Assembly: GCF_006740685.1 (NCBI RefSeq)
Contig: NZ_CP035425.1
Coordinates: forward strand, 969,687 to 1,033,686
DNA from: Candidatus Nitrosopumilus sp. SW
Lineage (GTDB): Archaea > Thermoproteota > Nitrososphaeria > Nitrososphaerales > Nitrosopumilaceae
Direction: 5' to 3'
Length of the DNA stretch: 64,000 bases
Under the pieces are notes generated by a model. That model saw nothing but the letters and a program-made list of their open reading frames with translations, was not told the DNA's origin and made no database searches. Below are positions 1 through 64,000 of this stretch, one piece after another. The position numbers were made by a program, and so were the translations under genes. Each line of letters begins with the position of its first letter. The stretch's first letter is position 1.

Positions 1-816
1 TTTGCCTACAAAGAATCTTTTTGAGGCTACACAACTTTGTCCACAGTTGATAAATCTGCCCTTTACAGCACCCTCAGCTGCTTTTTCTATAATGGCATCA
101 TCTAATACAATGAAAGGATCACTTCCTCCTAATTCTAAAACACATTTTTTTAGATTCATAGCAGCCCGTTCACCAACTTTTGCTCCTGCATTTGTGCTTC
201 CAGTAAATGTGACAGCATTAACCTCTGAATCAATGAGATGATTTGCAGAATCTACACTTCCAACTACTGTTGAAAATACTCCTTCAGGTATTCCTGCATC
301 TGCAAATGCTTTTTCAATTTCAATACCTGATTGCATAGTGACTCTAGATGGTTTCATAACAATCACATTTCCTGCCATCAAACAAGGTGCTGCAAATCTT
401 AGAGCTTGCCAATATGGAAAGTTCCATGGCATGATAGAACCAATTACTCCTAGTGGTTCAAATGTAAGAAAACTCTTTCTTGCATCTGTGTTTAATACTT
501 CGTCAGTAAGGAAACTATCTCCATGGTCTGCATAAAATTCTAAAGCCCAAGCACATTTTTCAACTTCACCAATTGATTCTTTTAGTGCCTTACCCATTTC
601 GCTAGTTGCAATTTTTGCTAACTCTGTTTTGTTTTTCTTTAAATGTTCAACTAAATTGTAAATGTAACTTCTACGTTTTTCATAATCTTTTTTCCATTCA
701 GGAAATGCTCTTTTTGATTTTCTAACTAATTCAAATACTTGATCTCTATCCATTGCTGAAAATGTAGTGATATCTTCACCTGTTGCAGGATTTACTGTAG
801 TAATCTGACTCAGAAT
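1..816 (-). CDS. Aldehyde dehydrogenase family protein, C-terminal part cut by window edge
   Basis: NAD(P)-dependent aldehyde dehydrogenase. The minus frame encodes TTVNPATGE near the N terminus, then PWNFPYWQA, the cofactor-binding stretch MKPS, FTGS, the general-base motif ELGGSDPF, and at the edge GQSCVASKR with the catalytic cysteine. The C-terminal third lies outside the window. Enzymes of this type in Nitrosopumilus are annotated as succinate-semialdehyde dehydrogenases and have been proposed as CoA-dependent reductases of the 3-hydroxypropionate/4-hydroxybutyrate cycle; that role here is inference. The start is unclear: the frame is open only from about 819, with no ATG, GTG or TTG before the internal ATG at 753. 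An ATG at 829 lies in another frame. The 816 start (ATT) is therefore tentative. Confidence 0.85.
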   Translation of the reverse strand, partial: MLSQITTVNPATGEDITTFSAMDRDQVFELVRKSKRAFPEWKKDYEKRRSYIYNLVEHLKKNKTELAKIATSEMGKALKESIGEVEKCAWALEFYADHGDSFLTDEVLNTDARKSFLTFEPLGVIGSIMPWNFPYWQALRFAAPCLMAGNVIVMKPSRVTMQSGIEIEKAFADAGIPEGVFSTVVGSVDSANHLIDSEVNAVTFTGSTNAGAKVGERAAMNLKKCVLELGGSDPFIVLDDAIIEKAAEGAVKGRFINCGQSCVASKRFFVGK

Positions 817-878
817 ATTTCAGAATCATTCCTCTTATTTATTCTAGTAACCTAAAATCCAGTATTTTGGTAATTTAA

Positions 879-1394
879 TTAGAAAATCTGTTGCATATCT
901 TTTTTGATTTCATCAATTTTCTTTTGATATGCCTTTTTTGATTTATCATTCTTTTTTAGATTAAGGACATTTCCACATGAAGGACACTTGAACATTCCTT
1001 CAAGAGCATCCTCAAATGTTACTCTTGGACAGTCTTCATTTCCACAATGGTAAAAATCTGATGCATTTTCATAGTCTAGTCTTTGTTGTAATCTCTCCTC
1101 GATTTTCTTTTTTTGATTTTCAATGAAATGCTCTACTTCTTCTCTCCTAGTTCTCCATCTGTAGACAAACCATCCTTTTCTTTCATCTTTTACTCTGATT
1201 CCTGTAATGAGAGATTTTCCAAAAAGATCATACAGTACTTTTCTTACCATATTGATTCTAAGTCCTGTGGAACTGGCAATTTCTTCATCAGTTGCATCTT
1301 CTGCTTTTAACAATGAACGAGCTACTTTGAGATATTCGTCTCCTCCAATCATTGAAGCAATTCTGACAAAAGGATCTTCGTACTTGTCTACCAA
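879..1394 (-). CDS. tfe: Transcription initiation factor E subunit alpha (TFE)
   Basis: Archaeal homologue of TFIIE-alpha, which helps open promoter DNA with TBP, TFB and RNA polymerase. The 171 residues hold an N-terminal extended winged helix (about 5-90, with DATDEEIASSTGLRINMVRK), a charged coiled linker (about 90-115) and a C-terminal zinc ribbon with cysteines in CGNEDCP and CPSCG (about 115-145). This is the normal length and order for TFE. The start is a TTG with an AGGAG sequence nine bases upstream. It is the last gene of the hflX-trm56-tfe group, 26 bases behind trm56. Confidence 0.95.
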   Translation of the reverse strand: MVDKYEDPFVRIASMIGGDEYLKVARSLLKAEDATDEEIASSTGLRINMVRKVLYDLFGKSLITGIRVKDERKGWFVYRWRTRREEVEHFIENQKKKIEERLQQRLDYENASDFYHCGNEDCPRVTFEDALEGMFKCPSCGNVLNLKKNDKSKKAYQKKIDEIKKDMQQIF

Positions 1395-1420
1395 CTCTAA
1401 TTTCTCCTGATTTTCTATTA

Positions 1421-1954
1421 TTAATCCCTTGTTTCTTTTACCTGGACATTTTTGCCTGTTTTTGTGGGTATGATCTTCCTCTTTGCATCTGGAAACTCTT
1501 TTTCAAATTGCTGACCTTCTTGAATACGATCTAAGAGTATGGCAAGAGCACTTATCTCAGAATGAGGTTGACTGCCTATCCCCACATTATAATCAGCTAA
1601 TTCATAAATTTCTCTAGGAACCTTTTCAGCCCCAACAACGATTAGCAATTTTTCTTCTCCTCGAATTGTCTCTTGAACATCATTAATTTTCTCACCATAC
1701 ATTGAAAGATGCACTATTTTGAAACCATCCTCTTTTTTCTTTTTGACAATTGGTTTCCAATTTTCTATAAATTCAACTGTAAAATTGCCACCCCATGTTT
1801 CATTAATTTTCCCTAGCGTATCTTTTATCTCTGGGTTGACTTCTGTCATGAAAATTGTTTTTGCACCAAATGCTCTTGAAACTAATGCCACATGAGTCGT
1901 AACACGGTCATCTCTGACTAGTCTTTGTCCAATACGAACAACTTCAATTTCCAA
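1421..1954 (-). CDS. trm56: tRNA (cytidine-56 2'-O)-methyltransferase, aTrm56
   Basis: SAM-dependent SPOUT-class enzyme that methylates the 2'-OH of C56 in the T-loop of archaeal tRNAs. Family signatures are visible: [19 protein letters not shown] at the N terminus, then [26 protein letters not shown] (the SPOUT knot and SAM loop) and [15 protein letters not shown]. About 177 residues, the usual size. Two TTG codons (1966 and 1954) are possible starts. I chose 1954 because it begins at the conserved EIEVVRIG segment and leaves 12 bases to an AGGAG sequence. The gene overlaps the end of hflX by about 11 bases, so translational coupling is likely. Confidence 0.92.
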
Positions 1955-3059
1955 ATGTCTTTTCAACTCCTAAGTTTTTTTCAAATTTGTTTGAATTGTA
2001 GCTATCCAAAATATCTCTTATCAATTCTTTGAGATGTTTTACATTTTTTCCTGTTTTTGCAGAAACTGGAATCCATTTTTTATTATCTATTAAATTTAGT
2101 GTCTTTATTTTTTCTTCAATTTCACTATTTTCTAATAAATCTGATTTATTTAGAGCATATACCATTCTATCTTTTTCAACTCCTAACTCACTAAGCGTTC
2201 TCATACAACTTGAAAATTTCTTTTTCAATTCAAAAATAGAGTCACTGATATCTATTACCACAATAATGATATCCGTATGACCTAATTCTTCCAATGTTGA
2301 TTTGAATGCGTCAATCATGTATGCAGGTAATTTACTGATGAAACCTACTGTATCTGAAATCAAAAATGGCTCTTGATTAATGGTAACTCTTCTTGTAGTT
2401 GTAGAAAGTGTAGTAAATAACTCACTGCTCTGATCTCTTGTTTCTCCTGTCATCATGTTAAACAAGGTAGTTTTTCCCGCCGAAGTGTATCCTGCAAGTG
2501 AGATTGTTTTGAATCCCATTCTTTTTCTTCCTTGTCTGTGAAGTTCTCTTTGTTTTCCAGCTTTTTCTAATTTTGATCTAACAGTGCCCATTCTATGTTT
2601 GATATCATTATAGTAAACATCAACCTCAAATTTTCCTATTCCCATAAATCCTGGTTGTTCACCCATACTTGAAAGTCGAACTTTTTCTTTTGCTCTAGCC
2701 ATTTCATATCTTAGTTGAGCTAATTTTACTTGTAATTTTGACTCTGCACTTGATGCCCTACTTTCAAAAATTTCAAGAATTAATGCTTCTCTATCCAAAA
2801 TTTCTCTATGTAATACTGATGCCAAATTATAATTCTGACTTGGTTTTAAAACCTCATCAAATACTATAACATCTGGTCTGATTTTCTCTGCAATCTCTTC
2901 AAGCTTTTCCAAAATCCCGCCACTAATTCCGTACTTTGGTTTTTTCAAGAATTTCTGTTTGATTGTGTGAACTACTTGAAAACCTGCTGCATCACAAAGC
3001 CCTTTTGCCTCATTAATCACATCTTCCTTATCATACGTGATTAAAATTGCCGATTTCAT
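1944..3059 (-). CDS. hflX: HflX-family GTPase
   Basis: Ribosome-associated GTPase of the OBG-HflX class. The 371 residues carry the N-terminal HflX domain (about 1-190, with [23 protein letters not shown] and a long basic coiled region containing [15 protein letters not shown]) and a G domain from about 195. The P-loop is [12 protein letters not shown], switch and G3 are TTRR...DTVGFI, G4 is NKSD and G5 is SAK. Bacterial HflX splits stalled 70S ribosomes; a similar ribosome role in archaea is inference. It heads the hflX-trm56-tfe minus-strand group, with three genes serving translation or transcription. Confidence 0.95.
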
Positions 3060-3114
3060 TTTGATTCCATGCTTTTACTATCAACCGAGTTAAAGATTCT
3101 AACTATTTTGAAAA

Positions 3115-4161
3115 TTATGCCGTTTTTTTGATTGCTTTTTCTATGTTCATGTTTAGGACTATTTCTGCAATATCACTGGCATATTCCGAAATTCTTCTGA
3201 TGTTTTCTGTCATCCTCCTAACTCTATAGATCTCTTCATCATCTTTTAGTGATTTTGAGGCTTCTCTAACCTTTTTCTCAAATTTTGCAATGTCGTTGGT
3301 TTTTTCAATGGTTTTTTCAGCCTGTGCGTAATCTTCTTTGAATAAAGATAGGCATGCATCATCTAATGCAGATAGGCAGAATTCATTCATGTCTTGTAAT
3401 TTTTGTAAAATTTCCTTTTTCACTGATTTTTTAAATTCCAAAAGATCTTTGGCAATGAATGCTGCGTGGTCCCCTGTTCTTTCTATATTTTTTACTACCA
3501 ATCTGTATCCTAGACAATTTCTTGGATTTCTAAAACCCATCTCTTTTAACATATGTTCATTTTGGATTGCTATCTTTAACTGACGAATAATGTAAAATCC
3601 GAATCTATCTACTTCATCATCTGTATTGATTACCTCTTGTGCTAAATCTAAATTATTTTCTTTGACAGCTAGTATTGCATCGCTGGACATTGATTTTGCC
3701 AAGTGAATCATTCTCTTGAATGCCCCGTCAACTGATAATTCTAATAAATTTACTAGAACTTGCACTGTGATTCCACTACTCGAATCTGAAATAATTTCAG
3801 AACCCATCAACATTCGCTTAACTGCTTCCTTTACAGTGTTTCTTTGAATCGGACTTAATCTCCCATCTTTTGGTTTTACATTAATTGTTTTGAAACCCAA
3901 GAAATAAAGTGAAATTAATTTCCTTACAATAGAAGATGCTTTTTCTTCAGAATTAATTTCAATTACTGCCTCTTCTTTTTTCTGACTACGTGATTCAAAT
4001 TTTGGAGGGTAAAGCTCTAGAGTTGATGAGCCTTTTCTCACCATTCTAATCTGATCACCTTGTTTTAATCCTAAATCTATAATCCATTGTTTTGGTAATG
4101 AAACTATATACGATGATTTACCTGTAAATTGAATTTTCCTTGTTTCTTCTCTTTCTTCCAT
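3115..4161 (-). CDS. AbrB/SpoVT-domain PhoU-like phosphate uptake regulator
   Basis: Predicted cytoplasmic regulator of phosphate transport. Residues 1-55 form a swapped-hairpin AbrB-type DNA-binding domain (TRKIQFTGKSSYIVSLPKQW, followed by LGLKQGDQIRMV). The rest is two helical PhoU-like domains, seen as paired repeats (LAKSMSSDAILAVKENNLDLAQEVINTDDEVDRFGFYI and a similar segment with ALDDACLSLFKEDYAQAEKTIEKTNDIAKFEKKV). The AbrB-PhoU fusion is typical of archaea; PhoU acts on Pst transporters and PhoR-type signalling in bacteria. No transporter is adjacent. A TATA box at 4184-4191 places the transcript start at the ATG, so the mRNA is probably leaderless. Confidence 0.88.
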   Translation of the reverse strand: MEEREETRKIQFTGKSSYIVSLPKQWIIDLGLKQGDQIRMVRKGSSTLELYPPKFESRSQKKEEAVIEINSEEKASSIVRKLISLYFLGFKTINVKPKDGRLSPIQRNTVKEAVKRMLMGSEIISDSSSGITVQVLVNLLELSVDGAFKRMIHLAKSMSSDAILAVKENNLDLAQEVINTDDEVDRFGFYIIRQLKIAIQNEHMLKEMGFRNPRNCLGYRLVVKNIERTGDHAAFIAKDLLEFKKSVKKEILQKLQDMNEFCLSALDDACLSLFKEDYAQAEKTIEKTNDIAKFEKKVREASKSLKDDEEIYRVRRMTENIRRISEYASDIAEIVLNMNIEKAIKKTA

Positions 4162-4183
4162 AAACTACATGAAAAATCCTATT

Positions 4184-4191
4184 CTATATAG
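4184..4191 (-). promoter_or_regulatory. TATA box for the PhoU-like gene
   Basis: CTATATAG is centred about 26 bases upstream of the ATG at 4161. That spacing matches an archaeal TATA box for a leaderless transcript. Confidence 0.6.
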
Positions 4192-4251
4192 TTTTTTGAT
4201 TTTACCATATGTTATCATTGAACTAATATTTAGAATAAATCTAGTCTGGAT

Positions 4252-4725
4252 ATGGATCACATTCTAAAACTTCAGTCTTCTATTGACTCTCTATTTGGAA
4301 ATGATACATCAAAACATCTTCCAAAAGATATTGAAATGACCTTCTCAAGGAAAACTGGCAGAATTAGAACAGTCATGCATAAAGGAAAACTATTGTGTAC
4401 ATTAAGAATCGATGGTGGGTTGGCAATTAGTCCTTATTTTGCTCAAATGCTAATGAAGAGTAAAACATTCCGAGAAAATTGTGTAGAGGTAAACAAAGAT
4501 GCTGCACCTTTTGTTCAGGAGGGAAGATCAGTGTTTTGCAAACATGTTGTAAAATGTGGAAAAAATGTTAGAATCTCATCTGATACTCCCATTCTATTCA
4601 AAAACAAAGTAATTGCAGTAGGTAGGGCTGTTTTGTCCTATGAGATGATTTCTGATTTTGATAGGGGTGTAGCCATAAAAGTTAGAGATAGTTTAAAAAG
4701 TCGTAAAGAGGAAAAAGAACTATGA
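4252..4725 (+). CDS. PUA-domain RNA-binding protein
   Basis: Small protein of 157 residues with a C-terminal PUA domain (about 75-150: NKDAAPFVQEGRSVFCKHV, then PILFKNKVIAVGRAVLSYEMI), the fold used by pseudouridine synthases, archaeosine transglycosylases and ribosome factors to bind RNA. The N-terminal half (IEMTFSRKTGRIRTVMHKGKLLCTLR, then GLAISPYFAQML) resembles the pre-PUA region of archaeal RNA-binding proteins of the MCT-1/Tma20 type. No catalytic domain is present. Its ATG-stop overlaps the aNAC start, suggesting a translation-related role. A TATA-like ATATTTAG lies about 25 bases before the ATG. Confidence 0.85.
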   Translation: MDHILKLQSSIDSLFGNDTSKHLPKDIEMTFSRKTGRIRTVMHKGKLLCTLRIDGGLAISPYFAQMLMKSKTFRENCVEVNKDAAPFVQEGRSVFCKHVVKCGKNVRISSDTPILFKNKVIAVGRAVLSYEMISDFDRGVAIKVRDSLKSRKEEKEL

Positions 4726-5063
4726 TGCGTGGAGGAAATCGTGAAATGCGAAGAATGATGGATAAGATGGGATTGGATATGAATGAATTATCTAATGTTC
4801 AGGAAGTCACCATAAAGACCGATAAAAAAGAGATCATTATTTCAAAACCATCTGTTACCGAAATGAAAGCTAAAGATAATTCCATTTTTACTGTTACAGC
4901 TGACAGTTATGAAGAAAGAGAATTAGAAGTTCCAATTTTCTCTGAAGAAGATATTCAACTTGTTAGCCAACAAGCCGGAGTCGATGAGGAAAAGGCCAAA
5001 AGTGCATTGGAAGAAGCAAAAGGCGATCTTGCTCGAGCCATTTTATTGCTTACCACTGGATGA
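4722..5063 (+). CDS. nac: Nascent polypeptide-associated complex protein (aNAC)
   Basis: Archaeal homodimeric NAC, which binds ribosomes and shields emerging chains. The 113 residues show the N-terminal segment MRGGNREMRRMMDKMG, a NAC beta domain (about 20-65: VQEVTIKTDKKEIIISKPSV) and a C-terminal UBA domain (about 75-113: EEDIQLVSQQAGVDEEKAKSALEEAKGDLARAILLL). The length is normal. The gene starts inside the stop of the PUA gene (ATGATG), so the two are co-translated. Confidence 0.95.
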   Translation: MMRGGNREMRRMMDKMGLDMNELSNVQEVTIKTDKKEIIISKPSVTEMKAKDNSIFTVTADSYEERELEVPIFSEEDIQLVSQQAGVDEEKAKSALEEAKGDLARAILLLTTG

Positions 5064-5135
5064 TCCTTATTTTACGCCTAAAAATACCATAAAAATGAAT
5101 GATTTAAGTAATGGATTTATCGAAATTCGAGTGTA

Positions 5136-5468
5136 ATGAGTATGGCTGAATCTAAAGTCACTGGAATCATCAAATCTCTAAATGTCTTAGAAGATGATAT
5201 CGACTCCTTAAACAGCAAAGTTGGAGATATGAAAAAACAACTTTCAGTAAAGGCCCAAAATGAAATAGATTCTCTTATGGAAAAAACTAGAGAAATGGCC
5301 ACAAAAGAAGCCGAAGTTATGATAAATGCTTCAAAAGAGAAGGCAACTGCTGAATCTGCAAAAATTGCCCAAGAAGGCGAGGCTAAATTATCTGAAATTC
5401 AATCAAAAATTGATGCTAATTTTGATGAAGCAGTGAAACATGTTGTGTCAACTGTTTTGAAAGCATAA
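5136..5468 (+). CDS. Coiled-coil protein resembling the A-type ATP synthase peripheral-stalk subunit H
   Basis: A 110-residue, highly charged helical protein. Heptad-like stretches run nearly throughout (IKSLNVLEDDIDSLNSKVGDMKK, EIDSLMEKTREMATKEAEVMI), and Ala/Lys/Glu-rich repeats (ASKEKATAESAKIAQEGEAKLSEIQSKID) precede a short VVSTVLKA end. This matches the shape of AhaH/AtpH, which pairs with subunit E in the stator of archaeal ATP synthases. No other ATPase subunit gene is nearby, so the assignment rests on sequence character only. It could be another prefoldin-like or stalk protein. A GATTTAAG box lies about 30 bases upstream of the ATG. Confidence 0.55.
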   Translation: MSMAESKVTGIIKSLNVLEDDIDSLNSKVGDMKKQLSVKAQNEIDSLMEKTREMATKEAEVMINASKEKATAESAKIAQEGEAKLSEIQSKIDANFDEAVKHVVSTVLKA

Positions 5469-5522
5469 TCCTAAATTCTATATTCTGTTTTATCAAATAT
5501 CGATCCCTTACTTAACTCTCGT

Positions 5523-6152
5523 ATCGGAATTGCTACTTCTTATGGTAAACCGTACTATAGATTTTCCACATATTTGAAAGCCCTCAAATTGTCATTTGAT
5601 TCAATTTTACCAGAGGAAATCGGTAGTTATTCTGGACATCTTATTCTTACGACTCGTAAAGAATCCCCAAAAAGATGTGAAAAACCAATACTTCATGAGG
5701 ATATTTTTGAACATCCACCAACGGTAATCCGTGGAATCATGATGCAAAAACTAAATCTCGATTTTGAAGAAAATGATCTAATTTTAGGAATTGATCCTGG
5801 TGAAAGAACTGGATTGTCTGTATTTTATTATGGAAAAGAAATTGAGAGTTCATTCCATTCATCTGTTGAAGAATTAGTTGTTCATATTATACGAGTACTT
5901 GGAGGTCTAAGAGCAAAAAGAAAAATTGTAAAAATTGGAAACGGAAATATGCGAATAGCAAAACAAATTGTAACTATGCTGAATCTTAAATTTTGTTCAT
6001 CTTTTGAATTAGAATTTGTTGATGAAAGAAAGACAAGTATGAAAATTAAGAATTTTAATCAGAGAGGAAAACGAGATATGCTATCTGCAAGATATATCTC
6101 TCAAAGAGATGGACATAGACATTCTATATTGCCCCTGTCAATGATTGGTTAA
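5523..6152 (+). CDS. RuvC/RNase H-fold protein of unknown function
   Basis: A protein of about 209 residues whose central strand reads LILGIDPGERTGLSVFYYG, the first metal-binding strand of RuvC/YqgF-type RNase H folds (Asp in GIDPG). Downstream stretches RAKRKIVKIGNGNMRIAKQIV and FVDERKTS (candidate acidic site) fit the fold. It resembles a conserved archaeal family of unknown role; nuclease activity is inference. The first usual start is TTG at 5574, but the frame stays open upstream and encodes IGIATSYGKPYYRFSTYLK, which looks like a genuine N-terminal strand and helix. A TTTATCAAATAT box at 5489-5500 would fit a leaderless start near ATC 5523 or ATT 5529. The start is therefore tentative. 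Confidence 0.65.
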   Translation: MGIATSYGKPYYRFSTYLKALKLSFDSILPEEIGSYSGHLILTTRKESPKRCEKPILHEDIFEHPPTVIRGIMMQKLNLDFEENDLILGIDPGERTGLSVFYYGKEIESSFHSSVEELVVHIIRVLGGLRAKRKIVKIGNGNMRIAKQIVTMLNLKFCSSFELEFVDERKTSMKIKNFNQRGKRDMLSARYISQRDGHRHSILPLSMIG

Positions 6153-6462
6153 TTTTTTTATATTTTAGGAATAAACTTTCCTTTCTTCAGATCATATTGT
6201 ATGATGTTCTTCTATTTTCTGTATTTTTTTAAGGAAAAACTGCAATTTTTTATCAAACAACTATATTGATACATATCATTTTTTCAAAAAATACGAAATT
6301 CAAACAAACTATACATATTTATTGAAGATTTCTTGTTTTTCGTTGCAACAAATTATCCTGATCGTAAATTTAATTAAAATTTTTACAACTTTTATCCATT
6401 TTTTATCCATATTTTATCGATCCACCCTTATATACTTATGAATTCTATACAATAATACCAAG
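6153..6462. other. AT-rich intergenic region with short repeats and promoter
   Basis: About 310 bases with no plausible coding frame. It begins with T runs that may end the upstream transcript. At 6390-6419 it has three similar motifs, TTTATCCA, TTTATCCA and TTTATCGA, spaced 11-12 bases apart (one DNA turn). A TATA-like CTTATATAC lies at 6427-6435 ahead of the zinc-ribbon gene. The long leader suggests a regulated promoter, but no known operator is recognised. Confidence 0.5.
6427..6435 (+). promoter_or_regulatory. TATA box for the zinc-ribbon gene
   Basis: CTTATATAC lies about 30 bases upstream of the ATG at 6463, consistent with a short or absent 5' leader. Confidence 0.55.
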
Positions 6463-6903
6463 ATGACTTGTAAAGGAATTTGTGTAAGATATAAGGCTCA
6501 AAAGCCTGTTGGAACCGGAAGATATGCTTCTGGACAACGTCGATGTCAAATTTGTGAAATATTCATCAAATGGGAAGGACTATGGTGTCCATGCTGTGGC
6601 TATAGATTAAGAACCAAACCACGTAATTTGAAATACAAAGCCAAATTACGAGCAAGAGTTGAGGCTGATTCTATTGAAGCAAAATCAGTTGCAGAAGTTC
6701 AACCAGAAGTTGAGGAAATTGCAGTAAAAGCAAAATCTAAAGCAAAAACTGCAAAAGCAAAAACAAAGTCTAAGGAAAAAACTCCATGCAAATATTGTGA
6801 GAAATTATTTGTCTATCCAGACAAACACGAAAAAAATTGCAAGAAGAATCCTACTCTAGTTGATGCTTCCCAAGAAAATGAATCAATAGCAATAAAAGCA
6901 TAA
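6463..6903 (+). CDS. Thaumarchaeal zinc-ribbon protein with basic linker and second zinc-finger-like end
   Basis: A 146-residue protein in three parts. The N-terminal 60 residues (MTCKGICVRYKAQ, RRCQICEIFIKWEGLWCPCCGYRLR) form a cysteine-rich ribbon found in multi-copy small proteins of ammonia-oxidising thaumarchaea. The middle (about 65-108) is a Lys/Ala-rich low-complexity linker. The end has CKYCEKLFVYPDKHEKNC, a Cys2-His-Cys finger. Possibly a nucleic-acid-binding or transcription accessory protein; the function is not established. It has its own promoter after a 310-base gap. Confidence 0.75.
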   Translation: MTCKGICVRYKAQKPVGTGRYASGQRRCQICEIFIKWEGLWCPCCGYRLRTKPRNLKYKAKLRARVEADSIEAKSVAEVQPEVEEIAVKAKSKAKTAKAKTKSKEKTPCKYCEKLFVYPDKHEKNCKKNPTLVDASQENESIAIKA

Positions 6904-6920
6904 GACTTGTTCATAGCTTA

Positions 6921-7262
6921 TTGAACTCTCCAAATGGATTTTTCCAAAAATTGGTAAATTTGGAGGGCCGTAACTTTTCTTTATCTATACAAAAATTTGA
7001 TAATGGATATTTTATTTCCGTAGCTGAAGGATCCAATAAAATTGGCTCCATGGTGGCCTCAATGGCAACTGGACCTACACCTATCACCACCACGATTATT
7101 CCCTCCCGATCTGAATCCCTTTTTCTCAAACTTGTTGCTGAACGAATCAGCACCAGAATGAAGGGCATTACATTAGTTTCTGCATTTATTCAAAAAGAAT
7201 TGGATCCCAATACTGCAAAACACTTAATGTCTGAGATTATGGAGATGATTGAGAATGAGTGA
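6921..7262 (+). CDS. Small conserved protein, possibly proteasome assembly chaperone 4-like
   Basis: A 113-residue alpha/beta protein. Segments FSLSIQKFDNGYFISVAEGSNKIGSMVASM, TTTIIPSRSESLFLKLVAERIS and KGITLVSAFIQKELDPNTAKHLMSEIMEMI suggest a small beta sheet followed by two helices. The order resembles PAC4/PSMG4-like proteins (strand, small-residue turn, then LxxxVAERI helix), but this is a weak match from memory. The best start is TTG at 6921, 17 bases after the zinc-ribbon stop. Its end overlaps the UbiD start, so the two are coupled. Confidence 0.55.
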   Translation: MNSPNGFFQKLVNLEGRNFSLSIQKFDNGYFISVAEGSNKIGSMVASMATGPTPITTTIIPSRSESLFLKLVAERISTRMKGITLVSAFIQKELDPNTAKHLMSEIMEMIENE

Positions 7263-8586
7263 TTTAAGAAATTATATTTCAAAAATTAAGAAAAATAAAG
7301 AACTCAAAATTATAAAAACAAAAGTTTCTACAAAATATGAGATAGCAGGAATTACTGCAAAAGTTGACGGCTCCCATGCAGTATTATTTGAAAACATCAA
7401 AGAAAGTAATTTTCATTTAGTTTCCAATTTGGTTGGCACTCGAAAAAGATTTGCTCTTGCAGTTGGTGGAACTGAAAACAATATTCATGAAAAGGTAATT
7501 TCTGCCATAAAAAAGGCAAAAGCCCCTAAAATTATCTCATCAGGGAAATTTCAAGAAAACAAGTCAAAAAACCTCTTTTCTATGCCTATTGTCACTCATT
7601 TTGAAAAAGAATCTGGTCCTTTTATCACCTCTTCAATTGCATATGTAAGGAATCCAGAAACTGGAAAACAAAATTCATCTTTTCATAGAATGATGCCAAT
7701 TGATCAAACCCATTTTTCAATACGAATGGTTGAAGGACGTCATTTACATCGATGTTTTGTTGATGCAAAGGAACATGGTGAGGATCTAAAAGTTGCAATA
7801 ACTGTTGGTGTTCATCCTGCCATTTCTATTGCAGGAGCTTATCAAGCACAATGGGGTAAAGATGAGATTGATATTGCAAATTCATTGTTGGGTGGAAAAT
7901 TAACTTTAACAAAACTTCCATTTACTGGATTGAATGTTCCTTCTGGTTCAGAGATAGTTATGGAAGGAAAAATTCTTCAAGATAAAACCCATCCTGAATG
8001 GATGGTAGAAATGCTTCAGACATATGATCATGAAAGATCTCAACCTGTTTTTGAACTTGAAAATATGTATTTTAGAAATAATCCCATCTTCCATGATGTT
8101 TTGTCTGGTTATTCAGAACATAGATTATTGATGGGAATGCCAATTGAATCAAAATTAAATGGTGATTTGAAAAAAGCATTCAGACAAACACAACAAGTAT
8201 CTATGACAAATGGTGGATGTAATTGGTTGCATGCAGTAGTACAAATAAAGAAGAAAAACGATTCTGATGCAAAAAAAATAATCAAAAAAACATTCGAGTC
8301 TCACCGTTCACTAAAACAAGTTACAGTAGTAGATGAGGATATTGATCCTAATGATGCTGATGCAGTAGAATATGCTATGGCTACGAGATTCCAGGCAGAT
8401 AAAGATCTTGTAATCTTAAAAAATGTGCGTGGTTCTAGCCTTGATCCATCAAGTAATCAAAAGAAATTACAAACTGCAAAAATGGGTATTGATGCAACTA
8501 GATCTCTTTCAAAACGTCCTGAAGGATTCGAATTGGCAAAAATCCCAAAAATTGACAAAATTAAACTCGAAAAATATTTCAAATAA
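7255..8586 (+). CDS. UbiD-family decarboxylase
   Basis: A prenylated-FMN-dependent decarboxylase fold of 443 residues, normal for UbiD. Recognisable segments are the N-terminal region (DLRNYISKIKKNKELKII), SFHRMMPIDQTHFSIRMVEGRHLHR, VGVHPAISIAGAYQ, PTTGLNVPSGSE-like FTGLNVPSGSEIVMEG, and a late MATRFQADKDLVIL. In archaea a UbiD homologue decarboxylates trans-anhydromevalonate phosphate in the modified mevalonate pathway; that role fits here because HMG-CoA reductase is also in the window, but quinone or aromatic decarboxylation cannot be excluded. The ATG at 7255 overlaps the previous stop. Confidence 0.85.
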   Translation: MSDLRNYISKIKKNKELKIIKTKVSTKYEIAGITAKVDGSHAVLFENIKESNFHLVSNLVGTRKRFALAVGGTENNIHEKVISAIKKAKAPKIISSGKFQENKSKNLFSMPIVTHFEKESGPFITSSIAYVRNPETGKQNSSFHRMMPIDQTHFSIRMVEGRHLHRCFVDAKEHGEDLKVAITVGVHPAISIAGAYQAQWGKDEIDIANSLLGGKLTLTKLPFTGLNVPSGSEIVMEGKILQDKTHPEWMVEMLQTYDHERSQPVFELENMYFRNNPIFHDVLSGYSEHRLLMGMPIESKLNGDLKKAFRQTQQVSMTNGGCNWLHAVVQIKKKNDSDAKKIIKKTFESHRSLKQVTVVDEDIDPNDADAVEYAMATRFQADKDLVILKNVRGSSLDPSSNQKKLQTAKMGIDATRSLSKRPEGFELAKIPKIDKIKLEKYFK

Positions 8587-8640
8587 CCAAAATCGACTGA
8601 TTAAATTAAATTTGGATAGATTAGAATTATTCTAGATAAA

Positions 8641-9126
8641 ATGTCATCTGAATCAAATCCTAAAGAAAAAACTCCTTCTGAATCCCATGCTGAGGTTATT
8701 GTTAGGATGTTTCCATCTGATGCAAATCCAGCTGGAAATGTGTTTGGTGGTGAAATTTTAAAACATATTGATATGGTTGCAGGAATCGTTGCTCAACGAC
8801 ATTCTCAATCAAATGCTGTTACTGTATCTATGGATAGTGTTAATTTTCTAAAACCTGTTTTTGTTGGAAATGTTCTTTCATTAAATGCTCGCATAAATTA
8901 TGTTCATAATTCTTCTATGGAAATAGAAGTTAGGGCAGAAGCTGAGGATATTGTTACTGGAATTAGAACCGTGACTGGAACTGCTTTTGTAACATTTGTT
9001 GCGCTAGATAAAAACGGCAAACCAATGCATGTTCCAAAACTTTCTTTAAAAACTGATGAAGATAGAACCAAATTTGAAGAAGGAAAAATTAGAATGGAAA
9101 AAAGATTGAAAAATCGCCAAAAATAA
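8641..9126 (+). CDS. Acyl-CoA thioesterase, hot-dog fold (YciA/BFIT type)
   Basis: A 161-residue hot-dog protein. The family signature is clear: VRMFPSDANPAGNVFGGEILKHIDMVAGIVA, with the catalytic Asn in the NxFGG turn and the acidic residue in the hot-dog helix, followed by FLKPVFVGNVLSLNARINYV and GTAFVTFVALDKNGKP. It hydrolyses acyl-CoA to free acid and CoA; the chain length is unknown. The C-terminal 20 residues are basic and probably disordered. Start is ATG, 54 bases after ubiD. Confidence 0.9.
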   Translation: MSSESNPKEKTPSESHAEVIVRMFPSDANPAGNVFGGEILKHIDMVAGIVAQRHSQSNAVTVSMDSVNFLKPVFVGNVLSLNARINYVHNSSMEIEVRAEAEDIVTGIRTVTGTAFVTFVALDKNGKPMHVPKLSLKTDEDRTKFEEGKIRMEKRLKNRQK

Positions 9127-9178
9127 TTTTGTGATTTTCAGGGATCCCTTTAAGAATAACGAACTTTATCTTTAGTTA

Positions 9179-9592
9179 ATGTCTGACCAAGAAAAAAATA
9201 ATGAATGGGATTCATTATGGCAAGAATATACCAAATCTCTTGAAAATTGGAAATCACTTTTTGAGCAGATTCAAAATGCCAGTAATGAAATGCAATCTAA
9301 ATTCAATGAAGTTTGGGAAAAAGCTACTGTTGAATCTAGTAATGAAACCATGAAATTATTTGGAGAAAATTGGCAAAAAGCAATGACTGATGCTGGAATG
9401 AATTCTTTTAAAGAATTTAGCGAGAACTGGCAAAAAGCTCTCAATGATAGTAACATGTCTACTTTCAAACAATTTGTTGAAAATTGGCAAAAGAGTCTTA
9501 GCACATCTGGATTAGAACAGATGAATGCATATGGTGAAATGATGAAAAAATTCACCGAAACATGGGGCTCAATGTGGCCAAAATCAAAATAA
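9179..9592 (+). CDS. Phasin-like repeat protein
   Basis: A soluble, Trp-rich, all-helical protein of 137 residues. Four related helical units of about 27 residues are visible, with cores FGENWQKAM, FSENWQKAL and FVENWQKSL, ending with FTETWGSMW. This amphipathic pattern resembles phasins that coat polyhydroxyalkanoate granules and the PhaE partner of class III PHA synthases, which thaumarchaea encode. No synthase is in the window, so granule association is inference. A second related protein lies at 13342-13836. The gene has its own short promoter region. Confidence 0.65.
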   Translation: MSDQEKNNEWDSLWQEYTKSLENWKSLFEQIQNASNEMQSKFNEVWEKATVESSNETMKLFGENWQKAMTDAGMNSFKEFSENWQKALNDSNMSTFKQFVENWQKSLSTSGLEQMNAYGEMMKKFTETWGSMWPKSK

Positions 9593-9632
9593 ATTTTGAA
9601 AGAATAAAAACATCCTTTATTCTAAATTTTTT

Positions 9633-10298
9633 ATGTCTCTTTCTCAGAATGAGTGTTTTGTAGAATTATCTAGTTTTGATGATTTAGCTAGATATGCTTG
9701 TGCATTTAGAGAATATCCACAACGAGTCTATTCTCAGGAATTTAATGGAGAACGAGTTGTATCATGTAGTATGATTCTTGCTAATACATTATTGATTTTC
9801 TATGTTCCTTTGAAAAAATCTGGTCGATACATTTCATATCAAGTAACTGGGGGAAAAGAAATTTGTGATATTGTAGAATCCACACAAAATATTTCTCATT
9901 ATGCACCTGTTGTACATATGGAATCTGAAATTTCCCCATTACCTGAAAATGAAAAAAATATCCCAGATCAATTTCATCCAATACAGGTAAAAGATTTGGG
10001 TAGTTTAGCCCGATTAACGTATGATCCTGAATTTCCAGATGAACAAAATTTAACATTATTTGCTTTACCTAGAAAAAAATCTTGGGTACTTGGTTACATT
10101 ACCTCCCTAGAAATGGATGAAGTGTATTATAATTTCAATTACGTGGAATTAGATTCCGAACCAACAAAAAATTTCTTAAAATATCAAGGTAGCCAAGGAA
10201 AAAACCCAGAATTTTCTGATACTATTGATCATGGTTTTTCATATTTTCCAATAATTAAAATAAAAAACGAACATTCTGTATTTGGATTTTCAGACTAG
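9633..10298 (+). CDS. Hypothetical protein
   Basis: A 221-residue soluble protein I do not recognise. It is beta-rich and acidic, with SFDDLARYACAFREYPQRV near the start, alternating hydrophobic strands (MILANTLLIFYVPL, SWVLGYITSLEMDEVYYNF) and a Gly/Phe end FSYFPIIKIKN. No signal peptide, membrane segment or cysteine motif. It follows the phasin-like gene by 40 bases and converges with the next gene, with only one base between the stops. Confidence 0.6.
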   Translation: MSLSQNECFVELSSFDDLARYACAFREYPQRVYSQEFNGERVVSCSMILANTLLIFYVPLKKSGRYISYQVTGGKEICDIVESTQNISHYAPVVHMESEISPLPENEKNIPDQFHPIQVKDLGSLARLTYDPEFPDEQNLTLFALPRKKSWVLGYITSLEMDEVYYNFNYVELDSEPTKNFLKYQGSQGKNPEFSDTIDHGFSYFPIIKIKNEHSVFGFSD

Positions 10299-10299
10299 T

Positions 10300-10983
10300 C
10301 TAACTCCAAGAAGTTAATTCTTTAATTTTTTTCCTTGACTCTTCAACCATTCTTATCAATACTGGAATGTAAATTTCTGACGCATAGGCAATTTCAATTT
10401 CAAAAATATCTTCAATGTCGATAAATGCCGATGTAGTTATTTGATTTTCATTTACACTAGGCTCATTATTTTTGCTTCTTTTGTAATTGATTACTTCTAA
10501 AAACACTGGTAATTGTCGATTAATTTCAATTTGTAACTCTTCTTTTGAGCGTAATTTTTCATTACTTAAGCCAACCATGATCTGTTGATTAATGTCATTT
10601 TCATATCTGTCGAGTGCCCTTATCATAATTTTTATTTTAGGTAATTTGTTCTGTTTATTTTTTAATTCACATATTTTTTTTATTGCCTTTGGAAATCTAC
10701 TTTTGTGCTCTTGGTTGAATTTGTCCAAATACCACTCTGAAAATTTTATTGCTTGCAAATCATTTTTTGATTTTGCCTTTTCAAGAAATTTCTCACATGA
10801 TATTTTTTCTGCTATGAACAACCCAAAATCTCTATTTGCCTCATCAAAAATACCCTCTAATACTCTATTTACAGAATCTATGAATTCAGAAAAATAATGA
10901 TTAACATAAAATGGATCAGGTTCGTATTGTTTTATCTGATTTAGATAAATTTTACAATCTTCGATAGTTTTTTCAATACTCAT
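10300..10983 (-). CDS. Hypothetical helical protein
   Basis: A 227-residue protein with high Lys, Glu, Ile and Asn content and predicted long helices (SIEKTIEDCKIYLNQIKQYE, KKICELKNKQNKLPKIKIMIRALDRYENDINQQI, a final IRMVEESRKKIKELTSW). No catalytic motif or membrane segment is seen. The start overlaps the stop of the upstream gene at 10980-11387 (ATGA), so the two form an operon and may interact. Function unknown. Confidence 0.6.
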   Translation of the reverse strand: MSIEKTIEDCKIYLNQIKQYEPDPFYVNHYFSEFIDSVNRVLEGIFDEANRDFGLFIAEKISCEKFLEKAKSKNDLQAIKFSEWYLDKFNQEHKSRFPKAIKKICELKNKQNKLPKIKIMIRALDRYENDINQQIMVGLSNEKLRSKEELQIEINRQLPVFLEVINYKRSKNNEPSVNENQITTSAFIDIEDIFEIEIAYASEIYIPVLIRMVEESRKKIKELTSWS

Positions 10984-11387
10984 TGACCATTGCCAGATTC
11001 TGAATTTGTAAATTTTGACTGTGCCTTCAAACTAACTGATAGTTCTTTGAAAATCTCATTCACACTTACATCTACCAGATTTATTGTAGCATTTTCCTTG
11101 ACTATCTGTTTTTCAAATTTTTCTTTTATTGCAAATGATACTGATGACCAATGCAAAATTCCTTTCAGTTGTTCTTCAACTGTGGCATTTGTTGTTGGAA
11201 AATTTGCTGGCGAGAAAACAATACCATTTGTCCATTGCATTGTAGGAATTGCGCCTCCTGAAGATCTTGTACTAAATGCTATTTGTTTTACCCAATCATC
11301 AAATTTGTATTCAATAACTTCGTGAATTATCAGTTTCTTCCATGGTTCTATAGAAATTTCCATTTGAACATGGTTCTCTAAAACCAA
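10980..11387 (-). CDS. Hypothetical protein
   Basis: A 135-residue protein with a beta-rich N-terminal half (VQMEISIEPWKKLIIHEVIEYKF, then IPTMQWTNGIVFSPANFP) and a helical C-terminal half (IKEKFEKQIVKENATINLVDVSVNEIFKELSVSL). It heads the two-gene minus-strand operon with the helical protein behind it. No family recognised. The start at 11387 is the first in frame; a later start at the MEISIEPW methionine is possible. Confidence 0.55.
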   Translation of the reverse strand: MVLENHVQMEISIEPWKKLIIHEVIEYKFDDWVKQIAFSTRSSGGAIPTMQWTNGIVFSPANFPTTNATVEEQLKGILHWSSVSFAIKEKFEKQIVKENATINLVDVSVNEIFKELSVSLKAQSKFTNSESGNGQ

Positions 11388-11472
11388 TTATAATCTTATT
11401 TTTCCAGTATAATCCTTGAATCTTTAGATTTAGACTCGCTTATTTACTAGAAAATAATCATTATTTTTTGTA

Positions 11473-13329
11473 ATGGATAAATGGGCTGACTATCTAATTT
11501 CTGAAGTCAGTTATGATCCTAAACATCTGATTTCCATTGCTATAAGGCATCAGGATACAGATAAGGGAATAACTAAAGGAACCCCCGTTGACCGATTAAC
11601 CATCTCTTCTGATATTAAGAACGGGATTTCATACATTACAATTTACAGTGGAAAAAACTCCTGGAAAAAGGGACATTCCATTCATACTTTTTCAATTGCT
11701 GGTAATCCATTTTTACGAATTGATGGAAACAAAGTAGAATTAGATTTTCTGGGAGATTTACCTACTGTGTCAAATATTGATTTAGATGAACTTGATTTAG
11801 CTCCGGAACCTGTTACAGAAGAACCAACTCCTCCAAGTCCTAGAGGTTCATTACCAAAAGAATCTGCAGAAGAACTTCCACAAGAACTTGATTTAGCTCC
11901 GGAACCTGTTACAGAAGAACCAACTCCTCCAAGTCCTAGAGGTTCATTACCAAAAGAATCTGCAGAAGAACTTCCACAAGAACTTGATTTAGCTCCGGAA
12001 CCTGTTACAGAAGAACCAACTACAGAACCTGAAGAGGAAGAAGCCACTCCTGAACAATTAGCAAGATTAGAACAATTAGAAAAACAAATCCAAGAATTAG
12101 AATCTAAACCTGAACCAGAACCTGAAGAGGAAGAAGCCACTCCTGAACAATTAGCAAGATTAGAACAATTAGAAAAACAAATCCAAGAATTAGAATCTAA
12201 ACCTGAACCAGAACCTGAAGAGGAAGAAGCCACTCCTGAACAATTAGCAAGATTAGAACAATTAGAAAAACAAATCCAAGAATTAGAATCTAAACCAACT
12301 CCTCCAAGTCCTAGAGGTTCATTACCAAAAGAATCTGCAGAAGAACTTCCACAAGAACTTGATTTAGCTCCGGAACCTGTTACAGAAGAACCAACTACAG
12401 AACCTGAAGAGGAAGAAGCCACTCCTGAACAATTAGCAAGATTAGAACAATTAGAAAAACAAATCCAAGAATTAGAATCTAAACCTGAACCAGAACCTGA
12501 AGAGGAAGAAGCCACTCCTGAACAATTAGCAAGATTAGAACAATTAGAAAAACAAATCCAAGAATTAGAATCTAAACCTGAACCAGAACCTGAAGAGGAA
12601 GAAGCCACTCCTGAACAATTAGCAAGATTAGAACAATTAGAAAAACAAATCCAAGAATTAGAATCTAAACCAACTCCTCCAAGTCCTAGAGGTTCATTAC
12701 CAAAAGAATCTGCAGAAGAACTTCCACAAGAACTTGATTTAGCTCCGGAACCTGTTACAGAAGAACCAACTACAGAACCTGAAGAGGAAGAAGCCACTCC
12801 TGAACAATTAGAACAATTAGATGAACTTCAAAAACAAATTGATGAATTAGAATCTAAATTATCTGCTAAACCTACTCCTGAAATCCAGTCTGAACCTGAA
12901 GATGAACCTGTTATTGAACAATATTCTGAATTTAATGATTTGGAAGATCAAATTGATGAATTAGAAGATGAATTATTTTCAAAATTACATCCTTCTTCTG
13001 ATGAACCTACGCCAGAACAGATTTCAAAAGTAAATGAATTAGAAAAAGAAATTGAAAAATTAGAATCTGTTGATATTGAACATGAAATTATTCAAACATT
13101 ACAAAAACAAAATAAAAAATTAGATGATATTGAGAAGAAGCTTAATCATTCCTCTAATGAAATATCTTCAGAATCTTATTCTCCAGAAGCTTATTGTGTT
13201 AAATGTAAAACAAAAAGAAAAATCAAAAATCCTGAGGAAACAATTATGAAAAATGGAAGACCGGCAATAAGGGGTATATGTTCAACTTGTAACTGTAAAG
13301 TTTTTCGTATCGGGAAAATGAAAAAATAA
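11473..13329 (+). CDS. Tandem-repeat acidic coiled-coil protein with C-terminal zinc ribbon (DUF5679-like)
   Basis: A 618-residue protein. The N-terminal 100 residues are a unique beta-rich domain (WADYLISEVSYDPKHLISIA, then DRLTISSDI). Residues 107-455 are near-perfect repeats of two unit types: a 32-residue Pro/Glu unit (TPPSPRGSLPKESAEELPQE followed by LDLAPEPVTEEP) and a 31-residue coiled-coil unit (ATPEQLARLEQLEKQIQELE), in the order A-A-B-B-B-A-B-B-B-A-B. Degenerate repeats continue to about 560. The end has YCVKCKTKRKI and GICSTCNCKVFRIG, a four-cysteine ribbon seen in DUF5679 proteins. Probably an extended rod or scaffold; the function is unknown. A weakly supported TATA region lies upstream of the ATG. 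Confidence 0.8.
   Translation: MDKWADYLISEVSYDPKHLISIAIRHQDTDKGITKGTPVDRLTISSDIKNGISYITIYSGKNSWKKGHSIHTFSIAGNPFLRIDGNKVELDFLGDLPTVSNIDLDELDLAPEPVTEEPTPPSPRGSLPKESAEELPQELDLAPEPVTEEPTPPSPRGSLPKESAEELPQELDLAPEPVTEEPTTEPEEEEATPEQLARLEQLEKQIQELESKPEPEPEEEEATPEQLARLEQLEKQIQELESKPEPEPEEEEATPEQLARLEQLEKQIQELESKPTPPSPRGSLPKESAEELPQELDLAPEPVTEEPTTEPEEEEATPEQLARLEQLEKQIQELESKPEPEPEEEEATPEQLARLEQLEKQIQELESKPEPEPEEEEATPEQLARLEQLEKQIQELESKPTPPSPRGSLPKESAEELPQELDLAPEPVTEEPTTEPEEEEATPEQLEQLDELQKQIDELESKLSAKPTPEIQSEPEDEPVIEQYSEFNDLEDQIDELEDELFSKLHPSSDEPTPEQISKVNELEKEIEKLESVDIEHEIIQTLQKQNKKLDDIEKKLNHSSNEISSESYSPEAYCVKCKTKRKIKNPEETIMKNGRPAIRGICSTCNCKVFRIGKMKK
11793..12840 (+). repeat. In-frame tandem DNA repeats, 96-, 93- and 375-base periods
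   Basis: The sequence beginning CCAACTCCTCCAAGTCC recurs at 11824, 11920, 12295 and 12670. The first step is 96 bases and the next two are 375 bases each (one 96-base unit plus three 93-base units). I see no base differences between the two full 375-base copies, so the repeats expanded or were homogenised recently. All periods are multiples of three and keep the reading frame. Confidence 0.95.
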
Positions 13330-13341
13330 TTTTTTTAAAAA

Positions 13342-13836
13342 TTACATTTGACCTGATTGCCAGGCTTGATTGAATTTCTTTATTGCTTCTTGATATGCCA
13401 TGATTGAATCATCTCCTGATGTTTTAAGGAATTTTTCCCACTGCTCATTAAATTTCTTGATTGACTCAATATTGGTTTCTTTAAAGATATTTTCAATCAT
13501 CTTTGTTTGTTGTTTGATGTATTCAGGACCAATCTCTTCCCAAGTGCTTTCCCAACTTGAACTAACTTTTTTTAATAATTCGGCATCTGATTCTACAGCC
13601 TTTTGACATGCATCATGATATGTCATCAAAGTTTCATTTGTAGCCTTTTGCCACTGTGCTAGGGATTCTTTCCATCCATTTAATGCAGCATTGTATTCTC
13701 TCCAAGCTTTCTCAAATTCTGGTTTTTTTGTAGATGATTTTGCAGTTGATTTTGGTTTTGGTGTTTTAGATTTTGGCTTTGAAGCTGTTTTTTTGACTGA
13801 TTTCTTCTTTGCTGTGGTTTTTTTCTTGGCAGCCAT
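13342..13836 (-). CDS. Phasin-like protein with basic histone-H1-like N-terminal tail
   Basis: A 164-residue protein. Residues 1-40 are almost only Lys, Ala, Thr, Ser and Pro (KKKTTAKKKSVKKTASKPKS, then KTPKPKSTAKSSTKK), a disordered DNA-binding-type tail. From about 41 a Trp-rich helical domain follows (FEKAWREYNAALNGWKESLA, FNEQWEKFLKTSGDDSIMAY, FNQAWQSG), similar in pattern to the protein at 9179. Bacterial PhaF combines a phasin domain with a basic AAKP tail that tethers PHA granules to DNA; this gene has the same two parts in the reverse order. The analogy is inference. Confidence 0.65.
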   Translation of the reverse strand: MAAKKKTTAKKKSVKKTASKPKSKTPKPKSTAKSSTKKPEFEKAWREYNAALNGWKESLAQWQKATNETLMTYHDACQKAVESDAELLKKVSSSWESTWEEIGPEYIKQQTKMIENIFKETNIESIKKFNEQWEKFLKTSGDDSIMAYQEAIKKFNQAWQSGQM

Positions 13837-13900
13837 ATAGTAGTTTAAAAATAGTAGATGTTAAATCTTTCAATAATTCTGAAGTTTGAAAGTATCTTGA

Positions 13901-14065
13901 TTAATTTGATTTGAACTTTGAGGCTTTGGTAAAATTGATTGTGTGTTTCTTGTCCTTATTTTGAAACAATTCAAAATGTTCCTTACAAAGATTCCTTGTC
14001 TCTCTGAAACTAATCTTTACTGTTTGTATTGATTTTGCTTTACATTCTGAAATACTGCACTGCAT
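13901..14065 (-). CDS. Small cysteine-containing protein, 54 residues
   Basis: A short frame starting at ATG 14065 that reads MQCSISECKAKSIQTVKISF and then RETRNLCKEHFELFQ, ending in a Lys/Ser-rich tail. The CxxxxC...C..H arrangement, similar to short zinc-binding domains of thaumarchaea, and the clean start and stop in an otherwise empty gap support a real gene. It lies upstream of, and in the same direction as, the phasin-like gene at 13342-13836, with 64 bases between them. Function unknown. Confidence 0.55.
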   Translation of the reverse strand: MQCSISECKAKSIQTVKISFRETRNLCKEHFELFQNKDKKHTINFTKASKFKSN

Positions 14066-14155
14066 ATGTAAAATATTGATAATTTCCTAATAAAACTTTG
14101 AAATTATACTATTACCTACTACAGATTTTTATCTCAGAATCATCTTTTCGCAATT

Positions 14156-14365
14156 ATGAATGATGATGAGAAAGGAAAACGATTTTTGGAATTAATTGAT
14201 GAACAAAATAATGTTCAATGGAGCATTGTTGCAAAATTGTCGTCTTTAATTTCATCAAATTGGACTTCTATTGACTTACAAAACGAACTAAAAGAATTAG
14301 TTGAAAAGCATACCTCAATTACAAAAGAACTAAACAGTCTAGATGAGAATAGTAGTATTTTATAG
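14156..14365 (+). CDS. Small hypothetical helical protein
   Basis: A 69-residue acidic protein (KGKRFLELIDEQNNVQWSIV, then LQNELKELVEKHTSITKELN) that is predicted to be two or three helices with coiled-coil character. No motif recognised. The stop overlaps the end of the convergent heme o synthase gene by six bases. A TTTTTATCTC stretch about 25-30 bases upstream could be its promoter element. Confidence 0.55.
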   Translation: MNDDEKGKRFLELIDEQNNVQWSIVAKLSSLISSNWTSIDLQNELKELVEKHTSITKELNSLDENSSIL

Positions 14366-15289
14366 TGCAGAGTCTACCATTAGTGCAATAAATAATACTG
14401 CCAAATATGGACTAGAAAATTTAAACAAAGTCCATGATGCTTTTTCCATGGGTTTTACTATTACCCATATTGACAATGCAACCATCAAAGCCCCTGATGC
14501 AATTGCAGTCCACAAGTAAACTCCACCTACCATTTCTTCTCCAGATTGTGTTGTTATGAAAAATGGTGCTATTGAAAACAATACCATTACTACCGTTGAA
14601 CCTGCAATTGCTCTAGCTGATGTTTTTTCTGATTGTACTGCAGTTAACATTGGTACATTTACTTTGTTGTAATCCTCTTTGAAATGTAGTGTTAATGCCC
14701 AAATATGCATTGGAATCCAAATGAATACTAATCCTGCCATTGCAAGTCCCATGGTCCATAAATCTGACATTGTAACTGCAACCCATCCTATCATTGGTGG
14801 CGAACCACCGCATAATCCTCCTAAAATTATGTTGGTTCTTGAATTTCGTTTTAATGCATAAGAGTATACTAGAATGTTATTTAGTAATCCAAATGCAATG
14901 AATGCCGTAGCCCATAGCCCTTGTTCTAATGTTGTTGTAAATGAAATTCCAAATGCTAACACTAATGAAATTCCAGCTAACGCTAATCCAAAATTACGTG
15001 CTTTTACTGCTGGATAGATTCTTTTTGATGGAAGTGGTCTGCCCTTTGTTCTCTCCATTATTGCATCGATATCTCTATCGTGATAATTTGTCAAAGTATT
15101 GGCTGCTGCAGAACCTGCAGCGACTGAGAATAACATAAGTGCCCACGTAGAAGGTGCAATTTCGATTCCATAGATATTAGATGCTGTTAAAGCAGCTCCA
15201 AATGCGGTAAATACTAACAAATACCAAATTTTGGGCTTTGTTAACTCATAGTATACTGCAACTCTGGATTCTGTCTTTTGTTTTTGCAA
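14360..15289 (-). CDS. ctaB: Heme o synthase (protoheme IX farnesyltransferase)
   Basis: UbiA-superfamily integral membrane prenyltransferase that adds a farnesyl-type tail to heme b, supplying heme o for terminal oxidases. The 309 residues contain about eight or nine hydrophobic segments, the first catalytic motif NYHDRDIDAIMERTKGRPLP and the loop FKEDYNKVNVPML. Start is TTG, two bases behind the stop of the Lrp/AsnC gene, so the two form an operon. This fits a cell using a heme-copper oxidase and the Rieske/cytochrome b complex at the end of the window. Confidence 0.93.
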   Translation of the reverse strand: MQKQKTESRVAVYYELTKPKIWYLLVFTAFGAALTASNIYGIEIAPSTWALMLFSVAAGSAAANTLTNYHDRDIDAIMERTKGRPLPSKRIYPAVKARNFGLALAGISLVLAFGISFTTTLEQGLWATAFIAFGLLNNILVYSYALKRNSRTNIILGGLCGGSPPMIGWVAVTMSDLWTMGLAMAGLVFIWIPMHIWALTLHFKEDYNKVNVPMLTAVQSEKTSARAIAGSTVVMVLFSIAPFFITTQSGEEMVGGVYLWTAIASGALMVALSIWVIVKPMEKASWTLFKFSSPYLAVLFIALMVDSAL

Positions 15290-15291
15290 TA

Positions 15292-15759
15292 CTAGTCACT
15301 ATCCTTTGATGGCATATATGGCATTGCTTTGGCACGTGATTTCATCTCGATAAATGACTCTGAAGACTGAATACCTTCAATCCTTCCAATTTTTTCTGAG
15401 ACCATTTTGTGCATCTGATCTAATGATTTTGAATACATTGTAACAAGAATGTCAAATCTGCCAGTAACTTCTGCCACTTCTCTTACTCCGTCAATTTTGA
15501 ATAGTTCTGAAATTATATGATCACGTTTTTTTGTGTCCATGTTAATTCCAGTTAAAGCCTTAACATTGTATCCTAATTCTGCATCATTTACAACAATTGT
15601 AAATCGTTCAATTAATTTTCTTTTTACTAATCTCTTAATTCTTGAATATACTACTGATGAATTTACATTGATTTTTTTTGATAACCGTGGAACTGAAATT
15701 GATGCATCATTTGATAATTCTGATAAAATTTGAAGATCTAGATCGTCTACTTTTGCCGT
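15292..15759 (-). CDS. Lrp/AsnC-family transcriptional regulator with non-standard start
   Basis: A 155-residue regulator. From about residue 4 it has a winged helix-turn-helix (DDLDLQILSELSNDASISVP, LSKKINVNSSVVYSRIKRLV) and then the ligand-binding RAM/AsnC domain (VKALTGINMDTKKRDHIISE and VREVAEVTGRFDILVTMYSK). The full domain is in frame only from ACG at 15759; there is no ATG, GTG or TTG before the internal ATG at 15540, which would remove the DNA-binding half. Upstream in frame the codons are GTG, TTT, TAG, then ACG. AGGTG lies six bases ahead of the ACG. It precedes ctaB and may regulate it. Confidence 0.8.
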   Translation of the reverse strand, partial: TAKVDDLDLQILSELSNDASISVPRLSKKINVNSSVVYSRIKRLVKRKLIERFTIVVNDAELGYNVKALTGINMDTKKRDHIISELFKIDGVREVAEVTGRFDILVTMYSKSLDQMHKMVSEKIGRIEGIQSSESFIEMKSRAKAMPYMPSKDSD

Positions 15760-15793
15760 CTAAAACACCTGAGTCGTTCTAGATTTCTGGTTC

Positions 15794-15800
15794 TTATAAA
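15794..15800 (-). promoter_or_regulatory. TATA box for the AsnC-ctaB operon
   Basis: TTTATAA, in minus orientation, is centred about 28 bases before the in-frame GTG at 15768. It predicts a transcript starting at about 15768-15771, with a leader of only about ten bases before the ACG. Confidence 0.6.
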
Positions 15801-15829
15801 GTTATTATTGAAAAAATTGCAAAAAAAAT

Positions 15830-16906
15830 CTAGATCTTACCTTTTTTGTATAACATTTCAGCTAAGAGCACTGCACCTTTTGCTGAACCCATTTTCTTGT
15901 TATGTGAAAATAACATGTATTTGAGTCCCTTATCAAACAATTCTTCTTTTTCAACTCTGCCAATTGTTGTAGTCATTCCACCACCAACTTCTCTTTCCAT
16001 TCTTGGTTGAGGTCTTGTTGGATCTTCATGAAATGCATAGTATTCCTTAGGAGCTGAAGGCAATCCTTGAACTGAGATGTCTTTGTTGTAACCATTATAG
16101 AGTTCTTTGGCTTTTGCAGGATCAATATCTTCAGAAGTTTCTACAAAGACAGATTCTGTATGTCCATCAATTACTGGAACTCTGGTACATGTACAACTGA
16201 CTTTGATGTCTGCATCTTCAATTTTACCATCTACAAGTTTTCCAAGAATCTTTCTGGTTTCTAATCTAACTTTACCCTCTTCTTTTGGAATGTAAGGCAA
16301 GATGTTATCTGTAATTCCCATTGCTGAAACACCTGATTTACCACCTCCTGAAATTGCTTGCATTGAAGTCATCATGACCTTTTTTGCACCATATTTTTCA
16401 AGTAATGGTTTTAGTGTAATTGCTAAGCCTGTAGTTGTACAGTTTGGTAATGGTGCCACAAATCCTTTCCAGTTACGGTTCTTCTTTTGGATTTCAAGTA
16501 ATTCAGCCTGCTCATCATTTACTCCTGGAATAAGTATTGGAACATCGTCTTCATATCTATATGCAGAACTAGTTGAAACTACTGGTAGTTCTGCTGCCAT
16601 TTTAGTTTCAATGTCTCTTGCAGCTTGGGATTCAACTGCTGAAAATACAAGATCTAATTGTGATGTGTCAAGCTCATCGATTCTCTTAACTGTCATTTCT
16701 TTGATATATTCTGGGATCTCCCCACCTACATCCCACATGATAATTCCGCCTTCATTTCTAATGGCGTCAAGATATTTTTTACCTGCAGAACGCTCTGAAG
16801 CTGCAATTTGAGTTACCTCGAACCATGGATGATTGTTCAAAGATTGTACAAATTCTTGTCCTACTGAACCTGTTACTCCTATAATTGCAACTCTTTTCTT
16901 CTCCAT
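15830..16906 (-). CDS. asd: Aspartate-semialdehyde dehydrogenase
   Basis: NADP-dependent reductase of aspartyl phosphate, in the shared route to threonine, methionine and lysine. The 358 residues show the Rossmann motif VAIIGVTGSVGQ, the catalytic cysteine in PLPNCTTTG, and TRVPVIDGHTESVFVE of the archaeal/fungal-type enzyme. The ATG at 16906 begins just before the Rossmann strand; an earlier TTG at 16930 would add an unlikely eight residues. It is alone on its strand. The threonine synthase at 49466 works later in the pathway. Homologues in Sulfolobales act as malonyl-CoA reductases, but no evidence for that is visible here. Confidence 0.92.
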   Translation of the reverse strand: MEKKRVAIIGVTGSVGQEFVQSLNNHPWFEVTQIAASERSAGKKYLDAIRNEGGIIMWDVGGEIPEYIKEMTVKRIDELDTSQLDLVFSAVESQAARDIETKMAAELPVVSTSSAYRYEDDVPILIPGVNDEQAELLEIQKKNRNWKGFVAPLPNCTTTGLAITLKPLLEKYGAKKVMMTSMQAISGGGKSGVSAMGITDNILPYIPKEEGKVRLETRKILGKLVDGKIEDADIKVSCTCTRVPVIDGHTESVFVETSEDIDPAKAKELYNGYNKDISVQGLPSAPKEYYAFHEDPTRPQPRMEREVGGGMTTTIGRVEKEELFDKGLKYMLFSHNKKMGSAKGAVLLAEMLYKKGKI

Positions 16907-16989
16907 GAATAATCTATTGATCGGTTTCAATTAATAATCGTTATTCAAATTACCAAAAGATACTATATCGCCTATTCTTACTTTTTAAT

Positions 16990-18069
16990 GTGAAAATAAA
17001 GACGAAAACAAGCATTGCTAACCACAATCCTGTATTTCATGGGGGTAAATTTTCTGGAGGAAATCGACATATAGATGTCTTAGATTTTAGCTCAAATACC
17101 AGTCCTGCAGGAATGCCATCCTCAGTAAAATCTGCTATGAAGAAAAGGCTTGATGAAATGGAACATTATCCGGATGCAGATTCACTCAATTTAGTGTCTG
17201 GCCTCAAAAAATACACAGGATTATCTGATTCTCACATAGTTGTTGGCAATGGTGCAATTGAAATTCTATATAATTTTTGTACTGCATTTTTATCACAAAA
17301 ACGTGTTTTAATCCCAACTCCAACTTTTAGTGAATACGAATCTGCATCCAAATTGGCTGATTGTAAATTTACTTTTTTTAAAACAATGAATCTTTCTGAA
17401 AATATTGATTCTTTTATTTCAAAAATTCCCACCAATGGATGTGTCTTTGTATGTAATCCTAATAATCCTACTGGAACAATTTTGTCCAAAAAACAATTAA
17501 TGAAAATAATTTCTGCTGCAAAAAACAAATCTAGTTTTGTATTTGTTGATGAATGTTTCATAGAATTGGTGCCAGAATCAAACCCATCTGTAATGAATTT
17601 AGTGAAAAAATATGATAATCTATTTGTTCTAAGATCACTCACAAAATCGTATGGATTGGCAGGAATTAGAATTGGATATGGTATTGGTTCAAAAAAAATT
17701 ATTGAAATTTTGAAAAAAATAAAAATTCCTTGGAGTGTTAATGCATTAGCTCAACAAGCAGGAATGATGGCAATTAAAAATAAGTCTCATCTTACAAAAT
17801 CAAAATTAGTTATAAAAAAAGAATCAAATTTCCTAAAAAAGAAAATTGCTCAAATTCCTGGTTTTGAATGTCATGACTCTTCAACAAATTTTATTTTAAT
17901 TAAAACAAAACAAGATTCAACAAAAATACAAAAAAAATTATTAAAACATAAAATATTGATTCGTGATTGTAAAAATTTTCGTGGATTAAATAATCATTAT
18001 ATTCGAATTGCAGTAAAATCTCATAAAGATAATCTGAAACTTGTAAATGCCATGGAGACTATAGCATGA
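16990..18069 (+). CDS. cobD: PLP-dependent aminotransferase-fold protein, probable threonine-phosphate decarboxylase (CobD type)
   Basis: Fold-type I PLP enzyme of 359 residues, of the HisC/CobD class. Seen: FSSNTSPAG, VVGNGAIEILYNFC, CNPNNPTGTILS, FVDECFIELVPES, and the PLP lysine in SLTKSYGLAGIRIGYG. In Salmonella CobD makes (R)-1-aminopropan-2-ol phosphate, the linker of the cobalamin nucleotide loop. A second HisC is in the his operon (43617), and this gene overlaps cbiP by four bases, so CobD is the better call. Start is GTG at 16990. Confidence 0.82.
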   Translation: MKIKTKTSIANHNPVFHGGKFSGGNRHIDVLDFSSNTSPAGMPSSVKSAMKKRLDEMEHYPDADSLNLVSGLKKYTGLSDSHIVVGNGAIEILYNFCTAFLSQKRVLIPTPTFSEYESASKLADCKFTFFKTMNLSENIDSFISKIPTNGCVFVCNPNNPTGTILSKKQLMKIISAAKNKSSFVFVDECFIELVPESNPSVMNLVKKYDNLFVLRSLTKSYGLAGIRIGYGIGSKKIIEILKKIKIPWSVNALAQQAGMMAIKNKSHLTKSKLVIKKESNFLKKKIAQIPGFECHDSSTNFILIKTKQDSTKIQKKLLKHKILIRDCKNFRGLNNHYIRIAVKSHKDNLKLVNAMETIA

Positions 18070-18905
18070 AATCTTTGATGATTCAAGGCACTTCTTCTGG
18101 TGCCGGAAAATCTACGTTGGTTGCAGCATTATGCAGAATTTTTGAACAGAAAGGATACCTTGTGGCCCCATTCAAATCACAAAACATGTCTAATTTTGGG
18201 TATTCTACACCTGATTTTGAGATTTCTCGTGCTCAAGCAATACAAGCTATCGCTGCTAAATGTCCAATTGAGCCTGCTTTGAATCCAATCATGCTCAAAC
18301 CTCTGGGAAATTACTATAGTGCAGTTTACCTTAACGGAAAATATTACAAGAAAATGCACGCAAAAGATTACTATACAAAATTTGTAACATCTAAAGGGCT
18401 TAAAGCAGCTACTAGTTCACTATTAAAACTCAAAAAAAATTATGATCTAGTAATTTTGGAAGGTGCAGGCTCACCAGCCGAAATCAACTTACAAAAATAT
18501 GATATTGCAAATATGCAAATTGCTCAAAAAGCAAATGCGTCTGTACTTCTAGTCTCAGATATTGACAAAGGTGGGTCTTTTGCAAGTTTGATAGGAACTA
18601 TGACCTTAATTGAAAATAAATATAAAAAATTGGTAAAGGGATTTGTATTAAATAAATTTCGAGGAGACATTGATGTCCTAAAACCAGGATTTAGAAAGAT
18701 GAAACAACTTACCAACATTCCTGTCATCGGAACCATTCCGATGACAAAGATCAATCTTCCTGAAGAAGATTCACTTAATGTTAAAGCAAAACAAATAGCA
18801 TGGACAAAAAAGAATATCTCAAAAATTGATAAAGAATTAGATAAACTGGCAAAAATTGTAAAAAATAACTTAGATATAAAAACAATTGAGAGGATGATAA
18901 AATGA
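18066..18905 (+). CDS. cbiP: Cobyric acid synthase, N-terminal domain only
   Basis: CbiP/CobQ amidates corrinoid side chains b, d, e and g. This 279-residue protein has the dethiobiotin-synthetase-like ATP domain: P-loop QGTSSGAGKST, FKSQNMSNFGY, EISRAQAIQA, MLKPLGNY, ILEGAGSPAEINL and SDIDKGGSFASLIGT. Family members are normally about 480-500 residues with a C-terminal class I glutaminase carrying a catalytic Cys; here the frame ends after ILP-EED linker-like sequence and a Lys-rich tail. No frame change rescues the domain, since cbiB starts four bases before the stop. It may use free ammonia or a separate glutaminase. Confidence 0.85.
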   Translation: MKSLMIQGTSSGAGKSTLVAALCRIFEQKGYLVAPFKSQNMSNFGYSTPDFEISRAQAIQAIAAKCPIEPALNPIMLKPLGNYYSAVYLNGKYYKKMHAKDYYTKFVTSKGLKAATSSLLKLKKNYDLVILEGAGSPAEINLQKYDIANMQIAQKANASVLLVSDIDKGGSFASLIGTMTLIENKYKKLVKGFVLNKFRGDIDVLKPGFRKMKQLTNIPVIGTIPMTKINLPEEDSLNVKAKQIAWTKKNISKIDKELDKLAKIVKNNLDIKTIERMIK

Positions 18906-19873
18906 TCTTTGAATCTTTGATAATTGTAGGATTTGCTTTGATTTTTGATCTTGTATTTGGAGATCCAAAAAATCGATATCATCCAACAGCTTGGATTGGA
19001 GGATTGATTGCAAAATTAACTCCACTTGGACAAAATCAAAACCAAAAACTTGAAAGAGTTGGTGGAATCTTTGTGGTCACAATCCCTATTGGAATTATTG
19101 TTACCTTGCTATTGATCTTGGACTATGGAATTTCATTACTTTCAACTGATCTGATTGCATTGGTAGTTTCAATTGTAATTGGCGCTTTACTGCTAAAAAC
19201 TACAATTGCAATAAAGGGCATGGAACGTTATGCAATGACTGTAGTAGAATCACTTGAGATGGATAATTTGGATTCTGCTAGAGAAAACCTGTCTATGATT
19301 GTTAAGCGAAACACCTCTGATTTAGACAAAAATCATGTTATTTCAGGCGTGCTTGAAAGCGTGAGTGAAAATACTGTGGATGGAATAACTGGGCCTTTGT
19401 TTTATTATGCAATTTTTGGATTGCCTGGAGCGTTCGTATACAGGATAATCAACACTGCTGATTCTATGATAGGATACAAAACTGATATGTTCAAAAATTT
19501 GGGATGGTTTGCCGCTAATTGTGATACTGTATTAAATTATCTTCCTTCAAGACTAACTGGATTTGTAATGATTATCTCCGCAGCCATTTTACAAAATAAT
19601 TGGAAAGAATCTTACAAGATAATGATTCGTGATGGCAAAAAAACTGAAAGCCCTAATGCCGGATATCCTATGGCTGCATTGGCAGGCGCACTTGGCACAA
19701 AATTTGAAAAAGTTAATCACTACAAATTAGGAAATGGCGAAATGATCCTTACAAAAGAACATGTTCATTCCGCATTATCTATTATGAAATTAACTTCAAT
19801 TCTATTTTTTGGAATTGTAATTATTCCAATTGTTACTGTTTTAACATTACTTGGATGGTGGATTCATGCTTAA
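18902..19873 (+). CDS. cbiB: Adenosylcobinamide-phosphate synthase
   Basis: Membrane enzyme that joins adenosylcobyric acid to aminopropanol (phosphate). The 323 residues show the family start FALIFDLVFGDPKNRYHPTAWIG, the core RNTSDLDKNHVISGVLESVSENTVDGI, IINTADSMIGYKTDMFKNLGWFAA and SPNAGYPMAALAGALGTKFEK, with about five hydrophobic segments. The start overlaps cbiP by four bases and the end overlaps cobS. Confidence 0.95.
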   Translation: MIFESLIIVGFALIFDLVFGDPKNRYHPTAWIGGLIAKLTPLGQNQNQKLERVGGIFVVTIPIGIIVTLLLILDYGISLLSTDLIALVVSIVIGALLLKTTIAIKGMERYAMTVVESLEMDNLDSARENLSMIVKRNTSDLDKNHVISGVLESVSENTVDGITGPLFYYAIFGLPGAFVYRIINTADSMIGYKTDMFKNLGWFAANCDTVLNYLPSRLTGFVMIISAAILQNNWKESYKIMIRDGKKTESPNAGYPMAALAGALGTKFEKVNHYKLGNGEMILTKEHVHSALSIMKLTSILFFGIVIIPIVTVLTLLGWWIHA

Positions 19874-20591
19874 GGAAATAGGTTCTGTCTTTTCTTTCTT
19901 GACAATATTTCCATCATCAAATGCAACTTTAGAAAACATTGCAAAATACATGTATGTCTTCCCAATTGTCGGAATTGCAATTGGACTTTTGGTCGGTTCA
20001 TTAGGATTTGGTTTATCTTTCTTTTTAGATCCGTTACTTGTTAGTCTACTAGTTGTTGCATCTATTGCAATAGTTACTGGTATACATCATGCTGATGGAT
20101 TAGCTGATTTTGCAGATGGACTTATGGTAAAAGGAACAAAAGAGAAGAAAATCAAAGCAATGAAAGATCTTTCCACTGGTTCGGCTGGAATTGTAGGACT
20201 TGTTTTGTATCTTGTTGGATTGATTATCACAATATCTCTTACTAGCGGCTTTGATTTGTTTAAGGCCATTCTCATTAGTGAAATCTTAGCCAAATTTTCG
20301 ATGGTGCTTTTGGCAAGTTTGGGAAATTCAGCTGCATCTGGCTCAAATTCACCTTTTGTACATCTTATGAAAGACAAGAGAAAATTGGCAGCAGCCTTTA
20401 TCATAATGCTCATACCTGTAGCCGTAATTGGCGAGACTACTGGATTGATAATGCTTGGAGTCACTGTTGCATTGACATTGTTCCTACTTGGCGTGTCTAC
20501 TCGTAGTTTTGGTGGAATTACTGGGGATGTAATTGGTGCTACAAATGAACTTACAAGATTAGCTTCTTTGATGGTGTTTGTATCTGTATGA
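19866..20591 (+). CDS. cobS: Adenosylcobinamide-GDP ribazoletransferase (cobalamin synthase)
   Basis: Integral membrane enzyme that joins adenosylcobinamide-GDP to alpha-ribazole (phosphate). Of 241 residues, the signature HHADGLADFADGLMVKGTKEKKIKAMKD holds the metal-binding acidic residues, and SFGGITGDVIGATNELTRLA is the second conserved site. Six or seven hydrophobic segments. The ATG at 19866 overlaps the cbiB stop by eight bases; the ATGA overlap at its end couples it to cobY. Confidence 0.95.
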   Translation: MLKEIGSVFSFLTIFPSSNATLENIAKYMYVFPIVGIAIGLLVGSLGFGLSFFLDPLLVSLLVVASIAIVTGIHHADGLADFADGLMVKGTKEKKIKAMKDLSTGSAGIVGLVLYLVGLIITISLTSGFDLFKAILISEILAKFSMVLLASLGNSAASGSNSPFVHLMKDKRKLAAAFIIMLIPVAVIGETTGLIMLGVTVALTLFLLGVSTRSFGGITGDVIGATNELTRLASLMVFVSV

Positions 20592-21172
20592 TTGGTATTG
20601 TTATGGCAGGTGGCAAAGGCACTCGCATGAATTTAGATGATGAAAAATTACTTTTGCAATACAAAAAACCAATTATTCTTCATGTAGTTGATTCATTAAA
20701 AAACTCTAATTGTTTTTCTAAAATAATTGCCGTAACTAGTTCCAATTCTCCTAAAACAAAAAAATTACTTGAAGAAAATAATGTTGAAACATTTGATACT
20801 TCTGGATTAGGTTATGTTGAAGATCTGAATTCGGTGCTGCAAAAATTCAATGATTTGGTCTTTGTTACATCTGGTGACATTCCATTACTGGATGAAGAAA
20901 TTATTAAAACAATTGTTAATCAACATGACTCTGAAAAAACTTGGACAAGCATACTTGTTACTGACACACTATTGAGTTCTATTGGAACCCATTCAGAATA
21001 TTCTATAATCCATAATAATCAAAAATGTCATTTTACAGGAATTTCATTAATTGACTCTCAAAAAATTAAGTCACTTGAAAATTTAGAAGAAAATTATGTA
21101 ATACTAGATGATAAAAGAATCGCACTTAATCTAAACACTAAACAAGATTATGATTTACTCAGCACTACCTGA
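20588..21172 (+). CDS. cobY: GTP:adenosylcobinamide-phosphate guanylyltransferase
   Basis: Archaeal non-orthologous replacement for CobU, transferring GMP to adenosylcobinamide phosphate. The 194 residues have the nucleotidyltransferase start IGIVMAGGKGTRMNLDDEKLLLQYKKP, then VTSGDIPLLDEE (metal-binding Asp). CobY lacks the kinase activity of CobU, which is consistent with a CobD-phosphate route in this operon. The last gene of the cobalamin operon; its end overlaps the convergent S27e gene by 18 bases. Confidence 0.9.
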   Translation: MIGIVMAGGKGTRMNLDDEKLLLQYKKPIILHVVDSLKNSNCFSKIIAVTSSNSPKTKKLLEENNVETFDTSGLGYVEDLNSVLQKFNDLVFVTSGDIPLLDEEIIKTIVNQHDSEKTWTSILVTDTLLSSIGTHSEYSIIHNNQKCHFTGISLIDSQKIKSLENLEENYVILDDKRIALNLNTKQDYDLLSTT

Positions 21173-21352
21173 GACTTTGCCGTTAATTTTTGCTTTGGAA
21201 CCTGTTGCTTCAGCAATTGCATTTCCACAGGAGTTACATGCCACTTGTGTTGATGCATGTGAATAAACAACCTGCAGTTCACCACATTCATTACAGTTAA
21301 CTTTTTGAAATTTACTTGATGGTTTTGGAATTTCGACGTGATCTTTCTTCAT
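21155..21352 (-). CDS. rps27e: Ribosomal protein S27e
   Basis: Small-subunit ribosomal protein of 65 residues with a zinc ribbon: VNCNECGELQVVYSHASTQVACNSCG carries two CxxC pairs. The length and motif are standard for archaeal eS27. Its start overlaps the L44e stop (ATGA), forming an operon as in many archaea. The C terminus is encoded opposite the end of cobY. Confidence 0.96.
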   Translation of the reverse strand: MKKDHVEIPKPSSKFQKVNCNECGELQVVYSHASTQVACNSCGNAIAEATGSKAKINGKVSGSAE

Positions 21353-21630
21353 GCTGCCACCAACTCAAATTTCTTAATTCTAACACCTAGTTTATTGTAT
21401 TTCTTTTTACACACAGTACATGTCATAATTGGAGTAACTTTCTTTGTAACTTTGGCTGGTTTTGCTAATTTTGGGAACTTTTGTCCACCATACCCATGTT
21501 TACGTTCAGCGTGTCTGCGTTCACCTCTTGCAGAACCACGTCTCTTTCCAGCCTTGTAAATGGAGACCTTCTGTTCAGTATGTGTCTTACATTTTGCACA
21601 ATACTTTCGGATCACCTTTGGTATGTTCAT
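21349..21630 (-). CDS. rpl44e: Ribosomal protein L44e
   Basis: Large-subunit protein eL42 family, 93 residues. It begins MNIPKVIRKYCAKCKTHTEQKVSIY, includes the GERRHAERKHGYGGQKFPKL segment, and has a second CxxC in MTCTVCKKKYNKLG, together making the zinc site. It lies near the E-site tRNA CCA end in ribosomes. The ATG has a TTAAATTA-type box about 26 bases upstream, suggesting a leaderless L44e-S27e mRNA. Confidence 0.96.
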   Translation of the reverse strand: MNIPKVIRKYCAKCKTHTEQKVSIYKAGKRRGSARGERRHAERKHGYGGQKFPKLAKPAKVTKKVTPIMTCTVCKKKYNKLGVRIKKFELVAA

Positions 21631-21700
21631 ATCAACAAAACCTTCTCAACCGTAATTTAAGCATTGAATCTATAATAGGCGCAAAATCTAATCCAAAACT

Positions 21701-23464
21701 GTGACTTCGAGCCTAGCAAATTCGATCTCTGCACTAAATTCAGTGGCTATGGGTGATAAGAAAGCAGATCTGATTTTAAAAAATTGTAATTTACTATCTG
21801 TCTACACAAGAGAAATTATTCCAAAATCCCAGATTGCAATAACTGGTGATAGAATTGCATATGTTGGTCCAGATGCCACACATGCAATAGGTCCCAAAAC
21901 AAAAATCATTGATGTCAAAAACAAGTATGTTGGTCCTGGTTTTGCAGATCCCCATCTTCATATTGATCAATTTGTTCTTCCTTCAGAGTTTGCAAAACAA
22001 GCACTACTTTGTGGCGTAACTTCTCTTTTTTCTGATCCTATTGATGTTGTTAGTGTTGGTGGATACAAAGGATTTCAAGAATTTTTAAAATTAGGTGAAG
22101 ATCTTCCTGTCAGAATCTTTCAAGTTGTACCTGGTGGATTACCTGTTGATGCAAAGTTTAGCAATAGTAATACTCTTACTTTATCTCAAGAAAAATCAGC
22201 AGTAAAACATCCTCATGTTCTTGGATTGGGTGAAGTTTTTTCTTGGACAAAAGTTACTCTTCGTGAACCAAAAACAATGAAATCTCTTTCAGCAATGTTA
22301 GAATGCGATTGTATTATCAATGGACATACTGCTGGTGCAAGTGACAAAAAACTCAATGCATATGTCTCTTCTGGAGTTCTTTCATGTCATGAGCCAATTA
22401 ATTTTGATCAAGTGTTAGAGAGATTACGTCTTGGAATGTGGATAATGATTAGAGAAGGTTCTATTAGACGTGATTTGAAAGAAATCATTCCAAGAGTTTT
22501 GTCACATGGAACATATCTTGATAGATTGATGTTTTGCTCAGATGGTCTTGATCCAAAAGATATTTTGAAATTTGGTCATATTGATCATTGTATTCGTGAA
22601 TCAATCAAACTTGGCTTAGACCCAATTGATGCAGTAACTATGGCATCAAAAAATAATTTTGATTACTATAACATGGGAAAAGATCTTGGTGGAATTGCTC
22701 CTGGTAAATTAGCTGATATTCTAATTTTTGATGATTTGAAATCCTTCAAACCTAAAACTGTCTTTGTAGGAGGAAAACTTGCAGTATCTGATGGAAAAAT
22801 TGTCTTTCCCATAAAGAAAAAATCAATTTCTCGTTGGGCAAAAAATACTGTAAAATTAAAAAAATTCTCAAAAAATGACTTTGAAATAAAATCTAAAAAG
22901 AAAGATGTTATAGCAAACACTATTTTTATGCAGACTGAAATTATTACAAAGATAGGTTCTGCTCAACTTCAATCAAAAAATAATCTTGTTTCTGCATCTC
23001 TTGATTCTGATATTTGGAAAGTTGCAGCTTTTGATAGAACTCATGGGACAAAAAAACACTCTATAGGATTTCTTGAAAATTTTGGTGCTGATATTGGCGC
23101 GTTTGCATCAACTTGGAGTTTTCATGAAAATGACATGATCGTTATTGGTTCTAATGATTCTGATATGGCTATAGCTTCAAACCATCTAATCAAAAATCAG
23201 GGTGGTTTGGTTGTAGTAAAATCTGGTAAGATTCTTGCTTCACTGCCTTTGCAATTTGCAGGAATTATTTCAACCGATTCCTTTGAAAAAGTTTCATCTA
23301 ATTTTGAAAAAATCAATAACTCTATTGTTGATTCTGGTTGTAAATTTTCTAGACCTCATCTGATTCCTTTGTTCCTGCCTTTCTTGGCCTTACCATCTGT
23401 TCGAATTCTTTCAGGCGGCATAGTTGATGTGAAAAAACGAAGTTACATACCACCGATCAACTAA
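21701..23464 (+). CDS. Adenine deaminase-family amidohydrolase, divergent active site
   Basis: A 587-residue protein with the full adenine deaminase architecture: N-terminal beta sandwich (KADLILKNCNLLSVYTREII), TIM barrel and the C-terminal ade domain (GGLVVVKSGKILASLPLQFAG, ILSGGIVDV). Retained are PHLHID, NGHTAGASDKKLNAYVSSG, CHE and FCSDGLDP. Compared with the E. coli and B. subtilis enzymes as I know them, HIHIESS is HLHIDQF, DPHE is DPID, and HDSHN aligns with FHEND. Metal ligands partly remain but the signature acid and His residues do not, so adenine may not be the substrate. GTG start with a CTATAATAG box about 28 bases upstream. Confidence 0.8.
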   Translation: MTSSLANSISALNSVAMGDKKADLILKNCNLLSVYTREIIPKSQIAITGDRIAYVGPDATHAIGPKTKIIDVKNKYVGPGFADPHLHIDQFVLPSEFAKQALLCGVTSLFSDPIDVVSVGGYKGFQEFLKLGEDLPVRIFQVVPGGLPVDAKFSNSNTLTLSQEKSAVKHPHVLGLGEVFSWTKVTLREPKTMKSLSAMLECDCIINGHTAGASDKKLNAYVSSGVLSCHEPINFDQVLERLRLGMWIMIREGSIRRDLKEIIPRVLSHGTYLDRLMFCSDGLDPKDILKFGHIDHCIRESIKLGLDPIDAVTMASKNNFDYYNMGKDLGGIAPGKLADILIFDDLKSFKPKTVFVGGKLAVSDGKIVFPIKKKSISRWAKNTVKLKKFSKNDFEIKSKKKDVIANTIFMQTEIITKIGSAQLQSKNNLVSASLDSDIWKVAAFDRTHGTKKHSIGFLENFGADIGAFASTWSFHENDMIVIGSNDSDMAIASNHLIKNQGGLVVVKSGKILASLPLQFAGIISTDSFEKVSSNFEKINNSIVDSGCKFSRPHLIPLFLPFLALPSVRILSGGIVDVKKRSYIPPIN

Positions 23465-23508
23465 GTAATGTTAAAAAGGGGGATTCAGGGGATTGAAGCT
23501 GAATCTAA

Positions 23509-25131
23509 ATGGCATCAATTCAACAAGGACCAAATGGACCTGTTTTAGTGCTCAAAGAGAGCGCATTACAACAAAAAGGTAAAGATGCTCAACAAAACAA
23601 CATTGCAGCAGCAAAATTAGTTACAGAATTAGTAAAAAGTAGCCTTGGACCACGCGGTCTAGATAAAATGTTAGTTGATTCCTTAGGTGATGTTACTATT
23701 ACAAATGATGGTGCAACAATTCTCAAAGAGATTGATGTACAACACCCTGCAGCCAAAATGATGGTTGAAATTTCAAAAACTGTTGATAATGAAGTTGGAG
23801 ATGGTACAACTTCTTCTGTAGTTTTTGGAGGTACACTTTTAGCTAAAGCAGAAGAACTTCTCAAAAAAGATGTTCATTCTTCTGTAATTATTGATGGTTA
23901 TCAAGCAGCCGCAGAAAAAACTCTTGAAATCTATTCTGAATTATCAAAGAAAATCAAACCTGATGATAGAGAATCCCTCATTAAAATTGCTACAACAAGC
24001 ATGCAATCAAAATTAATTTCAGAAGACAGTGACACATTATCAAAAATTGTAGTTGATGCAATTCTTAGCATAGTTACAAAGAAAGGTGAAGAATACTCTG
24101 TAGACCTTGAAAATATTAAAGTTGAAAAGAAATCAGGTGGCTCAATTCAAGACACCAAAATTGTCAAAGGCATTGTTTTAGATAAAGAGATTGTCCACAG
24201 TGGAATGCCTACAAAAATAGACAATGCTCATATTGCTTTACTTAATTCAGCACTTGAAATTGAAAAAACTGAAATGAGTTCAGAGATTAGAATCTCTGAT
24301 CCAACTCAAATGCAGATGTTCTTAGAAGAAGAGAACAGAATGCTCAAAACCATGGTTGACAAATTACATGATGTTGGAGTAAATGTCCTAATTTGTCAAA
24401 AAGGAATTGATGATATCGCACAACATTATCTTGCTAAAAATGGAATCATGGCAGTACGTCGTGTAAAAGAAAGTGATATGATTAAACTAGCAAAAGCAAC
24501 TGGTGGTCGCGTAATTAGTAATATTGATGATCTTTCTGAAAAAGATCTAGGTTCTGCTAATTTGGTTCACCAAAAGAAAGTTGAATCTGATAAATGGGTA
24601 TTCATTGAAGGATGTAAACACCCACAATCAGTTACCATGTTGATTCGCGGTGGCTCTCAAAGAGTAATTGATGAAGTTGACCGTTCTATTCATGATTCAC
24701 TAATGGTAGTTAAAGATGTGATTGAAAAGCCTGAAATTGTTGCAGGTGGAGGTGCTCCTGAATCATATGCTGCATCACTACTCAAAGATTGGGCTGATAA
24801 TTTTGATGGACGAGAACAACTAGCAATTAAAAAATATGCTGAAGCATTGGAGGTAATTCCATTAACAATTGCTGAGAATGCAGGAATGGATCCAATTGAC
24901 ACCATGGCAAACTTGAGAGCAAAACAAAACCAAGGTCGCAAGTGGACTGGCATTGATGCTAAAAACACAAAGATTGCAGATATGCTTGCTATTGATGTCG
25001 TAGAACCAATTGCTGTTAAAGAACAGATTATCAAATCTGCAACCGAAGCTGCATGTATGATTCTTAGAATCGATGATGTAATTGCAGTATCTGGCGGCCC
25101 AGGTGGCGGCGGTATGCCTCCAATGGGATAA
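23509..25131 (+). CDS. ths: Thermosome subunit (group II chaperonin)
   Basis: ATP-driven double-ring folding chaperone subunit of the TCP-1/CCT type, 540 residues. Seen in order: VKSSLGPRGLDKMLVD, TNDGATILKEIDVQHPAAKM, GDGTTSSVV (nucleotide site), the apical protrusion region around residues 240-280, RRVKESDMIKLAKATGGR, and VAGGGAPE of the rear equatorial domain. The C terminus is a Gly/Met tail, as expected inside the ring. A TTAAAAAGG box is about 35 bases before the ATG. Confidence 0.97.
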   Translation: MASIQQGPNGPVLVLKESALQQKGKDAQQNNIAAAKLVTELVKSSLGPRGLDKMLVDSLGDVTITNDGATILKEIDVQHPAAKMMVEISKTVDNEVGDGTTSSVVFGGTLLAKAEELLKKDVHSSVIIDGYQAAAEKTLEIYSELSKKIKPDDRESLIKIATTSMQSKLISEDSDTLSKIVVDAILSIVTKKGEEYSVDLENIKVEKKSGGSIQDTKIVKGIVLDKEIVHSGMPTKIDNAHIALLNSALEIEKTEMSSEIRISDPTQMQMFLEEENRMLKTMVDKLHDVGVNVLICQKGIDDIAQHYLAKNGIMAVRRVKESDMIKLAKATGGRVISNIDDLSEKDLGSANLVHQKKVESDKWVFIEGCKHPQSVTMLIRGGSQRVIDEVDRSIHDSLMVVKDVIEKPEIVAGGGAPESYAASLLKDWADNFDGREQLAIKKYAEALEVIPLTIAENAGMDPIDTMANLRAKQNQGRKWTGIDAKNTKIADMLAIDVVEPIAVKEQIIKSATEAACMILRIDDVIAVSGGPGGGGMPPMG

Positions 25132-25168
25132 TTAACTAAAACTTAAGCGTTCTAATTTTCATAAGTTA

Positions 25169-26038
25169 TTGTTGTACAAATTAGGTGTTGATCTGGGCGG
25201 AACAAAAATTGAAGCAATTCTGTTAGATGATTCATTGAATGTCTTAGAACGAAAAAGAATTTCTACCCCTAAAGAAAATTATTCTGAAATAGTTGATGCT
25301 ATTTCAAATTTAGTTTCAGAAATTTCAAGTAATGTTTCAGATTTTAGTTTAGGAATATGTACCCCTGGTGCAATCTCAAAGAAAACCGGATTTATAAAAA
25401 ATAGTAACACCCAATGTCTGATTGGAAAATCACTAAAAGAAGATCTTGAAGAAAAATTACACAAAGAAATCTCTATGGAAAATGATGCAAATTGTTTTGC
25501 TATGGCAGAATCTAAAATGGGTGCTGCAAAAAATTTTGATTTTGTTTTTGGTGTAATAATGGGAACTGGTGTTGGTGGAGGAATTGTTATTGATGGAAAA
25601 CTGCATTCAGGGAGAACCAATATTGCTGGAGAATGGGGACATCATACATTACATCGTAATGGAAATCCATGTTATTGTGGAAAAACTGGATGTGTAGAGA
25701 CCTATATCAGCGGTCCTGCATTGGAGCAAAGATGGGAATTGCTCTCAGGAGAGTCAAAAGTTATGCCTGAAATTCTTTCAAATCTTGATAACACTATTGG
25801 AAAAAAATGGAAAGATGAATTCTTAGAAAATTTTGGATTTGGTCTTGCAAATGTGATTGATATCTTAGATCCTGATGCAATTGTTCTTGGAGGTGGATTG
25901 TCAAATATTGATTTCTTATACACGGAAGGAAAAAAATTAGTTTACGAAAAAGTTTTTTCGGATTTGGTTGAAACTCCTATTCTGAAAAATGAATTGGGGG
26001 ATTCTGCAGGTGTATATGGTGCTGCTTTGTTAAATTAA
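25169..26038 (+). CDS. ROK-family sugar kinase
   Basis: A 289-residue ASKHA-fold kinase. The phosphate-1 motif is GVDLGGTKIEAILLD, then ENDANCFAMAE with the catalytic Asp, GTGVGGGIVIDGKLHSG, GEWGHHTLH, and the ROK zinc motif CYCGKTGCVETYISGPAL. The substrate may be glucose, N-acetylmannosamine or another hexose; I cannot tell which. Start is one of two TTG codons (25169 or 25172), 37 bases after the thermosome stop. Confidence 0.88.
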   Translation: MLYKLGVDLGGTKIEAILLDDSLNVLERKRISTPKENYSEIVDAISNLVSEISSNVSDFSLGICTPGAISKKTGFIKNSNTQCLIGKSLKEDLEEKLHKEISMENDANCFAMAESKMGAAKNFDFVFGVIMGTGVGGGIVIDGKLHSGRTNIAGEWGHHTLHRNGNPCYCGKTGCVETYISGPALEQRWELLSGESKVMPEILSNLDNTIGKKWKDEFLENFGFGLANVIDILDPDAIVLGGGLSNIDFLYTEGKKLVYEKVFSDLVETPILKNELGDSAGVYGAALLN

Positions 26039-26039
26039 A

Positions 26040-26300
26040 TTATTCAGGACATCCTTCCATTTTTGAAATGAAATAACCATTAGTCATTATTTCAATTTCA
26101 ATATCTTCTGGAACCGATTGTGTGTGGCAAAATTTACATTCTTCAGTTGTTACTTTGGAATTTTCTTCTCCAATTGTAGATAACCACTCTTTTGCATAAG
26201 AAATTGCCTTTTCTACATTATTGTTGTCTGTCACCACATCAAAATGCATTGTGTGTCCATCTTTTGCCTTGACATATGTGTCAAAAACATGAAAATCCAT
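26040..26300 (-). CDS. DUF2024-family protein
   Basis: A small protein of 86 residues beginning MDFHVFDTYVKAKDGHTMHF, the hallmark of the DUF2024 family (function unknown). It has CKFCHTQSVPEDIE, a CxxC-H motif that could bind metal. The ATG at 26300 gives the family-like N terminus; a GTG three codons earlier is possible. It converges with the ROK kinase gene, with one base between the stops. Confidence 0.75.
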   Translation of the reverse strand: MDFHVFDTYVKAKDGHTMHFDVVTDNNNVEKAISYAKEWLSTIGEENSKVTTEECKFCHTQSVPEDIEIEIMTNGYFISKMEGCPE

Positions 26301-26315
26301 ATTTATCACAAATTG

Positions 26316-26678
26316 TTACGAGTATTTATTTTTGATTTCTAAAACCTTGTCAACTATCTCATTTACATTTGCATCTAATTCTGTACTAATCAAAATTAAT
26401 CCTGCACCGCCTATTGGAATTGTTACTCTGTAGATTTTTTCATATTTTGCAACTGCAAATATTGGTTTTCCAATCTTATCTGATGTTTTTTTACGTGTGG
26501 ACCAACGATAAACTGCTTGAGATAAAGATAATTCTGTTTCTTCTCTTGATAGAAAACTTTCTGTTCTTGGACGCATTTTATCATGCAGTTCTCCATAGTC
26601 ATAGACTCCTACATACCTGATTTTTTTGTCACATTCTAAAATCTCATCACAAATTTTGTCGTATTCCAAATTTTTCAC
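26316..26678 (-). CDS. Thaumarchaeal conserved protein, DUF6659-like
   Basis: A 120-residue protein of a family that appears in several copies in ammonia-oxidising thaumarchaea. Typical are CDEILECDKKIRYVGVYDYG, LHDKMRPRT, ETELSLSQAVYRWSTRKKTS and the sheet KPIFAVAKYEKIYRVTIPI. The fold may be a roadblock- or profilin-like sensor domain; the function is unknown. It directly follows guaA with no gap (the guaA stop ends at 26679). Confidence 0.65.
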   Translation of the reverse strand: MKNLEYDKICDEILECDKKIRYVGVYDYGELHDKMRPRTESFLSREETELSLSQAVYRWSTRKKTSDKIGKPIFAVAKYEKIYRVTIPIGGAGLILISTELDANVNEIVDKVLEIKNKYS

Positions 26679-28202
26679 CTATTGAGGCTCAATTGTTGCA
26701 GGAGGCTTGCTTGAAATGGTATATGTCACCCAAGTAACATCTTCAATCTCATTTGTTATTCTATTACTCATCTTTTCTAATAATCCGTGTGGTAATCTTG
26801 TCCAATCTGCAGTCATTGCATCAATTGAATCAACAACTCTGATCATCACAATATTTCCATACTTTCTCTCATCCCCAACAACTCCAACTGCTCTGTCGTC
26901 TCCAACTGCTGCGTAAGCTTGCCATACTTTGCTATACATACCAGCTTCTACTAATTCATCTTCTACAATTTTACTTGCAACTTTTGCAATTTGGAGTTTT
27001 GTAGGTGTGACTTCTCCTATTATTCTTACAGCTAACCCTGGTCCTGGGAAAGGATGTCTCATGAAAAGTTTTTCTGGAACTTCAAGAATTTTTGCAATCA
27101 TTCTTACTTCATCTTTGTATAGCTCTCTTAGAGGTTCTAAAATTTCTAAATCAAGCCAATCAGGTAATCCTCCTACATTGTGATGTGATTTTATTACATC
27201 TGCTGGTCCTTTTGAAACTCCACTTTCAATTACATCTGGATAAAGAGTTCCTTGTGCCAACCATTTGAATGGACCATTCTTTTCAGCAAATTCTGTAAAT
27301 ACCTTAACAAATTCTTCACCTACAATCATTCTCTTTTTCTCAGGATCTTCAACTCCCTTGAGCTTGCCAAGAAAATTATCTACTGCATTAATTGATGTAA
27401 AATTCACATTGAAATTATCTTTGAACATTTCTTCAATCTCTTTTTCTTCATTTAGTCTTAGCAATCCATTATTGACAAAAACACATTTGAGCCTGTCTCC
27501 TATTGCTTTGTGAATTAATAGTGCTGCTACTGTGGAATCTATTCCTCCACTTACCCCACATAGTACATTTCCTTCAATCTTTGAGATTTTTTCAACTGCA
27601 GAATCAATAAAACCCTCCATAGTCCAGTCTTGTTTTGCCCCACAAACTTTCAAAACAAAATTTTTGAGAATTTCTGTTCCTTGTTCTGTATGAACAACTT
27701 CTGGATGAAATTGAATTCCGTAAACTGACTTTTCATTAGATGCAATTGCAGCTGCCTTTGCACTTTCTGTGTGACCTATAACTTGAAAACCTGGAGGAAT
27801 TTCTTCTGCTTCATCACCATGACTCATCCATGCTCTTACTGATTCACCAACACCATTTAGCAAATCCTTATCATTATCAATTGTAAGTAACGATGAGCCA
27901 TATTCTTTGTTTGCTCTTTTTACTTTACCTCCATACTTGTTTACAATTAATTGATGACCGTAACAAATTCCAAGTAACGGTAGATTCATATCAAAAATTT
28001 TGCTTTCTGGAACTGGTGCATCTGAATTGTATACGCTAGATGGTCCGCCAGAAAAAATAATTCCTTTTGGATTGTGTTTTTGTAATTCTTCATAACTGAT
28101 ATCAAAAGGAACAAGTTCTGCATATACTGAAAATTCTCTAATTCTTCTACAAATCAAATGACTATATTGTGACCCAAAATCTAAAACTACAATCTTGTCC
28201 AT
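26679..28202 (-). CDS. guaA: GMP synthase (glutamine-hydrolysing)
   Basis: Converts XMP to GMP with ATP and glutamine-derived ammonia. The single-chain 507-residue form has an N-terminal class I glutaminase (GGPSSVYN, nucleophile in GICYGHQ, FHPEVVHTEQG) and an ATP pyrophosphatase domain (GVSGGIDSTVAALL) with the dimerisation domain HPFPGPGLAVRIIGEVT. Many archaea encode the two parts as separate genes, so the fused form is noteworthy but not rare. IMP dehydrogenase, the previous step, is at 30478. Confidence 0.96.
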   Translation of the reverse strand: MDKIVVLDFGSQYSHLICRRIREFSVYAELVPFDISYEELQKHNPKGIIFSGGPSSVYNSDAPVPESKIFDMNLPLLGICYGHQLIVNKYGGKVKRANKEYGSSLLTIDNDKDLLNGVGESVRAWMSHGDEAEEIPPGFQVIGHTESAKAAAIASNEKSVYGIQFHPEVVHTEQGTEILKNFVLKVCGAKQDWTMEGFIDSAVEKISKIEGNVLCGVSGGIDSTVAALLIHKAIGDRLKCVFVNNGLLRLNEEKEIEEMFKDNFNVNFTSINAVDNFLGKLKGVEDPEKKRMIVGEEFVKVFTEFAEKNGPFKWLAQGTLYPDVIESGVSKGPADVIKSHHNVGGLPDWLDLEILEPLRELYKDEVRMIAKILEVPEKLFMRHPFPGPGLAVRIIGEVTPTKLQIAKVASKIVEDELVEAGMYSKVWQAYAAVGDDRAVGVVGDERKYGNIVMIRVVDSIDAMTADWTRLPHGLLEKMSNRITNEIEDVTWVTYTISSKPPATIEPQ

Positions 28203-28206
28203 GTTA

Positions 28207-28779
28207 TCACTTGTTGATATTCTCTAGCATTCTTGATAATGACCATCCTGCTGTATTGATTAGTTCGTTTACTCTTTCTTTTTGTCTGTAATTTTTAATG
28301 ATAATCTCTCTGATGTCTGAGCCATTTTTGTTAATTATATAATCAATTATTGATTCTCTTTGGATTTTTCCATCTTCCACATCTGCTGAATCCTTCTTCT
28401 TCATTTCTCCAATTATTCTATCTAGGAAAAATGATTTGAAAGGAGGTGTATCGGCATTAATCTCTACATTATCATCTAATACAATTGATAATTGCTCAGG
28501 AGTAACAAATGCATTAGCAATAACTCTTCCATCTTTTCCCTGCGTAATTGGGATTGAGTTTTGTACCTCTTTGACTGATTCTTTGATTTTTTGAGGTTCT
28601 ACATTTTCTGTTGATGTTAATTGTGATGCTTTGGTAAAACTAGATTCTTTTAAGAACAGATCTAAAATTGTAATATTTTTTTCTAAAGCCTCTATGGCTT
28701 CATGATGTTTGTCAACTTGCTCGATCAAGCTTTCCTTCAAGGTAACAATTCCCTTCATTTGCTCCTCTGAGAATTTCAT
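28207..28779 (-). CDS. Hypothetical protein, thaumarchaeal type
   Basis: A 190-residue helical protein. The N-terminal third is a coiled coil (EEQMKGIVTLKESLIEQVDK, HHEAIEALEKNITIL), followed by a polar linker, then a folded C-terminal domain with DGRVIANAFVTPEQLSIVLD, FKSFFLDRIIGEMKKK and a closing NTAGWSLSRMLEN. No catalytic motif. It stands four bases ahead of guaA, so it is probably cotranscribed with it. Function unknown. Confidence 0.65.
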   Translation of the reverse strand: MKFSEEQMKGIVTLKESLIEQVDKHHEAIEALEKNITILDLFLKESSFTKASQLTSTENVEPQKIKESVKEVQNSIPITQGKDGRVIANAFVTPEQLSIVLDDNVEINADTPPFKSFFLDRIIGEMKKKDSADVEDGKIQRESIIDYIINKNGSDIREIIIKNYRQKERVNELINTAGWSLSRMLENINK

Positions 28780-28814
28780 AATTTGATAAATGGGGAATGG
28801 GTATTAAATGCATT

Positions 28815-29549
28815 CTAGGTAATTATAATATCCAGGCTTTTGTATGGTATCTTTTCAAATCCTTTAATCTTCATTGAAGTGGTAAATAATTCTGATTTTG
28901 TATTGACAGCTAGCCACTCCAATAATGACTCTGCTTTTTTTAATTTCATCAATTTTGTTTTTCTTTCAGATTTTTTTGTGTTTGAAAATCTTCCAATTCT
29001 ATTTCCAAAATCCATTCCAAACAGAATAATTTTTTTTGCTTCAAAATAACTTGCTAGAAAAACTCCCCTATCTCCATCTGTAAAACCTCCAAAATTTTGT
29101 ATTTTTTTAAATGGTTTTGTTTGTGTAGTTCCAATACATTTTTTGAATTTTTTTGCAAAAAATAATTTCTCAACATTGTCTCCATGTGCATGAACTACAA
29201 AGATTGCTTTTTTTGCAATTTTTTTTAAAGAGTTTTCATCTCCATCCAAATCTGTTACAACAATGTCTGGAACAATTCCATTTTCCAATAATGGCTTTAG
29301 TGAACTATCTGCCACGATTTTGATTGCTTTTTTTAATTTCTTTAATTTTGGAATTGCAGCTGATAATGATGGACCAGAACCTATTACAAACACTGTCTTT
29401 CCTTGAATCAATTTACAAATTTTTTCATCTGTTTTTGATTTTTTTAGAATTGTATCTAATAATATGGCTGATTCTTTGTCTTTTTTCTCATCATAATTGA
29501 ACTCCTTTAAAATATCTAAATACCTTGTTTTCCAACCTGAAATCATCAT
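28815..29549 (-). CDS. mptE: 6-hydroxymethylpterin diphosphokinase, MptE-like
   Basis: Archaeal replacement for FolK, which activates 6-hydroxymethyl-7,8-dihydropterin for condensation with an aryl group. About 244 residues, DUF115 type: VFVIGSGPSLSAAIPKLKK, ADSSLKPLLENGIVPDIVVTDLDGD, VHAHGDN and GGFTDGDRGVFLASYFEAKKI. Two adjacent ATG codons (29549, 29546) are possible starts; a TTG at 29558 is less likely. It faces folP, the next enzyme in the pathway, across about 34 bases. Confidence 0.88.
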   Translation of the reverse strand: MMISGWKTRYLDILKEFNYDEKKDKESAILLDTILKKSKTDEKICKLIQGKTVFVIGSGPSLSAAIPKLKKLKKAIKIVADSSLKPLLENGIVPDIVVTDLDGDENSLKKIAKKAIFVVHAHGDNVEKLFFAKKFKKCIGTTQTKPFKKIQNFGGFTDGDRGVFLASYFEAKKIILFGMDFGNRIGRFSNTKKSERKTKLMKLKKAESLLEWLAVNTKSELFTTSMKIKGFEKIPYKSLDIIIT

Positions 29550-29583
29550 ATGACTCAAATTGCATTAGTTTTTGATAAACCAT

Positions 29584-30432
29584 GTGACTAGAATTGCAAA
29601 TGTAGGTGTTGGAGGCAAAAATCCCGTTCGTATAATGGGTATTTTGAACACCAGCCCTGAATCATTTTATAAAAAATCTATCAATACTACTAAGATTCAG
29701 ATAAAGAATTCTGTTAAAGAGATGGAGAATGATGGTGCTGATTTTATTGATGTAGGTGGAATGTCTACTGCTCCATATTTGTCTACTCTGATATCTGAAG
29801 AAACTGAATCAAAAAGAATTCTTGAGGCAGTAAAAATTATTCAAGATGTATCGAATATTCCTATATCTGTTGATACATGTAGGGCAAAACCTGCTAGAGA
29901 TGCTTTAGAGTATGGTGTTGAAATCATTAATGATATTTCTGGTTTAAAATATGACCAAGAAATGAAAGATGTGATTTCTAATTTTTCTCCATCTCTGATT
30001 TTATGTGCTTTTGACTCAAAAACTGTAACTGGAGATACCATATCTGTTACAAAAAAACTACTCAAAGAGAGTTTGAGGATTGCAAAAAAATCTCATGTGT
30101 CTTCAGAAAAAATTGTCTTAGATCCCTCTATTGGGTTTTTCAGAAAAGAGGGTAAAGGCCCATTTTTTACAAAAATTAAATCTAATTGGATAAAAAGAGA
30201 TCTAACTGTAATTCAAAACTTGAATGCCATAAAGGAAAATCATCCAATTTTGATCTCAGTTTCAAACAAATCTTTTCTTGGAGAAATTCTAAAAAAGGAT
30301 CCATCTGATCGCTTGTTTGGCTCTATTGCTGCTGAGGCAATATCTGTCATTAATGGTGCAGACATTATACGTACTCATAACATTAAAGCAACAAAAGATG
30401 CAATAACCATTGCATCAAACCTGAAAAAATAA
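29584..30432 (+). CDS. folP: Dihydropteroate synthase
   Basis: Condenses activated hydroxymethylpterin with p-aminobenzoate (or a related amine). The 282 residues form the expected TIM barrel: IMGILNTSPESFY (pterin/diphosphate loop), GADFIDVGGMSTAP, ISVDTCRAKPARDALEYGVEIINDISG, LDPSIGF, SVSNKSFLGEI and ADIIRTHNIKATKDAI. Start is GTG at 29584, with a TTG at 29572 as the alternative. The divergent arrangement with mptE suggests a shared regulatory region. Confidence 0.92.
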   Translation: MTRIANVGVGGKNPVRIMGILNTSPESFYKKSINTTKIQIKNSVKEMENDGADFIDVGGMSTAPYLSTLISEETESKRILEAVKIIQDVSNIPISVDTCRAKPARDALEYGVEIINDISGLKYDQEMKDVISNFSPSLILCAFDSKTVTGDTISVTKKLLKESLRIAKKSHVSSEKIVLDPSIGFFRKEGKGPFFTKIKSNWIKRDLTVIQNLNAIKENHPILISVSNKSFLGEILKKDPSDRLFGSIAAEAISVINGADIIRTHNIKATKDAITIASNLKK

Positions 30433-30477
30433 CACAAAGGCTTATAATCAATATTCAACTTTCTTAACAAGGTTTCA

Positions 30478-31908
30478 TTGGAATTCAAAGAAGGATTAAC
30501 TTTTGATGACGTTCTTCTCGTACCCAAATATTCAGATATCACAAGCAGAAGTCAGACCGATCTAAGCACAAAATTATCCCGAAATATTACAATTAACATC
30601 CCATTTGTAAGTGCAAACATGGATACTGTAACTGAATCTTCAATGGCTGCAGCCATGGCTCGTGTTGGTGGAATAGGAATTATTCATAGATTTTTGACTA
30701 TTCAAGAGCAGGCAAATGAAGTGCTTAAGGTAAAGCGTTCTGGCAGTGTTATGATAGAAAACCCCTATTCCATTTCCTCAGAAAAATCTATCCAAGATGC
30801 ATTAGATTATGCTGAGGACAAAGAAATTTCTGGCTTGTTAGTTGTTGATTCAAATTCAAAGTTAGTTGGAATTGTTACTGAGAGAGATTTGCTTTTTGCT
30901 GGTTCAAATGGAACAGTTTCAGATGTAATGACAAAAGACGTTGTCACTGCAAAACCTGGAGTATCATTGGATGAAGCAAAAGACATTTTACATAAACATA
31001 GAATTGAAAAACTTCCAATAGTTGATGACTCTGGTATCATTAAGGGATTGATTACAAGTAAAGACATTACAAATAATACTGATTATCCAAATGCATCCAA
31101 AGATAAGAAAGGAAGACCTTTGGTTGGGGCTGCAGTTGGTGTTAAGGGTGATTTCTTAGAGAGAAGCGAATCCCTCTTAGATGCAGGCGCTGATGTTTTA
31201 GTTGTTGATATTGCACATGGTCATAGCGAGAATGCAATTAGTACTGTTAAAAATATCAAAAAAGCATTTCCTGACTGTGAGTTAATTGCAGGAAACATTG
31301 CAACTGCACAAGGTGCTGAAGATTTGATTAAAGCTGGTGTTGATGCAGTTAAAGTCGGTGTAGGCTCTGGTTCAATTTGTATTACTAGAGTAATTACTGG
31401 TTCAGGTGTTCCTCAATTAACTGCAGTAATGGATTGTGCAAAAATTGGAAATGATCATGGAATTCCAATAATCTCTGATGGTGGTACTAGAACATCTGGT
31501 GATGCAACAAAAGCATTAGCTGCTGGTGCTTCATCAGTAATGGTTGGAAGTATGCTTGGTGGCACTGATGAATCTCCTGGTACAGTTTTAACTAAAAATG
31601 GAAAACGTTTCAAAGTTTATCGTGGAATGGCTTCACTTGCAGCTTCAATTGGTAGAAAATCCAAAGAAACAGGCTCAATTTCCCTTGATGATGATTTGAA
31701 TGATTATGTTGCAGAAGGTGTTGAAGCTATGGTTCCATACAAAGGAACTGTCACTGATATTCTCAAACAATTAACAGGTGGGGTTCGTTCAGGTTTGAGT
31801 TATTGTGGTGCTCACACGATTCAACAAATGCAAGAAAATGCAGAATTTATCAAAATGTCAAGAGCTGGATTTGCAGAAAGTCAGCCTCATGATGTTTCTT
31901 TGATGTAG
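30478..31908 (+). CDS. guaB: IMP dehydrogenase
   Basis: NAD-dependent oxidation of IMP to XMP, first committed step to GMP. The 476 residues show [13 protein letters not shown], two intact CBS domains (about 95-205, e.g. [19 protein letters not shown]), the catalytic loop [15 protein letters not shown] with the active Cys, [34 protein letters not shown], and the mobile flap YRGMASLAA. The start is TTG at 30478, 45 bases after folP. The CBS pair usually senses adenine or guanine nucleotides. Confidence 0.96.
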
Positions 31909-31943
31909 ATAATTTTTTAAACAGTATTGAGATTGATTGAATC

Positions 31944-32411
31944 ATGTTATCAAAACGAACTATAATTGGATTAGTGGTTGGTAGCATAATTATTGGAATA
32001 GGTGCATACTCTCTAATTTCAGATATTGGTCTACAAACAGTAGAAGTTGATGAAACATTTGGAATTGGAGAATCTACTTCTTATCAAATTCGTGCTAATA
32101 GTGGTGCGAAACAGTTAATGACTATATCTGGAGATAAATTTGATCTTAAACTATCTAGTCCTGCTGATGGATTACAAATTCCTACCACATCTCATTCCAA
32201 GGAAGTTACTTTGGATTGGGTTCATCTTGAAGATGGTGTTACAATGATAAATATCCAAAATACTGGTTCAACTGATTTACATATTGTTGCAACGTTGAAT
32301 ATTACAGTTGATCCGATTCTATTTACGTACCACTTAGTAGTCATTACTGCTGGAATGGTGATTATTGGATTTAGTATGGGTTTCACGTTAAGAAAACCTA
32401 AAGGTTTTTAG
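31944..32411 (+). CDS. Membrane protein of unknown function
   Basis: A 155-residue protein with an N-terminal membrane anchor (TIIGLVVGSIIIGIGAYSLI), an extracellular-type beta-rich domain of about 90 residues (DETFGIGESTSYQIRANSG, then MTISGDKFDLKLSSPADG) and a second membrane helix near the end (LVVITAGMVIIGFSMGF) followed by a basic tail. The orientation predicts the middle domain outside. No family recognised. Its end overlaps pheA by four bases, convergently. Confidence 0.7.
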   Translation: MLSKRTIIGLVVGSIIIGIGAYSLISDIGLQTVEVDETFGIGESTSYQIRANSGAKQLMTISGDKFDLKLSSPADGLQIPTTSHSKEVTLDWVHLEDGVTMINIQNTGSTDLHIVATLNITVDPILFTYHLVVITAGMVIIGFSMGFTLRKPKGF

Positions 32412-33223
32412 CTCAATTTTGCTGAAGGGTACGAACCCAAAACTTTCAAAAATAGAGTGTCTTGTTTGATTTTTTCCAGCATTTCTAAAATTTTAGAATC
32501 TTTTTGATGCCCTTCAAAATCTACATAGAAATTATACTCCCATGTGTTTGTTCTCGTTGGTCTTGATTCTATCTTTGTAAGATTTACATTATTTTTATGA
32601 AAATTCTCAATTATTCTATACAATGAACCTGGTTCATGTTTTATTGAGAAAATTATTGACGTCTTGTCATTTCCTGAAATTTCCGATTCCTTCTTTGATA
32701 ATATCAAAAATCGTGTGTAATTGTTCAAATTATTTGCAATATTTTCTGCAATAATTGGAACCTCATAAATTAATGATGCTGTTTTACTTGCAATGCATGC
32801 ACAATTCTTCTTGTTTAATTCTTTGATTATTTTTACACTACCTGCAGTGTCATATGCAGGAATTGTTTTCATTTTGTGCTCTTCAATAAATTTTCTACAT
32901 TGACCTAAAGCTTGTGGATGTGAATAAACAGTATCAACTTCATTTATTTCTCCAATTCCAATTAGACAATGTTCTATTCTGTGATAAATTTCACCTGTTG
33001 CATTTAGTGATGTAGAATATAACAAATCATAACTTTCCCCAACACTTCCTTCTAACGAATTCTCTACAGGCAAAACTGAATACTCTGTTTTATCTTTGGA
33101 TGTATTTTCTAAAACTTCTGCAAAGGTTGCAAATGGAACTGTTTCAATATTTTCTGTAAAGAATGATCTTGCAGCAGCTTCACTATATGCCCCCCGTTCA
33201 CCTTGGAACGACACACTGATCAT
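32408..33223 (-). CDS. pheA: Prephenate dehydratase
   Basis: Converts prephenate to phenylpyruvate for phenylalanine synthesis. The 271 residues have the catalytic domain (SVSFQGERGAYSEAAARSFF, VLPVENSLEGSVGESYDLL, the TxF-type site NNYTRFLIL) and a C-terminal ACT domain (SIIFSIKHEPGSLYRIIENF, NVNLTKIESRPTRTNTWEYN) containing the GALA- and ESRP-like allosteric motifs for Phe feedback. No chorismate mutase is fused. It sits two bases behind the Csl4 gene. Confidence 0.95.
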   Translation of the reverse strand: MISVSFQGERGAYSEAAARSFFTENIETVPFATFAEVLENTSKDKTEYSVLPVENSLEGSVGESYDLLYSTSLNATGEIYHRIEHCLIGIGEINEVDTVYSHPQALGQCRKFIEEHKMKTIPAYDTAGSVKIIKELNKKNCACIASKTASLIYEVPIIAENIANNLNNYTRFLILSKKESEISGNDKTSIIFSIKHEPGSLYRIIENFHKNNVNLTKIESRPTRTNTWEYNFYVDFEGHQKDSKILEMLEKIKQDTLFLKVLGSYPSAKLS

Positions 33224-33225
33224 TT

Positions 33226-33777
33226 TTACTCTCTCAGTTTAATGAAATCGCTTTTACCAAAGTCTGTAGAAAGTTTTCTTTCATCAATCCATGAACACTC
33301 TGTACATTTTATTGCATCTCGCATAGGTACTACTTTTCCACCACATTTGCGACATTTTGTAAATAGTATTCCTAAATTTGGTTCATCAATAGTTGCATGA
33401 ATTGTACCGTTTAGATGATTTAAAATTTTTAATTTTGCTATGTCATTTACTAATGCAACATTTCTTTTTCGAATGTTTCTTGTTGAACATACACACTCAA
33501 CTTTAGATGTGGTTGGATTTCCATTAATGTAATCAATTGAGACTGCAATCATGGATGACATTACTGCTGCAATTGTTCCAATGACAATGTCTCCTACCTT
33601 TGGTATTGATAGATCCTTTGGATGTTTGATATTTGCAGTTCTAGTAGTTTTATCAATGTCCTTTTGTCCAATGGTTGCTGCTCTTACCATGTCTCCATCA
33701 TCAAAAGCATTGTACCCGGCCTCATATTCTTCAATTGATGCTATTTTCTCGCCTGGATATGTTGCATTTTCTGACAT
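33226..33777 (-). CDS. csl4: Exosome RNA-binding protein Csl4
   Basis: Cap subunit of the archaeal exosome, the 3'-5' RNA-degrading complex. The 183 residues contain the N-terminal domain (YPGEKIASIEEYEAGYNAFD), a central S1 RNA-binding domain (PKVGDIVIGTIAAVMSSMIAVSI) and a C-terminal zinc ribbon (FTKCRKCGGKVVPM, CTECSWIDERKLS). Length and order are standard. ATG at 33777 is preferred over a TTG two codons upstream. Its promoter region faces that of the dehydrogenase gene at 33865. Confidence 0.95.
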   Translation of the reverse strand: MSENATYPGEKIASIEEYEAGYNAFDDGDMVRAATIGQKDIDKTTRTANIKHPKDLSIPKVGDIVIGTIAAVMSSMIAVSIDYINGNPTTSKVECVCSTRNIRKRNVALVNDIAKLKILNHLNGTIHATIDEPNLGILFTKCRKCGGKVVPMRDAIKCTECSWIDERKLSTDFGKSDFIKLRE

Positions 33778-33836
33778 GCTCAAATTTTTGTTTTTATGAT
33801 TATAATTGTTTGTGGCTCAAATGATTCTGATAAATC

Positions 33837-33844
33837 ATATATTT
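33837..33844 (+). promoter_or_regulatory. TATA box deciding the start of the zinc-type dehydrogenase gene
   Basis: ATATATTT is centred about 25 bases before ATG 33865. It therefore supports that codon as a leaderless start, and argues against the upstream in-frame ATG at 33796. Confidence 0.65.
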
Positions 33845-33864
33845 CGATAAATATCAAAAAAATC

Positions 33865-34938
33865 ATGAAGGCTCTAGTTTATGATGAATATACCACAGAT
33901 GATGATTTTTCAAAAATTTTAAAAATTAAAGATATTCCAATTCCTGAGCCAAAATCAAATGAAGTAGTTTTCAAAGTAAAGGCTGCGGCTCTAAATTATG
34001 ATGATATTTGGGGAATGAGAGGTAAGCCTCTTGCAATTCCTCTACCTCATATTTCTGGAACTGATGCATCAGGTGAAGTAACCGCAGTAGGTGAAGATGT
34101 AAAAAATTTCAAAGTAGGTGATAGAGTTGTTTCTCATGGAAACATGTCTTGCAGAGTTTGTAAGAGATGTACTTCTGGACGAGAATATGATTGTAAAAAA
34201 CGAACCATTTGGGGATTTGAGACAGGTCCTCTTTGGGGTGGATATTGTGAATACACCCATCTTCCAGAAGTAAATGTGGTCAAAATTCCTGAAGGTGTAT
34301 CATACGAAGAAGCAGCAGCTGCATCTATGACTATGTTAACTTCTTGGCATATGTTGGTTGGCAGAGCAAAGATTCAACCTGGCCAATTAGTTTTGATAAT
34401 GGGTGGTGGTTCTGGTGTTGGAAATTATGGAATTCAGATTGCAAAACTTTTTGGTTGTACTGTAATTGCAACTGCTAGTCCTGATAAACTAGATCAATTA
34501 CTTGAACTTGGTGCAGATTATGCAGTAGATCATAGAAAAGATGATTGGCATAAAGAAGTAAGAGCCATTGCAAAAAAAATCACAAAACCATATGGTGATG
34601 TTCCTGGTGTAGATGTAATATTTGAGCACATTGGAGGTTCTCACTGGAACAAGGAACTAACTCTTCTAAATTATGGAGGCACTGTAATTACTACTGGTGC
34701 TACTACTGGCTATATGGCTAAAACTGATCTTCGACATGTTTTCTTTAAAGGACTTAACATTTTAGGCTCAACTCAAGGAACAAGAGCTGAACTGGAACAA
34801 GGATTCTATTGGATGTCTCAAGGAAAAATAAAATCTATAATTGATTCAACTTTTTCACTTGAGAAAGCTGCTGAAGCTCATACAAAAATGTTAAAGGGCA
34901 AAGGACTTTTTGGAAAAATCATAATGAAGCCAAGCTGA
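33865..34938 (+). CDS. Zinc-binding MDR-family dehydrogenase/reductase
   Basis: Medium-chain dehydrogenase/reductase of about 357 residues. The GroES-like domain has KAAALNYDDIWGMRG and HISGTDASGEV, and structural-zinc-type cysteines in CRVCKRCTSGREYDC. The Rossmann domain has MGGGSGVGNYGIQIAKLFG, and IKSIIDSTFSLEKAAEAHTKM closes the protein. The sequence resembles quinone oxidoreductase, crotonyl-CoA reductase and acryloyl-CoA reductase relatives; a link to the hydroxypropionate cycle is possible but unproven. The frame is open from 33796, but the TATA box and family alignment favour 33865. Confidence 0.85.
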   Translation: MKALVYDEYTTDDDFSKILKIKDIPIPEPKSNEVVFKVKAAALNYDDIWGMRGKPLAIPLPHISGTDASGEVTAVGEDVKNFKVGDRVVSHGNMSCRVCKRCTSGREYDCKKRTIWGFETGPLWGGYCEYTHLPEVNVVKIPEGVSYEEAAAASMTMLTSWHMLVGRAKIQPGQLVLIMGGGSGVGNYGIQIAKLFGCTVIATASPDKLDQLLELGADYAVDHRKDDWHKEVRAIAKKITKPYGDVPGVDVIFEHIGGSHWNKELTLLNYGGTVITTGATTGYMAKTDLRHVFFKGLNILGSTQGTRAELEQGFYWMSQGKIKSIIDSTFSLEKAAEAHTKMLKGKGLFGKIIMKPS

Positions 34939-34944
34939 TTATTG

Positions 34945-35544
34945 ATGAATGATCCAAAAACAAATTCTATCTTAGATGAAGGAAACAGATTATTCTTAAA
35001 GGGAAAATATGATGAGGCAATTTCATATTATGATAAAATTCTCGATGAAAATCCGCACCATTTGAGCTCCTTAAACAATAAAGGCTATGCACTAAGTAAA
35101 CTCAAAGACTATGATAATGCTATGAAATGCTATGATCTTGCACTTGAAAGTCATCCAAATGATATCTCAGTACTGGTAAACAAAATTTCTTCCTTTAGGA
35201 AACAAGGAAATCTTTCTGAAGGATTATCATTATGTGACAAAATTTTAGAATCTAACCCGAAATACAATATTGCATTATATCATAAAGAAAGAATACTGTT
35301 TTCTATGGGCAGATATGATGATTCTATTTCTTGTTGTGATGTAATTTTGAATGGTTATCCTGAAAATGGTGATGTCTTATTTGATAAATCTTGTAGTTTA
35401 GCAATGCTTTCAAAAACGGATGATTCACTATCATTACTTGAAAAATCAATCTTACAAGGAAAACAATACAAAATTAAAGCAAAAAAGTCAAAATCCTTTG
35501 AAAAATTATATGATAATCCTAAATTTCAGAAACTAGTATCATAA
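34945..35544 (+). CDS. Tetratricopeptide repeat protein
   Basis: A 199-residue protein made of about five TPR units, for example GNRLFLKGKYDEAISYYDKI, LNNKGYALSKLKDYDNAMKC and YHKERILFSMGRYDDSISCC. TPR arrays serve as protein-binding scaffolds; the partner is unknown. No signal peptide or membrane segment. The end (SKSFEKLYDNPKFQKLV) resembles the tail of many archaeal TPR proteins. It starts six bases after the dehydrogenase gene and overlaps the dph2 end by six bases. Confidence 0.85.
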   Translation: MNDPKTNSILDEGNRLFLKGKYDEAISYYDKILDENPHHLSSLNNKGYALSKLKDYDNAMKCYDLALESHPNDISVLVNKISSFRKQGNLSEGLSLCDKILESNPKYNIALYHKERILFSMGRYDDSISCCDVILNGYPENGDVLFDKSCSLAMLSKTDDSLSLLEKSILQGKQYKIKAKKSKSFEKLYDNPKFQKLVS

Positions 35545-36534
35545 CCAATGTGGGATTTCTAAATATCCTTCAATACTCTCATTTCTGAGAATTTTTAACA
35601 ATGCGTTAGCCTGAGGTGATGATAAAACAGGCTTGTCAAACTGGTTATCTGTAGAAATTCTAGGACATGCAACTTGGATAAATGCATCAATTCCTTTCAG
35701 ATTTCTTAATCTGTCATTTGTAATATCTGTTAATGCAAATAACTGAACTTCTTTTCCTTCTGCTTCTAATTCTTCTTTGATTTTTAATGCAAAAACCTTT
35801 GATAACTGACCTTCTTTCAATCCTACAATAACTCCAAAAGTTTTTGCTTCAGCTGCTTTGTATATGGCCAGAGTTGCTTTCTTTTTTAATTTCTGTGCAA
35901 AATCTGTAACTTCCCTTACTTCATTAAAGTAAGGATCTAAAACATATGTTGGCAAATTAGTGGATAATGCGATTCCAGATGCATGAAAATTGCTTTGTCC
36001 CAGGAAAACATATGCATCAACTTCTTTTTTTAGATCAGTTGCAGGATAAAACTCACACCCAAATACCTGTCCATCATTTAACTGACCTTTACCTTTTCCA
36101 ATTTTTACTGTAATCCCATTATCAGTTAAAATTTTTTCAACTTTGTCTACTTGGTGTAAATGCTGACTATCTGTTACCAGTGAAATTATTTTACCTTTCA
36201 ATATTTCTGCACATTTTTTTGCTACACTGTCAAACTCTACATCATCATATGCATCAATTAGAATCAAGTTTTTTTCATATGTTTCAGTGTTTATTGTATG
36301 TCCAATATTGAATTGAATTTCTGCACCAAGAACTTTGGAAGCATTTGAGTTCAGATCGCAAGTTCCCCAAGTTGTATCAGCTAAAACATATGCCGGAATG
36401 CCAAATTTTTTTGTTATATTTTTTGCAGTTTCTTGCACTTGTGGCAAAATACCATCTGGTCCATTTAATGAGACTGATGCAGGATTTTTTTCTTCAATTT
36501 CCTGAAAAATTCTCTTTTCATCTATAACTATCAA
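35539..36534 (-). CDS. dph2: Diphthamide synthase Dph2 (radical SAM-like 3-amino-3-carboxypropyl transferase)
   Basis: Archaeal Dph2 starts diphthamide modification of elongation factor 2 by transferring an aminocarboxypropyl group from SAM, using a 4Fe-4S cluster bound by three spaced cysteines. The 331 residues show SLNGPDGILPQVQETA, the first cysteine in ADTTWGTCDLN, the second probably in QVFGCEFYPATDL, the third in FIQVACPRIS, and VYVLADTTWG/YVLDPYFNEV. This is the normal length for the archaeal homodimeric enzyme. Start is a TTG with a TTTAAATTAA box about 28 bases upstream; that box region is shared with the divergent tiaS gene. Confidence 0.9.
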   Translation of the reverse strand: MIVIDEKRIFQEIEEKNPASVSLNGPDGILPQVQETAKNITKKFGIPAYVLADTTWGTCDLNSNASKVLGAEIQFNIGHTINTETYEKNLILIDAYDDVEFDSVAKKCAEILKGKIISLVTDSQHLHQVDKVEKILTDNGITVKIGKGKGQLNDGQVFGCEFYPATDLKKEVDAYVFLGQSNFHASGIALSTNLPTYVLDPYFNEVREVTDFAQKLKKKATLAIYKAAEAKTFGVIVGLKEGQLSKVFALKIKEELEAEGKEVQLFALTDITNDRLRNLKGIDAFIQVACPRISTDNQFDKPVLSSPQANALLKILRNESIEGYLEIPHWL

Positions 36535-36592
36535 TTTAGCTTGAAATGTTATTTTATTAATTTAAACCAACTGCATCTTACAACAACTAAAA

Positions 36593-37948
36593 ATGTCTGA
36601 ATTAATTAAAGACAATATGGTAAAAAAAACTGTTCTAAACATTGGATTTGATGATACTGATTCTCCAAAAGGAATGTGTACTACTTTTTTAGCATACAAA
36701 GTAGTTGATTTACTAAAAAAACAGAAAACAGAGTTTCTTGATTTTCCAAGATTAGTTCGATTTAATCCAAACATTCCATGGAAAACACGTGGAAATGGTG
36801 CAGTTTCAATTAGAATCAAGACTAGTAATCCATCAAAAATCAAAAATCAAATCAAAAATCTTGTTTCAAAATACTCTGATACAAAAAATGGTGCCAATCC
36901 TGGATTAGTTTTTTTTGAAAGTGAATCCATTCCTTCTGAATTTACAAAGTTTAGTGATTTAGCTTTATGGCAATTGATTAATCGAAAAAATGCAAAACAA
37001 TTTGTTAAAAAAAACAATCTAGAATATTTCTACAAAGGAAATGGTCAAGGACTTATTGGTGCGATTGGTGCAATAGGATATGATTTTCAAGATCATACTC
37101 TGGAATTATTGAGTTATCGTAAAAAACAAAAATTTGGAAAAGAAAGAAAAATTTCAATAAAAAGTGTTAAGGAAATGCAAGAAAAAACATATCCTTACAC
37201 TTTCAATAGTTTTGATACAAAAAAAGGACGAGTTTTAATTGCTCCTCATGGTCCGGATCCTGTATTTTTTGGTGTTCGTGGCGAAAATGTTGATGCATTG
37301 GTTTCTGCTACTAGAATTCTAAAAAGTGAAGAAAAATTAGATGGTTACATGATCTTCAAATCTAATCAAGGAACTGGTGATCATTTGAAAAATGAACTTA
37401 CTTTTGAAACCATGAAACCATATGCTTCTGGGAAATTAATTGGTGTAGTGTCAAATTCTCCTAAAATTGTAAAAGGAGGACATGTCTTTTTCAAGATTCT
37501 TTCAAATAACAATGAATTTTGGTGTGCTGTTTACAAACCAACAGGAATGTCTACCATAGCTTCAAACTTGATCAAAGGCGATAAAATATCTGTGGGTGGA
37601 GGAGTTAGAAAGGCTTCTAAAAATTTCCCTCGAATAATTAATCTTGAATTCATTGAGGTCATTTCTCTTGAAAAACAAAGCAAAAAATCAAATCCAATTT
37701 GTAAAAAATGTAGTAAAAAAATGAAATCTAAGGGCAAGGAACAAGGATTTCAATGTGTTCGTTGTGGTAAAAAATCATCAAAAAAAATGGCTGAAACAAT
37801 TACTAGAAAAATAAACAAACAATTGTATTTACCAAAAATTTCTGCTCATAGGCATCTTACACGCCCTCAACAAAGACATGGCATTATCAACAAATCAAAT
37901 AATTTCAAAAACTCACTATCTTGGTTTTGTGTTTATCAAAATAAGTAG
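36593..37948 (+). CDS. tiaS: tRNA(Ile2) 2-agmatinylcytidine synthetase TiaS
   Basis: Attaches agmatine to C34 of the CAU-anticodon isoleucine tRNA so that it reads AUA. The 451 residues begin NIGFDDTDSPKGMCTTFLAY (kinase-like domain), then PRLVRFNPNIPWKTRGNGAV, NKSVGNGQG-like GNGQGLIGAIGAIGY, RGENVDALVSATRIL, an OB-fold region (HVFFKILSNNNEFWCAVY) and a C-terminal zinc ribbon with CKKCSKKMKSKGKEQGFQCV and RCGKK. The stop codon TAG occupies the three bases that end the initiator tRNA gene on the other strand. Confidence 0.95.
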   Translation: MSELIKDNMVKKTVLNIGFDDTDSPKGMCTTFLAYKVVDLLKKQKTEFLDFPRLVRFNPNIPWKTRGNGAVSIRIKTSNPSKIKNQIKNLVSKYSDTKNGANPGLVFFESESIPSEFTKFSDLALWQLINRKNAKQFVKKNNLEYFYKGNGQGLIGAIGAIGYDFQDHTLELLSYRKKQKFGKERKISIKSVKEMQEKTYPYTFNSFDTKKGRVLIAPHGPDPVFFGVRGENVDALVSATRILKSEEKLDGYMIFKSNQGTGDHLKNELTFETMKPYASGKLIGVVSNSPKIVKGGHVFFKILSNNNEFWCAVYKPTGMSTIASNLIKGDKISVGGGVRKASKNFPRIINLEFIEVISLEKQSKKSNPICKKCSKKMKSKGKEQGFQCVRCGKKSSKKMAETITRKINKQLYLPKISAHRHLTRPQQRHGIINKSNNFKNSLSWFCVYQNK

Positions 37949-38020
37949 CGGGGAGTAGATTTGAACTACTGAACTGCGGGTTATGAGCCCGCCGGGATGA
38001 CCTGGCTTCCCCACCCCGCT
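37946..38020 (-). tRNA. Initiator tRNA-Met (anticodon CAT)
   Basis: Read on the minus strand, it folds as a 75-base tRNA: acceptor AGCGGGG with CCCCGCT, a D-arm starting GGG, an anticodon arm GCGGG-CTCATAA-CCCGC, a five-base variable loop, the T-arm AGTAG-TTCAAAT-CTACT, and discriminator A. The A1:U72 pair and three consecutive G:C pairs in the anticodon stem are the initiator features; an Ile2 tRNA (also CAT before modification) would not be expected to have them. CCA is not encoded. The last three bases overlap the tiaS stop codon. Confidence 0.95.
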
Positions 38021-38041
38021 GATTCAGAAATTAACACGAGC

Positions 38042-38051
38042 CGTATATACG
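38042..38051 (-). promoter_or_regulatory. TATA box of the initiator tRNA gene
   Basis: CGTATATACG is palindromic and lies about 22-31 bases upstream of the tRNA 5' end at 38020. It is an unusually strong TATA match, as expected for a stable RNA gene. Confidence 0.65.
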
Positions 38052-38103
38052 CTTTATTAAATTCTTGAAAGTAATTAATATGATTTGAATAACTTGATTT
38101 TTC

Positions 38104-39195
38104 ATGGATAAAAAAATCTCAATTGCAGTTGTTGTTGTTGCAGTTGCTTTTTCTGTATACACTTTAACACTTCCATCAGATCCTATTCCATTACCAGAAC
38201 CTAATTTCAATTCTAAAAGTAATTCAGTTGAAATTTTAGCAGAAAATCTAGATAAGCCTCGTTCAGTTGCAGTATCTGATAATAGAATTTTTGTAACAGA
38301 AAAAGATGGCTCGATTATAGTTATAGAAAATGATATTCAATTAGAATCTCCACTTGTCACTTTACGTTCTGCTGATGTTTTTGATGGTGGATTGTTAGGA
38401 ATTGCACTACATCCAAATTTTTCAGAAAATCATTACATCTATGTATTTTTGACTTATGAAGAAGATGAGACTTTATGGAATAAAATAATGAGAATTACTG
38501 AATCCGAAAACAAATTACAAGATGCCGAAACTATTTTTGATAAAATCCCTGGTTCTTCTTTTACAAATGGAGGATTTATCAAATTTGGACCTGATGAAAA
38601 ATTGTATGTAGGTACTGGTGCTATATCTGATTCTTCTCATTTGCCACAAGATCTTGATTCTTTATCTGGAAAAATTTTAAGAATAAATGATGATGGTTCT
38701 ATTCCTGAAGATAATCCCTTTACAAATTCTCCTGTTTACTCTTTAGGACATAGAAATCCTCAAGGAATGACTTGGGATAATGAAGGTAATCTGTATGTTG
38801 CAGAATTTGGACCTGAAAAAAATGATGAAATCAATATAATTTTGGCTGGTCAAAATTATGGTTGGCCTGAACAAGAATGCTCTGGAAATGAAAATTTTGA
38901 AAATGCTGTTCTTTGTTATGATCCAAGTATAGAACCTGGCGGAATTTTATTTTACACTGGTGATAAATTTGATTTTGATTTTCCATTTATTATGGCTTCA
39001 ATGAGGGCATCAAATGTGTATCAAGTAGATTTTGAAGAAGGACTAATCTCTCAAAAATCAATTCTTAGTGGAATTGGACGTGTTCGTGATGTGGTTCAGG
39101 GTCCTGATGGATATCTTTACGTGATTACTTCTAACACTGATGGAAAAGGTTTTCCTGCTGCTAATGATGATAAATTATTGAGGATATTGAAATAA
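38104..39195 (+). CDS. Secreted PQQ-type sugar dehydrogenase-like beta-propeller
   Basis: A 363-residue exported protein. Residues 1-25 are a membrane-type signal or anchor (ISIAVVVVAVAFSVYTLTL). The rest is a six-bladed propeller of the GDH/sorbosone dehydrogenase type: LDKPRSVAVSDNRIFVTEK, GGLLGIALHPNFSENHYIYV, FIKFGPDEKLYVGTGA, GHRNPQGMTWD, EFGPEKNDEINII and NYGWPEQECSG. The usual His before the GG/FGPD segment, the general base in soluble glucose dehydrogenase, is a Thr here (FTNGGF), so the activity is uncertain. It ends one base ahead of the HMG-CoA reductase gene. Confidence 0.8.
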   Translation: MDKKISIAVVVVAVAFSVYTLTLPSDPIPLPEPNFNSKSNSVEILAENLDKPRSVAVSDNRIFVTEKDGSIIVIENDIQLESPLVTLRSADVFDGGLLGIALHPNFSENHYIYVFLTYEEDETLWNKIMRITESENKLQDAETIFDKIPGSSFTNGGFIKFGPDEKLYVGTGAISDSSHLPQDLDSLSGKILRINDDGSIPEDNPFTNSPVYSLGHRNPQGMTWDNEGNLYVAEFGPEKNDEINIILAGQNYGWPEQECSGNENFENAVLCYDPSIEPGGILFYTGDKFDFDFPFIMASMRASNVYQVDFEEGLISQKSILSGIGRVRDVVQGPDGYLYVITSNTDGKGFPAANDDKLLRILK

Positions 39196-39196
39196 A

Positions 39197-40453
39197 ATGC
39201 CTGATTCATCAATTTCAAAATTTTTTGAAAAATCAAGAACTGAAAGATTAAATGTTATCAAAAATTTTGCAAATCTTTCAGAAGATGACATAAAATCCTT
39301 AGAATTGCCTGATGGTGGAATTACGTTTGATAAAGCAGATAAAATGGTAGAAAATGCATTTGGAACATTTTCGCTTCCATTAGGAATAGCAACTAACTTC
39401 AAAATTAACAATAAAGATTATCTTGTTCCTATGGTGATTGAAGAACCTTCTGTGATTGCAGCCGCATCAAAAGCAGCAAAACTTGCAAGACCTAAAGGTG
39501 GATTCACAGTAGTAGCTGATGAATCCTATAGTATTGGCCAAATTCAAGTTTTAGGTACTGATATTGATAATGCAATTTCTAAAATTAAAGAAAATACTCA
39601 AGAAATTTTGGATCTTGCCAATTCAAAAAGTAATACTCTTTCTAAAATGGGAAAAGGTGCAAAAGAGATTACTTGTAAAAAACTTGATACTGATTTTGAA
39701 TCAATGTTGATAGTTGAATTATTAATTGATGTAGGTGATGCAATGGGTGCAAATGTCACTAATACGATGTGTGAAAGTGTGGCACCTTTAATTGAAAAAT
39801 TAACTGGAGGAAAAACACTTCTTAGAATATTATCTAACTATTCAACAAGACGTATGGTAAAAGCAACAGCAATTTTCGATAAAGACTCAGTTGGAGGAGA
39901 AGAAGTTGTAGATAATATGATTCATGCCTATCAATTTGCAAAACATGATGTGTATAGAGCAGTAACTCATAACAAGGGAATCATGAATGGAATTATTGCA
40001 GTAGCAAATGCTACTGGACAAGATAGTCGTGCAATTGAAGCTGCAGCAAATGCTTTTGCATCACGTTCTGGACAATACCGATCACTGTCTGAGTGGACTA
40101 AGGATTCAGATGGAAATCTTGTTGGAACTTTGGAAATACCGTTATCTGTTGGCATTGTAGGTGGAATAATTAATGTTCATCCAGTTGCAAAAATTTGTAC
40201 TAAAATTTTAGGTGCAGAATCTGCAAAAGAAATGGCATGTATAATTACTGCAACAGGTTTGGCTCAAAACTTTAGTGCTATGAGAGCACTTGCAACTGAT
40301 GGAATTCAGAAAGGACACATGAGGCTACATGCAAGAAACCTAGCATCTGCAGCTGGGGCTTCTACTGAACAAATTGATAAGATTGTTTCTCAGATGATTG
40401 AAGAAAATAATATTTCAGTAAATAGAGCAAAGGAACTGCTTGAGCAAAATTAA
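39197..40453 (+). CDS. hmgA: 3-hydroxy-3-methylglutaryl-CoA reductase
   Basis: NADPH-dependent reductase giving mevalonate for archaeal isoprenoid lipids. The 418 residues have the class I motifs: LPLGIATNFKINNKDYLVPMVIEEPSV (substrate Glu), DAMGANVTNTMCE (NADPH motif), the catalytic Lys-Asp region, GTLEIPLSVGIVGG, and the late SAAGASTEQIDKIV; a catalytic His lies in GHMRLHARNLA. Length is standard. It starts one base after the beta-propeller stop, so cotranscription is probable. Together with the UbiD protein it suggests the modified mevalonate route. Confidence 0.96.
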   Translation: MPDSSISKFFEKSRTERLNVIKNFANLSEDDIKSLELPDGGITFDKADKMVENAFGTFSLPLGIATNFKINNKDYLVPMVIEEPSVIAAASKAAKLARPKGGFTVVADESYSIGQIQVLGTDIDNAISKIKENTQEILDLANSKSNTLSKMGKGAKEITCKKLDTDFESMLIVELLIDVGDAMGANVTNTMCESVAPLIEKLTGGKTLLRILSNYSTRRMVKATAIFDKDSVGGEEVVDNMIHAYQFAKHDVYRAVTHNKGIMNGIIAVANATGQDSRAIEAAANAFASRSGQYRSLSEWTKDSDGNLVGTLEIPLSVGIVGGIINVHPVAKICTKILGAESAKEMACIITATGLAQNFSAMRALATDGIQKGHMRLHARNLASAAGASTEQIDKIVSQMIEENNISVNRAKELLEQN

Positions 40454-41329
40454 TTATTTTTCATTAATTAATTCTAGTAATGATGTATCTTTCCAAATAA
40501 TATTCTCTGGATAACAATTTAACATCACACCATTATCAATCTCCCAAAACTCCCAATTTGCGCATTCTGTATCAAATTCATAAGGTCTAGTATTGTCAAA
40601 CTCCCAATCAAATCCATTATCTATAGATGAATCTGGATAACCATGACCTCTAACTAATGTGATCTCATCATTTTGTTCATTGTATTCAATTTCAGCATAG
40701 AGTGCATTTGGATATAGATATACTACATTTGGATGCAAATCAACTGCGTCAAACATTTCCTTTGTAACGTATTCATTATGTAACAAAATTATTTTATCAT
40801 ATTGTGCTAAAATCTCAGGATTTTTATGAACATCAATATCTGAAACCATATCATATCCTAATAATTTCAAAACTTGGATTGCATTTTTTCCTGAATTATA
40901 TTGTGGCGGTTGGACTCTGTCTATTTTAACAGTTAAACATTCTTTTCCACAATTTTCATTATAATAATCATAGAACCCATTTTGAGCATATGCAGAATGA
41001 GTAAAAACCGGTAGAATAACAACTGTTTTACCTATGTTCTTTTTTAGTTCATTAATTGTTGACAATGATTCTTCTTTCGGCTCAAACCAAGAATATTTAA
41101 AACTCAAATCCTCATTTAGATCTTCTTCATATGTATATTGCAAAAAAATACCTGATGTGTTTAGATTAATACGATTTCCTCCTGGGTTATAATTTAAATC
41201 AAATACTATGTCTTGATCACCATTCTTGTTTTCAATATTAGAAAAATCATTTTGTATTGAAAAATATATGAATAAAATTATGATTATGGAAATTATTCCA
41301 ATAAACCCAAAAAGTATTTTTTTCACCAT
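40454..41329 (-). CDS. Membrane-anchored extracellular protein of unknown function
   Basis: A 291-residue protein. One N-terminal hydrophobic helix (ILFGFIGIISIIIILFIYF) anchors an outside domain. The body has GKTVVILPVFTHSAYAQNGF, CGKECLTVKIDRVQPP, LKLLGYDMVSDIDVHKNPEI, KIILLHNEYVTKEMFDAVDL and PNVVYLYPNALYAEIEY, which read like an alpha/beta glutamine-amidotransferase-like Rossmann fold of the ThuA/DMFase-C type. This is only an impression. Four or more cysteines may form disulfides. It converges with hmgA with no bases between the stops. Confidence 0.65.
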   Translation of the reverse strand: MVKKILFGFIGIISIIIILFIYFSIQNDFSNIENKNGDQDIVFDLNYNPGGNRINLNTSGIFLQYTYEEDLNEDLSFKYSWFEPKEESLSTINELKKNIGKTVVILPVFTHSAYAQNGFYDYYNENCGKECLTVKIDRVQPPQYNSGKNAIQVLKLLGYDMVSDIDVHKNPEILAQYDKIILLHNEYVTKEMFDAVDLHPNVVYLYPNALYAEIEYNEQNDEITLVRGHGYPDSSIDNGFDWEFDNTRPYEFDTECANWEFWEIDNGVMLNCYPENIIWKDTSLLELINEK

Positions 41330-41352
41330 TCTTGTTTAAAATAAATAGTCTG

Positions 41353-41360
41353 TTATATAC
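41353..41360 (+). promoter_or_regulatory. TATA box of the histidine operon
   Basis: TTATATAC is centred 25 bases before the hisG ATG, predicting a leaderless operon transcript. Confidence 0.7.
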
Positions 41361-41380
41361 TGGTTTTTCGAAGTAAGAAT

Positions 41381-42358
41381 ATGTCTGAAATTAGATTTGC
41401 TATTCCTAAAGGAAGTTTGGAAGATGCTACATTCAAGCTCTTGGAGAGATCTTGGACTAAGGTGAATCGCAAGAGTAGAACCTATAGGGTATACCTAGAT
41501 GATCCAAAAATTGTTGTAAAAATGCTAAGACCTCAAGAAATCCCAACTTTGGTAAGCGAGGGATTGTATGATGTGGGAATTACCGGCAAGGATTGGGTAG
41601 GTGAAACAAAATCCGATGTAGAACCAATTTTAGATTTAGAATATGGAAAAATTAGACTTGTTATTGCATTTCCAGATAATTACCGATACAAGAATCTAGA
41701 TGAAATGATTGCAGATTATGCTAAAAAGAAAAAGACTTTGAGACTTTCTTCTGAATATCTTACAACAGCATCTAGTTTTATCAAGAACTGCAAGTCTTAC
41801 AAGAAATATTTTGGAAACAAAGATCCACAAATTGTTACTCCTTGGTTACGTATTGGAACAAATAAGTCTGTTCAAATTCATCTATCATTTGGTGCCACAG
41901 AAGCAAAACCTCCAGAAGATGTAGATGCAATAATGGATGTAACTGAAACTGGCACTACCCTCAAACAAAATAAACTAAAGATTGTAGATGAGGTTCTTAC
42001 TTCAACTGCGCACTTGATAGTCAACAAGAAATCCCTCAAAGACAAAGCAAAACGAGAAAAGATTTTTGATATTGTTACTTTGATGCGAGGAGCTGTACAT
42101 GGAAAAAAATATCTGCACATTTACCTGAATGTAGAAGAGAAAAATCTGCCAAAATTATTGAAACAAATACCTTCATTGAAAAAACCTACCATTAGTCCAC
42201 TAAGTGAATCTGGTTGGTATGGAGTCAATACTATAATCAAAAAATCAGATTTCCACAAAATAATTCCAAAGCTACGAAAGATTGCACAAGGATTAGTAGT
42301 GCATGAACCACGACAGATACTGGAACTTGAGGAGATCAAACGTGACGAAGAAAATTGA
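41381..42358 (+). CDS. hisG: ATP phosphoribosyltransferase, long form
   Basis: First step of histidine synthesis, joining ATP and PRPP. The 325 residues contain the two catalytic lobes (IRFAIPKGSLEDATFKLLER, GLYDVGITGKDWVGE, and the PRPP loop VDAIMDVTETGTTLKQNKLK) and a C-terminal regulatory domain (about 245-320) with the ACT-like fold that allows His feedback inhibition. It is therefore the self-sufficient long form and needs no HisZ. It heads the operon and overlaps hisD by one base. Confidence 0.95.
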   Translation: MSEIRFAIPKGSLEDATFKLLERSWTKVNRKSRTYRVYLDDPKIVVKMLRPQEIPTLVSEGLYDVGITGKDWVGETKSDVEPILDLEYGKIRLVIAFPDNYRYKNLDEMIADYAKKKKTLRLSSEYLTTASSFIKNCKSYKKYFGNKDPQIVTPWLRIGTNKSVQIHLSFGATEAKPPEDVDAIMDVTETGTTLKQNKLKIVDEVLTSTAHLIVNKKSLKDKAKREKIFDIVTLMRGAVHGKKYLHIYLNVEEKNLPKLLKQIPSLKKPTISPLSESGWYGVNTIIKKSDFHKIIPKLRKIAQGLVVHEPRQILELEEIKRDEEN

Positions 42359-43620
42359 TGAAAATCATTTCAATAAATAACACTGAGCAATTTCTAAAGA
42401 AAATAGCCACAAAAAACTCTTCAAAAAACCAGAAAATTGTAGAATCTATTCTCAAGAATGTAAAAAATAATGGTGATGCTGCGGTAAAAAAATATGAAAA
42501 AAAGTTCGGCGCAAATATTTCATCATTAAGAGTATCACAACGTGATATTGCTAGTGCATACTCTAAAGTTTCAAAAGAAGACATCTATGCAATTAAACTT
42601 GCAAAATCAAGATTATCAAAAGCCGAACTTGCAGTACGACGTCAATTCAAAGATATAGTTATAAAATCAAATGGAACTAAAATTTCAAAATCTTTTGTTC
42701 CCATAGACAGTGTAGGATGTTACGTACCTGGTGGTGCAGCAAGATATCCAAGTTCTGCTATAATGTCTGTAACTCCTGCTAAAATTGCAGGAGTTAAACG
42801 AATTGTGGTAGTTTCCCCACCGAATTCTTCAGGAAATATTGATCCATTAACAATTGTAGCATCTGATATTTGTGGTGCAACTGAAATTTACAAAACTGGT
42901 GGTGCGCAATCAATTGCAGCACTAGCATATGGTACTCGTTCTATCAAAAAGGTAGACAAAATAGTTGGACCTGGTGGTGCTTTTGTTACTTTGGCAAAAT
43001 ATCTAGTCAGTAATCTTGTATCTATTGATATGATGGCAGGACCAACTGAATTAGGTGTTGTAATTGATTCAGCAACAGATGCTGATCTTGTAGCATTAGA
43101 TCTTATTTCACAAGCAGAGCACTCTGCTGACACATTCTGTTATGCTCTAACTCCATCAAATTCAATTGCAAAAAAAATACAATTGAGTGTAAACTCTAAA
43201 CTAAAAGATATTCAACGTGCAAATATTGTAAAATCTAGTCTTGAATCAAATGGATTCATTGGTGTTTGTAAGACATCTGGAATCATTGATATTGTTAACA
43301 ATTTAGCTCCTGAACACTTGGAGATTATCAGCAAAAATACAAAAAAATGGAGCAAAATCAAGAATCCAGGTTTGATTTTATCAGGAAAAAACAGTCCTTC
43401 TTCGGCTAGTGACTATTTGTTAGGCTCAAATCATATTTTACCTACAAATGGATTTGGAAAAACTAGAGGATCTTTGTCCGTATTGGACTTTGTCAAGCTT
43501 CTAACTAAAATAGAAACTAGCAGAAAAGATTTACAGAAAATATCAAAATCTATGAAGAATCTAACTTTAGCAGAAGGATTGCCAAATCACTATGAAGCAG
43601 TACGGGGTAGATTAAAATGA
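42358..43620 (+). CDS. hisD: Histidinol dehydrogenase
   Basis: Last two oxidations to histidine, zinc- and NAD-dependent. The 420 residues carry the family signature IDMMAGPTELGVVIDSATDADL (zinc and substrate region), SQAEHSADTFCYALT, VGCYVPGGAARYPSSAIMSVTPAKIAGV, GGAQSIAALAYG and NLAPEHLEI. The normal length. The start ATG overlaps the hisG stop (TGATG). Confidence 0.96.
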   Translation: MKIISINNTEQFLKKIATKNSSKNQKIVESILKNVKNNGDAAVKKYEKKFGANISSLRVSQRDIASAYSKVSKEDIYAIKLAKSRLSKAELAVRRQFKDIVIKSNGTKISKSFVPIDSVGCYVPGGAARYPSSAIMSVTPAKIAGVKRIVVVSPPNSSGNIDPLTIVASDICGATEIYKTGGAQSIAALAYGTRSIKKVDKIVGPGGAFVTLAKYLVSNLVSIDMMAGPTELGVVIDSATDADLVALDLISQAEHSADTFCYALTPSNSIAKKIQLSVNSKLKDIQRANIVKSSLESNGFIGVCKTSGIIDIVNNLAPEHLEIISKNTKKWSKIKNPGLILSGKNSPSSASDYLLGSNHILPTNGFGKTRGSLSVLDFVKLLTKIETSRKDLQKISKSMKNLTLAEGLPNHYEAVRGRLK

Positions 43621-44687
43621 AAAACACGTGGTATACAAAAAAATTAGATGACTATGCAAAACTAGGTGGCTATAAAAAACCTGAAAAGTTTGATGATGTT
43701 TTAAAATTGGATTCTAATGAGAATTTTGTAATAAATAAAAAATTTCAACAAGATGTCATTTCTTATGCTAAATCCAATTCTGATGTTAGAGAATATCCTT
43801 TGGGTGGAGTTGAAAAACTAGTCTCAAAACTATCAAAATATCTTAAAGTTCCTGAAAATATGATTGGTGTTGGAAATGGCTCTGATCAAATTTTGGATTT
43901 GTTTTTAGCAAATTTTGCATCAAAGAAGACTAAAATTTTGACATCGGATCCAACATTTGGGTTCTTTGAGGAAAGATGTAAATTATATTCAATACCGTGC
44001 ACCAAAATTCCTTTTTCATCTGATATGAAATTAGATATTGGAAAATTTGATACTAATCTAAAAAAATGTCAAATACTCTATTTGGATTCACCAAACAATC
44101 CAACTGGATTTCAATTCTCAAAAACACAACTAGAATCTTTAATCAAAAAATTTGATGGATTAATAATCATTGATGAGGCTTATGGAGAATTTGGTGATTC
44201 ATCAACTGTTTCATTAACAAAAAAATATGAAAATCTAATTGTTGTCAAAACATTTTCTAAGGCTTTTGGTCTTGCAGGTCTTCGTTTAGGATACTTTATT
44301 GCAAATAAGAAAATAGTTGAGGTATTCAATCAGGTTTTACAATATCCATACCCACTCAATACTCTTGCAATTGAGGCTGGAATTGCTTCTCTAGATAAGG
44401 TAGACCAAATGAAAGAAGCCTCTGAAATTATCAAATCTGAACGAAAGAAAATCATTGAGAATTTGAGCAAATATGATGCCTTTACCGTCTTTGATTCCAA
44501 GGCAAATTTTGTACTATTTGATGCTAAGGGCGCAGACAAACGCGTATTTTCTGCACTAGTTGAGCAAGGAATCTCTATACGCAAACTTGGTAAGATTGGT
44601 TCTCACCCAGGATGTCTACGTGTTACTGTTGGAACCAAAGAAATGAATTCTAAATTCCTTTTAGCAATACGTGATCTATTGGGATAA
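43617..44687 (+). CDS. hisC: Histidinol-phosphate aminotransferase
   Basis: PLP enzyme converting imidazole-acetol phosphate to histidinol phosphate. The 356 residues show LDSNENFVINKK, REYPLGGVEKLVSKLS, IGVGNGSDQILDLF, LDSPNNPTGFQFSK, IIIDEAYGEFGDSS and the PLP lysine in TFSKAFGLAGLRLGYF. It overlaps hisD by four bases (ATGA). The paralogue at 16990 belongs to the cobalamin operon. Confidence 0.95.
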   Translation: MKNTWYTKKLDDYAKLGGYKKPEKFDDVLKLDSNENFVINKKFQQDVISYAKSNSDVREYPLGGVEKLVSKLSKYLKVPENMIGVGNGSDQILDLFLANFASKKTKILTSDPTFGFFEERCKLYSIPCTKIPFSSDMKLDIGKFDTNLKKCQILYLDSPNNPTGFQFSKTQLESLIKKFDGLIIIDEAYGEFGDSSTVSLTKKYENLIVVKTFSKAFGLAGLRLGYFIANKKIVEVFNQVLQYPYPLNTLAIEAGIASLDKVDQMKEASEIIKSERKKIIENLSKYDAFTVFDSKANFVLFDAKGADKRVFSALVEQGISIRKLGKIGSHPGCLRVTVGTKEMNSKFLLAIRDLLG

Positions 44688-44691
44688 AAAA

Positions 44692-45612
44692 TTGAATAAT
44701 CAAAAGTTTGATTCTATAATATTTGATTGTGATGGAGTACTAGTAGATATTACACAATCTTATGACAAAACAATTGATAAGACATGTAAGTATGTACTCA
44801 AAGAATTTGCAGGAATTGATTCTATCGTAATTGATCACAAGATTATTGATGGATTTAAGGCATCAGGTGGATTCAATGATGAAGTTGATTTGGCATATGC
44901 TTCAGTGTTATCCTTGTATGCGGCAAACAAACTAAACAAAGAACCCTCAGAGTTTATCTATGATGTAATTTCAAATGTAGATAAAACTGGAATACGCTCT
45001 GTTCAATCATATCTTGAATCTCTTTGTGATATTTCTGAATTTTTATCTAAATTAGGTTCATTAAATGATCGACACAATAATCCTGTTTATTCTATATTTG
45101 ATCAACTGTTTTTTGGACCAGAATTATATGAGAAATTATTTGAAAAACAATCAAAGTTTTCTGAAGACGGAATGATTTCAAATGACAAAGTGATTTTATC
45201 TGTATCCTTATTGAAAACTTTACAAAAAGAATTTGGAGAAAAACTTGCAGTTGTAACCGGTAGGGGAATTGAATCCATTCGTTATTCACTAAAAGACATG
45301 CTCAATTACTTTGACACAAAAAGCTCTGCATTTTTAGAAGATGAACCTAGAGAACTAGCAAAACCAAATCCTGCTACATTAATTCGTGCCATACAATCAA
45401 TGAAATCAAAAAATTGTCTGTATGTGGGTGACTCTATGGAGGATTACATGATGGCAAAAGATGCAACACAAGCAGGGTATCCAACAAAATTTTGTGCAAT
45501 TGTAGGCACAAGCACAAGTCCTAAAGATAGACGTAAACTATTTGCTGATTCAGGCGTAGAGATGATTCTTGAATCAATAAATGATATTCCGAAGGTATTA
45601 AATTTAGTTTGA
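44692..45612 (+). CDS. HAD-family hydrolase, candidate histidinol-phosphatase
   Basis: A 306-residue haloacid dehalogenase-type phosphatase. Motif I is [11 protein letters not shown] (nucleophile and acid Asp), motif II is VVTGRG, motif III is the Lys in [11 protein letters not shown], and motif IV is [14 protein letters not shown] large helical cap (about 15-180) covers the site. It sits between hisC and hisB, exactly where a histidinol-phosphatase gene would be expected, and no other such gene is in the operon. The best start is TTG 44692, four bases after hisC; GTG 44671 is an alternative. The function is inferred from context. Confidence 0.8.
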
Positions 45613-45640
45613 TAAAGTATCATTATTCTCAGGTGATAAA

Positions 45641-46228
45641 ATGAAAAAACGCTCTAGCAAAATCAAACGTGAAACAAAAGAAACTGATGTTTCAGTAGCA
45701 GTCAACATTGATGGCACTGGAAAAACTAGTGTATCAACTGGCGTAAATTTTGTTGATCACTTGATTACTGCATTTGGAAAACATGCAATGTTAGACTTGG
45801 CTGTAAAAGCAAAATCAAAAGATAACATCGTACACCACTTGATTGAAGATACTGCAATTACAATTGGAAATGCTATGGACAAAGCATTAGGAAATAGAGT
45901 TGGTGTTACTAGATTTAGCTATGCATCTGTTCCAATGGATGAATCATTAGCAGAAGCATCAGTAGACTTGGTAAAAAGACCCTTTTACAAGTTGACTTTA
46001 TCTATAAAGAGAACAAAGATTGAGGATGTGTCAAAGGAAGATCTTGAACACTTTTTCCAATCTTTATTGCAGAATCTAAACAGCTGTATTCACCTTACTG
46101 TAAAGTATGGAGACAATGATCACCACAAAGTTGAGGCTGCAATGAAATCTCTAGCAGTAGCATTTAGAATTGCATGTTCAAAAGATTCAAAACAAAAAGG
46201 AATTCCTAGTACAAAAGGCGCAATGTAA
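45641..46228 (+). CDS. hisB: Imidazoleglycerol-phosphate dehydratase
   Basis: Manganese-dependent dehydratase, monofunctional HisB. The 195 residues have the duplicated fold and metal-binding motifs [45 protein letters not shown] and [19 protein letters not shown]. Bifunctional bacterial HisB carries a fused phosphatase, which is missing here, consistent with a separate enzyme such as the preceding HAD protein. The stop overlaps the hisH start by one base. Confidence 0.96.
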
Positions 46229-46830
46229 TGACAAAGATTGCAATATTTGATTACGGAGCTGGAAATATTTTCAGTCTCAGAAATGCATTAGAAAAACAAG
46301 GGGCAACAGTAGAAGTACAAACCCAAGTTGATAAGTTAAAAGGATATGATGGAATTTTTCTACCTGGTGTTGGAAATTTTGATCCTGCTATACAAAGTAT
46401 CAATCGTGATTCAGGAAACTTTCTTGATATTGTAGGTGATACTCCAGTCTTTGGAATCTGTTTAGGCATGGAGATGTTTTTTGATAAGAGTCAAGAAGGA
46501 AAAGAAAAAGGCCTTGGAGTAATTGGTGGTGATGTTATCGTTTTACCTAATACCCTAAAGGTTCCTCACATGGGATGGAACGCACTTGAAATAAAACAAG
46601 AAAACAAAATTCTTGAAGGTGTAAAAAACGGTTCGTGGGTATACTTTGTGCATTCGTATAGGGCAAATCCTACAGCATCTGATGTTATAGTTGCAGAATC
46701 TGATTATGATGTTAAAGTTCCAGCTATAGTTCAAAAGGATAATTTTTTTGGAACTCAATTTCATCCAGAAAAATCAGGTGATGTTGGTGGGTTAATGTTG
46801 AAGAATTTCCTGAGAGAGTGCTCAAAATGA
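46228..46830 (+). CDS. hisH: Imidazole glycerol phosphate synthase, glutaminase subunit
   Basis: Class I glutamine amidotransferase that passes ammonia to HisF. The 200 residues contain IFDYGAGNIFSLRNAL, FLPGVGNFD, the nucleophile in GICLGMEMFFD, and the His-Glu pair in GTQFHPEKSG. The start overlaps hisB (TAATG) and the end overlaps hisA by four bases. Confidence 0.96.
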   Translation: MTKIAIFDYGAGNIFSLRNALEKQGATVEVQTQVDKLKGYDGIFLPGVGNFDPAIQSINRDSGNFLDIVGDTPVFGICLGMEMFFDKSQEGKEKGLGVIGGDVIVLPNTLKVPHMGWNALEIKQENKILEGVKNGSWVYFVHSYRANPTASDVIVAESDYDVKVPAIVQKDNFFGTQFHPEKSGDVGGLMLKNFLRECSK

Positions 46831-47537
46831 AAATAATTCCTGCAATTGACTTGATGGGTGGGCAAGTAGTTCGACTATACAAAGGAGATCCAAAACAAAA
46901 AACCGTGTACAGTAATGATCCTCTATCTATTGCCAAAAAATGGCAAAAAGCAGGTGCTGATATGCTACATGTTGTTGATTTGGATGCTACAATTGGTACT
47001 GGTAGTAACTTAGACTTGATTGAACAAATTACTAAAGAATTGTCTATTCCTGTAGAAGTAGCTGGTGGTTTACGAAATGAAGAAATCATTGATAGGGCAA
47101 TTTCTTTTTCAAATAGAGTTGTGATTGGTACTTTGGCATTCAAAGACAAAGAATTGTTACAACGTATTGCCAAAAAATATGACTTTTCAAAAATTGTTAT
47201 TTCAGTAGATCACATAGATGGGTTCATTGTCACACATGGCTGGCAAGAGAGTACAAAAATCTCCTTGATTGATGCAATAAATGAATTTGTAGATATGGGA
47301 TTCACTGAATTTTTACTTACCAATGTGAGTAAAGACGGAACACTGGAAGGACCTGATTTGGAATATTTAGAAAAAGCATGTAGTATACAAAATACAAACG
47401 TTATTGCAAGCGGTGGTATATCAAATATTGACGATGTATCTGATGTGAAAACAAAAAATGCTTTTGCAGTAATTTTAGGTAAAGCATTGTATGAAAACAA
47501 AATTTCAATTGAGGAGGCAAAACAACTTGTTAACTAA
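46827..47537 (+). CDS. hisA: ProFAR isomerase
   Basis: (beta-alpha)8 barrel isomerase of phosphoribosylformimino-AICAR phosphate. The 236 residues show [20 protein letters not shown] with catalytic Asp, [35 protein letters not shown] and [12 protein letters not shown] (phosphate site). ATG 46827 is chosen over GTG 46818 because the family begins at MKIIPAIDL. Its end carries the ribosome-binding site of hisF. Confidence 0.95.
47512..47518 (+). promoter_or_regulatory. Shine-Dalgarno sequence of hisF inside hisA
   Basis: GAGGAGG lies eight bases ahead of TTG 47527, still within the last codons of hisA. It decides the otherwise ambiguous hisF start and implies coupled translation. Confidence 0.7.
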
Positions 47538-48327
47538 ACGAATTATTCCCTGCCTTGATGTAGATAATGGTCGAGTTGTAAAAGGACTTAATTTTGAATC
47601 CATTAAGGATGCAGGGGATCCTGTTGAACTTGCTGCTAAATATAGTAAAGATGGAGCCGATGAATTAGTATTTTTAGATATTACTGCATCTCAAGAAAAA
47701 AGAAAAACAATCAAAGAACTTGTATCTAATGTAGCCAAAGTAATTGATATTCCATTTACTGTGGGTGGTGGAGTGAATAGTATGGATGATGCACGAAATA
47801 TCTTACTCAGTGGTGCAGACAAAGTGGGAGTAAACACCGGAGCTGTAAAGAATCCTCAACTGTTAACTGAACTTATGACTCTATTTGGAAAACAATGTGT
47901 CGTAATAGCTATAGATGCAAAACGAAATTATTCTGAGGATTCTGCCAAAACAATGTTTGAAGAAAACGGAAAAAAATTTTGGTTTGAAGTTTTCATTTAT
48001 GGTGGTAAACAAGGAACTGGACTGGATGCAATTGAATGGGCAAAAAAGGCAACAGAACTTGGTGCTGGAGAAGTACTGCTAACTAGCATAGATAAAGATG
48101 GAACTAAAGATGGATATGACGTTCTACTTACTAAAAAAATAGTAGATACTGTTTCTGTGCCTGTCATTGCTTCTGGTGGCTGTGGAAAACCTGAAGATAT
48201 GTATGAAATTTTTGAAAAATCCGATGTTGATGCTGCTCTGGCAGCTTCAATTTTTCACTATGAGAATCAGTCAGTAAATCAAGTCAAAGAAATTCTTCGA
48301 GACAAAAATATCTCTGTACGATTATAA
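47527..48327 (+). CDS. hisF: Imidazole glycerol phosphate synthase, cyclase subunit
   Basis: Barrel enzyme that uses HisH ammonia to make imidazole glycerol phosphate and AICAR. The 266 residues begin [20 protein letters not shown] (catalytic Asp), then [46 protein letters not shown] and [16 protein letters not shown] (second catalytic Asp), ending [14 protein letters not shown]. Start TTG follows a strong GAGGAGG; an ATG at 47491 would add 12 unsupported residues. Confidence 0.96.
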
Positions 48328-48349
48328 GGAAATTTTGTAATGAATAACC

Positions 48350-48679
48350 ATGAATAAAACAATTGATGAAATTGATTTTGAAAAAAGTGGTGGTCTTGTG
48401 CCTGTTATAGTACAAGATGCAAATACTAAAGAGGTCCTTACTCTTGCTTATTCAAATAAAGAATCATTAGAACTTGCAAAAAAAACTGGTAAATCTTGGT
48501 TTTACAGTCGTTCTAGAAATAAACTTTGGATGAAAGGAGAGGAATCAGGTAATATTCAAGAGATTAAAGAAATTTTGGTTGATTGTGATTCTGATGCAAT
48601 AATTTATCTTGTTGAACCTTCAGGTCCTGCATGTCATACTGGTGAAAGAGTTTGTTTTCATCATTCACTTGAAAAATGA
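48350..48679 (+). CDS. hisI: Phosphoribosyl-AMP cyclohydrolase
   Basis: Zinc and magnesium enzyme opening the purine ring of PR-AMP. The 109 residues show [59 protein letters not shown] and TGERVCF, including the metal-binding Asp cluster and the zinc cysteines. It is monofunctional: HisE (PR-ATP pyrophosphatase) is neither fused nor next to it. It ends the operon, converging with the next gene with one base between the stops. Confidence 0.95.
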
Positions 48680-48680
48680 A

Positions 48681-49304
48681 TTAACAAACTGGTTGATAAC
48701 TTTCTTCGTCTCCTGGAAGTATTTCTTCTTTTATTTTGAATTCTAAATTAGGGTAATCTGTACCTCTGAAAACTACTCTCCAATCACCAATAAACTCATC
48801 TACAGTACAATATCCTCTGGTTGCTGACAACTGTGGTTGCAAATAATAATTGAATGCTGGTTTATCTGCCCCATCAAATGGAATCGATAGATAAACTTCA
48901 TAATGTGTACTGTTTTTTGGTTTTAGAAAAACTGCCTGACCTTTTTCATAATAATCTAATCCTCCTATTCTCAAAAATATTTTTTCACCTAATACATATT
49001 CACTACGATCAATCTGAAATGGACCTGACGTAATCCATTCTCTTTCTTTTGGGGTATATTCATTTTCTAGATTTATTTTTTCAATTTCATCTATTTTTTC
49101 TTGAATCTCAGGAGTAATTTCTTCAACTGGTCGTAATTCTTTACCTAATGTATCTTCAACTTCTATTGTTTCTGATTGTTCAAAATTTATTACAACTACA
49201 AATATTGTAACTATGGCAACTGCTATGATTATTGATATTTCCTTTTTCACAAACATTTTTTTACAAAAATCTGTAAAAACCTTCCTCCTCATTACAAAAT
49301 TCAT
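48681..49304 (-). CDS. Membrane-anchored protein of unknown function
   Basis: A 207-residue protein with a basic N terminus, one membrane helix (ISIIIAVAIVTIFVVVINF) and an acidic outside region (RPVEEITPEIQEKIDEIEKI). A beta domain follows (REWITSGPFQIDRSEYVLGE, KIFLRIGGL, then YYLQPQLSATRGYCTVDEFI), with two cysteines that may form a disulfide. This resembles small surface proteins of Nitrosopumilus. Function unknown. The gap upstream to 49465 is AT-rich and holds nothing recognisable. Confidence 0.6.
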   Translation of the reverse strand: MNFVMRRKVFTDFCKKMFVKKEISIIIAVAIVTIFVVVINFEQSETIEVEDTLGKELRPVEEITPEIQEKIDEIEKINLENEYTPKEREWITSGPFQIDRSEYVLGEKIFLRIGGLDYYEKGQAVFLKPKNSTHYEVYLSIPFDGADKPAFNYYLQPQLSATRGYCTVDEFIGDWRVVFRGTDYPNLEFKIKEEILPGDEESYQPVC

Positions 49305-49465
49305 AAAAAATCTAATTTCTCTTTAATTTTCATTACTTTTTTTATTCTAAAATAATTTTTCATACATTTTACTATCTTTCACTATATTTTTTGTTGTATT
49401 AAATTAAGTGTCACTTAACTTGATATTAGGATTTTTTATCTATCTAACAAGAGGATAAACTGATC

Positions 49466-50680
49466 TTGGCTAGAACATCATTACAATGTAGAGAATGTAA
49501 AAAACAGTATGAAACTGCATTCAAGTATGTCTGTGATGACTGTTTTGGTCCTCTAGATGTAAAATATGATTTTCCCCAAGTCTCAAAAGACACATTTTCT
49601 AATCGTGAACAAACGTATTGGCGATATTTTGAATTACTTCCAATAGAGGACAAATCAAACATTGTAAGTATTGATGCCGGTATGACCCCTCTTACAAAAG
49701 CTGAAAACCTTGGTAAAAAATTAGGCCTAAATAATTTGTATATAAAAAATGATTCAGTAAATCCAACATTTTCATTCAAAGATAGACCTGCTGGTGTTGC
49801 AATTTCAAAAGCAAAGGAATTTGGATTATCTGCTGTTGGTTGTGCATCTACTGGGAATTTGGCATCTGCAACTGCAGCACATGCTGCAAAAGGTGGATTT
49901 CCATGTCATGTGTTTGCACCAAGTAATATTGAGATGGCAAAGATTACCCAGGCACTATCTTATGGTGCAAATTATGTTGCAGTTGATGGAACATATGATG
50001 ATGCAAATAGAATTGCAGCTCAAATTGGAGATTCTAAAGGAATTGGAATTGTAAATATTAACATGCGTTCACATTATGTTGAAGGTTCTAAAACTTTAGC
50101 ATATGAAGTTGCAGAACAACTAGATTGGAGTGTACCTGATCAGTTAATTGTTCCAGTTGGAAGTGGTGCAATGCTTAATGCAATTTGTAAGGGGTTTGAA
50201 GAACTACAAAGTATTTCATTGCTTAATGATGTATCAAATATGCATATGATTGCTGCACAACCACACGGATGTGCCCCAATTGTTGATGCATTTAAGAAAA
50301 ATTCAAAAGAAGTAATACCTGTTGAGAATCCTGATACTGTTGCAAAAAGTCTAGCAATAGGTGATCCTGGTGATGGAAGATATGTTCTCAAAAGATTAGA
50401 ACAATACAATGGATTTGCAGAAGAATGCGATAACAAAGAAATTTTGGATGCAATACTCCTTTTGGCAAAAACCGAAGGAATTTTTACAGAACCTGCTGGA
50501 GGGGTTTCAGTTTCTGTATTGCAAAAGATGGTTGAACAAGGTAAGATTGACAAAAATGATAAGGTTGTATGTTATGTCACTGGAAACGGTTTGAAAGCAA
50601 CTGAATCTATCATGGAAGTTTTACAAAAACCAAAAGTCCTCAAAGCAGACATTTCAGAAGTATCGGCGGTAGTCAACTAA
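49466..50680 (+). CDS. thrC: Threonine synthase (PLP fold type II)
   Basis: Converts O-phosphohomoserine to threonine; the fold is shared with cysteine and homocysteine-forming synthases. The 404 residues begin with a zinc-binding-type motif SLQCRECKKQYETAFKYVCD, then IVSIDAGMTPLTKAENLGKK, the PLP lysine in NPTFSFKDRPAGVAISKAKE, STGNLASATAAHAAKGGFP, PVGSGAMLNAICKG and TEPAGGVSVSVLQKM. Start TTG 49466, with GAGG 11 bases upstream. It overlaps the next gene by one base; that gene encodes a MoaD/E1 fusion, which raises alternative sulfur-related roles. Confidence 0.9.
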   Translation: MARTSLQCRECKKQYETAFKYVCDDCFGPLDVKYDFPQVSKDTFSNREQTYWRYFELLPIEDKSNIVSIDAGMTPLTKAENLGKKLGLNNLYIKNDSVNPTFSFKDRPAGVAISKAKEFGLSAVGCASTGNLASATAAHAAKGGFPCHVFAPSNIEMAKITQALSYGANYVAVDGTYDDANRIAAQIGDSKGIGIVNINMRSHYVEGSKTLAYEVAEQLDWSVPDQLIVPVGSGAMLNAICKGFEELQSISLLNDVSNMHMIAAQPHGCAPIVDAFKKNSKEVIPVENPDTVAKSLAIGDPGDGRYVLKRLEQYNGFAEECDNKEILDAILLLAKTEGIFTEPAGGVSVSVLQKMVEQGKIDKNDKVVCYVTGNGLKATESIMEVLQKPKVLKADISEVSAVVN

Positions 50681-52011
50681 TGGCAAATATCACATTTACA
50701 ATTCCTTCAGTATTAAATCAAAGCGGTGGAGAAAAAAAAACAGATATCACTGCTGATTCTCTACAGGATGCATTTACTAAAATCTCCGAATTAATGGGTG
50801 ATGATTTTAAGAGACGAGTCTTAGAATCTGACGGTACTCCACGTTCTCTAATTAACATCTACATTAATGGTAAAAATGCAAAATTTTCTTCTGGTATGAA
50901 AACTTCCCTTAAAGATGGTGATGAAGTTTACATTTTACCTGCAGTGGCTGGAGGTTCTGAAGAACTTTCTACAAAAGAACTTGATAAATTTTCTCGACAA
51001 GTTATGCTTGAAGAAATTGGTTATGGAGGACAATTAAAATTAAAAAATGCAAAAGTTTGTGTAGTTGGAACTGGTGGTTTAGGACACCCAATAATTTCTA
51101 GATTGGCAACAATGGGGGTTGGAAATTTACGAATTATTGATAGGGATGTGATTGAATTATCAAACTTACATAGACAAATAATGTTTGATGAAGATGATGT
51201 TGGTCAAGTAAAAGTAGAAGTTGCCGCAAAAAAACTACAAAAATTAAATCCAGATTGTAACATTGAAGCTTTAGCTGTTTCAATAAATGATTATACTGCA
51301 TTAGAAGTTGTTGAAGGATGTGATGTTGTAATTGATGCACTTGATAGTGTTAATGCGAGATATGCATTAAACAAAGCATGTGTAAAATATAATATTCCAT
51401 TTGTTACAGGTGCTGCAGTAGGAACCTCTGGACAAGCTTTTACTGTCTTGCCAAAAAAATCTGCATGTTATTTTTGTATGTTTCCTGAATTAAATGAGGA
51501 TACCATGCCAACATGTAGTATTGAAGGTGTTCATCCTCCTATACTTTCTATTATCGGTGCAATTGAAGTTGCAGAAGCTGTAAAAATAATTCTTGGAAAA
51601 AAACCAAATCTCTCTGAAAGAATTTTACATGTTGATTTAGAAAATCTTGATTTTAACAGTACTAGAACATTTAGAGCTGATGAGTGTCCAATCTGTGGAA
51701 CGGGAAAACTTGAAGTTGTACAAAAAGAAGAACTAATTTTAGAAGAATTGTGTGGGCGAAACAGAGGAAAGAGAACTTACTCAATAACTCCAACTGATAC
51801 TTTTGATCTTGATGTTGATGAAGTTACTAGCATTGCAAAACAAAAAGGGTTCATAGTTGATAATCAAGGAGATTTAGGGTTGTCCCTGAGAACTAATGAT
51901 TTGTCTGTAAGCTTTATGATGAAAGGTTCTGCAGTTGTAGTTGGACCAAAAGATGAGAATGATGCAATTTCACTATACAAAAGTCTCTTAGGCAAAGAGA
52001 TCAAAGCCTAA
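50680..52011 (+). CDS. Ubiquitin-like (MoaD-type) domain fused to E1-like adenylyltransferase (MoeB/ThiF)
   Basis: A 443-residue fusion. Residues 1-92 are a beta-grasp MoaD-like domain (FTIPSVLNQSGGEKKTDITA, INIYINGKNAKF, LKDGDEVYILPAVAGG) ending in Gly91-Gly92. The E1 part follows directly: RQVMLEEIGYGGQLKL, P-loop VVGTGGLGHP (130-137), RDVIELSNLHRQIMF, catalytic Cys279 in PTCSIEGVHPP, and zinc cysteines 263/266 and 336/339. A C-terminal domain (LCGRNRGKRTYSITP to LLGKEIKA) is typical of archaeal ThiF-like proteins. Such E1s adenylate the Gly-Gly tail for sulfur transfer. Here the tail is internal, so either it is cut, or the domain is a regulatory or docking module. Confidence 0.88.
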   Translation: MANITFTIPSVLNQSGGEKKTDITADSLQDAFTKISELMGDDFKRRVLESDGTPRSLINIYINGKNAKFSSGMKTSLKDGDEVYILPAVAGGSEELSTKELDKFSRQVMLEEIGYGGQLKLKNAKVCVVGTGGLGHPIISRLATMGVGNLRIIDRDVIELSNLHRQIMFDEDDVGQVKVEVAAKKLQKLNPDCNIEALAVSINDYTALEVVEGCDVVIDALDSVNARYALNKACVKYNIPFVTGAAVGTSGQAFTVLPKKSACYFCMFPELNEDTMPTCSIEGVHPPILSIIGAIEVAEAVKIILGKKPNLSERILHVDLENLDFNSTRTFRADECPICGTGKLEVVQKEELILEELCGRNRGKRTYSITPTDTFDLDVDEVTSIAKQKGFIVDNQGDLGLSLRTNDLSVSFMMKGSAVVVGPKDENDAISLYKSLLGKEIKA

Positions 52012-52053
52012 AACAGGCTATAAAAAATTCATAAATAATACAAAAATTATGAA

Positions 52054-52078
52054 AAATATAACGATCATAGTTATATTT
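52054..52078. repeat. Perfect inverted repeat between the E1 gene and the S-layer gene
   Basis: AAATATAAC is separated by seven bases from its perfect complement GTTATATTT. It could be a low-stability terminator stem, or an operator upstream of the large S-layer-like gene. It sits 115 bases before the TATA box, in a 215-base AT-rich gap with no coding frame. Confidence 0.6.
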
Positions 52079-52162
52079 TAGGAATAAAGCATAATTTTTA
52101 TATGCAAATTTTATAGAAATTCTATCAATAACTAAAAATTGATAAAAAAATTTCAATTTTTT

Positions 52163-52180
52163 GACAAATTGTGGACAAAT
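52163..52180 (+). repeat. Direct repeat GACAAAT, 11-base spacing, upstream of the S-layer promoter
   Basis: GACAAAT occurs at 52163-52169 and again at 52174-52180, one helical turn apart and ending about 13 bases before the TATA box. The position suits an activator or TFB-recognition element, but no known factor is identified. Confidence 0.45.
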
Positions 52181-52192
52181 CGTCCATTACGG

Positions 52193-52200
52193 TTAAATAC
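52193..52200 (+). promoter_or_regulatory. TATA box of the S-layer-like gene
   Basis: TTAAATAC is centred about 30 bases before ATG 52227 and only about 10 bases before TTG 52206. It therefore supports the later ATG, with a leader of a few bases. Confidence 0.6.
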
Positions 52201-52226
52201 TAACTTTGAAGAAAAATGTCAATAAC

Positions 52227-55200
52227 ATGAATAACGAAATAGGACGTAAAATAACTAGTCTTACATTAATGACAATTATGGTTGCCGGTGGACTAACATT
52301 TGCAGCTCCAGGTGTAATGCCTGCTGCATTTGCAGCCAACGCCAACCTATTTGTTTCCGCAGAAAACTCACAGTTTGATAACTACATGTCAGGACCTCAA
52401 GTAATTGAGGTCGTCGTAATTGACAGTGATATCAATGATACCGATGAAGCAAAAGGTGAACCAGACGTAACTGTCAACGGTAAGGTCCTGAGAATGGTCC
52501 AAGCAGTTGATGGTAACTGGTATGGTTACTTTGCAGATAGAGATATGGCATTAATTGCCGACTCTACTGCCACAACATCAGGTTCAGGATTGGACTTTGG
52601 TGTATTTTGTGCAGCTTCTTCTGGTAGCACTGTATTGGGATTCTCAACAACTGAAACAGACGGTATTGCACTACCAATTACAGTTGCAAACGCAACAGCA
52701 ACTGGTAACGGTACCGCAACTGGAAGTTCATCAGGTGGCACAATTTCCACAACATGTGCTGCTAACACATTAGCTGCATCAACAACTAATGGAACTAACA
52801 ATGTTGTAAGAGAAGCAAAAGATCCAGTAGCACAATCAGGTTCCGTTAACAGAGGTCAAATTGATCTAGGTGACGGCGATGGTGTATGGCCTTTCGTTCA
52901 ACTCTATCAATTAAACCCAACAGGTAATGTTGTCATACAGTACAACAAAGGTGGTGGTGTTCAATCAACAACACTTACTTTTGATACTGTTGATCAATTT
53001 GCCGAATTGACTTTAGATAGAGCTGTATACCCAAGAATATCACAAGTACATGCAACAATTACTGACTTATGGTTAAACATTGACCCAACTGATGAAGACT
53101 CTTGGACATTTGCTACCAATACTGGAAACTCTTCCAATATTGATACATTTTACCAAGTATTCGATGAAAACGGTGCTTCTGGTGGAAGCGCATTAACCCT
53201 GAAAAACACACTACCAAACTTGATGTGTGAAGATAATTGTGTATTAACATTAAATGTTGATGCTCAAAGTTCTGGCACAGCAGTGGTAACTATTCAGGAT
53301 AACGGCGATTCAATCCTTGCCCAACTAAACTCTACTGCTAGTGTCAACAATGCATCTGCATTTGGTGTCACAGCAGAAACTGATGTGTTAGGTACAGGTT
53401 CCATCCCAGTAACCATCACCGAACAAGGTCCAAACAGTGGTGTATTTGGTACATATGATGAATCAGATGTATCAGTACTAGAAATCACAAGTGACGCAAA
53501 GAGGGGAACCTCCGCATCACTTGACTACAATGAAACACCTCAAACTATCCTTGTAGGATTCTCCTTTGCTACTATTGATATACAGCCAATTGATGACGAA
53601 TGGACCTCTGGTGAAGAGATTCCAGTAGTTGTCGTTGATGCTGATCAAAACAAAAACAGCAGAGCAGATGAAGACTTAGACTTAAACAACCCAGACGTAA
53701 CTTTGATTCCAGCACTCAGAACTGGTGATCCATTCACCATTGATGAGGGTGGAACTCCTAACATGATCTTTACCAATGGTACAAATGATGCAGACAGTAT
53801 CTTCGATATTGCATCTCTATCATCACCAGTAGGTAACTTCACACTCACAATCAATGTAACTGGATTCACCAGTGCAACCAACGTCACTGTAACTGAATCT
53901 GTTGATGCATTCAGCAAGAGGTTAATCGCTTCTCAGACTGCCAACAGTTCATCAACATTTGATGTTGACTTTGCAATCATTGACTTAGGAAGTGCAACTA
54001 TGGAGACCATAAAAGAAACCGTAGTTGATGAAGACAACACTACTGTTGGCTTCAACTTCCTTAACTATGATGTTAGATCATTAGGTGCAGACACAGTAAG
54101 TATCGCATTGCTTAACACCACAGGAAATATCCTTCCATGGGTTAACAACGATACAAGAAATGTTGATAAAAACAATGCAATATTGTTAGTCAACAATTCA
54201 ACTGATTCTCAGGATTACGTTGATTTGAACAATGCAGTATCTGATGCTATTTATGGTTCTACCACAACTGATAGTTCCGTAAACGTTGGATTTGCAATGT
54301 ACTTCACAGGTGTCGATGACCTCGCCGCCAAAGAAGTAATCGTAATTGACTTCTTCTCATTTGGTTTCAGTGATGATGGTGTGCAATCTTCTGAAAGATT
54401 TGCAAACCAAATAATCAGAATTGAAGCTGAAGAAACAGGTGACAACACAAGTACCTTCAAAGGTTCACTTGAGTATGTCATGGTTAACCAAATTAACATA
54501 CAGGATGCCGCTACCTTTGCTGGCATCACACCAATCGCAGATGATCCTTCATTCATTGTAATTGAGGATCTTACTGACGAAGATGCACCAAGAGTCAACT
54601 ATAATGACTTAGGTGCAGATGGTGTTGTAACTCCTGTATCTGATCAAGAAGAAGCACCAAGTCATTCTGGTGTTGTATCTTTAGATTCTGATTCTTACAA
54701 GATTGCTGACACTGTAACAATAACTGTTGAAGACTTAGATCTTAACGTAGATTCTGATCTTGTCGATATCTTTACTGTTGTTTCTGATAATACAAAAGCA
54801 ACAGATGATAACGTCGGTTCTGCCACAACTCAAAGTTTGAGTTTTGGTGAACTCGGTAGATTATTAGATATCACATTTGATGATGTTATATGGTCAACTC
54901 CTGACGGTTCAAATGCTTCTGCAACTGGTAATGACAGTAACACTTGTGCTACTGAATTTAGCAATGCAGGCATAACTGATACCGGACTTGCTGCAACTGG
55001 ATTTACTCTAGTTGAAACAGGTAAAGCAACTGGTAAATTTGTTGGTGATTTCCAAATCCCATCAAAATGGTGTAGAGTTTCTGATTCTACAACAACACCA
55101 CTTACTTATGCAGGTGACCTAGAAACCACAACTGGACTCGATATCGAAGTTAACTATGTTGACTTTAGAGATGCATCTGGTGAAATTGTCGAAGTCGGCG

Positions 55201-57395
55201 ATTCCGCAGGTGTAAGAGCCAATACTGGTTCAGTTAGTCTCGATAGAACTGTCTACCCAGTACCATTTGGTACCGTAGGTGAATCTAACGCAGCTGCTAA
55301 CTCATCTCCAAATGGAAGATCAGTATTCCCAATTCACGCCACAGGAATCAGTAGCACTATTGATTCCAGTGAAGAATTACCTTCAGGAGATCTAACTATT
55401 CACGTCAGAATTAACGATCCAGACTTTGACGTAAACCCATCTGGTGAAGATGTAATGAACCAAGATGATGCACTCAAAATCTCTGTAATCAGAGGTTCTG
55501 ATGTAGTTGTCTTAGGTTATGCAGGCGCTTCAGAAAGAAACACCGGATTAATTGATGTTGGTGGTAACAATGGAACCATCTCAAACATCAGAAGCTTCGG
55601 TGAAATTGATGAAATCGCACCAGATGCCGGTATTTACGAATTGGATGTTTCAATTAAATTCACCGACGGTCCAGCATCAGCACAATGTAACAGCCATAAC
55701 ACCAAGTATACCGCATTAGACGGTACTACTGGTACAGCTGATACAGACAGATTTGATGCCGCTGCACCTTCTGGCCAAGAATTCTGTATCTTACAAGGAG
55801 ATATTCTCCAAGTAGAATACACTGACCCAGCTGATGCATCCGGTGATCCAAATACTGTTACTGATTCTGCAACATTTGACCTAAGAAACGGTGTATTACA
55901 ATCTGACAAATCCGTATACATTATCGGTTCAGACATGATCTTGACACTCATTGAGCCAGACTTTGATCTTGACAATGATAGTGCTGAGACTTATGACTTG
56001 GACTTGATCGAATGGGACTCTGATGCCGCAACCACAACTATGGGTAACAAAGGTGTGACCGGCGCAGCAGCTGCATTTGACCCAGAACCAACAGACTTTA
56101 GAGAAACAGGTGACTCTACTGGTATCTTCCAGATTGTTATCGAAATCCCTGAAGAACTTGATGGTGATAAGTTAGAAAGAGGAGAAGAAATTATCCTCGA
56201 GTATACTGACTGGGGTCCATCCGGATCTGATTATGTAGGAGATGAAGATGAAGATGTCAACTTGACAATCTACACTTCAAACTTCGGAGCAACTGTAGAA
56301 CTTGACCAAAAAGTATACACATGGACTGACAAAGTCTACATTACCATTGTCGCACCAGATCACAACTTTGACAGTGACCTAGTTGACGAAATCGGAGAAA
56401 CTGATAATGACCCAATTAAGGTCTCTACCAGAGGATTCGATCTTGACAACTACAAACTCGTCGAGACTGGTACAGACACAGGTATCTTCACTGGTGAAGT
56501 AATCCTCACAGGATTTACTGCCCATGATGCTGATGGTGATGGTGACACTGGCGATGTAACCGGTACCACAAGTGGTAGCGGTCCAACAGATGGTCTCTTG
56601 GCCACTGATGATGATGACGGACTTACTGTCTCCTTTGAATTCTCAGAGGATGAAACAATTGTAGGCTCTGCCCTTATCAGATGGAACATCGGTGAAGTCC
56701 AATGGCTTGAGGCAAGCTATCCAGCTAGCGGAACAGGTGTTGTAAGAGTAATTGATCCAGACATGAACTTAGATCCAGAAGCAGTCGACAACTTCGAAGT
56801 CGACGTGTGGTCTGACTCCGATGCCGGAGGTATTGACCTTACTGTAACTGAGACTAATGAGGCAACCGGAATCTTTGAGGGAACTGTGTTCTTCACAACC
56901 CTTGATGAATCATCTGGTCACAGACTCAGAGTTTCAGAAGGTGACACTGTCACTGCAGAATATGAGGACAATACACTACCTGATCCATACACAACTGCAG
57001 ATGAACTTGATATTACTGCCACTTCACTAATTGGCACTGTAGTACCACCTCTTGAGAGAGCACCAGCTGCTAACTTGAGAACCGTTGATGCATTCGGTAA
57101 CAGCTTAGATTCTGTTTCCGTTGACCAACAGGTACAAATCAGCGCTGACTTAGCAAATGGTCAGGATAGAGAGCAATCATTCGCATACTTGGTACAGATT
57201 CAGGATGCAAACGGTGTTACAGTCTCACTAGCATGGATTACAGGTTCATTATCTGCTGGTCAATCATTCAGCCCAGCTTTATCATGGATTCCAACTGAAG
57301 CAGGAACATACACTGCTACTGCATTCGTTTGGGAGTCTGTTGATAATCCTACGGCATTATCACCACCAGTTAGTACAACTGTCAACGTAAGTTAG
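52227..57395 (+). CDS. Large S-layer-like surface protein
   Basis: A 1722-residue secreted, very acidic protein. Residues 1-35 are a signal peptide (ITSLTLMTIMVAGGLTFAAPG, cleavage after PAAFA). The mature chain has repeated Ig-like modules with shared motifs: a VDSDINDTDEA-type Asp-rich loop, VSLDSDSYKIADTVTITVEDLDLNVDSD, LDRTVYPVPFG and ETGDSTGIFQIVIEIPEE. Its Asp/Asn-rich loops probably bind calcium, and many NxS/T sequons suggest N-glycosylation. Size, composition and position match the major S-layer protein of Nitrosopumilus maritimus. Codon use is distinct, with many C-ending Asp, Asn and Thr codons, as expected for very high expression. The final 60 residues lack a membrane helix. Confidence 0.88.
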   Translation: MNNEIGRKITSLTLMTIMVAGGLTFAAPGVMPAAFAANANLFVSAENSQFDNYMSGPQVIEVVVIDSDINDTDEAKGEPDVTVNGKVLRMVQAVDGNWYGYFADRDMALIADSTATTSGSGLDFGVFCAASSGSTVLGFSTTETDGIALPITVANATATGNGTATGSSSGGTISTTCAANTLAASTTNGTNNVVREAKDPVAQSGSVNRGQIDLGDGDGVWPFVQLYQLNPTGNVVIQYNKGGGVQSTTLTFDTVDQFAELTLDRAVYPRISQVHATITDLWLNIDPTDEDSWTFATNTGNSSNIDTFYQVFDENGASGGSALTLKNTLPNLMCEDNCVLTLNVDAQSSGTAVVTIQDNGDSILAQLNSTASVNNASAFGVTAETDVLGTGSIPVTITEQGPNSGVFGTYDESDVSVLEITSDAKRGTSASLDYNETPQTILVGFSFATIDIQPIDDEWTSGEEIPVVVVDADQNKNSRADEDLDLNNPDVTLIPALRTGDPFTIDEGGTPNMIFTNGTNDADSIFDIASLSSPVGNFTLTINVTGFTSATNVTVTESVDAFSKRLIASQTANSSSTFDVDFAIIDLGSATMETIKETVVDEDNTTVGFNFLNYDVRSLGADTVSIALLNTTGNILPWVNNDTRNVDKNNAILLVNNSTDSQDYVDLNNAVSDAIYGSTTTDSSVNVGFAMYFTGVDDLAAKEVIVIDFFSFGFSDDGVQSSERFANQIIRIEAEETGDNTSTFKGSLEYVMVNQINIQDAATFAGITPIADDPSFIVIEDLTDEDAPRVNYNDLGADGVVTPVSDQEEAPSHSGVVSLDSDSYKIADTVTITVEDLDLNVDSDLVDIFTVVSDNTKATDDNVGSATTQSLSFGELGRLLDITFDDVIWSTPDGSNASATGNDSNTCATEFSNAGITDTGLAATGFTLVETGKATGKFVGDFQIPSKWCRVSDSTTTPLTYAGDLETTTGLDIEVNYVDFRDASGEIVEVGDSAGVRANTGSVSLDRTVYPVPFGTVGESNAAANSSPNGRSVFPIHATGISSTIDSSEELPSGDLTIHVRINDPDFDVNPSGEDVMNQDDALKISVIRGSDVVVLGYAGASERNTGLIDVGGNNGTISNIRSFGEIDEIAPDAGIYELDVSIKFTDGPASAQCNSHNTKYTALDGTTGTADTDRFDAAAPSGQEFCILQGDILQVEYTDPADASGDPNTVTDSATFDLRNGVLQSDKSVYIIGSDMILTLIEPDFDLDNDSAETYDLDLIEWDSDAATTTMGNKGVTGAAAAFDPEPTDFRETGDSTGIFQIVIEIPEELDGDKLERGEEIILEYTDWGPSGSDYVGDEDEDVNLTIYTSNFGATVELDQKVYTWTDKVYITIVAPDHNFDSDLVDEIGETDNDPIKVSTRGFDLDNYKLVETGTDTGIFTGEVILTGFTAHDADGDGDTGDVTGTTSGSGPTDGLLATDDDDGLTVSFEFSEDETIVGSALIRWNIGEVQWLEASYPASGTGVVRVIDPDMNLDPEAVDNFEVDVWSDSDAGGIDLTVTETNEATGIFEGTVFFTTLDESSGHRLRVSEGDTVTAEYEDNTLPDPYTTADELDITATSLIGTVVPPLERAPAANLRTVDAFGNSLDSVSVDQQVQISADLANGQDREQSFAYLVQIQDANGVTVSLAWITGSLSAGQSFSPALSWIPTEAGTYTATAFVWESVDNPTALSPPVSTTVNVS

Positions 57396-57415
57396 AAAAA
57401 CTAGTTCACATTATC

Positions 57416-57432
57416 CTTTTTTTCTTTTTTTT
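57416..57432 (+). terminator. Poly-T terminator of the S-layer-like gene
   Basis: A stretch of 15 Ts broken by one C begins about 20 bases after the stop codon. Archaeal RNA polymerase terminates at such T runs without a hairpin. Confidence 0.65.
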
Positions 57433-57506
57433 GAATCCTTCTTAACGAAAGTTATAGACAATTTTTCCAGAAGTAATATCTAGGAGAGGAATTGTAATTA
57501 ATTAAA

Positions 57507-58475
57507 ATGAAATTTAATATTTTATTTCTGATTTTTTCTATATTGTTAATATTTCAAATTCCATATTCTTATGCAGATCTTGATTTATCTACAAATAGTA
57601 AAGTGTATGCACCATCCCATAATCTTCAAGTTTATGGTAAAGGTTTACCTGAAGAAAATTTAATTCTGAGACTATTTGCCCCCGATGAAACAATTGCAAA
57701 GTTTGATCAACTTACCACTAATTCTGACGGTTCATTTAACTATTCTTTGTTAACATGGCCCCAACCATCAACAAACTTCCCTTTTGGTACATATACTGTT
57801 GAAGTAATAAGTACTGAACAAAATGGAATCTCTAAAAAAATAGATGTAAAATTTTCAGAAACTACTGATTTGCTTGATGTTCCAGTTGAAAGAATTGTTA
57901 ATACGCTAGTATTTGCACCTGAGACTGCAGCAATCAATCAACCAATTAGAGTATTTGTTCAAACAACAAGTGATGGATTACTTATAGGAAATGAACCAAA
58001 AAAATTGCTTGGAACTACACATGTTCATCTTCCCTCAGGAATTTCTGTGACTTTAACTAATTCTTTCAAAACACTTCATCAAGGATTATACTATGTTGAT
58101 TATACTCCGATTGAAGAAGGAACTCATGTCTTTCACGTAGTAGCCTTTACTCAAGGAACAACATCTCATGGTTCTGCTGCAACAAATGTTCTAAGTCAAG
58201 ATTTAGGTGGAATCTCTGAACAAATAATTCGCTTGAACACAATTTTAGATGATACTTCCAAAGAACTAAATGTTTTAAAATCTGAAATTGAAGGATTTGA
58301 TAATACGTTAGAAACTGCAAGTAATAAAATTGATGAAAGCACGGGCACCATTTCTACTTCTGTGGAATTTATCAGCGAAGCGTCATCTCAACTAAACTCA
58401 TTACTCTTCCCAATCATTGCATCTATTGGAATTATAGTTGCATTACAGATTGCAATTTTGGCACGAAGAAGATAG
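57507..58475 (+). CDS. Secreted membrane-anchored protein with Ig-like domains and coiled coil
   Basis: A 322-residue protein with an N-terminal signal peptide (ILFLIFSILLIFQIPYSYA), two beta-sandwich domains (VYAPSHNLQVYGKGLPEENL ... FGTYTVEVIS, and LVFAPETAAINQPIRVFVQT ... GTHVFHVVAFTQG), a coiled coil (ISEQIIRLNTILDDTSKELN to SEIEGFDNTLETASNKIDES) and a C-terminal membrane helix (PIIASIGIIVALQIAILARR). This shape suggests a stalk protein that spaces or anchors surface components, perhaps under the S-layer. It lies between the S-layer-like gene and the subtilase gene. Confidence 0.7.
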   Translation: MKFNILFLIFSILLIFQIPYSYADLDLSTNSKVYAPSHNLQVYGKGLPEENLILRLFAPDETIAKFDQLTTNSDGSFNYSLLTWPQPSTNFPFGTYTVEVISTEQNGISKKIDVKFSETTDLLDVPVERIVNTLVFAPETAAINQPIRVFVQTTSDGLLIGNEPKKLLGTTHVHLPSGISVTLTNSFKTLHQGLYYVDYTPIEEGTHVFHVVAFTQGTTSHGSAATNVLSQDLGGISEQIIRLNTILDDTSKELNVLKSEIEGFDNTLETASNKIDESTGTISTSVEFISEASSQLNSLLFPIIASIGIIVALQIAILARRR

Positions 58476-58506
58476 TTATAATAATGAAAGAGTCAAAAAT
58501 TTATTG

Positions 58507-61500
58507 ATGCCCAAAGCGGCTATTTTCTTTTCAATCCTTCTTCTATCTAGTTTTTTGGTGAATTCATATGCATTTACTGGTGATGATGTATTATTTCAAG
58601 ATGATTCAAATGAAATAGAATTTCATTCTCAAATTATAGATATTAATTCAAATTTTTTTGTTGAAAATAATTTTAAACGCTATTTGATTTTTGGATCACA
58701 TTTTCAAAATCTTGATCATATAAAAAATAACGCAATATATGGAATTCAATCTGATAATGGATTTTTTTATGTTTCACTTTTATCTGAAAAAAATGCTTCA
58801 TTATTAGCAACGCAAGGTATCCATGTAATTGAAGATTCGAAACTTGAATTTCACTCCTCAAATAATGAAATATTGGATGCATCAAGAATTGGTGAAATAA
58901 CTGGCTCAACTAACGCAAAACAAAATTACAATGCATCCGGAAATGGTACTGTCATTGCAATTGTAGATACAGGAGTCGACTTTTCAAATCCTGATATTCA
59001 ACATTCGCTTGCAAGAGACCAAATTAACCATCCAATTATGCTTGATCCTGATGGTCAAGGAATTATTCTAACAAATGCAACTTTTTTTGCATATATTGAT
59101 GAAAATGAAATAATTCGAAATTACACTAAACCAATTCCATCACACATGACTTCTTCAGCATATGTGACAAAAGAAGGAGTGTTTCTTGATATTTCTCAAG
59201 AAGGCAAAGGTAGTGAAATCCCAATTTACAATTCATTCTTTCCACAAATAGGCTCTACTCCAATTTTTAATGGTACTCTGTCAAATGACATGAAAATTGG
59301 AGAAGATAATCGAAACTACATAAAATCAAAAAGTGGCCAATACCATCTTGGAGTTATTTATCAAGGAGGACTAAGTGGACCTCTTGCCAAAATCCAAGTT
59401 GTTCCGGTACTTGTCGTTGATTCTTTTATTCCAGGAGTTTATGATACAATAATTCCTGATATGAGTACTTCTTGGGAAGACTATACTAGATTTGATTTGC
59501 CATCTGGTCAAAGAGCAAATTATGATTTTGATTTCACTGATGAAAAACCAATAGTTTTGGGAAGTGGAAAAGAGTTTCTAGTTTTTGATTCAAATGGAGA
59601 TGGAGTAAATGATTATAGTGCTGGTACCATTGGTGCTCAAGTTTTAGATGTTTATGGCGTTATTAGAAACAATTCTACTGAAATTGATGATACACTAAAT
59701 GCAGTTAATGGAACACTTTTGCCTGCATTGGATCCTGATGGTGAATTCTTTGGGGTAATGACTGATTTTATGGGACATGGTACTTCCAGTGCTGCATCAA
59801 TTACATCTCGTGGACACGAAACATACAACATTTACAATGACACCAAAAAGTATTCAATAATTGGTGTTGCACCTGATGCAAAAATTTTACCAGTAAAGGC
59901 ATTATGGTTTGGTGATACCGTTTATGCATGGTTATGGTCTGCAGGATTTGAAAATGAACATAACAATTGGAAATTTTCTGGAAAACCTAGAGCCGACATA
60001 ATTTCTAATAGCTGGGGAGTTTCAACCTTTCCATCATTCAAATCATCACCTGGATTTGATGTTTTGTCATTAATTCAAAGTATGCTCGCAACCCCTCATT
60101 CACTTGATGATGATTATCCTGGAGTTGTAATGGTTTCTAGTGCTGGAAACTCTGGTCATGGTTATGGGACAATTGGATTGCCAAATGCATCTCCATTTGG
60201 AATAGCAGTTGGAGCTACTACCAATAATGTTTTTGTTGGATATGGACCATTCAAAGATCAGCCAAGATTTGGTAATACTACTGATCATTATAATCATGTA
60301 GTTGATTTCTCTAGTAGAGGACCAACATCAATTGGTGATCCAAAACCTGACATCATGAGTATTGGAGCTCATGGATTTGTTCCATCAAATGTAATAAAAA
60401 CCCAAAAAGATTCAAAGGATGAATCATTTTCATTATTTGGAGGAACTAGTATGGCTGCACCATTAGTTTCTGGAAGTGCTGCAATTTTGATTGAAGAGAT
60501 GAATAAACAATATCAAAACTATGATTCATTCATGATAAAAAACATCTTAATGTCTACTGCAGTTGATCTGAATAATGATCCTTTTACTCAAGGCTCCGGT
60601 TTGGCAAATGTTAATTCTGCTTTAGATTATGTTCATGGAAAAAATGGTGTGTTTATAGTTACTAATGAAAACTCTTATGATAATATTAAAAAAATTCTTG
60701 AACCCTCAATTGAAAACTTTAATCACACCGCAGTAGGTTTTGAACAATTCAAACTTCCTTCACATTCACTTCTAATGACAAGTTGGTTTGGAGGACAATT
60801 AACTGCAGGAGAACGAACTACTGCAACTTTTACCATAACTAATCCCACAGATGATGAAATATTTGTTGATGTAAAACCAAAAACTATCTCTTTGATTAAA
60901 CATACTCAATTTAATGGAACAACATTTCCCCGTCAACAAGATTCTATCATGAACAAAACTGATACATTTATTCCAAATTATGTAAAATTATCTGATGTAA
61001 AACCTCAAGAAGACTTGAAAGATTTTTTTGATGAAGAAAAACCAATCCCTGATGAATCCTCTTTAATGATTCTAAATGTGAATTTTCCTTTTGATCATTT
61101 TATGAATAACACTTCTGATGTTTATGCTGATGATCTCAAAATTTCTTCATTATACTTGTATGATTGGCTTGATAATAACAATGATACAAAAATTACTAGC
61201 GATGAAATATCTTTGGTTAACAGAGGTGGTTCTTGGGGAACTGTCCAAGAAATAAGAATTTCTGAACCCAATGAAAAATTTGATGGTGTACCATTAGTTG
61301 GTGTTTATCCAGTTCCCACACGATATTCTTACTGGTTAGGAAACACAAATCAAAATTCAACTTCAATAGACTATACAATCTCTGCAAGTTATTATCAAAA
61401 TGATAAATGGACTATGTTATGGCCTGAATCTGAAACAATATCTGTTCCTCCTAACGATACTTCTACTGTTGATGTAACCTTAGTAACTCCAACTGATTTA

Positions 61501-62316
61501 CAAACTGGTGTATATCAAGGATTTTTGAATTTTCAAAGTGACATGCATGAAGTAAATGCACCAGTATCATTTGTAATTAAAGAACCTGTAACAGAAAATG
61601 ATTCAACGATTATCATTCATGGAAAACAAAGTGATGATGTTATTTATGGAAATGGATACACCAAAGGAGCATTTGATATGGTTAATCGTTACATGGCAGG
61701 TGATTGGCGACAATATTACTTTGATGTACAAAATGAATTTGTAAATTCTGCTGCTATTGAAATATCTTGGATTAGTGATGACACAAATTTAGCTGTATTT
61801 GTCATGGATCCTTTAGGACAAATCATTCAAACTAACGTTCCATCTGGAGTGTTTGGACATTTTCTTGGATGGCCATCCCTTGATTGGTTAGGAAACACTC
61901 CATTTAGTCAAGGTGGCGGATTTTTCCCAGTGAAAAACAAAGATGACACATCAACTGTATTGTATGTACCAATTAATCAAACTGGCACTTACACATTATT
62001 GACACACTCTACATTATTTGGAGGAAATTCTACAACTGAACCAATTACCCTTGCAGCCAAATTTACAAACATTTCACCTGAAATGATGTCTCAAGATACT
62101 GAAATCATAACTGAGGATGTTTTATCTTCTGACTTGGAAAAAATTACTGAAAATGAAACTATTTCCACTGGCGAAAAATCTATTTCAAAAGAAACCATCG
62201 TTATATCTGATGAGTCTGATTATTTACTTTTGGTAGGAATTGGAATAGGAATTACTATTGGAATTGCGATCGGAATTGTTTCTATCATTGTAATTCGACA
62301 AAAATCTACAAAGTGA
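58507..62316 (+). CDS. Subtilisin-like serine protease (S8), membrane-anchored
   Basis: A 1269-residue secreted protease. Residues 1-22 are a signal peptide (AIFFSILLLSSFLVNSYAF). The catalytic triad is Asp154 in IAIVDTGVDFSNPDI, His424 in DFMGHGTSSAAS and Ser648 in GGTSMAAPLVSG; SAGNSG at about 548 supplies the oxyanion Asn. The Asp-His distance, 270 residues, is far above the usual 30-60. A long C-terminal region has beta-sandwich domains and ends in a membrane helix (LLVGIGIGITIGIAIGIVSI). ATG 58507 begins the signal peptide; earlier in-frame starts overlap the upstream gene. Confidence 0.88.
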   Translation: MPKAAIFFSILLLSSFLVNSYAFTGDDVLFQDDSNEIEFHSQIIDINSNFFVENNFKRYLIFGSHFQNLDHIKNNAIYGIQSDNGFFYVSLLSEKNASLLATQGIHVIEDSKLEFHSSNNEILDASRIGEITGSTNAKQNYNASGNGTVIAIVDTGVDFSNPDIQHSLARDQINHPIMLDPDGQGIILTNATFFAYIDENEIIRNYTKPIPSHMTSSAYVTKEGVFLDISQEGKGSEIPIYNSFFPQIGSTPIFNGTLSNDMKIGEDNRNYIKSKSGQYHLGVIYQGGLSGPLAKIQVVPVLVVDSFIPGVYDTIIPDMSTSWEDYTRFDLPSGQRANYDFDFTDEKPIVLGSGKEFLVFDSNGDGVNDYSAGTIGAQVLDVYGVIRNNSTEIDDTLNAVNGTLLPALDPDGEFFGVMTDFMGHGTSSAASITSRGHETYNIYNDTKKYSIIGVAPDAKILPVKALWFGDTVYAWLWSAGFENEHNNWKFSGKPRADIISNSWGVSTFPSFKSSPGFDVLSLIQSMLATPHSLDDDYPGVVMVSSAGNSGHGYGTIGLPNASPFGIAVGATTNNVFVGYGPFKDQPRFGNTTDHYNHVVDFSSRGPTSIGDPKPDIMSIGAHGFVPSNVIKTQKDSKDESFSLFGGTSMAAPLVSGSAAILIEEMNKQYQNYDSFMIKNILMSTAVDLNNDPFTQGSGLANVNSALDYVHGKNGVFIVTNENSYDNIKKILEPSIENFNHTAVGFEQFKLPSHSLLMTSWFGGQLTAGERTTATFTITNPTDDEIFVDVKPKTISLIKHTQFNGTTFPRQQDSIMNKTDTFIPNYVKLSDVKPQEDLKDFFDEEKPIPDESSLMILNVNFPFDHFMNNTSDVYADDLKISSLYLYDWLDNNNDTKITSDEISLVNRGGSWGTVQEIRISEPNEKFDGVPLVGVYPVPTRYSYWLGNTNQNSTSIDYTISASYYQNDKWTMLWPESETISVPPNDTSTVDVTLVTPTDLQTGVYQGFLNFQSDMHEVNAPVSFVIKEPVTENDSTIIIHGKQSDDVIYGNGYTKGAFDMVNRYMAGDWRQYYFDVQNEFVNSAAIEISWISDDTNLAVFVMDPLGQIIQTNVPSGVFGHFLGWPSLDWLGNTPFSQGGGFFPVKNKDDTSTVLYVPINQTGTYTLLTHSTLFGGNSTTEPITLAAKFTNISPEMMSQDTEIITEDVLSSDLEKITENETISTGEKSISKETIVISDESDYLLLVGIGIGITIGIAIGIVSIIVIRQKSTK

Positions 62317-62359
62317 CTGAACAAGGTTTATAAGCAATTTGGCGAGTACGTCAGCTTGA

Positions 62360-62965
62360 ATGTCAGAGGTGGGGACGAAAAAGTCTGCCGGATTATCCCG
62401 AAGAGACTTTCTAAAGTTAATGGGTGCAGCAGGAACTGGTTTAGCTTTTGCTCCATTTGTCCCATTTGGTAATTTCATGCCAAACCCAAATCAGGCTTCA
62501 CTTGAGAAAGTGCCTGTTATTTTGCCTGATGGCACTCAAGCAAACATTAACACTTATCCAATTAATCATGCTGAAGTCATTACCTATCCTGCAACAGGTG
62601 ATGCAGCACTTGATGCTGAAGCATTTCGTAAATGGCAATTCATCAGACTTCCTGAAGAACTAGGTGGTGGAAAAAATGATGTTTCTGCATTTAGAGCTTT
62701 TAGTATGATCTGTCTTCATCTTTGGTGTTTGTGGAAATATTGGCCTGATGATGGAAGAAAAAGAGGTGAATGTCCTTGTCACGGAAGTATGTATGATCCT
62801 GTTTCTGGAACAGCATTTGTTGGTCCTGCATCAGTACAAGCTGCACCATCAAACACTTTACCTAAACTTACTTTGGAAGCTGATGCTGATGGATTGGTCT
62901 ATATCATGCCACCAAAGTTTAATGCACAAGAAAATGGAGTAATTGGATATGGCCGTTTCGCTTGA
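62360..62965 (+). CDS. Rieske iron-sulfur protein of a bc1/b6f-like complex
   Basis: A 201-residue 2Fe-2S electron carrier. Residues 11-40 form a twin-arginine signal-anchor (SRRDFLKLMGAAGTGLAFAPF; Arg14-Arg15), so the folded protein is exported by Tat. The Rieske boxes are CLHLWC (Cys118, His120, disulfide Cys123) and CPCHGS (Cys138, Cys140, His141), with 14 residues between. It carries electrons from the quinol site to a copper or heme acceptor. Its end overlaps the cytochrome b start by 17 bases. Confidence 0.93.
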   Translation: MSEVGTKKSAGLSRRDFLKLMGAAGTGLAFAPFVPFGNFMPNPNQASLEKVPVILPDGTQANINTYPINHAEVITYPATGDAALDAEAFRKWQFIRLPEELGGGKNDVSAFRAFSMICLHLWCLWKYWPDDGRKRGECPCHGSMYDPVSGTAFVGPASVQAAPSNTLPKLTLEADADGLVYIMPPKFNAQENGVIGYGRFA

Positions 62966-64000
62966 GCCAAGAAGAAATGGTGTAGTCGAATTTCTCTATT
63001 GGTTATGGGAAGGTGTAGATAGAACTATTTTTACTGCAATCAAGTTTTCATTCCCTGCAAGATTTGTAAGTCCATTTGGATTTTTGGGAATGCTTACATT
63101 CATTGTATTCATTATGTTGGGAGTTTCTGGAGCTCTGCTCATGTTTTACTATCAACCGATATTGGATAGAGCGTGGGATAGTGTTCAATTCATTAATGAT
63201 GAAGTTCCATTTGGATTCCACATTAGAAACATACACTATCATGGTTCTAATGCAATGGTACTCTTAGCTGTCCTTCACATGTATTATCAATACTTTAGTG
63301 GAAGATACAAAATTAGAAATGAAGTATTATGGATGACTGGTGTCATCTTAGGTGTTGTTACTATCCTAGAAGCATTTACTGGATATGATGTTATATTTTC
63401 TGAAAGAGCAGAACTTGCAATTAGTATTGCAGCGTCACTAACTACGTCAATTCCTATAGCGGGACCTGTTATTCGTGATGCGGCGCTGGGTAGTGGGTTC
63501 TCGGACTTTGTATTAAGATTCTATGCACAACATGTGTTCTTGTTACCAATAGTTATGCTTGGATTGATGGCAGTTCACTTCCCCCGATTCTTGGTGTTTG
63601 ATGTACCAATGGTAATGGCGATTGCTGGTGCAATTTTGATTACTGGTGGTGTCTTTCCAATTGATTTAGGATTCAAGTTTGAACCTACTGTACCGCCTGG
63701 TGTCACTGTTCCTGAATGGTATTTGACTGGAATTTACGCTTTCATGAGAACTCAATATGACAAGTTTGTAACTGGATTGTTGTGGCCTTTGATATTTATC
63801 ATATCGTTTGTATTGATTCCGTTTATCGATAGATACAAGAAATTCTCTTGGAGGGAAAGACCAATCATTACTGCATTTGGAATTACTAGTCTTGCACAAA
63901 TTATGGTGACAACTTATTGGGGATTCTATATCTCACCAGATATCTCAATTCCTTTAGTTGAACGTTTGGTAATTGATCCCGTATTCTTCTACAGTGTAAT
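62949..64000 (+). CDS. Cytochrome b of a bc1/b6f-like complex, partial at right edge
   Basis: Membrane subunit with two b hemes that oxidises quinol and pairs with the Rieske protein. The frame begins ATGGCCGTTTCGCTTGAGCC and encodes about 350 residues to the edge. Seen: a first helix LGMLTFIVFIMLGVSGALLM, heme-binding helix RNIHYHGSNAMVLLAVLHMY, a second pair in FYAQHVFLLPIVMLGLMAVH, and PEWYLTGIYAFMRTQ, the Qo-site PEWY motif. The PEWY motif after four helices shows that the subunit-IV portion is in the same gene, so it is a fused type. The end is missing. Confidence 0.9.
   Translation, partial: MAVSLEPRRNGVVEFLYWLWEGVDRTIFTAIKFSFPARFVSPFGFLGMLTFIVFIMLGVSGALLMFYYQPILDRAWDSVQFINDEVPFGFHIRNIHYHGSNAMVLLAVLHMYYQYFSGRYKIRNEVLWMTGVILGVVTILEAFTGYDVIFSERAELAISIAASLTTSIPIAGPVIRDAALGSGFSDFVLRFYAQHVFLLPIVMLGLMAVHFPRFLVFDVPMVMAIAGAILITGGVFPIDLGFKFEPTVPPGVTVPEWYLTGIYAFMRTQYDKFVTGLLWPLIFIISFVLIPFIDRYKKFSWRERPIITAFGITSLAQIMVTTYWGFYISPDISIPLVERLVIDPVFFYSV

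Follow-up and report, generated by a model that had tools for sequence, protein, structure and literature searches.

A threonine synthase paralogue and a sulfur carrier fused to its E1: a probable MetM-MetO-type homocysteine synthase in Candidatus Nitrosopumilus sp. SW

In the genome of the archaeon Candidatus Nitrosopumilus sp. SW, a gene annotated as threonine synthase is followed by one that joins a ubiquitin-like sulfur carrier to an activating enzyme, and the locus raises the question of what such a pair might make. We analysed a window of 64,000 nucleotides, in which the two genes lie on the forward strand, as do all features described below unless stated otherwise, at 49466..50680 (404 aa, here called ThrC2) and 50680..52011 (443 aa). 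The first base of the fusion ORF is the last base of the thrC2 ORF, at the junction CTAATGGC. A run of histidine biosynthesis genes (41381-48679) lies directly upstream of the pair, with one opposite-strand gene between, and a large 1729-aa secreted, S-layer-like protein is encoded on the same strand after the fusion gene (52206-57395).

The fusion protein, defined by its ORF and by domain matches, comprises a sulfur carrier, an E1 and a TBP-like domain. Residues 1-92 (50680..50955) form a CysO/MoaD-like beta-grasp carrier domain, for which M. tuberculosis CysO is the best solved-structure match (3dwg, E=3e-13); the alignment covers residues 3-92 and runs up to the final Gly, and Amycolatopsis CysO (4n6e, E=2e-11) matches the same residues to the same point. 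The domain ends in Gly91-Gly92 (50950..50955), the predicted site of thiocarboxylation, with predicted cleavage before Ser93. The segment that holds this tail, residues 89-109, is predicted to be flexible, since its pLDDT lies below 50 in the full-length model. Residues 97-343 (50968..51708) make up a ThiF/MoeB-type E1, supported by Pfam ThiF over residues 104-337 (E=8e-75), by ThiF 1zfn (E=3e-47) and by a Foldseek match to the ThiS-ThiF complex 1zud (E=4e-25). All hallmarks of these enzymes are present, namely the glycine-rich ATP loop, the catalytic Cys and four zinc Cys, and the alignment with E. coli ThiF covers the loop as well as Cys279 and the zinc cysteines. Cys279 (51514..51516), equivalent to ThiF Cys184, and the zinc pairs Cys263, Cys266 (51466..51477) and Cys336, Cys339 (51685..51696) do not vary across an alignment of 21 proteins. 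The genome encodes no other E1. A first-pass annotation had described a beta-grasp domain ending in Gly91-Gly92 and joined to a complete MoeB/ThiF-type E1, in a gene overlapping thrC by one base, and the CysO, ThiF and cysteine matches and the ORF boundaries bear it out. Beyond that description there is a third, C-terminal domain with a conserved ELCGR..GKR motif (51733..51993). Pfam gave no match in the C-terminal 100 residues; most of the top Foldseek matches of the modelled domain (pLDDT 83) are TBPs, with probabilities of 0.98-1.00 but E-values of 0.015 or worse. The three-domain architecture, as modelled, is in line with the Ubl-E1-TBP protein reported for Thaumarchaeota (PMC2948915).

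A search of 398 genomes from the phylum found the full-length fusion in 54 of the 63 genomes of its own family, in six of a second family and sporadically elsewhere. Gly-Gly is kept in every fused homologue read, and this conservation, together with the distribution over the two families, argues against a chance fusion. In every locus read that has this carrier, the gene immediately before it is the same thrC paralogue, save where the contig stops. Gly-Gly conservation and thrC adjacency, which the first-pass annotation had named as points to compare among homologues, are thus both seen. The tail is always internal in fused forms, often with few residues between Gly-Gly and the E1; in other archaeal families the carrier is a free protein with Gly-Gly as its very C-terminus, and a separate E1 comes after it, sometimes with one gene between. 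Two Nitrosocaldus-type genomes (G192 and G346) carry a frame break in the linker that splits the fusion 8 and 15 residues after Gly-Gly. We rejected their unfused state as an ancestral form, as it represents a frame break in a variable linker. In another genome, G268 (L034:2007-3470), the linker past Gly-Gly has grown to about 40 residues and is Ser/Asn-rich.

The neighbouring PLP enzyme matches PALP (E=1e-72) and is one of two proteins in the genome that pass the TIGR00260 threonine synthase cut-off, the other being ThrC1, encoded near 92 kb. A further ThrC candidate at C1:81202 was rejected as IlvA-like. ThrC1 retains the bacterial ThrC motifs (NPSGSFKD, STGNT and VNSVNPFRIEGQKT), and all three motifs of the canonical set (NPTGSFKDRGM, STGNT, NSxNPxRxEGQKT) differ in the window protein. 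Its PLP-lysine motif is NPTFSFKDRPAGV (Lys105, 49760..49798; canonical NPTGSFKDRGM), its substrate-loop motif STGNLASAT (49847..49873; canonical STGNTSAS) and its anion-loop motif VNINMRSHYVEGSKT (50051..50095; canonical VNSVNPxRxEGQKT). SFKDRP, STGNLA and NxRxxYxEGSKT are common to all carrier-linked archaeal ThrC2 proteins. The altered positions, in T. thermophilus numbering, include 58, 64, 88, 155, 160 and 188, several of which we take to bind the substrate phosphate. In a tree of 90 proteins, ThrC2 forms one branch (SH-aLRT support 100) apart from canonical ThrC (98), and Streptomyces members fall within the same branch as the window protein. The label "threonine synthase", which the first-pass annotation had also used, is thus probably a misnomer for the window paralogue, and the canonical enzyme that lies elsewhere in the genome is an addition to that annotation. 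In eight family members that have no fusion, ThrC2 is missing too and ThrC1 is kept (a ninth, G390, in which the contig ends inside ThrC2, was placed outside the eight); this joint loss is weak evidence alone, because the genes are adjacent and a single deletion is possible. The same eight genomes have no E1 match yet keep a Cgi121-fused carrier, which ties the E1 to ThrC2.

Gene context links ThrC2 to carriers, sulfur and homoserine well beyond this family. A scan for the ThrC2 motifs, with one genome per species, gave 80 loci from archaea and several bacterial phyla, with a readable ThrC2 in 77. Of these 77, 59 have a Gly-Gly carrier gene no more than 1.5 kb downstream of ThrC2, and three more loci run off the contig. 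Two genomes of one archaeal family have an unfused operon in the order thrC2, carrier, homoserine dehydrogenase, E1, sulfite reductase and TusA-like gene; in a third, from another family, thrC2, carrier, homoserine dehydrogenase and E1 are followed by CysH-like, Sat-like, sulfite reductase and TusA-like genes; a fourth genome with an unfused operon is without homoserine dehydrogenase. These dehydrogenases were confirmed with Pfam, in one case also by an NCBIfam equivalog over its cut-off. In Geoglobus, Sat-like and E1 genes flank ThrC2 and carrier, with sulfite reductase nearby; Nitrospirota loci have the order ThrC2, carrier and canonical ThrC; and in one Chloroflexota genome ThrC2 has homoserine dehydrogenase and canonical ThrC in its vicinity. 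In the Chloroflexota locus L246 (4131-11787), ThrC2, carrier and E1 with a SAM riboswitch lie beside CysM, E1, carrier, CysM and JAMM genes, and here two carrier-dependent amino-acid systems adjoin. We also looked for JAMM genes in the ThrC2 operons of the 80 scanned loci; the sole one found pairs with CysM.

Searches with Rfam placed a SAM riboswitch upstream of ThrC2 in 9 of 9 actinobacterial loci of a first batch and in 17 of 31 loci outside the phylum, in Actinomycetota, Chloroflexota, Acidobacteriota and Armatimonadota (about 1 kb upstream in the last); none was found in the window or in seven other archaeal loci. Such control agrees with a role in methionine supply rather than in that of threonine or cysteine. 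In Streptomyces halstedii the gene order is ThrC2, carrier, cold shock and GroEL, and SCO4295-4296 of S. coelicolor are presumably the cold-shock and GroEL genes. On the strength of the S. halstedii order we take SCO4293-SCO4294 to be ThrC2 and carrier. Profile similarity places both SCO4293, a putative threonine synthase, and SCO4294 among the sulfate assimilation genes, with which they are co-expressed (PMC2267785). MetM is described as a Streptomyces homocysteine synthase that converts O-phosphohomoserine to homocysteine, with a carrier gene, metO, and a SAM riboswitch (Hasebe et al. 2024, via PMC12172450).

In family searches, the genome gave weak matches only, and no true member, for the MetY/MetB family, and HcyBio, MetE and MetX were each not found; a MetH-type homocysteine methyltransferase domain and sulfite reductase are present. 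With the known homocysteine synthases missing from the genome, the homocysteine step is unfilled, unless by ThrC2 or an enzyme of unknown kind. No known homocysteine synthase was found in the ammonia-oxidising archaea tested, and most keep the methionine synthase domain and sulfite reductase. The eight family members without ThrC2 and fusion still have MetH and, mostly, sulfite reductase. Five deep archaeal genomes with a carrier-E1 locus also carry HcyBio, and a MetM-MetO route would be redundant there. We do not regard the absence of MetX as a decisive sign of an O-phosphohomoserine route, as about 14 actinobacterial ThrC2 genomes have strong MetX matches. A CysM/CysK-like enzyme adjoining a TusA/SirA-like sulfur carrier (L114:6159-7396), about 8 kb from the sulfite reductase, is likely to be the cysteine branch.

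Domain anatomy, paralogy, linkage, the sulfur and homoserine context and bacterial SAM-riboswitch control are the observations from which our reading starts: thrC2 and the fusion gene quite probably constitute a MetM-MetO-type homocysteine synthase whose carrier is fused to its E1. The first-pass annotation had proposed a sulfur-carrier amino-acid system with O-phosphohomoserine as homocysteine precursor, and the proposal gains support from the linkage of the ThrC2 clade to Gly-Gly carriers, the riboswitches upstream of bacterial ThrC2, the homoserine dehydrogenase and sulfite reductase of the unfused archaeal operon, the lack of a known homocysteine synthase in the genome and the published MetM-MetO pathway. 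An E1 adenylates a free C-terminus only. In the scheme that we envisage, the fusion would first be cut after Gly92, and the E1 part, by analogy with its family, would adenylate the freed carrier tail and yield a thiocarboxylate. ThrC2/MetM would then use the carrier sulfur to convert O-phosphohomoserine to homocysteine, the substrate, product and sulfur source being putative for the archaeon. Homocysteine would go on to methionine and SAM synthesis, and threonine would be supplied by the separate canonical ThrC1.

The proposed cut has parallels: MoaX of M. tuberculosis is cleaved between Gly82 and Ser83 and requires this cleavage for activity (PMC4326299), and a D. radiodurans JAMM cuts MoaD-MoaE (PMC8832034). 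Two JAMM proteins with intact HSHP...S..D metal motifs are encoded in the genome (L115:7754-8146 and L113:6968-7366), one of them with a sub-cut-off match to desampylase. Both genes lie away from the thrC2-fusion pair and are conserved across the family; since relatives that lack the fusion encode them too, neither serves it exclusively, and a link is hypothetical. A tentative extension, to which we give somewhat less than an even chance, is that carrier and E1 are made in equal amounts as one ubiquitin-precursor-like chain, cut by a JAMM at Gly92-Ser93, and serve as the sole homocysteine route in ammonia-oxidising archaea. A second carrier domain of the genome has His-Gly-Gly at its end and continues into a Cgi121 (KEOPS) domain (L148:4901-5674; C1 about 1128900-1129673); its counterpart in genome G209 (L154:4355-4609) stands alone as a protein of 84 aa with a C-terminal Gly-Gly. 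The carrier-Cgi121 fusion, with Gly-Gly likewise buried, is already reported (PMC2948915).

Two other enzymatic roles for ThrC2 were considered. It could make cysteine from O-phosphoserine with sulfur from the carrier, as CysM does with CysO, a role suggested by the carrier domain, which is nearest CysO, and by those deep archaeal lineages in which HcyBio already covers homocysteine. We consider this improbable: the genome has its separate CysM/CysK-like enzyme beside a TusA-like gene, ThrC2 is linked to homoserine dehydrogenase and ThrC and is under SAM-riboswitch control, and one Chloroflexota locus carries ThrC2 and carrier alongside a complete CysM-carrier-JAMM set. There is a similarly small chance that ThrC2 is an ordinary second threonine synthase, with the E1 fusion, as the sole E1 of the genome, serving tRNA thiolation, molybdenum cofactor or other pathways. 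The name and score of TIGR00260 would agree with this, as would Microcystis ThrC, which is 51.6% identical to MetM, lies beside a carrier gene and produced threonine in vitro (PMC12172450); given this homologue, MetM-family members may be bifunctional. The Microcystis gene is without a SAM riboswitch, and this feature does not strictly define the MetM-MetO type. Against a second threonine synthase, a canonical ThrC1 is present, the ThrC2 motifs differ, genomes that have lost ThrC2 have lost the E1 as well yet retain the other carrier (UBL-Cgi121), and bacterial ThrC2 is controlled by SAM riboswitches.

The least probable alternative, and in our view a very unlikely one, concerns the carrier: its beta-grasp domain might serve in docking or regulation only, its internal tail never being activated. 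The first-pass annotation had raised this option, and it would account for the position of the tail, which lies within the chain in every fused form and often precedes the E1 by only a few residues, and for the lack of a recognisable protease gene adjoining the pair in the window. It is disfavoured by the invariant Gly-Gly, which docking does not need, by free relatives whose last two residues are Gly-Gly, by the two related genomes in which the fusion is split in the linker and by MoaX, which has the same GG-Ser junction and is active only once cleaved there (PMC4326299).

If thrC2 and the fusion do form a MetM-MetO-type homocysteine synthase, the pair provides a candidate enzyme for the missing homocysteine step of ammonia-oxidising archaea, brings into the archaea a pathway recently found in bacteria and supplies a likely role for a carrier-E1 fusion first recorded in 2010. 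It also suggests that a widespread protein group annotated as threonine synthase is misnamed, and the fusion offers a clean test case for release of a ubiquitin-like tail buried within a fusion.

The Ubl-E1-TBP fusion of Thaumarchaeota, recorded in 2010 (PMC2948915) and again, as a MoaD-MoeB fusion, in cluster 356.1 in 2024 (PMC11237513), is the same kind of protein as the window fusion; the passages available from these two sources give no function or thrC link for it, and what is new here relative to them is the neighbour's identity, which ties the fusion to a MetM-like partner. In MoaX (MoaD-MoaE) of M. tuberculosis, a carrier is likewise joined by Gly-Gly to its partner with Ser next (PMC4326299), but that partner is MoaE (molybdopterin), whereas in the window fusion it is the E1. 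The CysO-CysM-Mec system of Mycobacterium, in which CysO is sulfurated by MoeZR (PMC3227635), supplies the closest solved carrier domain, and its thiocarboxylate goes to a fold-type II PLP enzyme, as proposed for the window. It differs in that the window PLP partner is ThrC-like rather than CysM, the operon has no JAMM and the E1 is without rhodanese. HcyS-HcyF-HcyD of Wolinella, with MetY, is reportedly a homocysteine system in which the PLP partner is an O-acetylhomoserine sulfhydrylase. The operons of row 4e in Iyer 2006 (PMC1779556) likewise have an O-acetylhomoserine sulfhydrylase as PLP partner. They combine carrier, rhodanese-less E1, SirA/TusA-like and sulfate-reduction genes, a set common to them, to the Wolinella system and to the window type; unlike them, the system described here has a ThrC paralogue as partner, in a genome without O-acetylhomoserine sulfhydrylase. 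MetM-MetO of Streptomyces albulus (Hasebe et al. 2024, via PMC12172450) is a close counterpart by clade, carrier, riboswitch and pathway, and on these grounds we file the window pair as a variant of it. Both have a ThrC-like PLP enzyme adjoining a sulfur-carrier gene. The window ThrC2 shares its clade with Streptomyces members, S. albulus MetM itself not being in the tree, and those members have a SAM riboswitch upstream, as reported there for MetM-MetO. The window Gly-Gly carrier likewise adjoins thrC2, starting on its last base, but its Gly-Gly is internal; unlike MetM-MetO, the pair is archaeal, no SAM riboswitch was found in the window, and the carrier is fused to its own E1 and a TBP-like domain.
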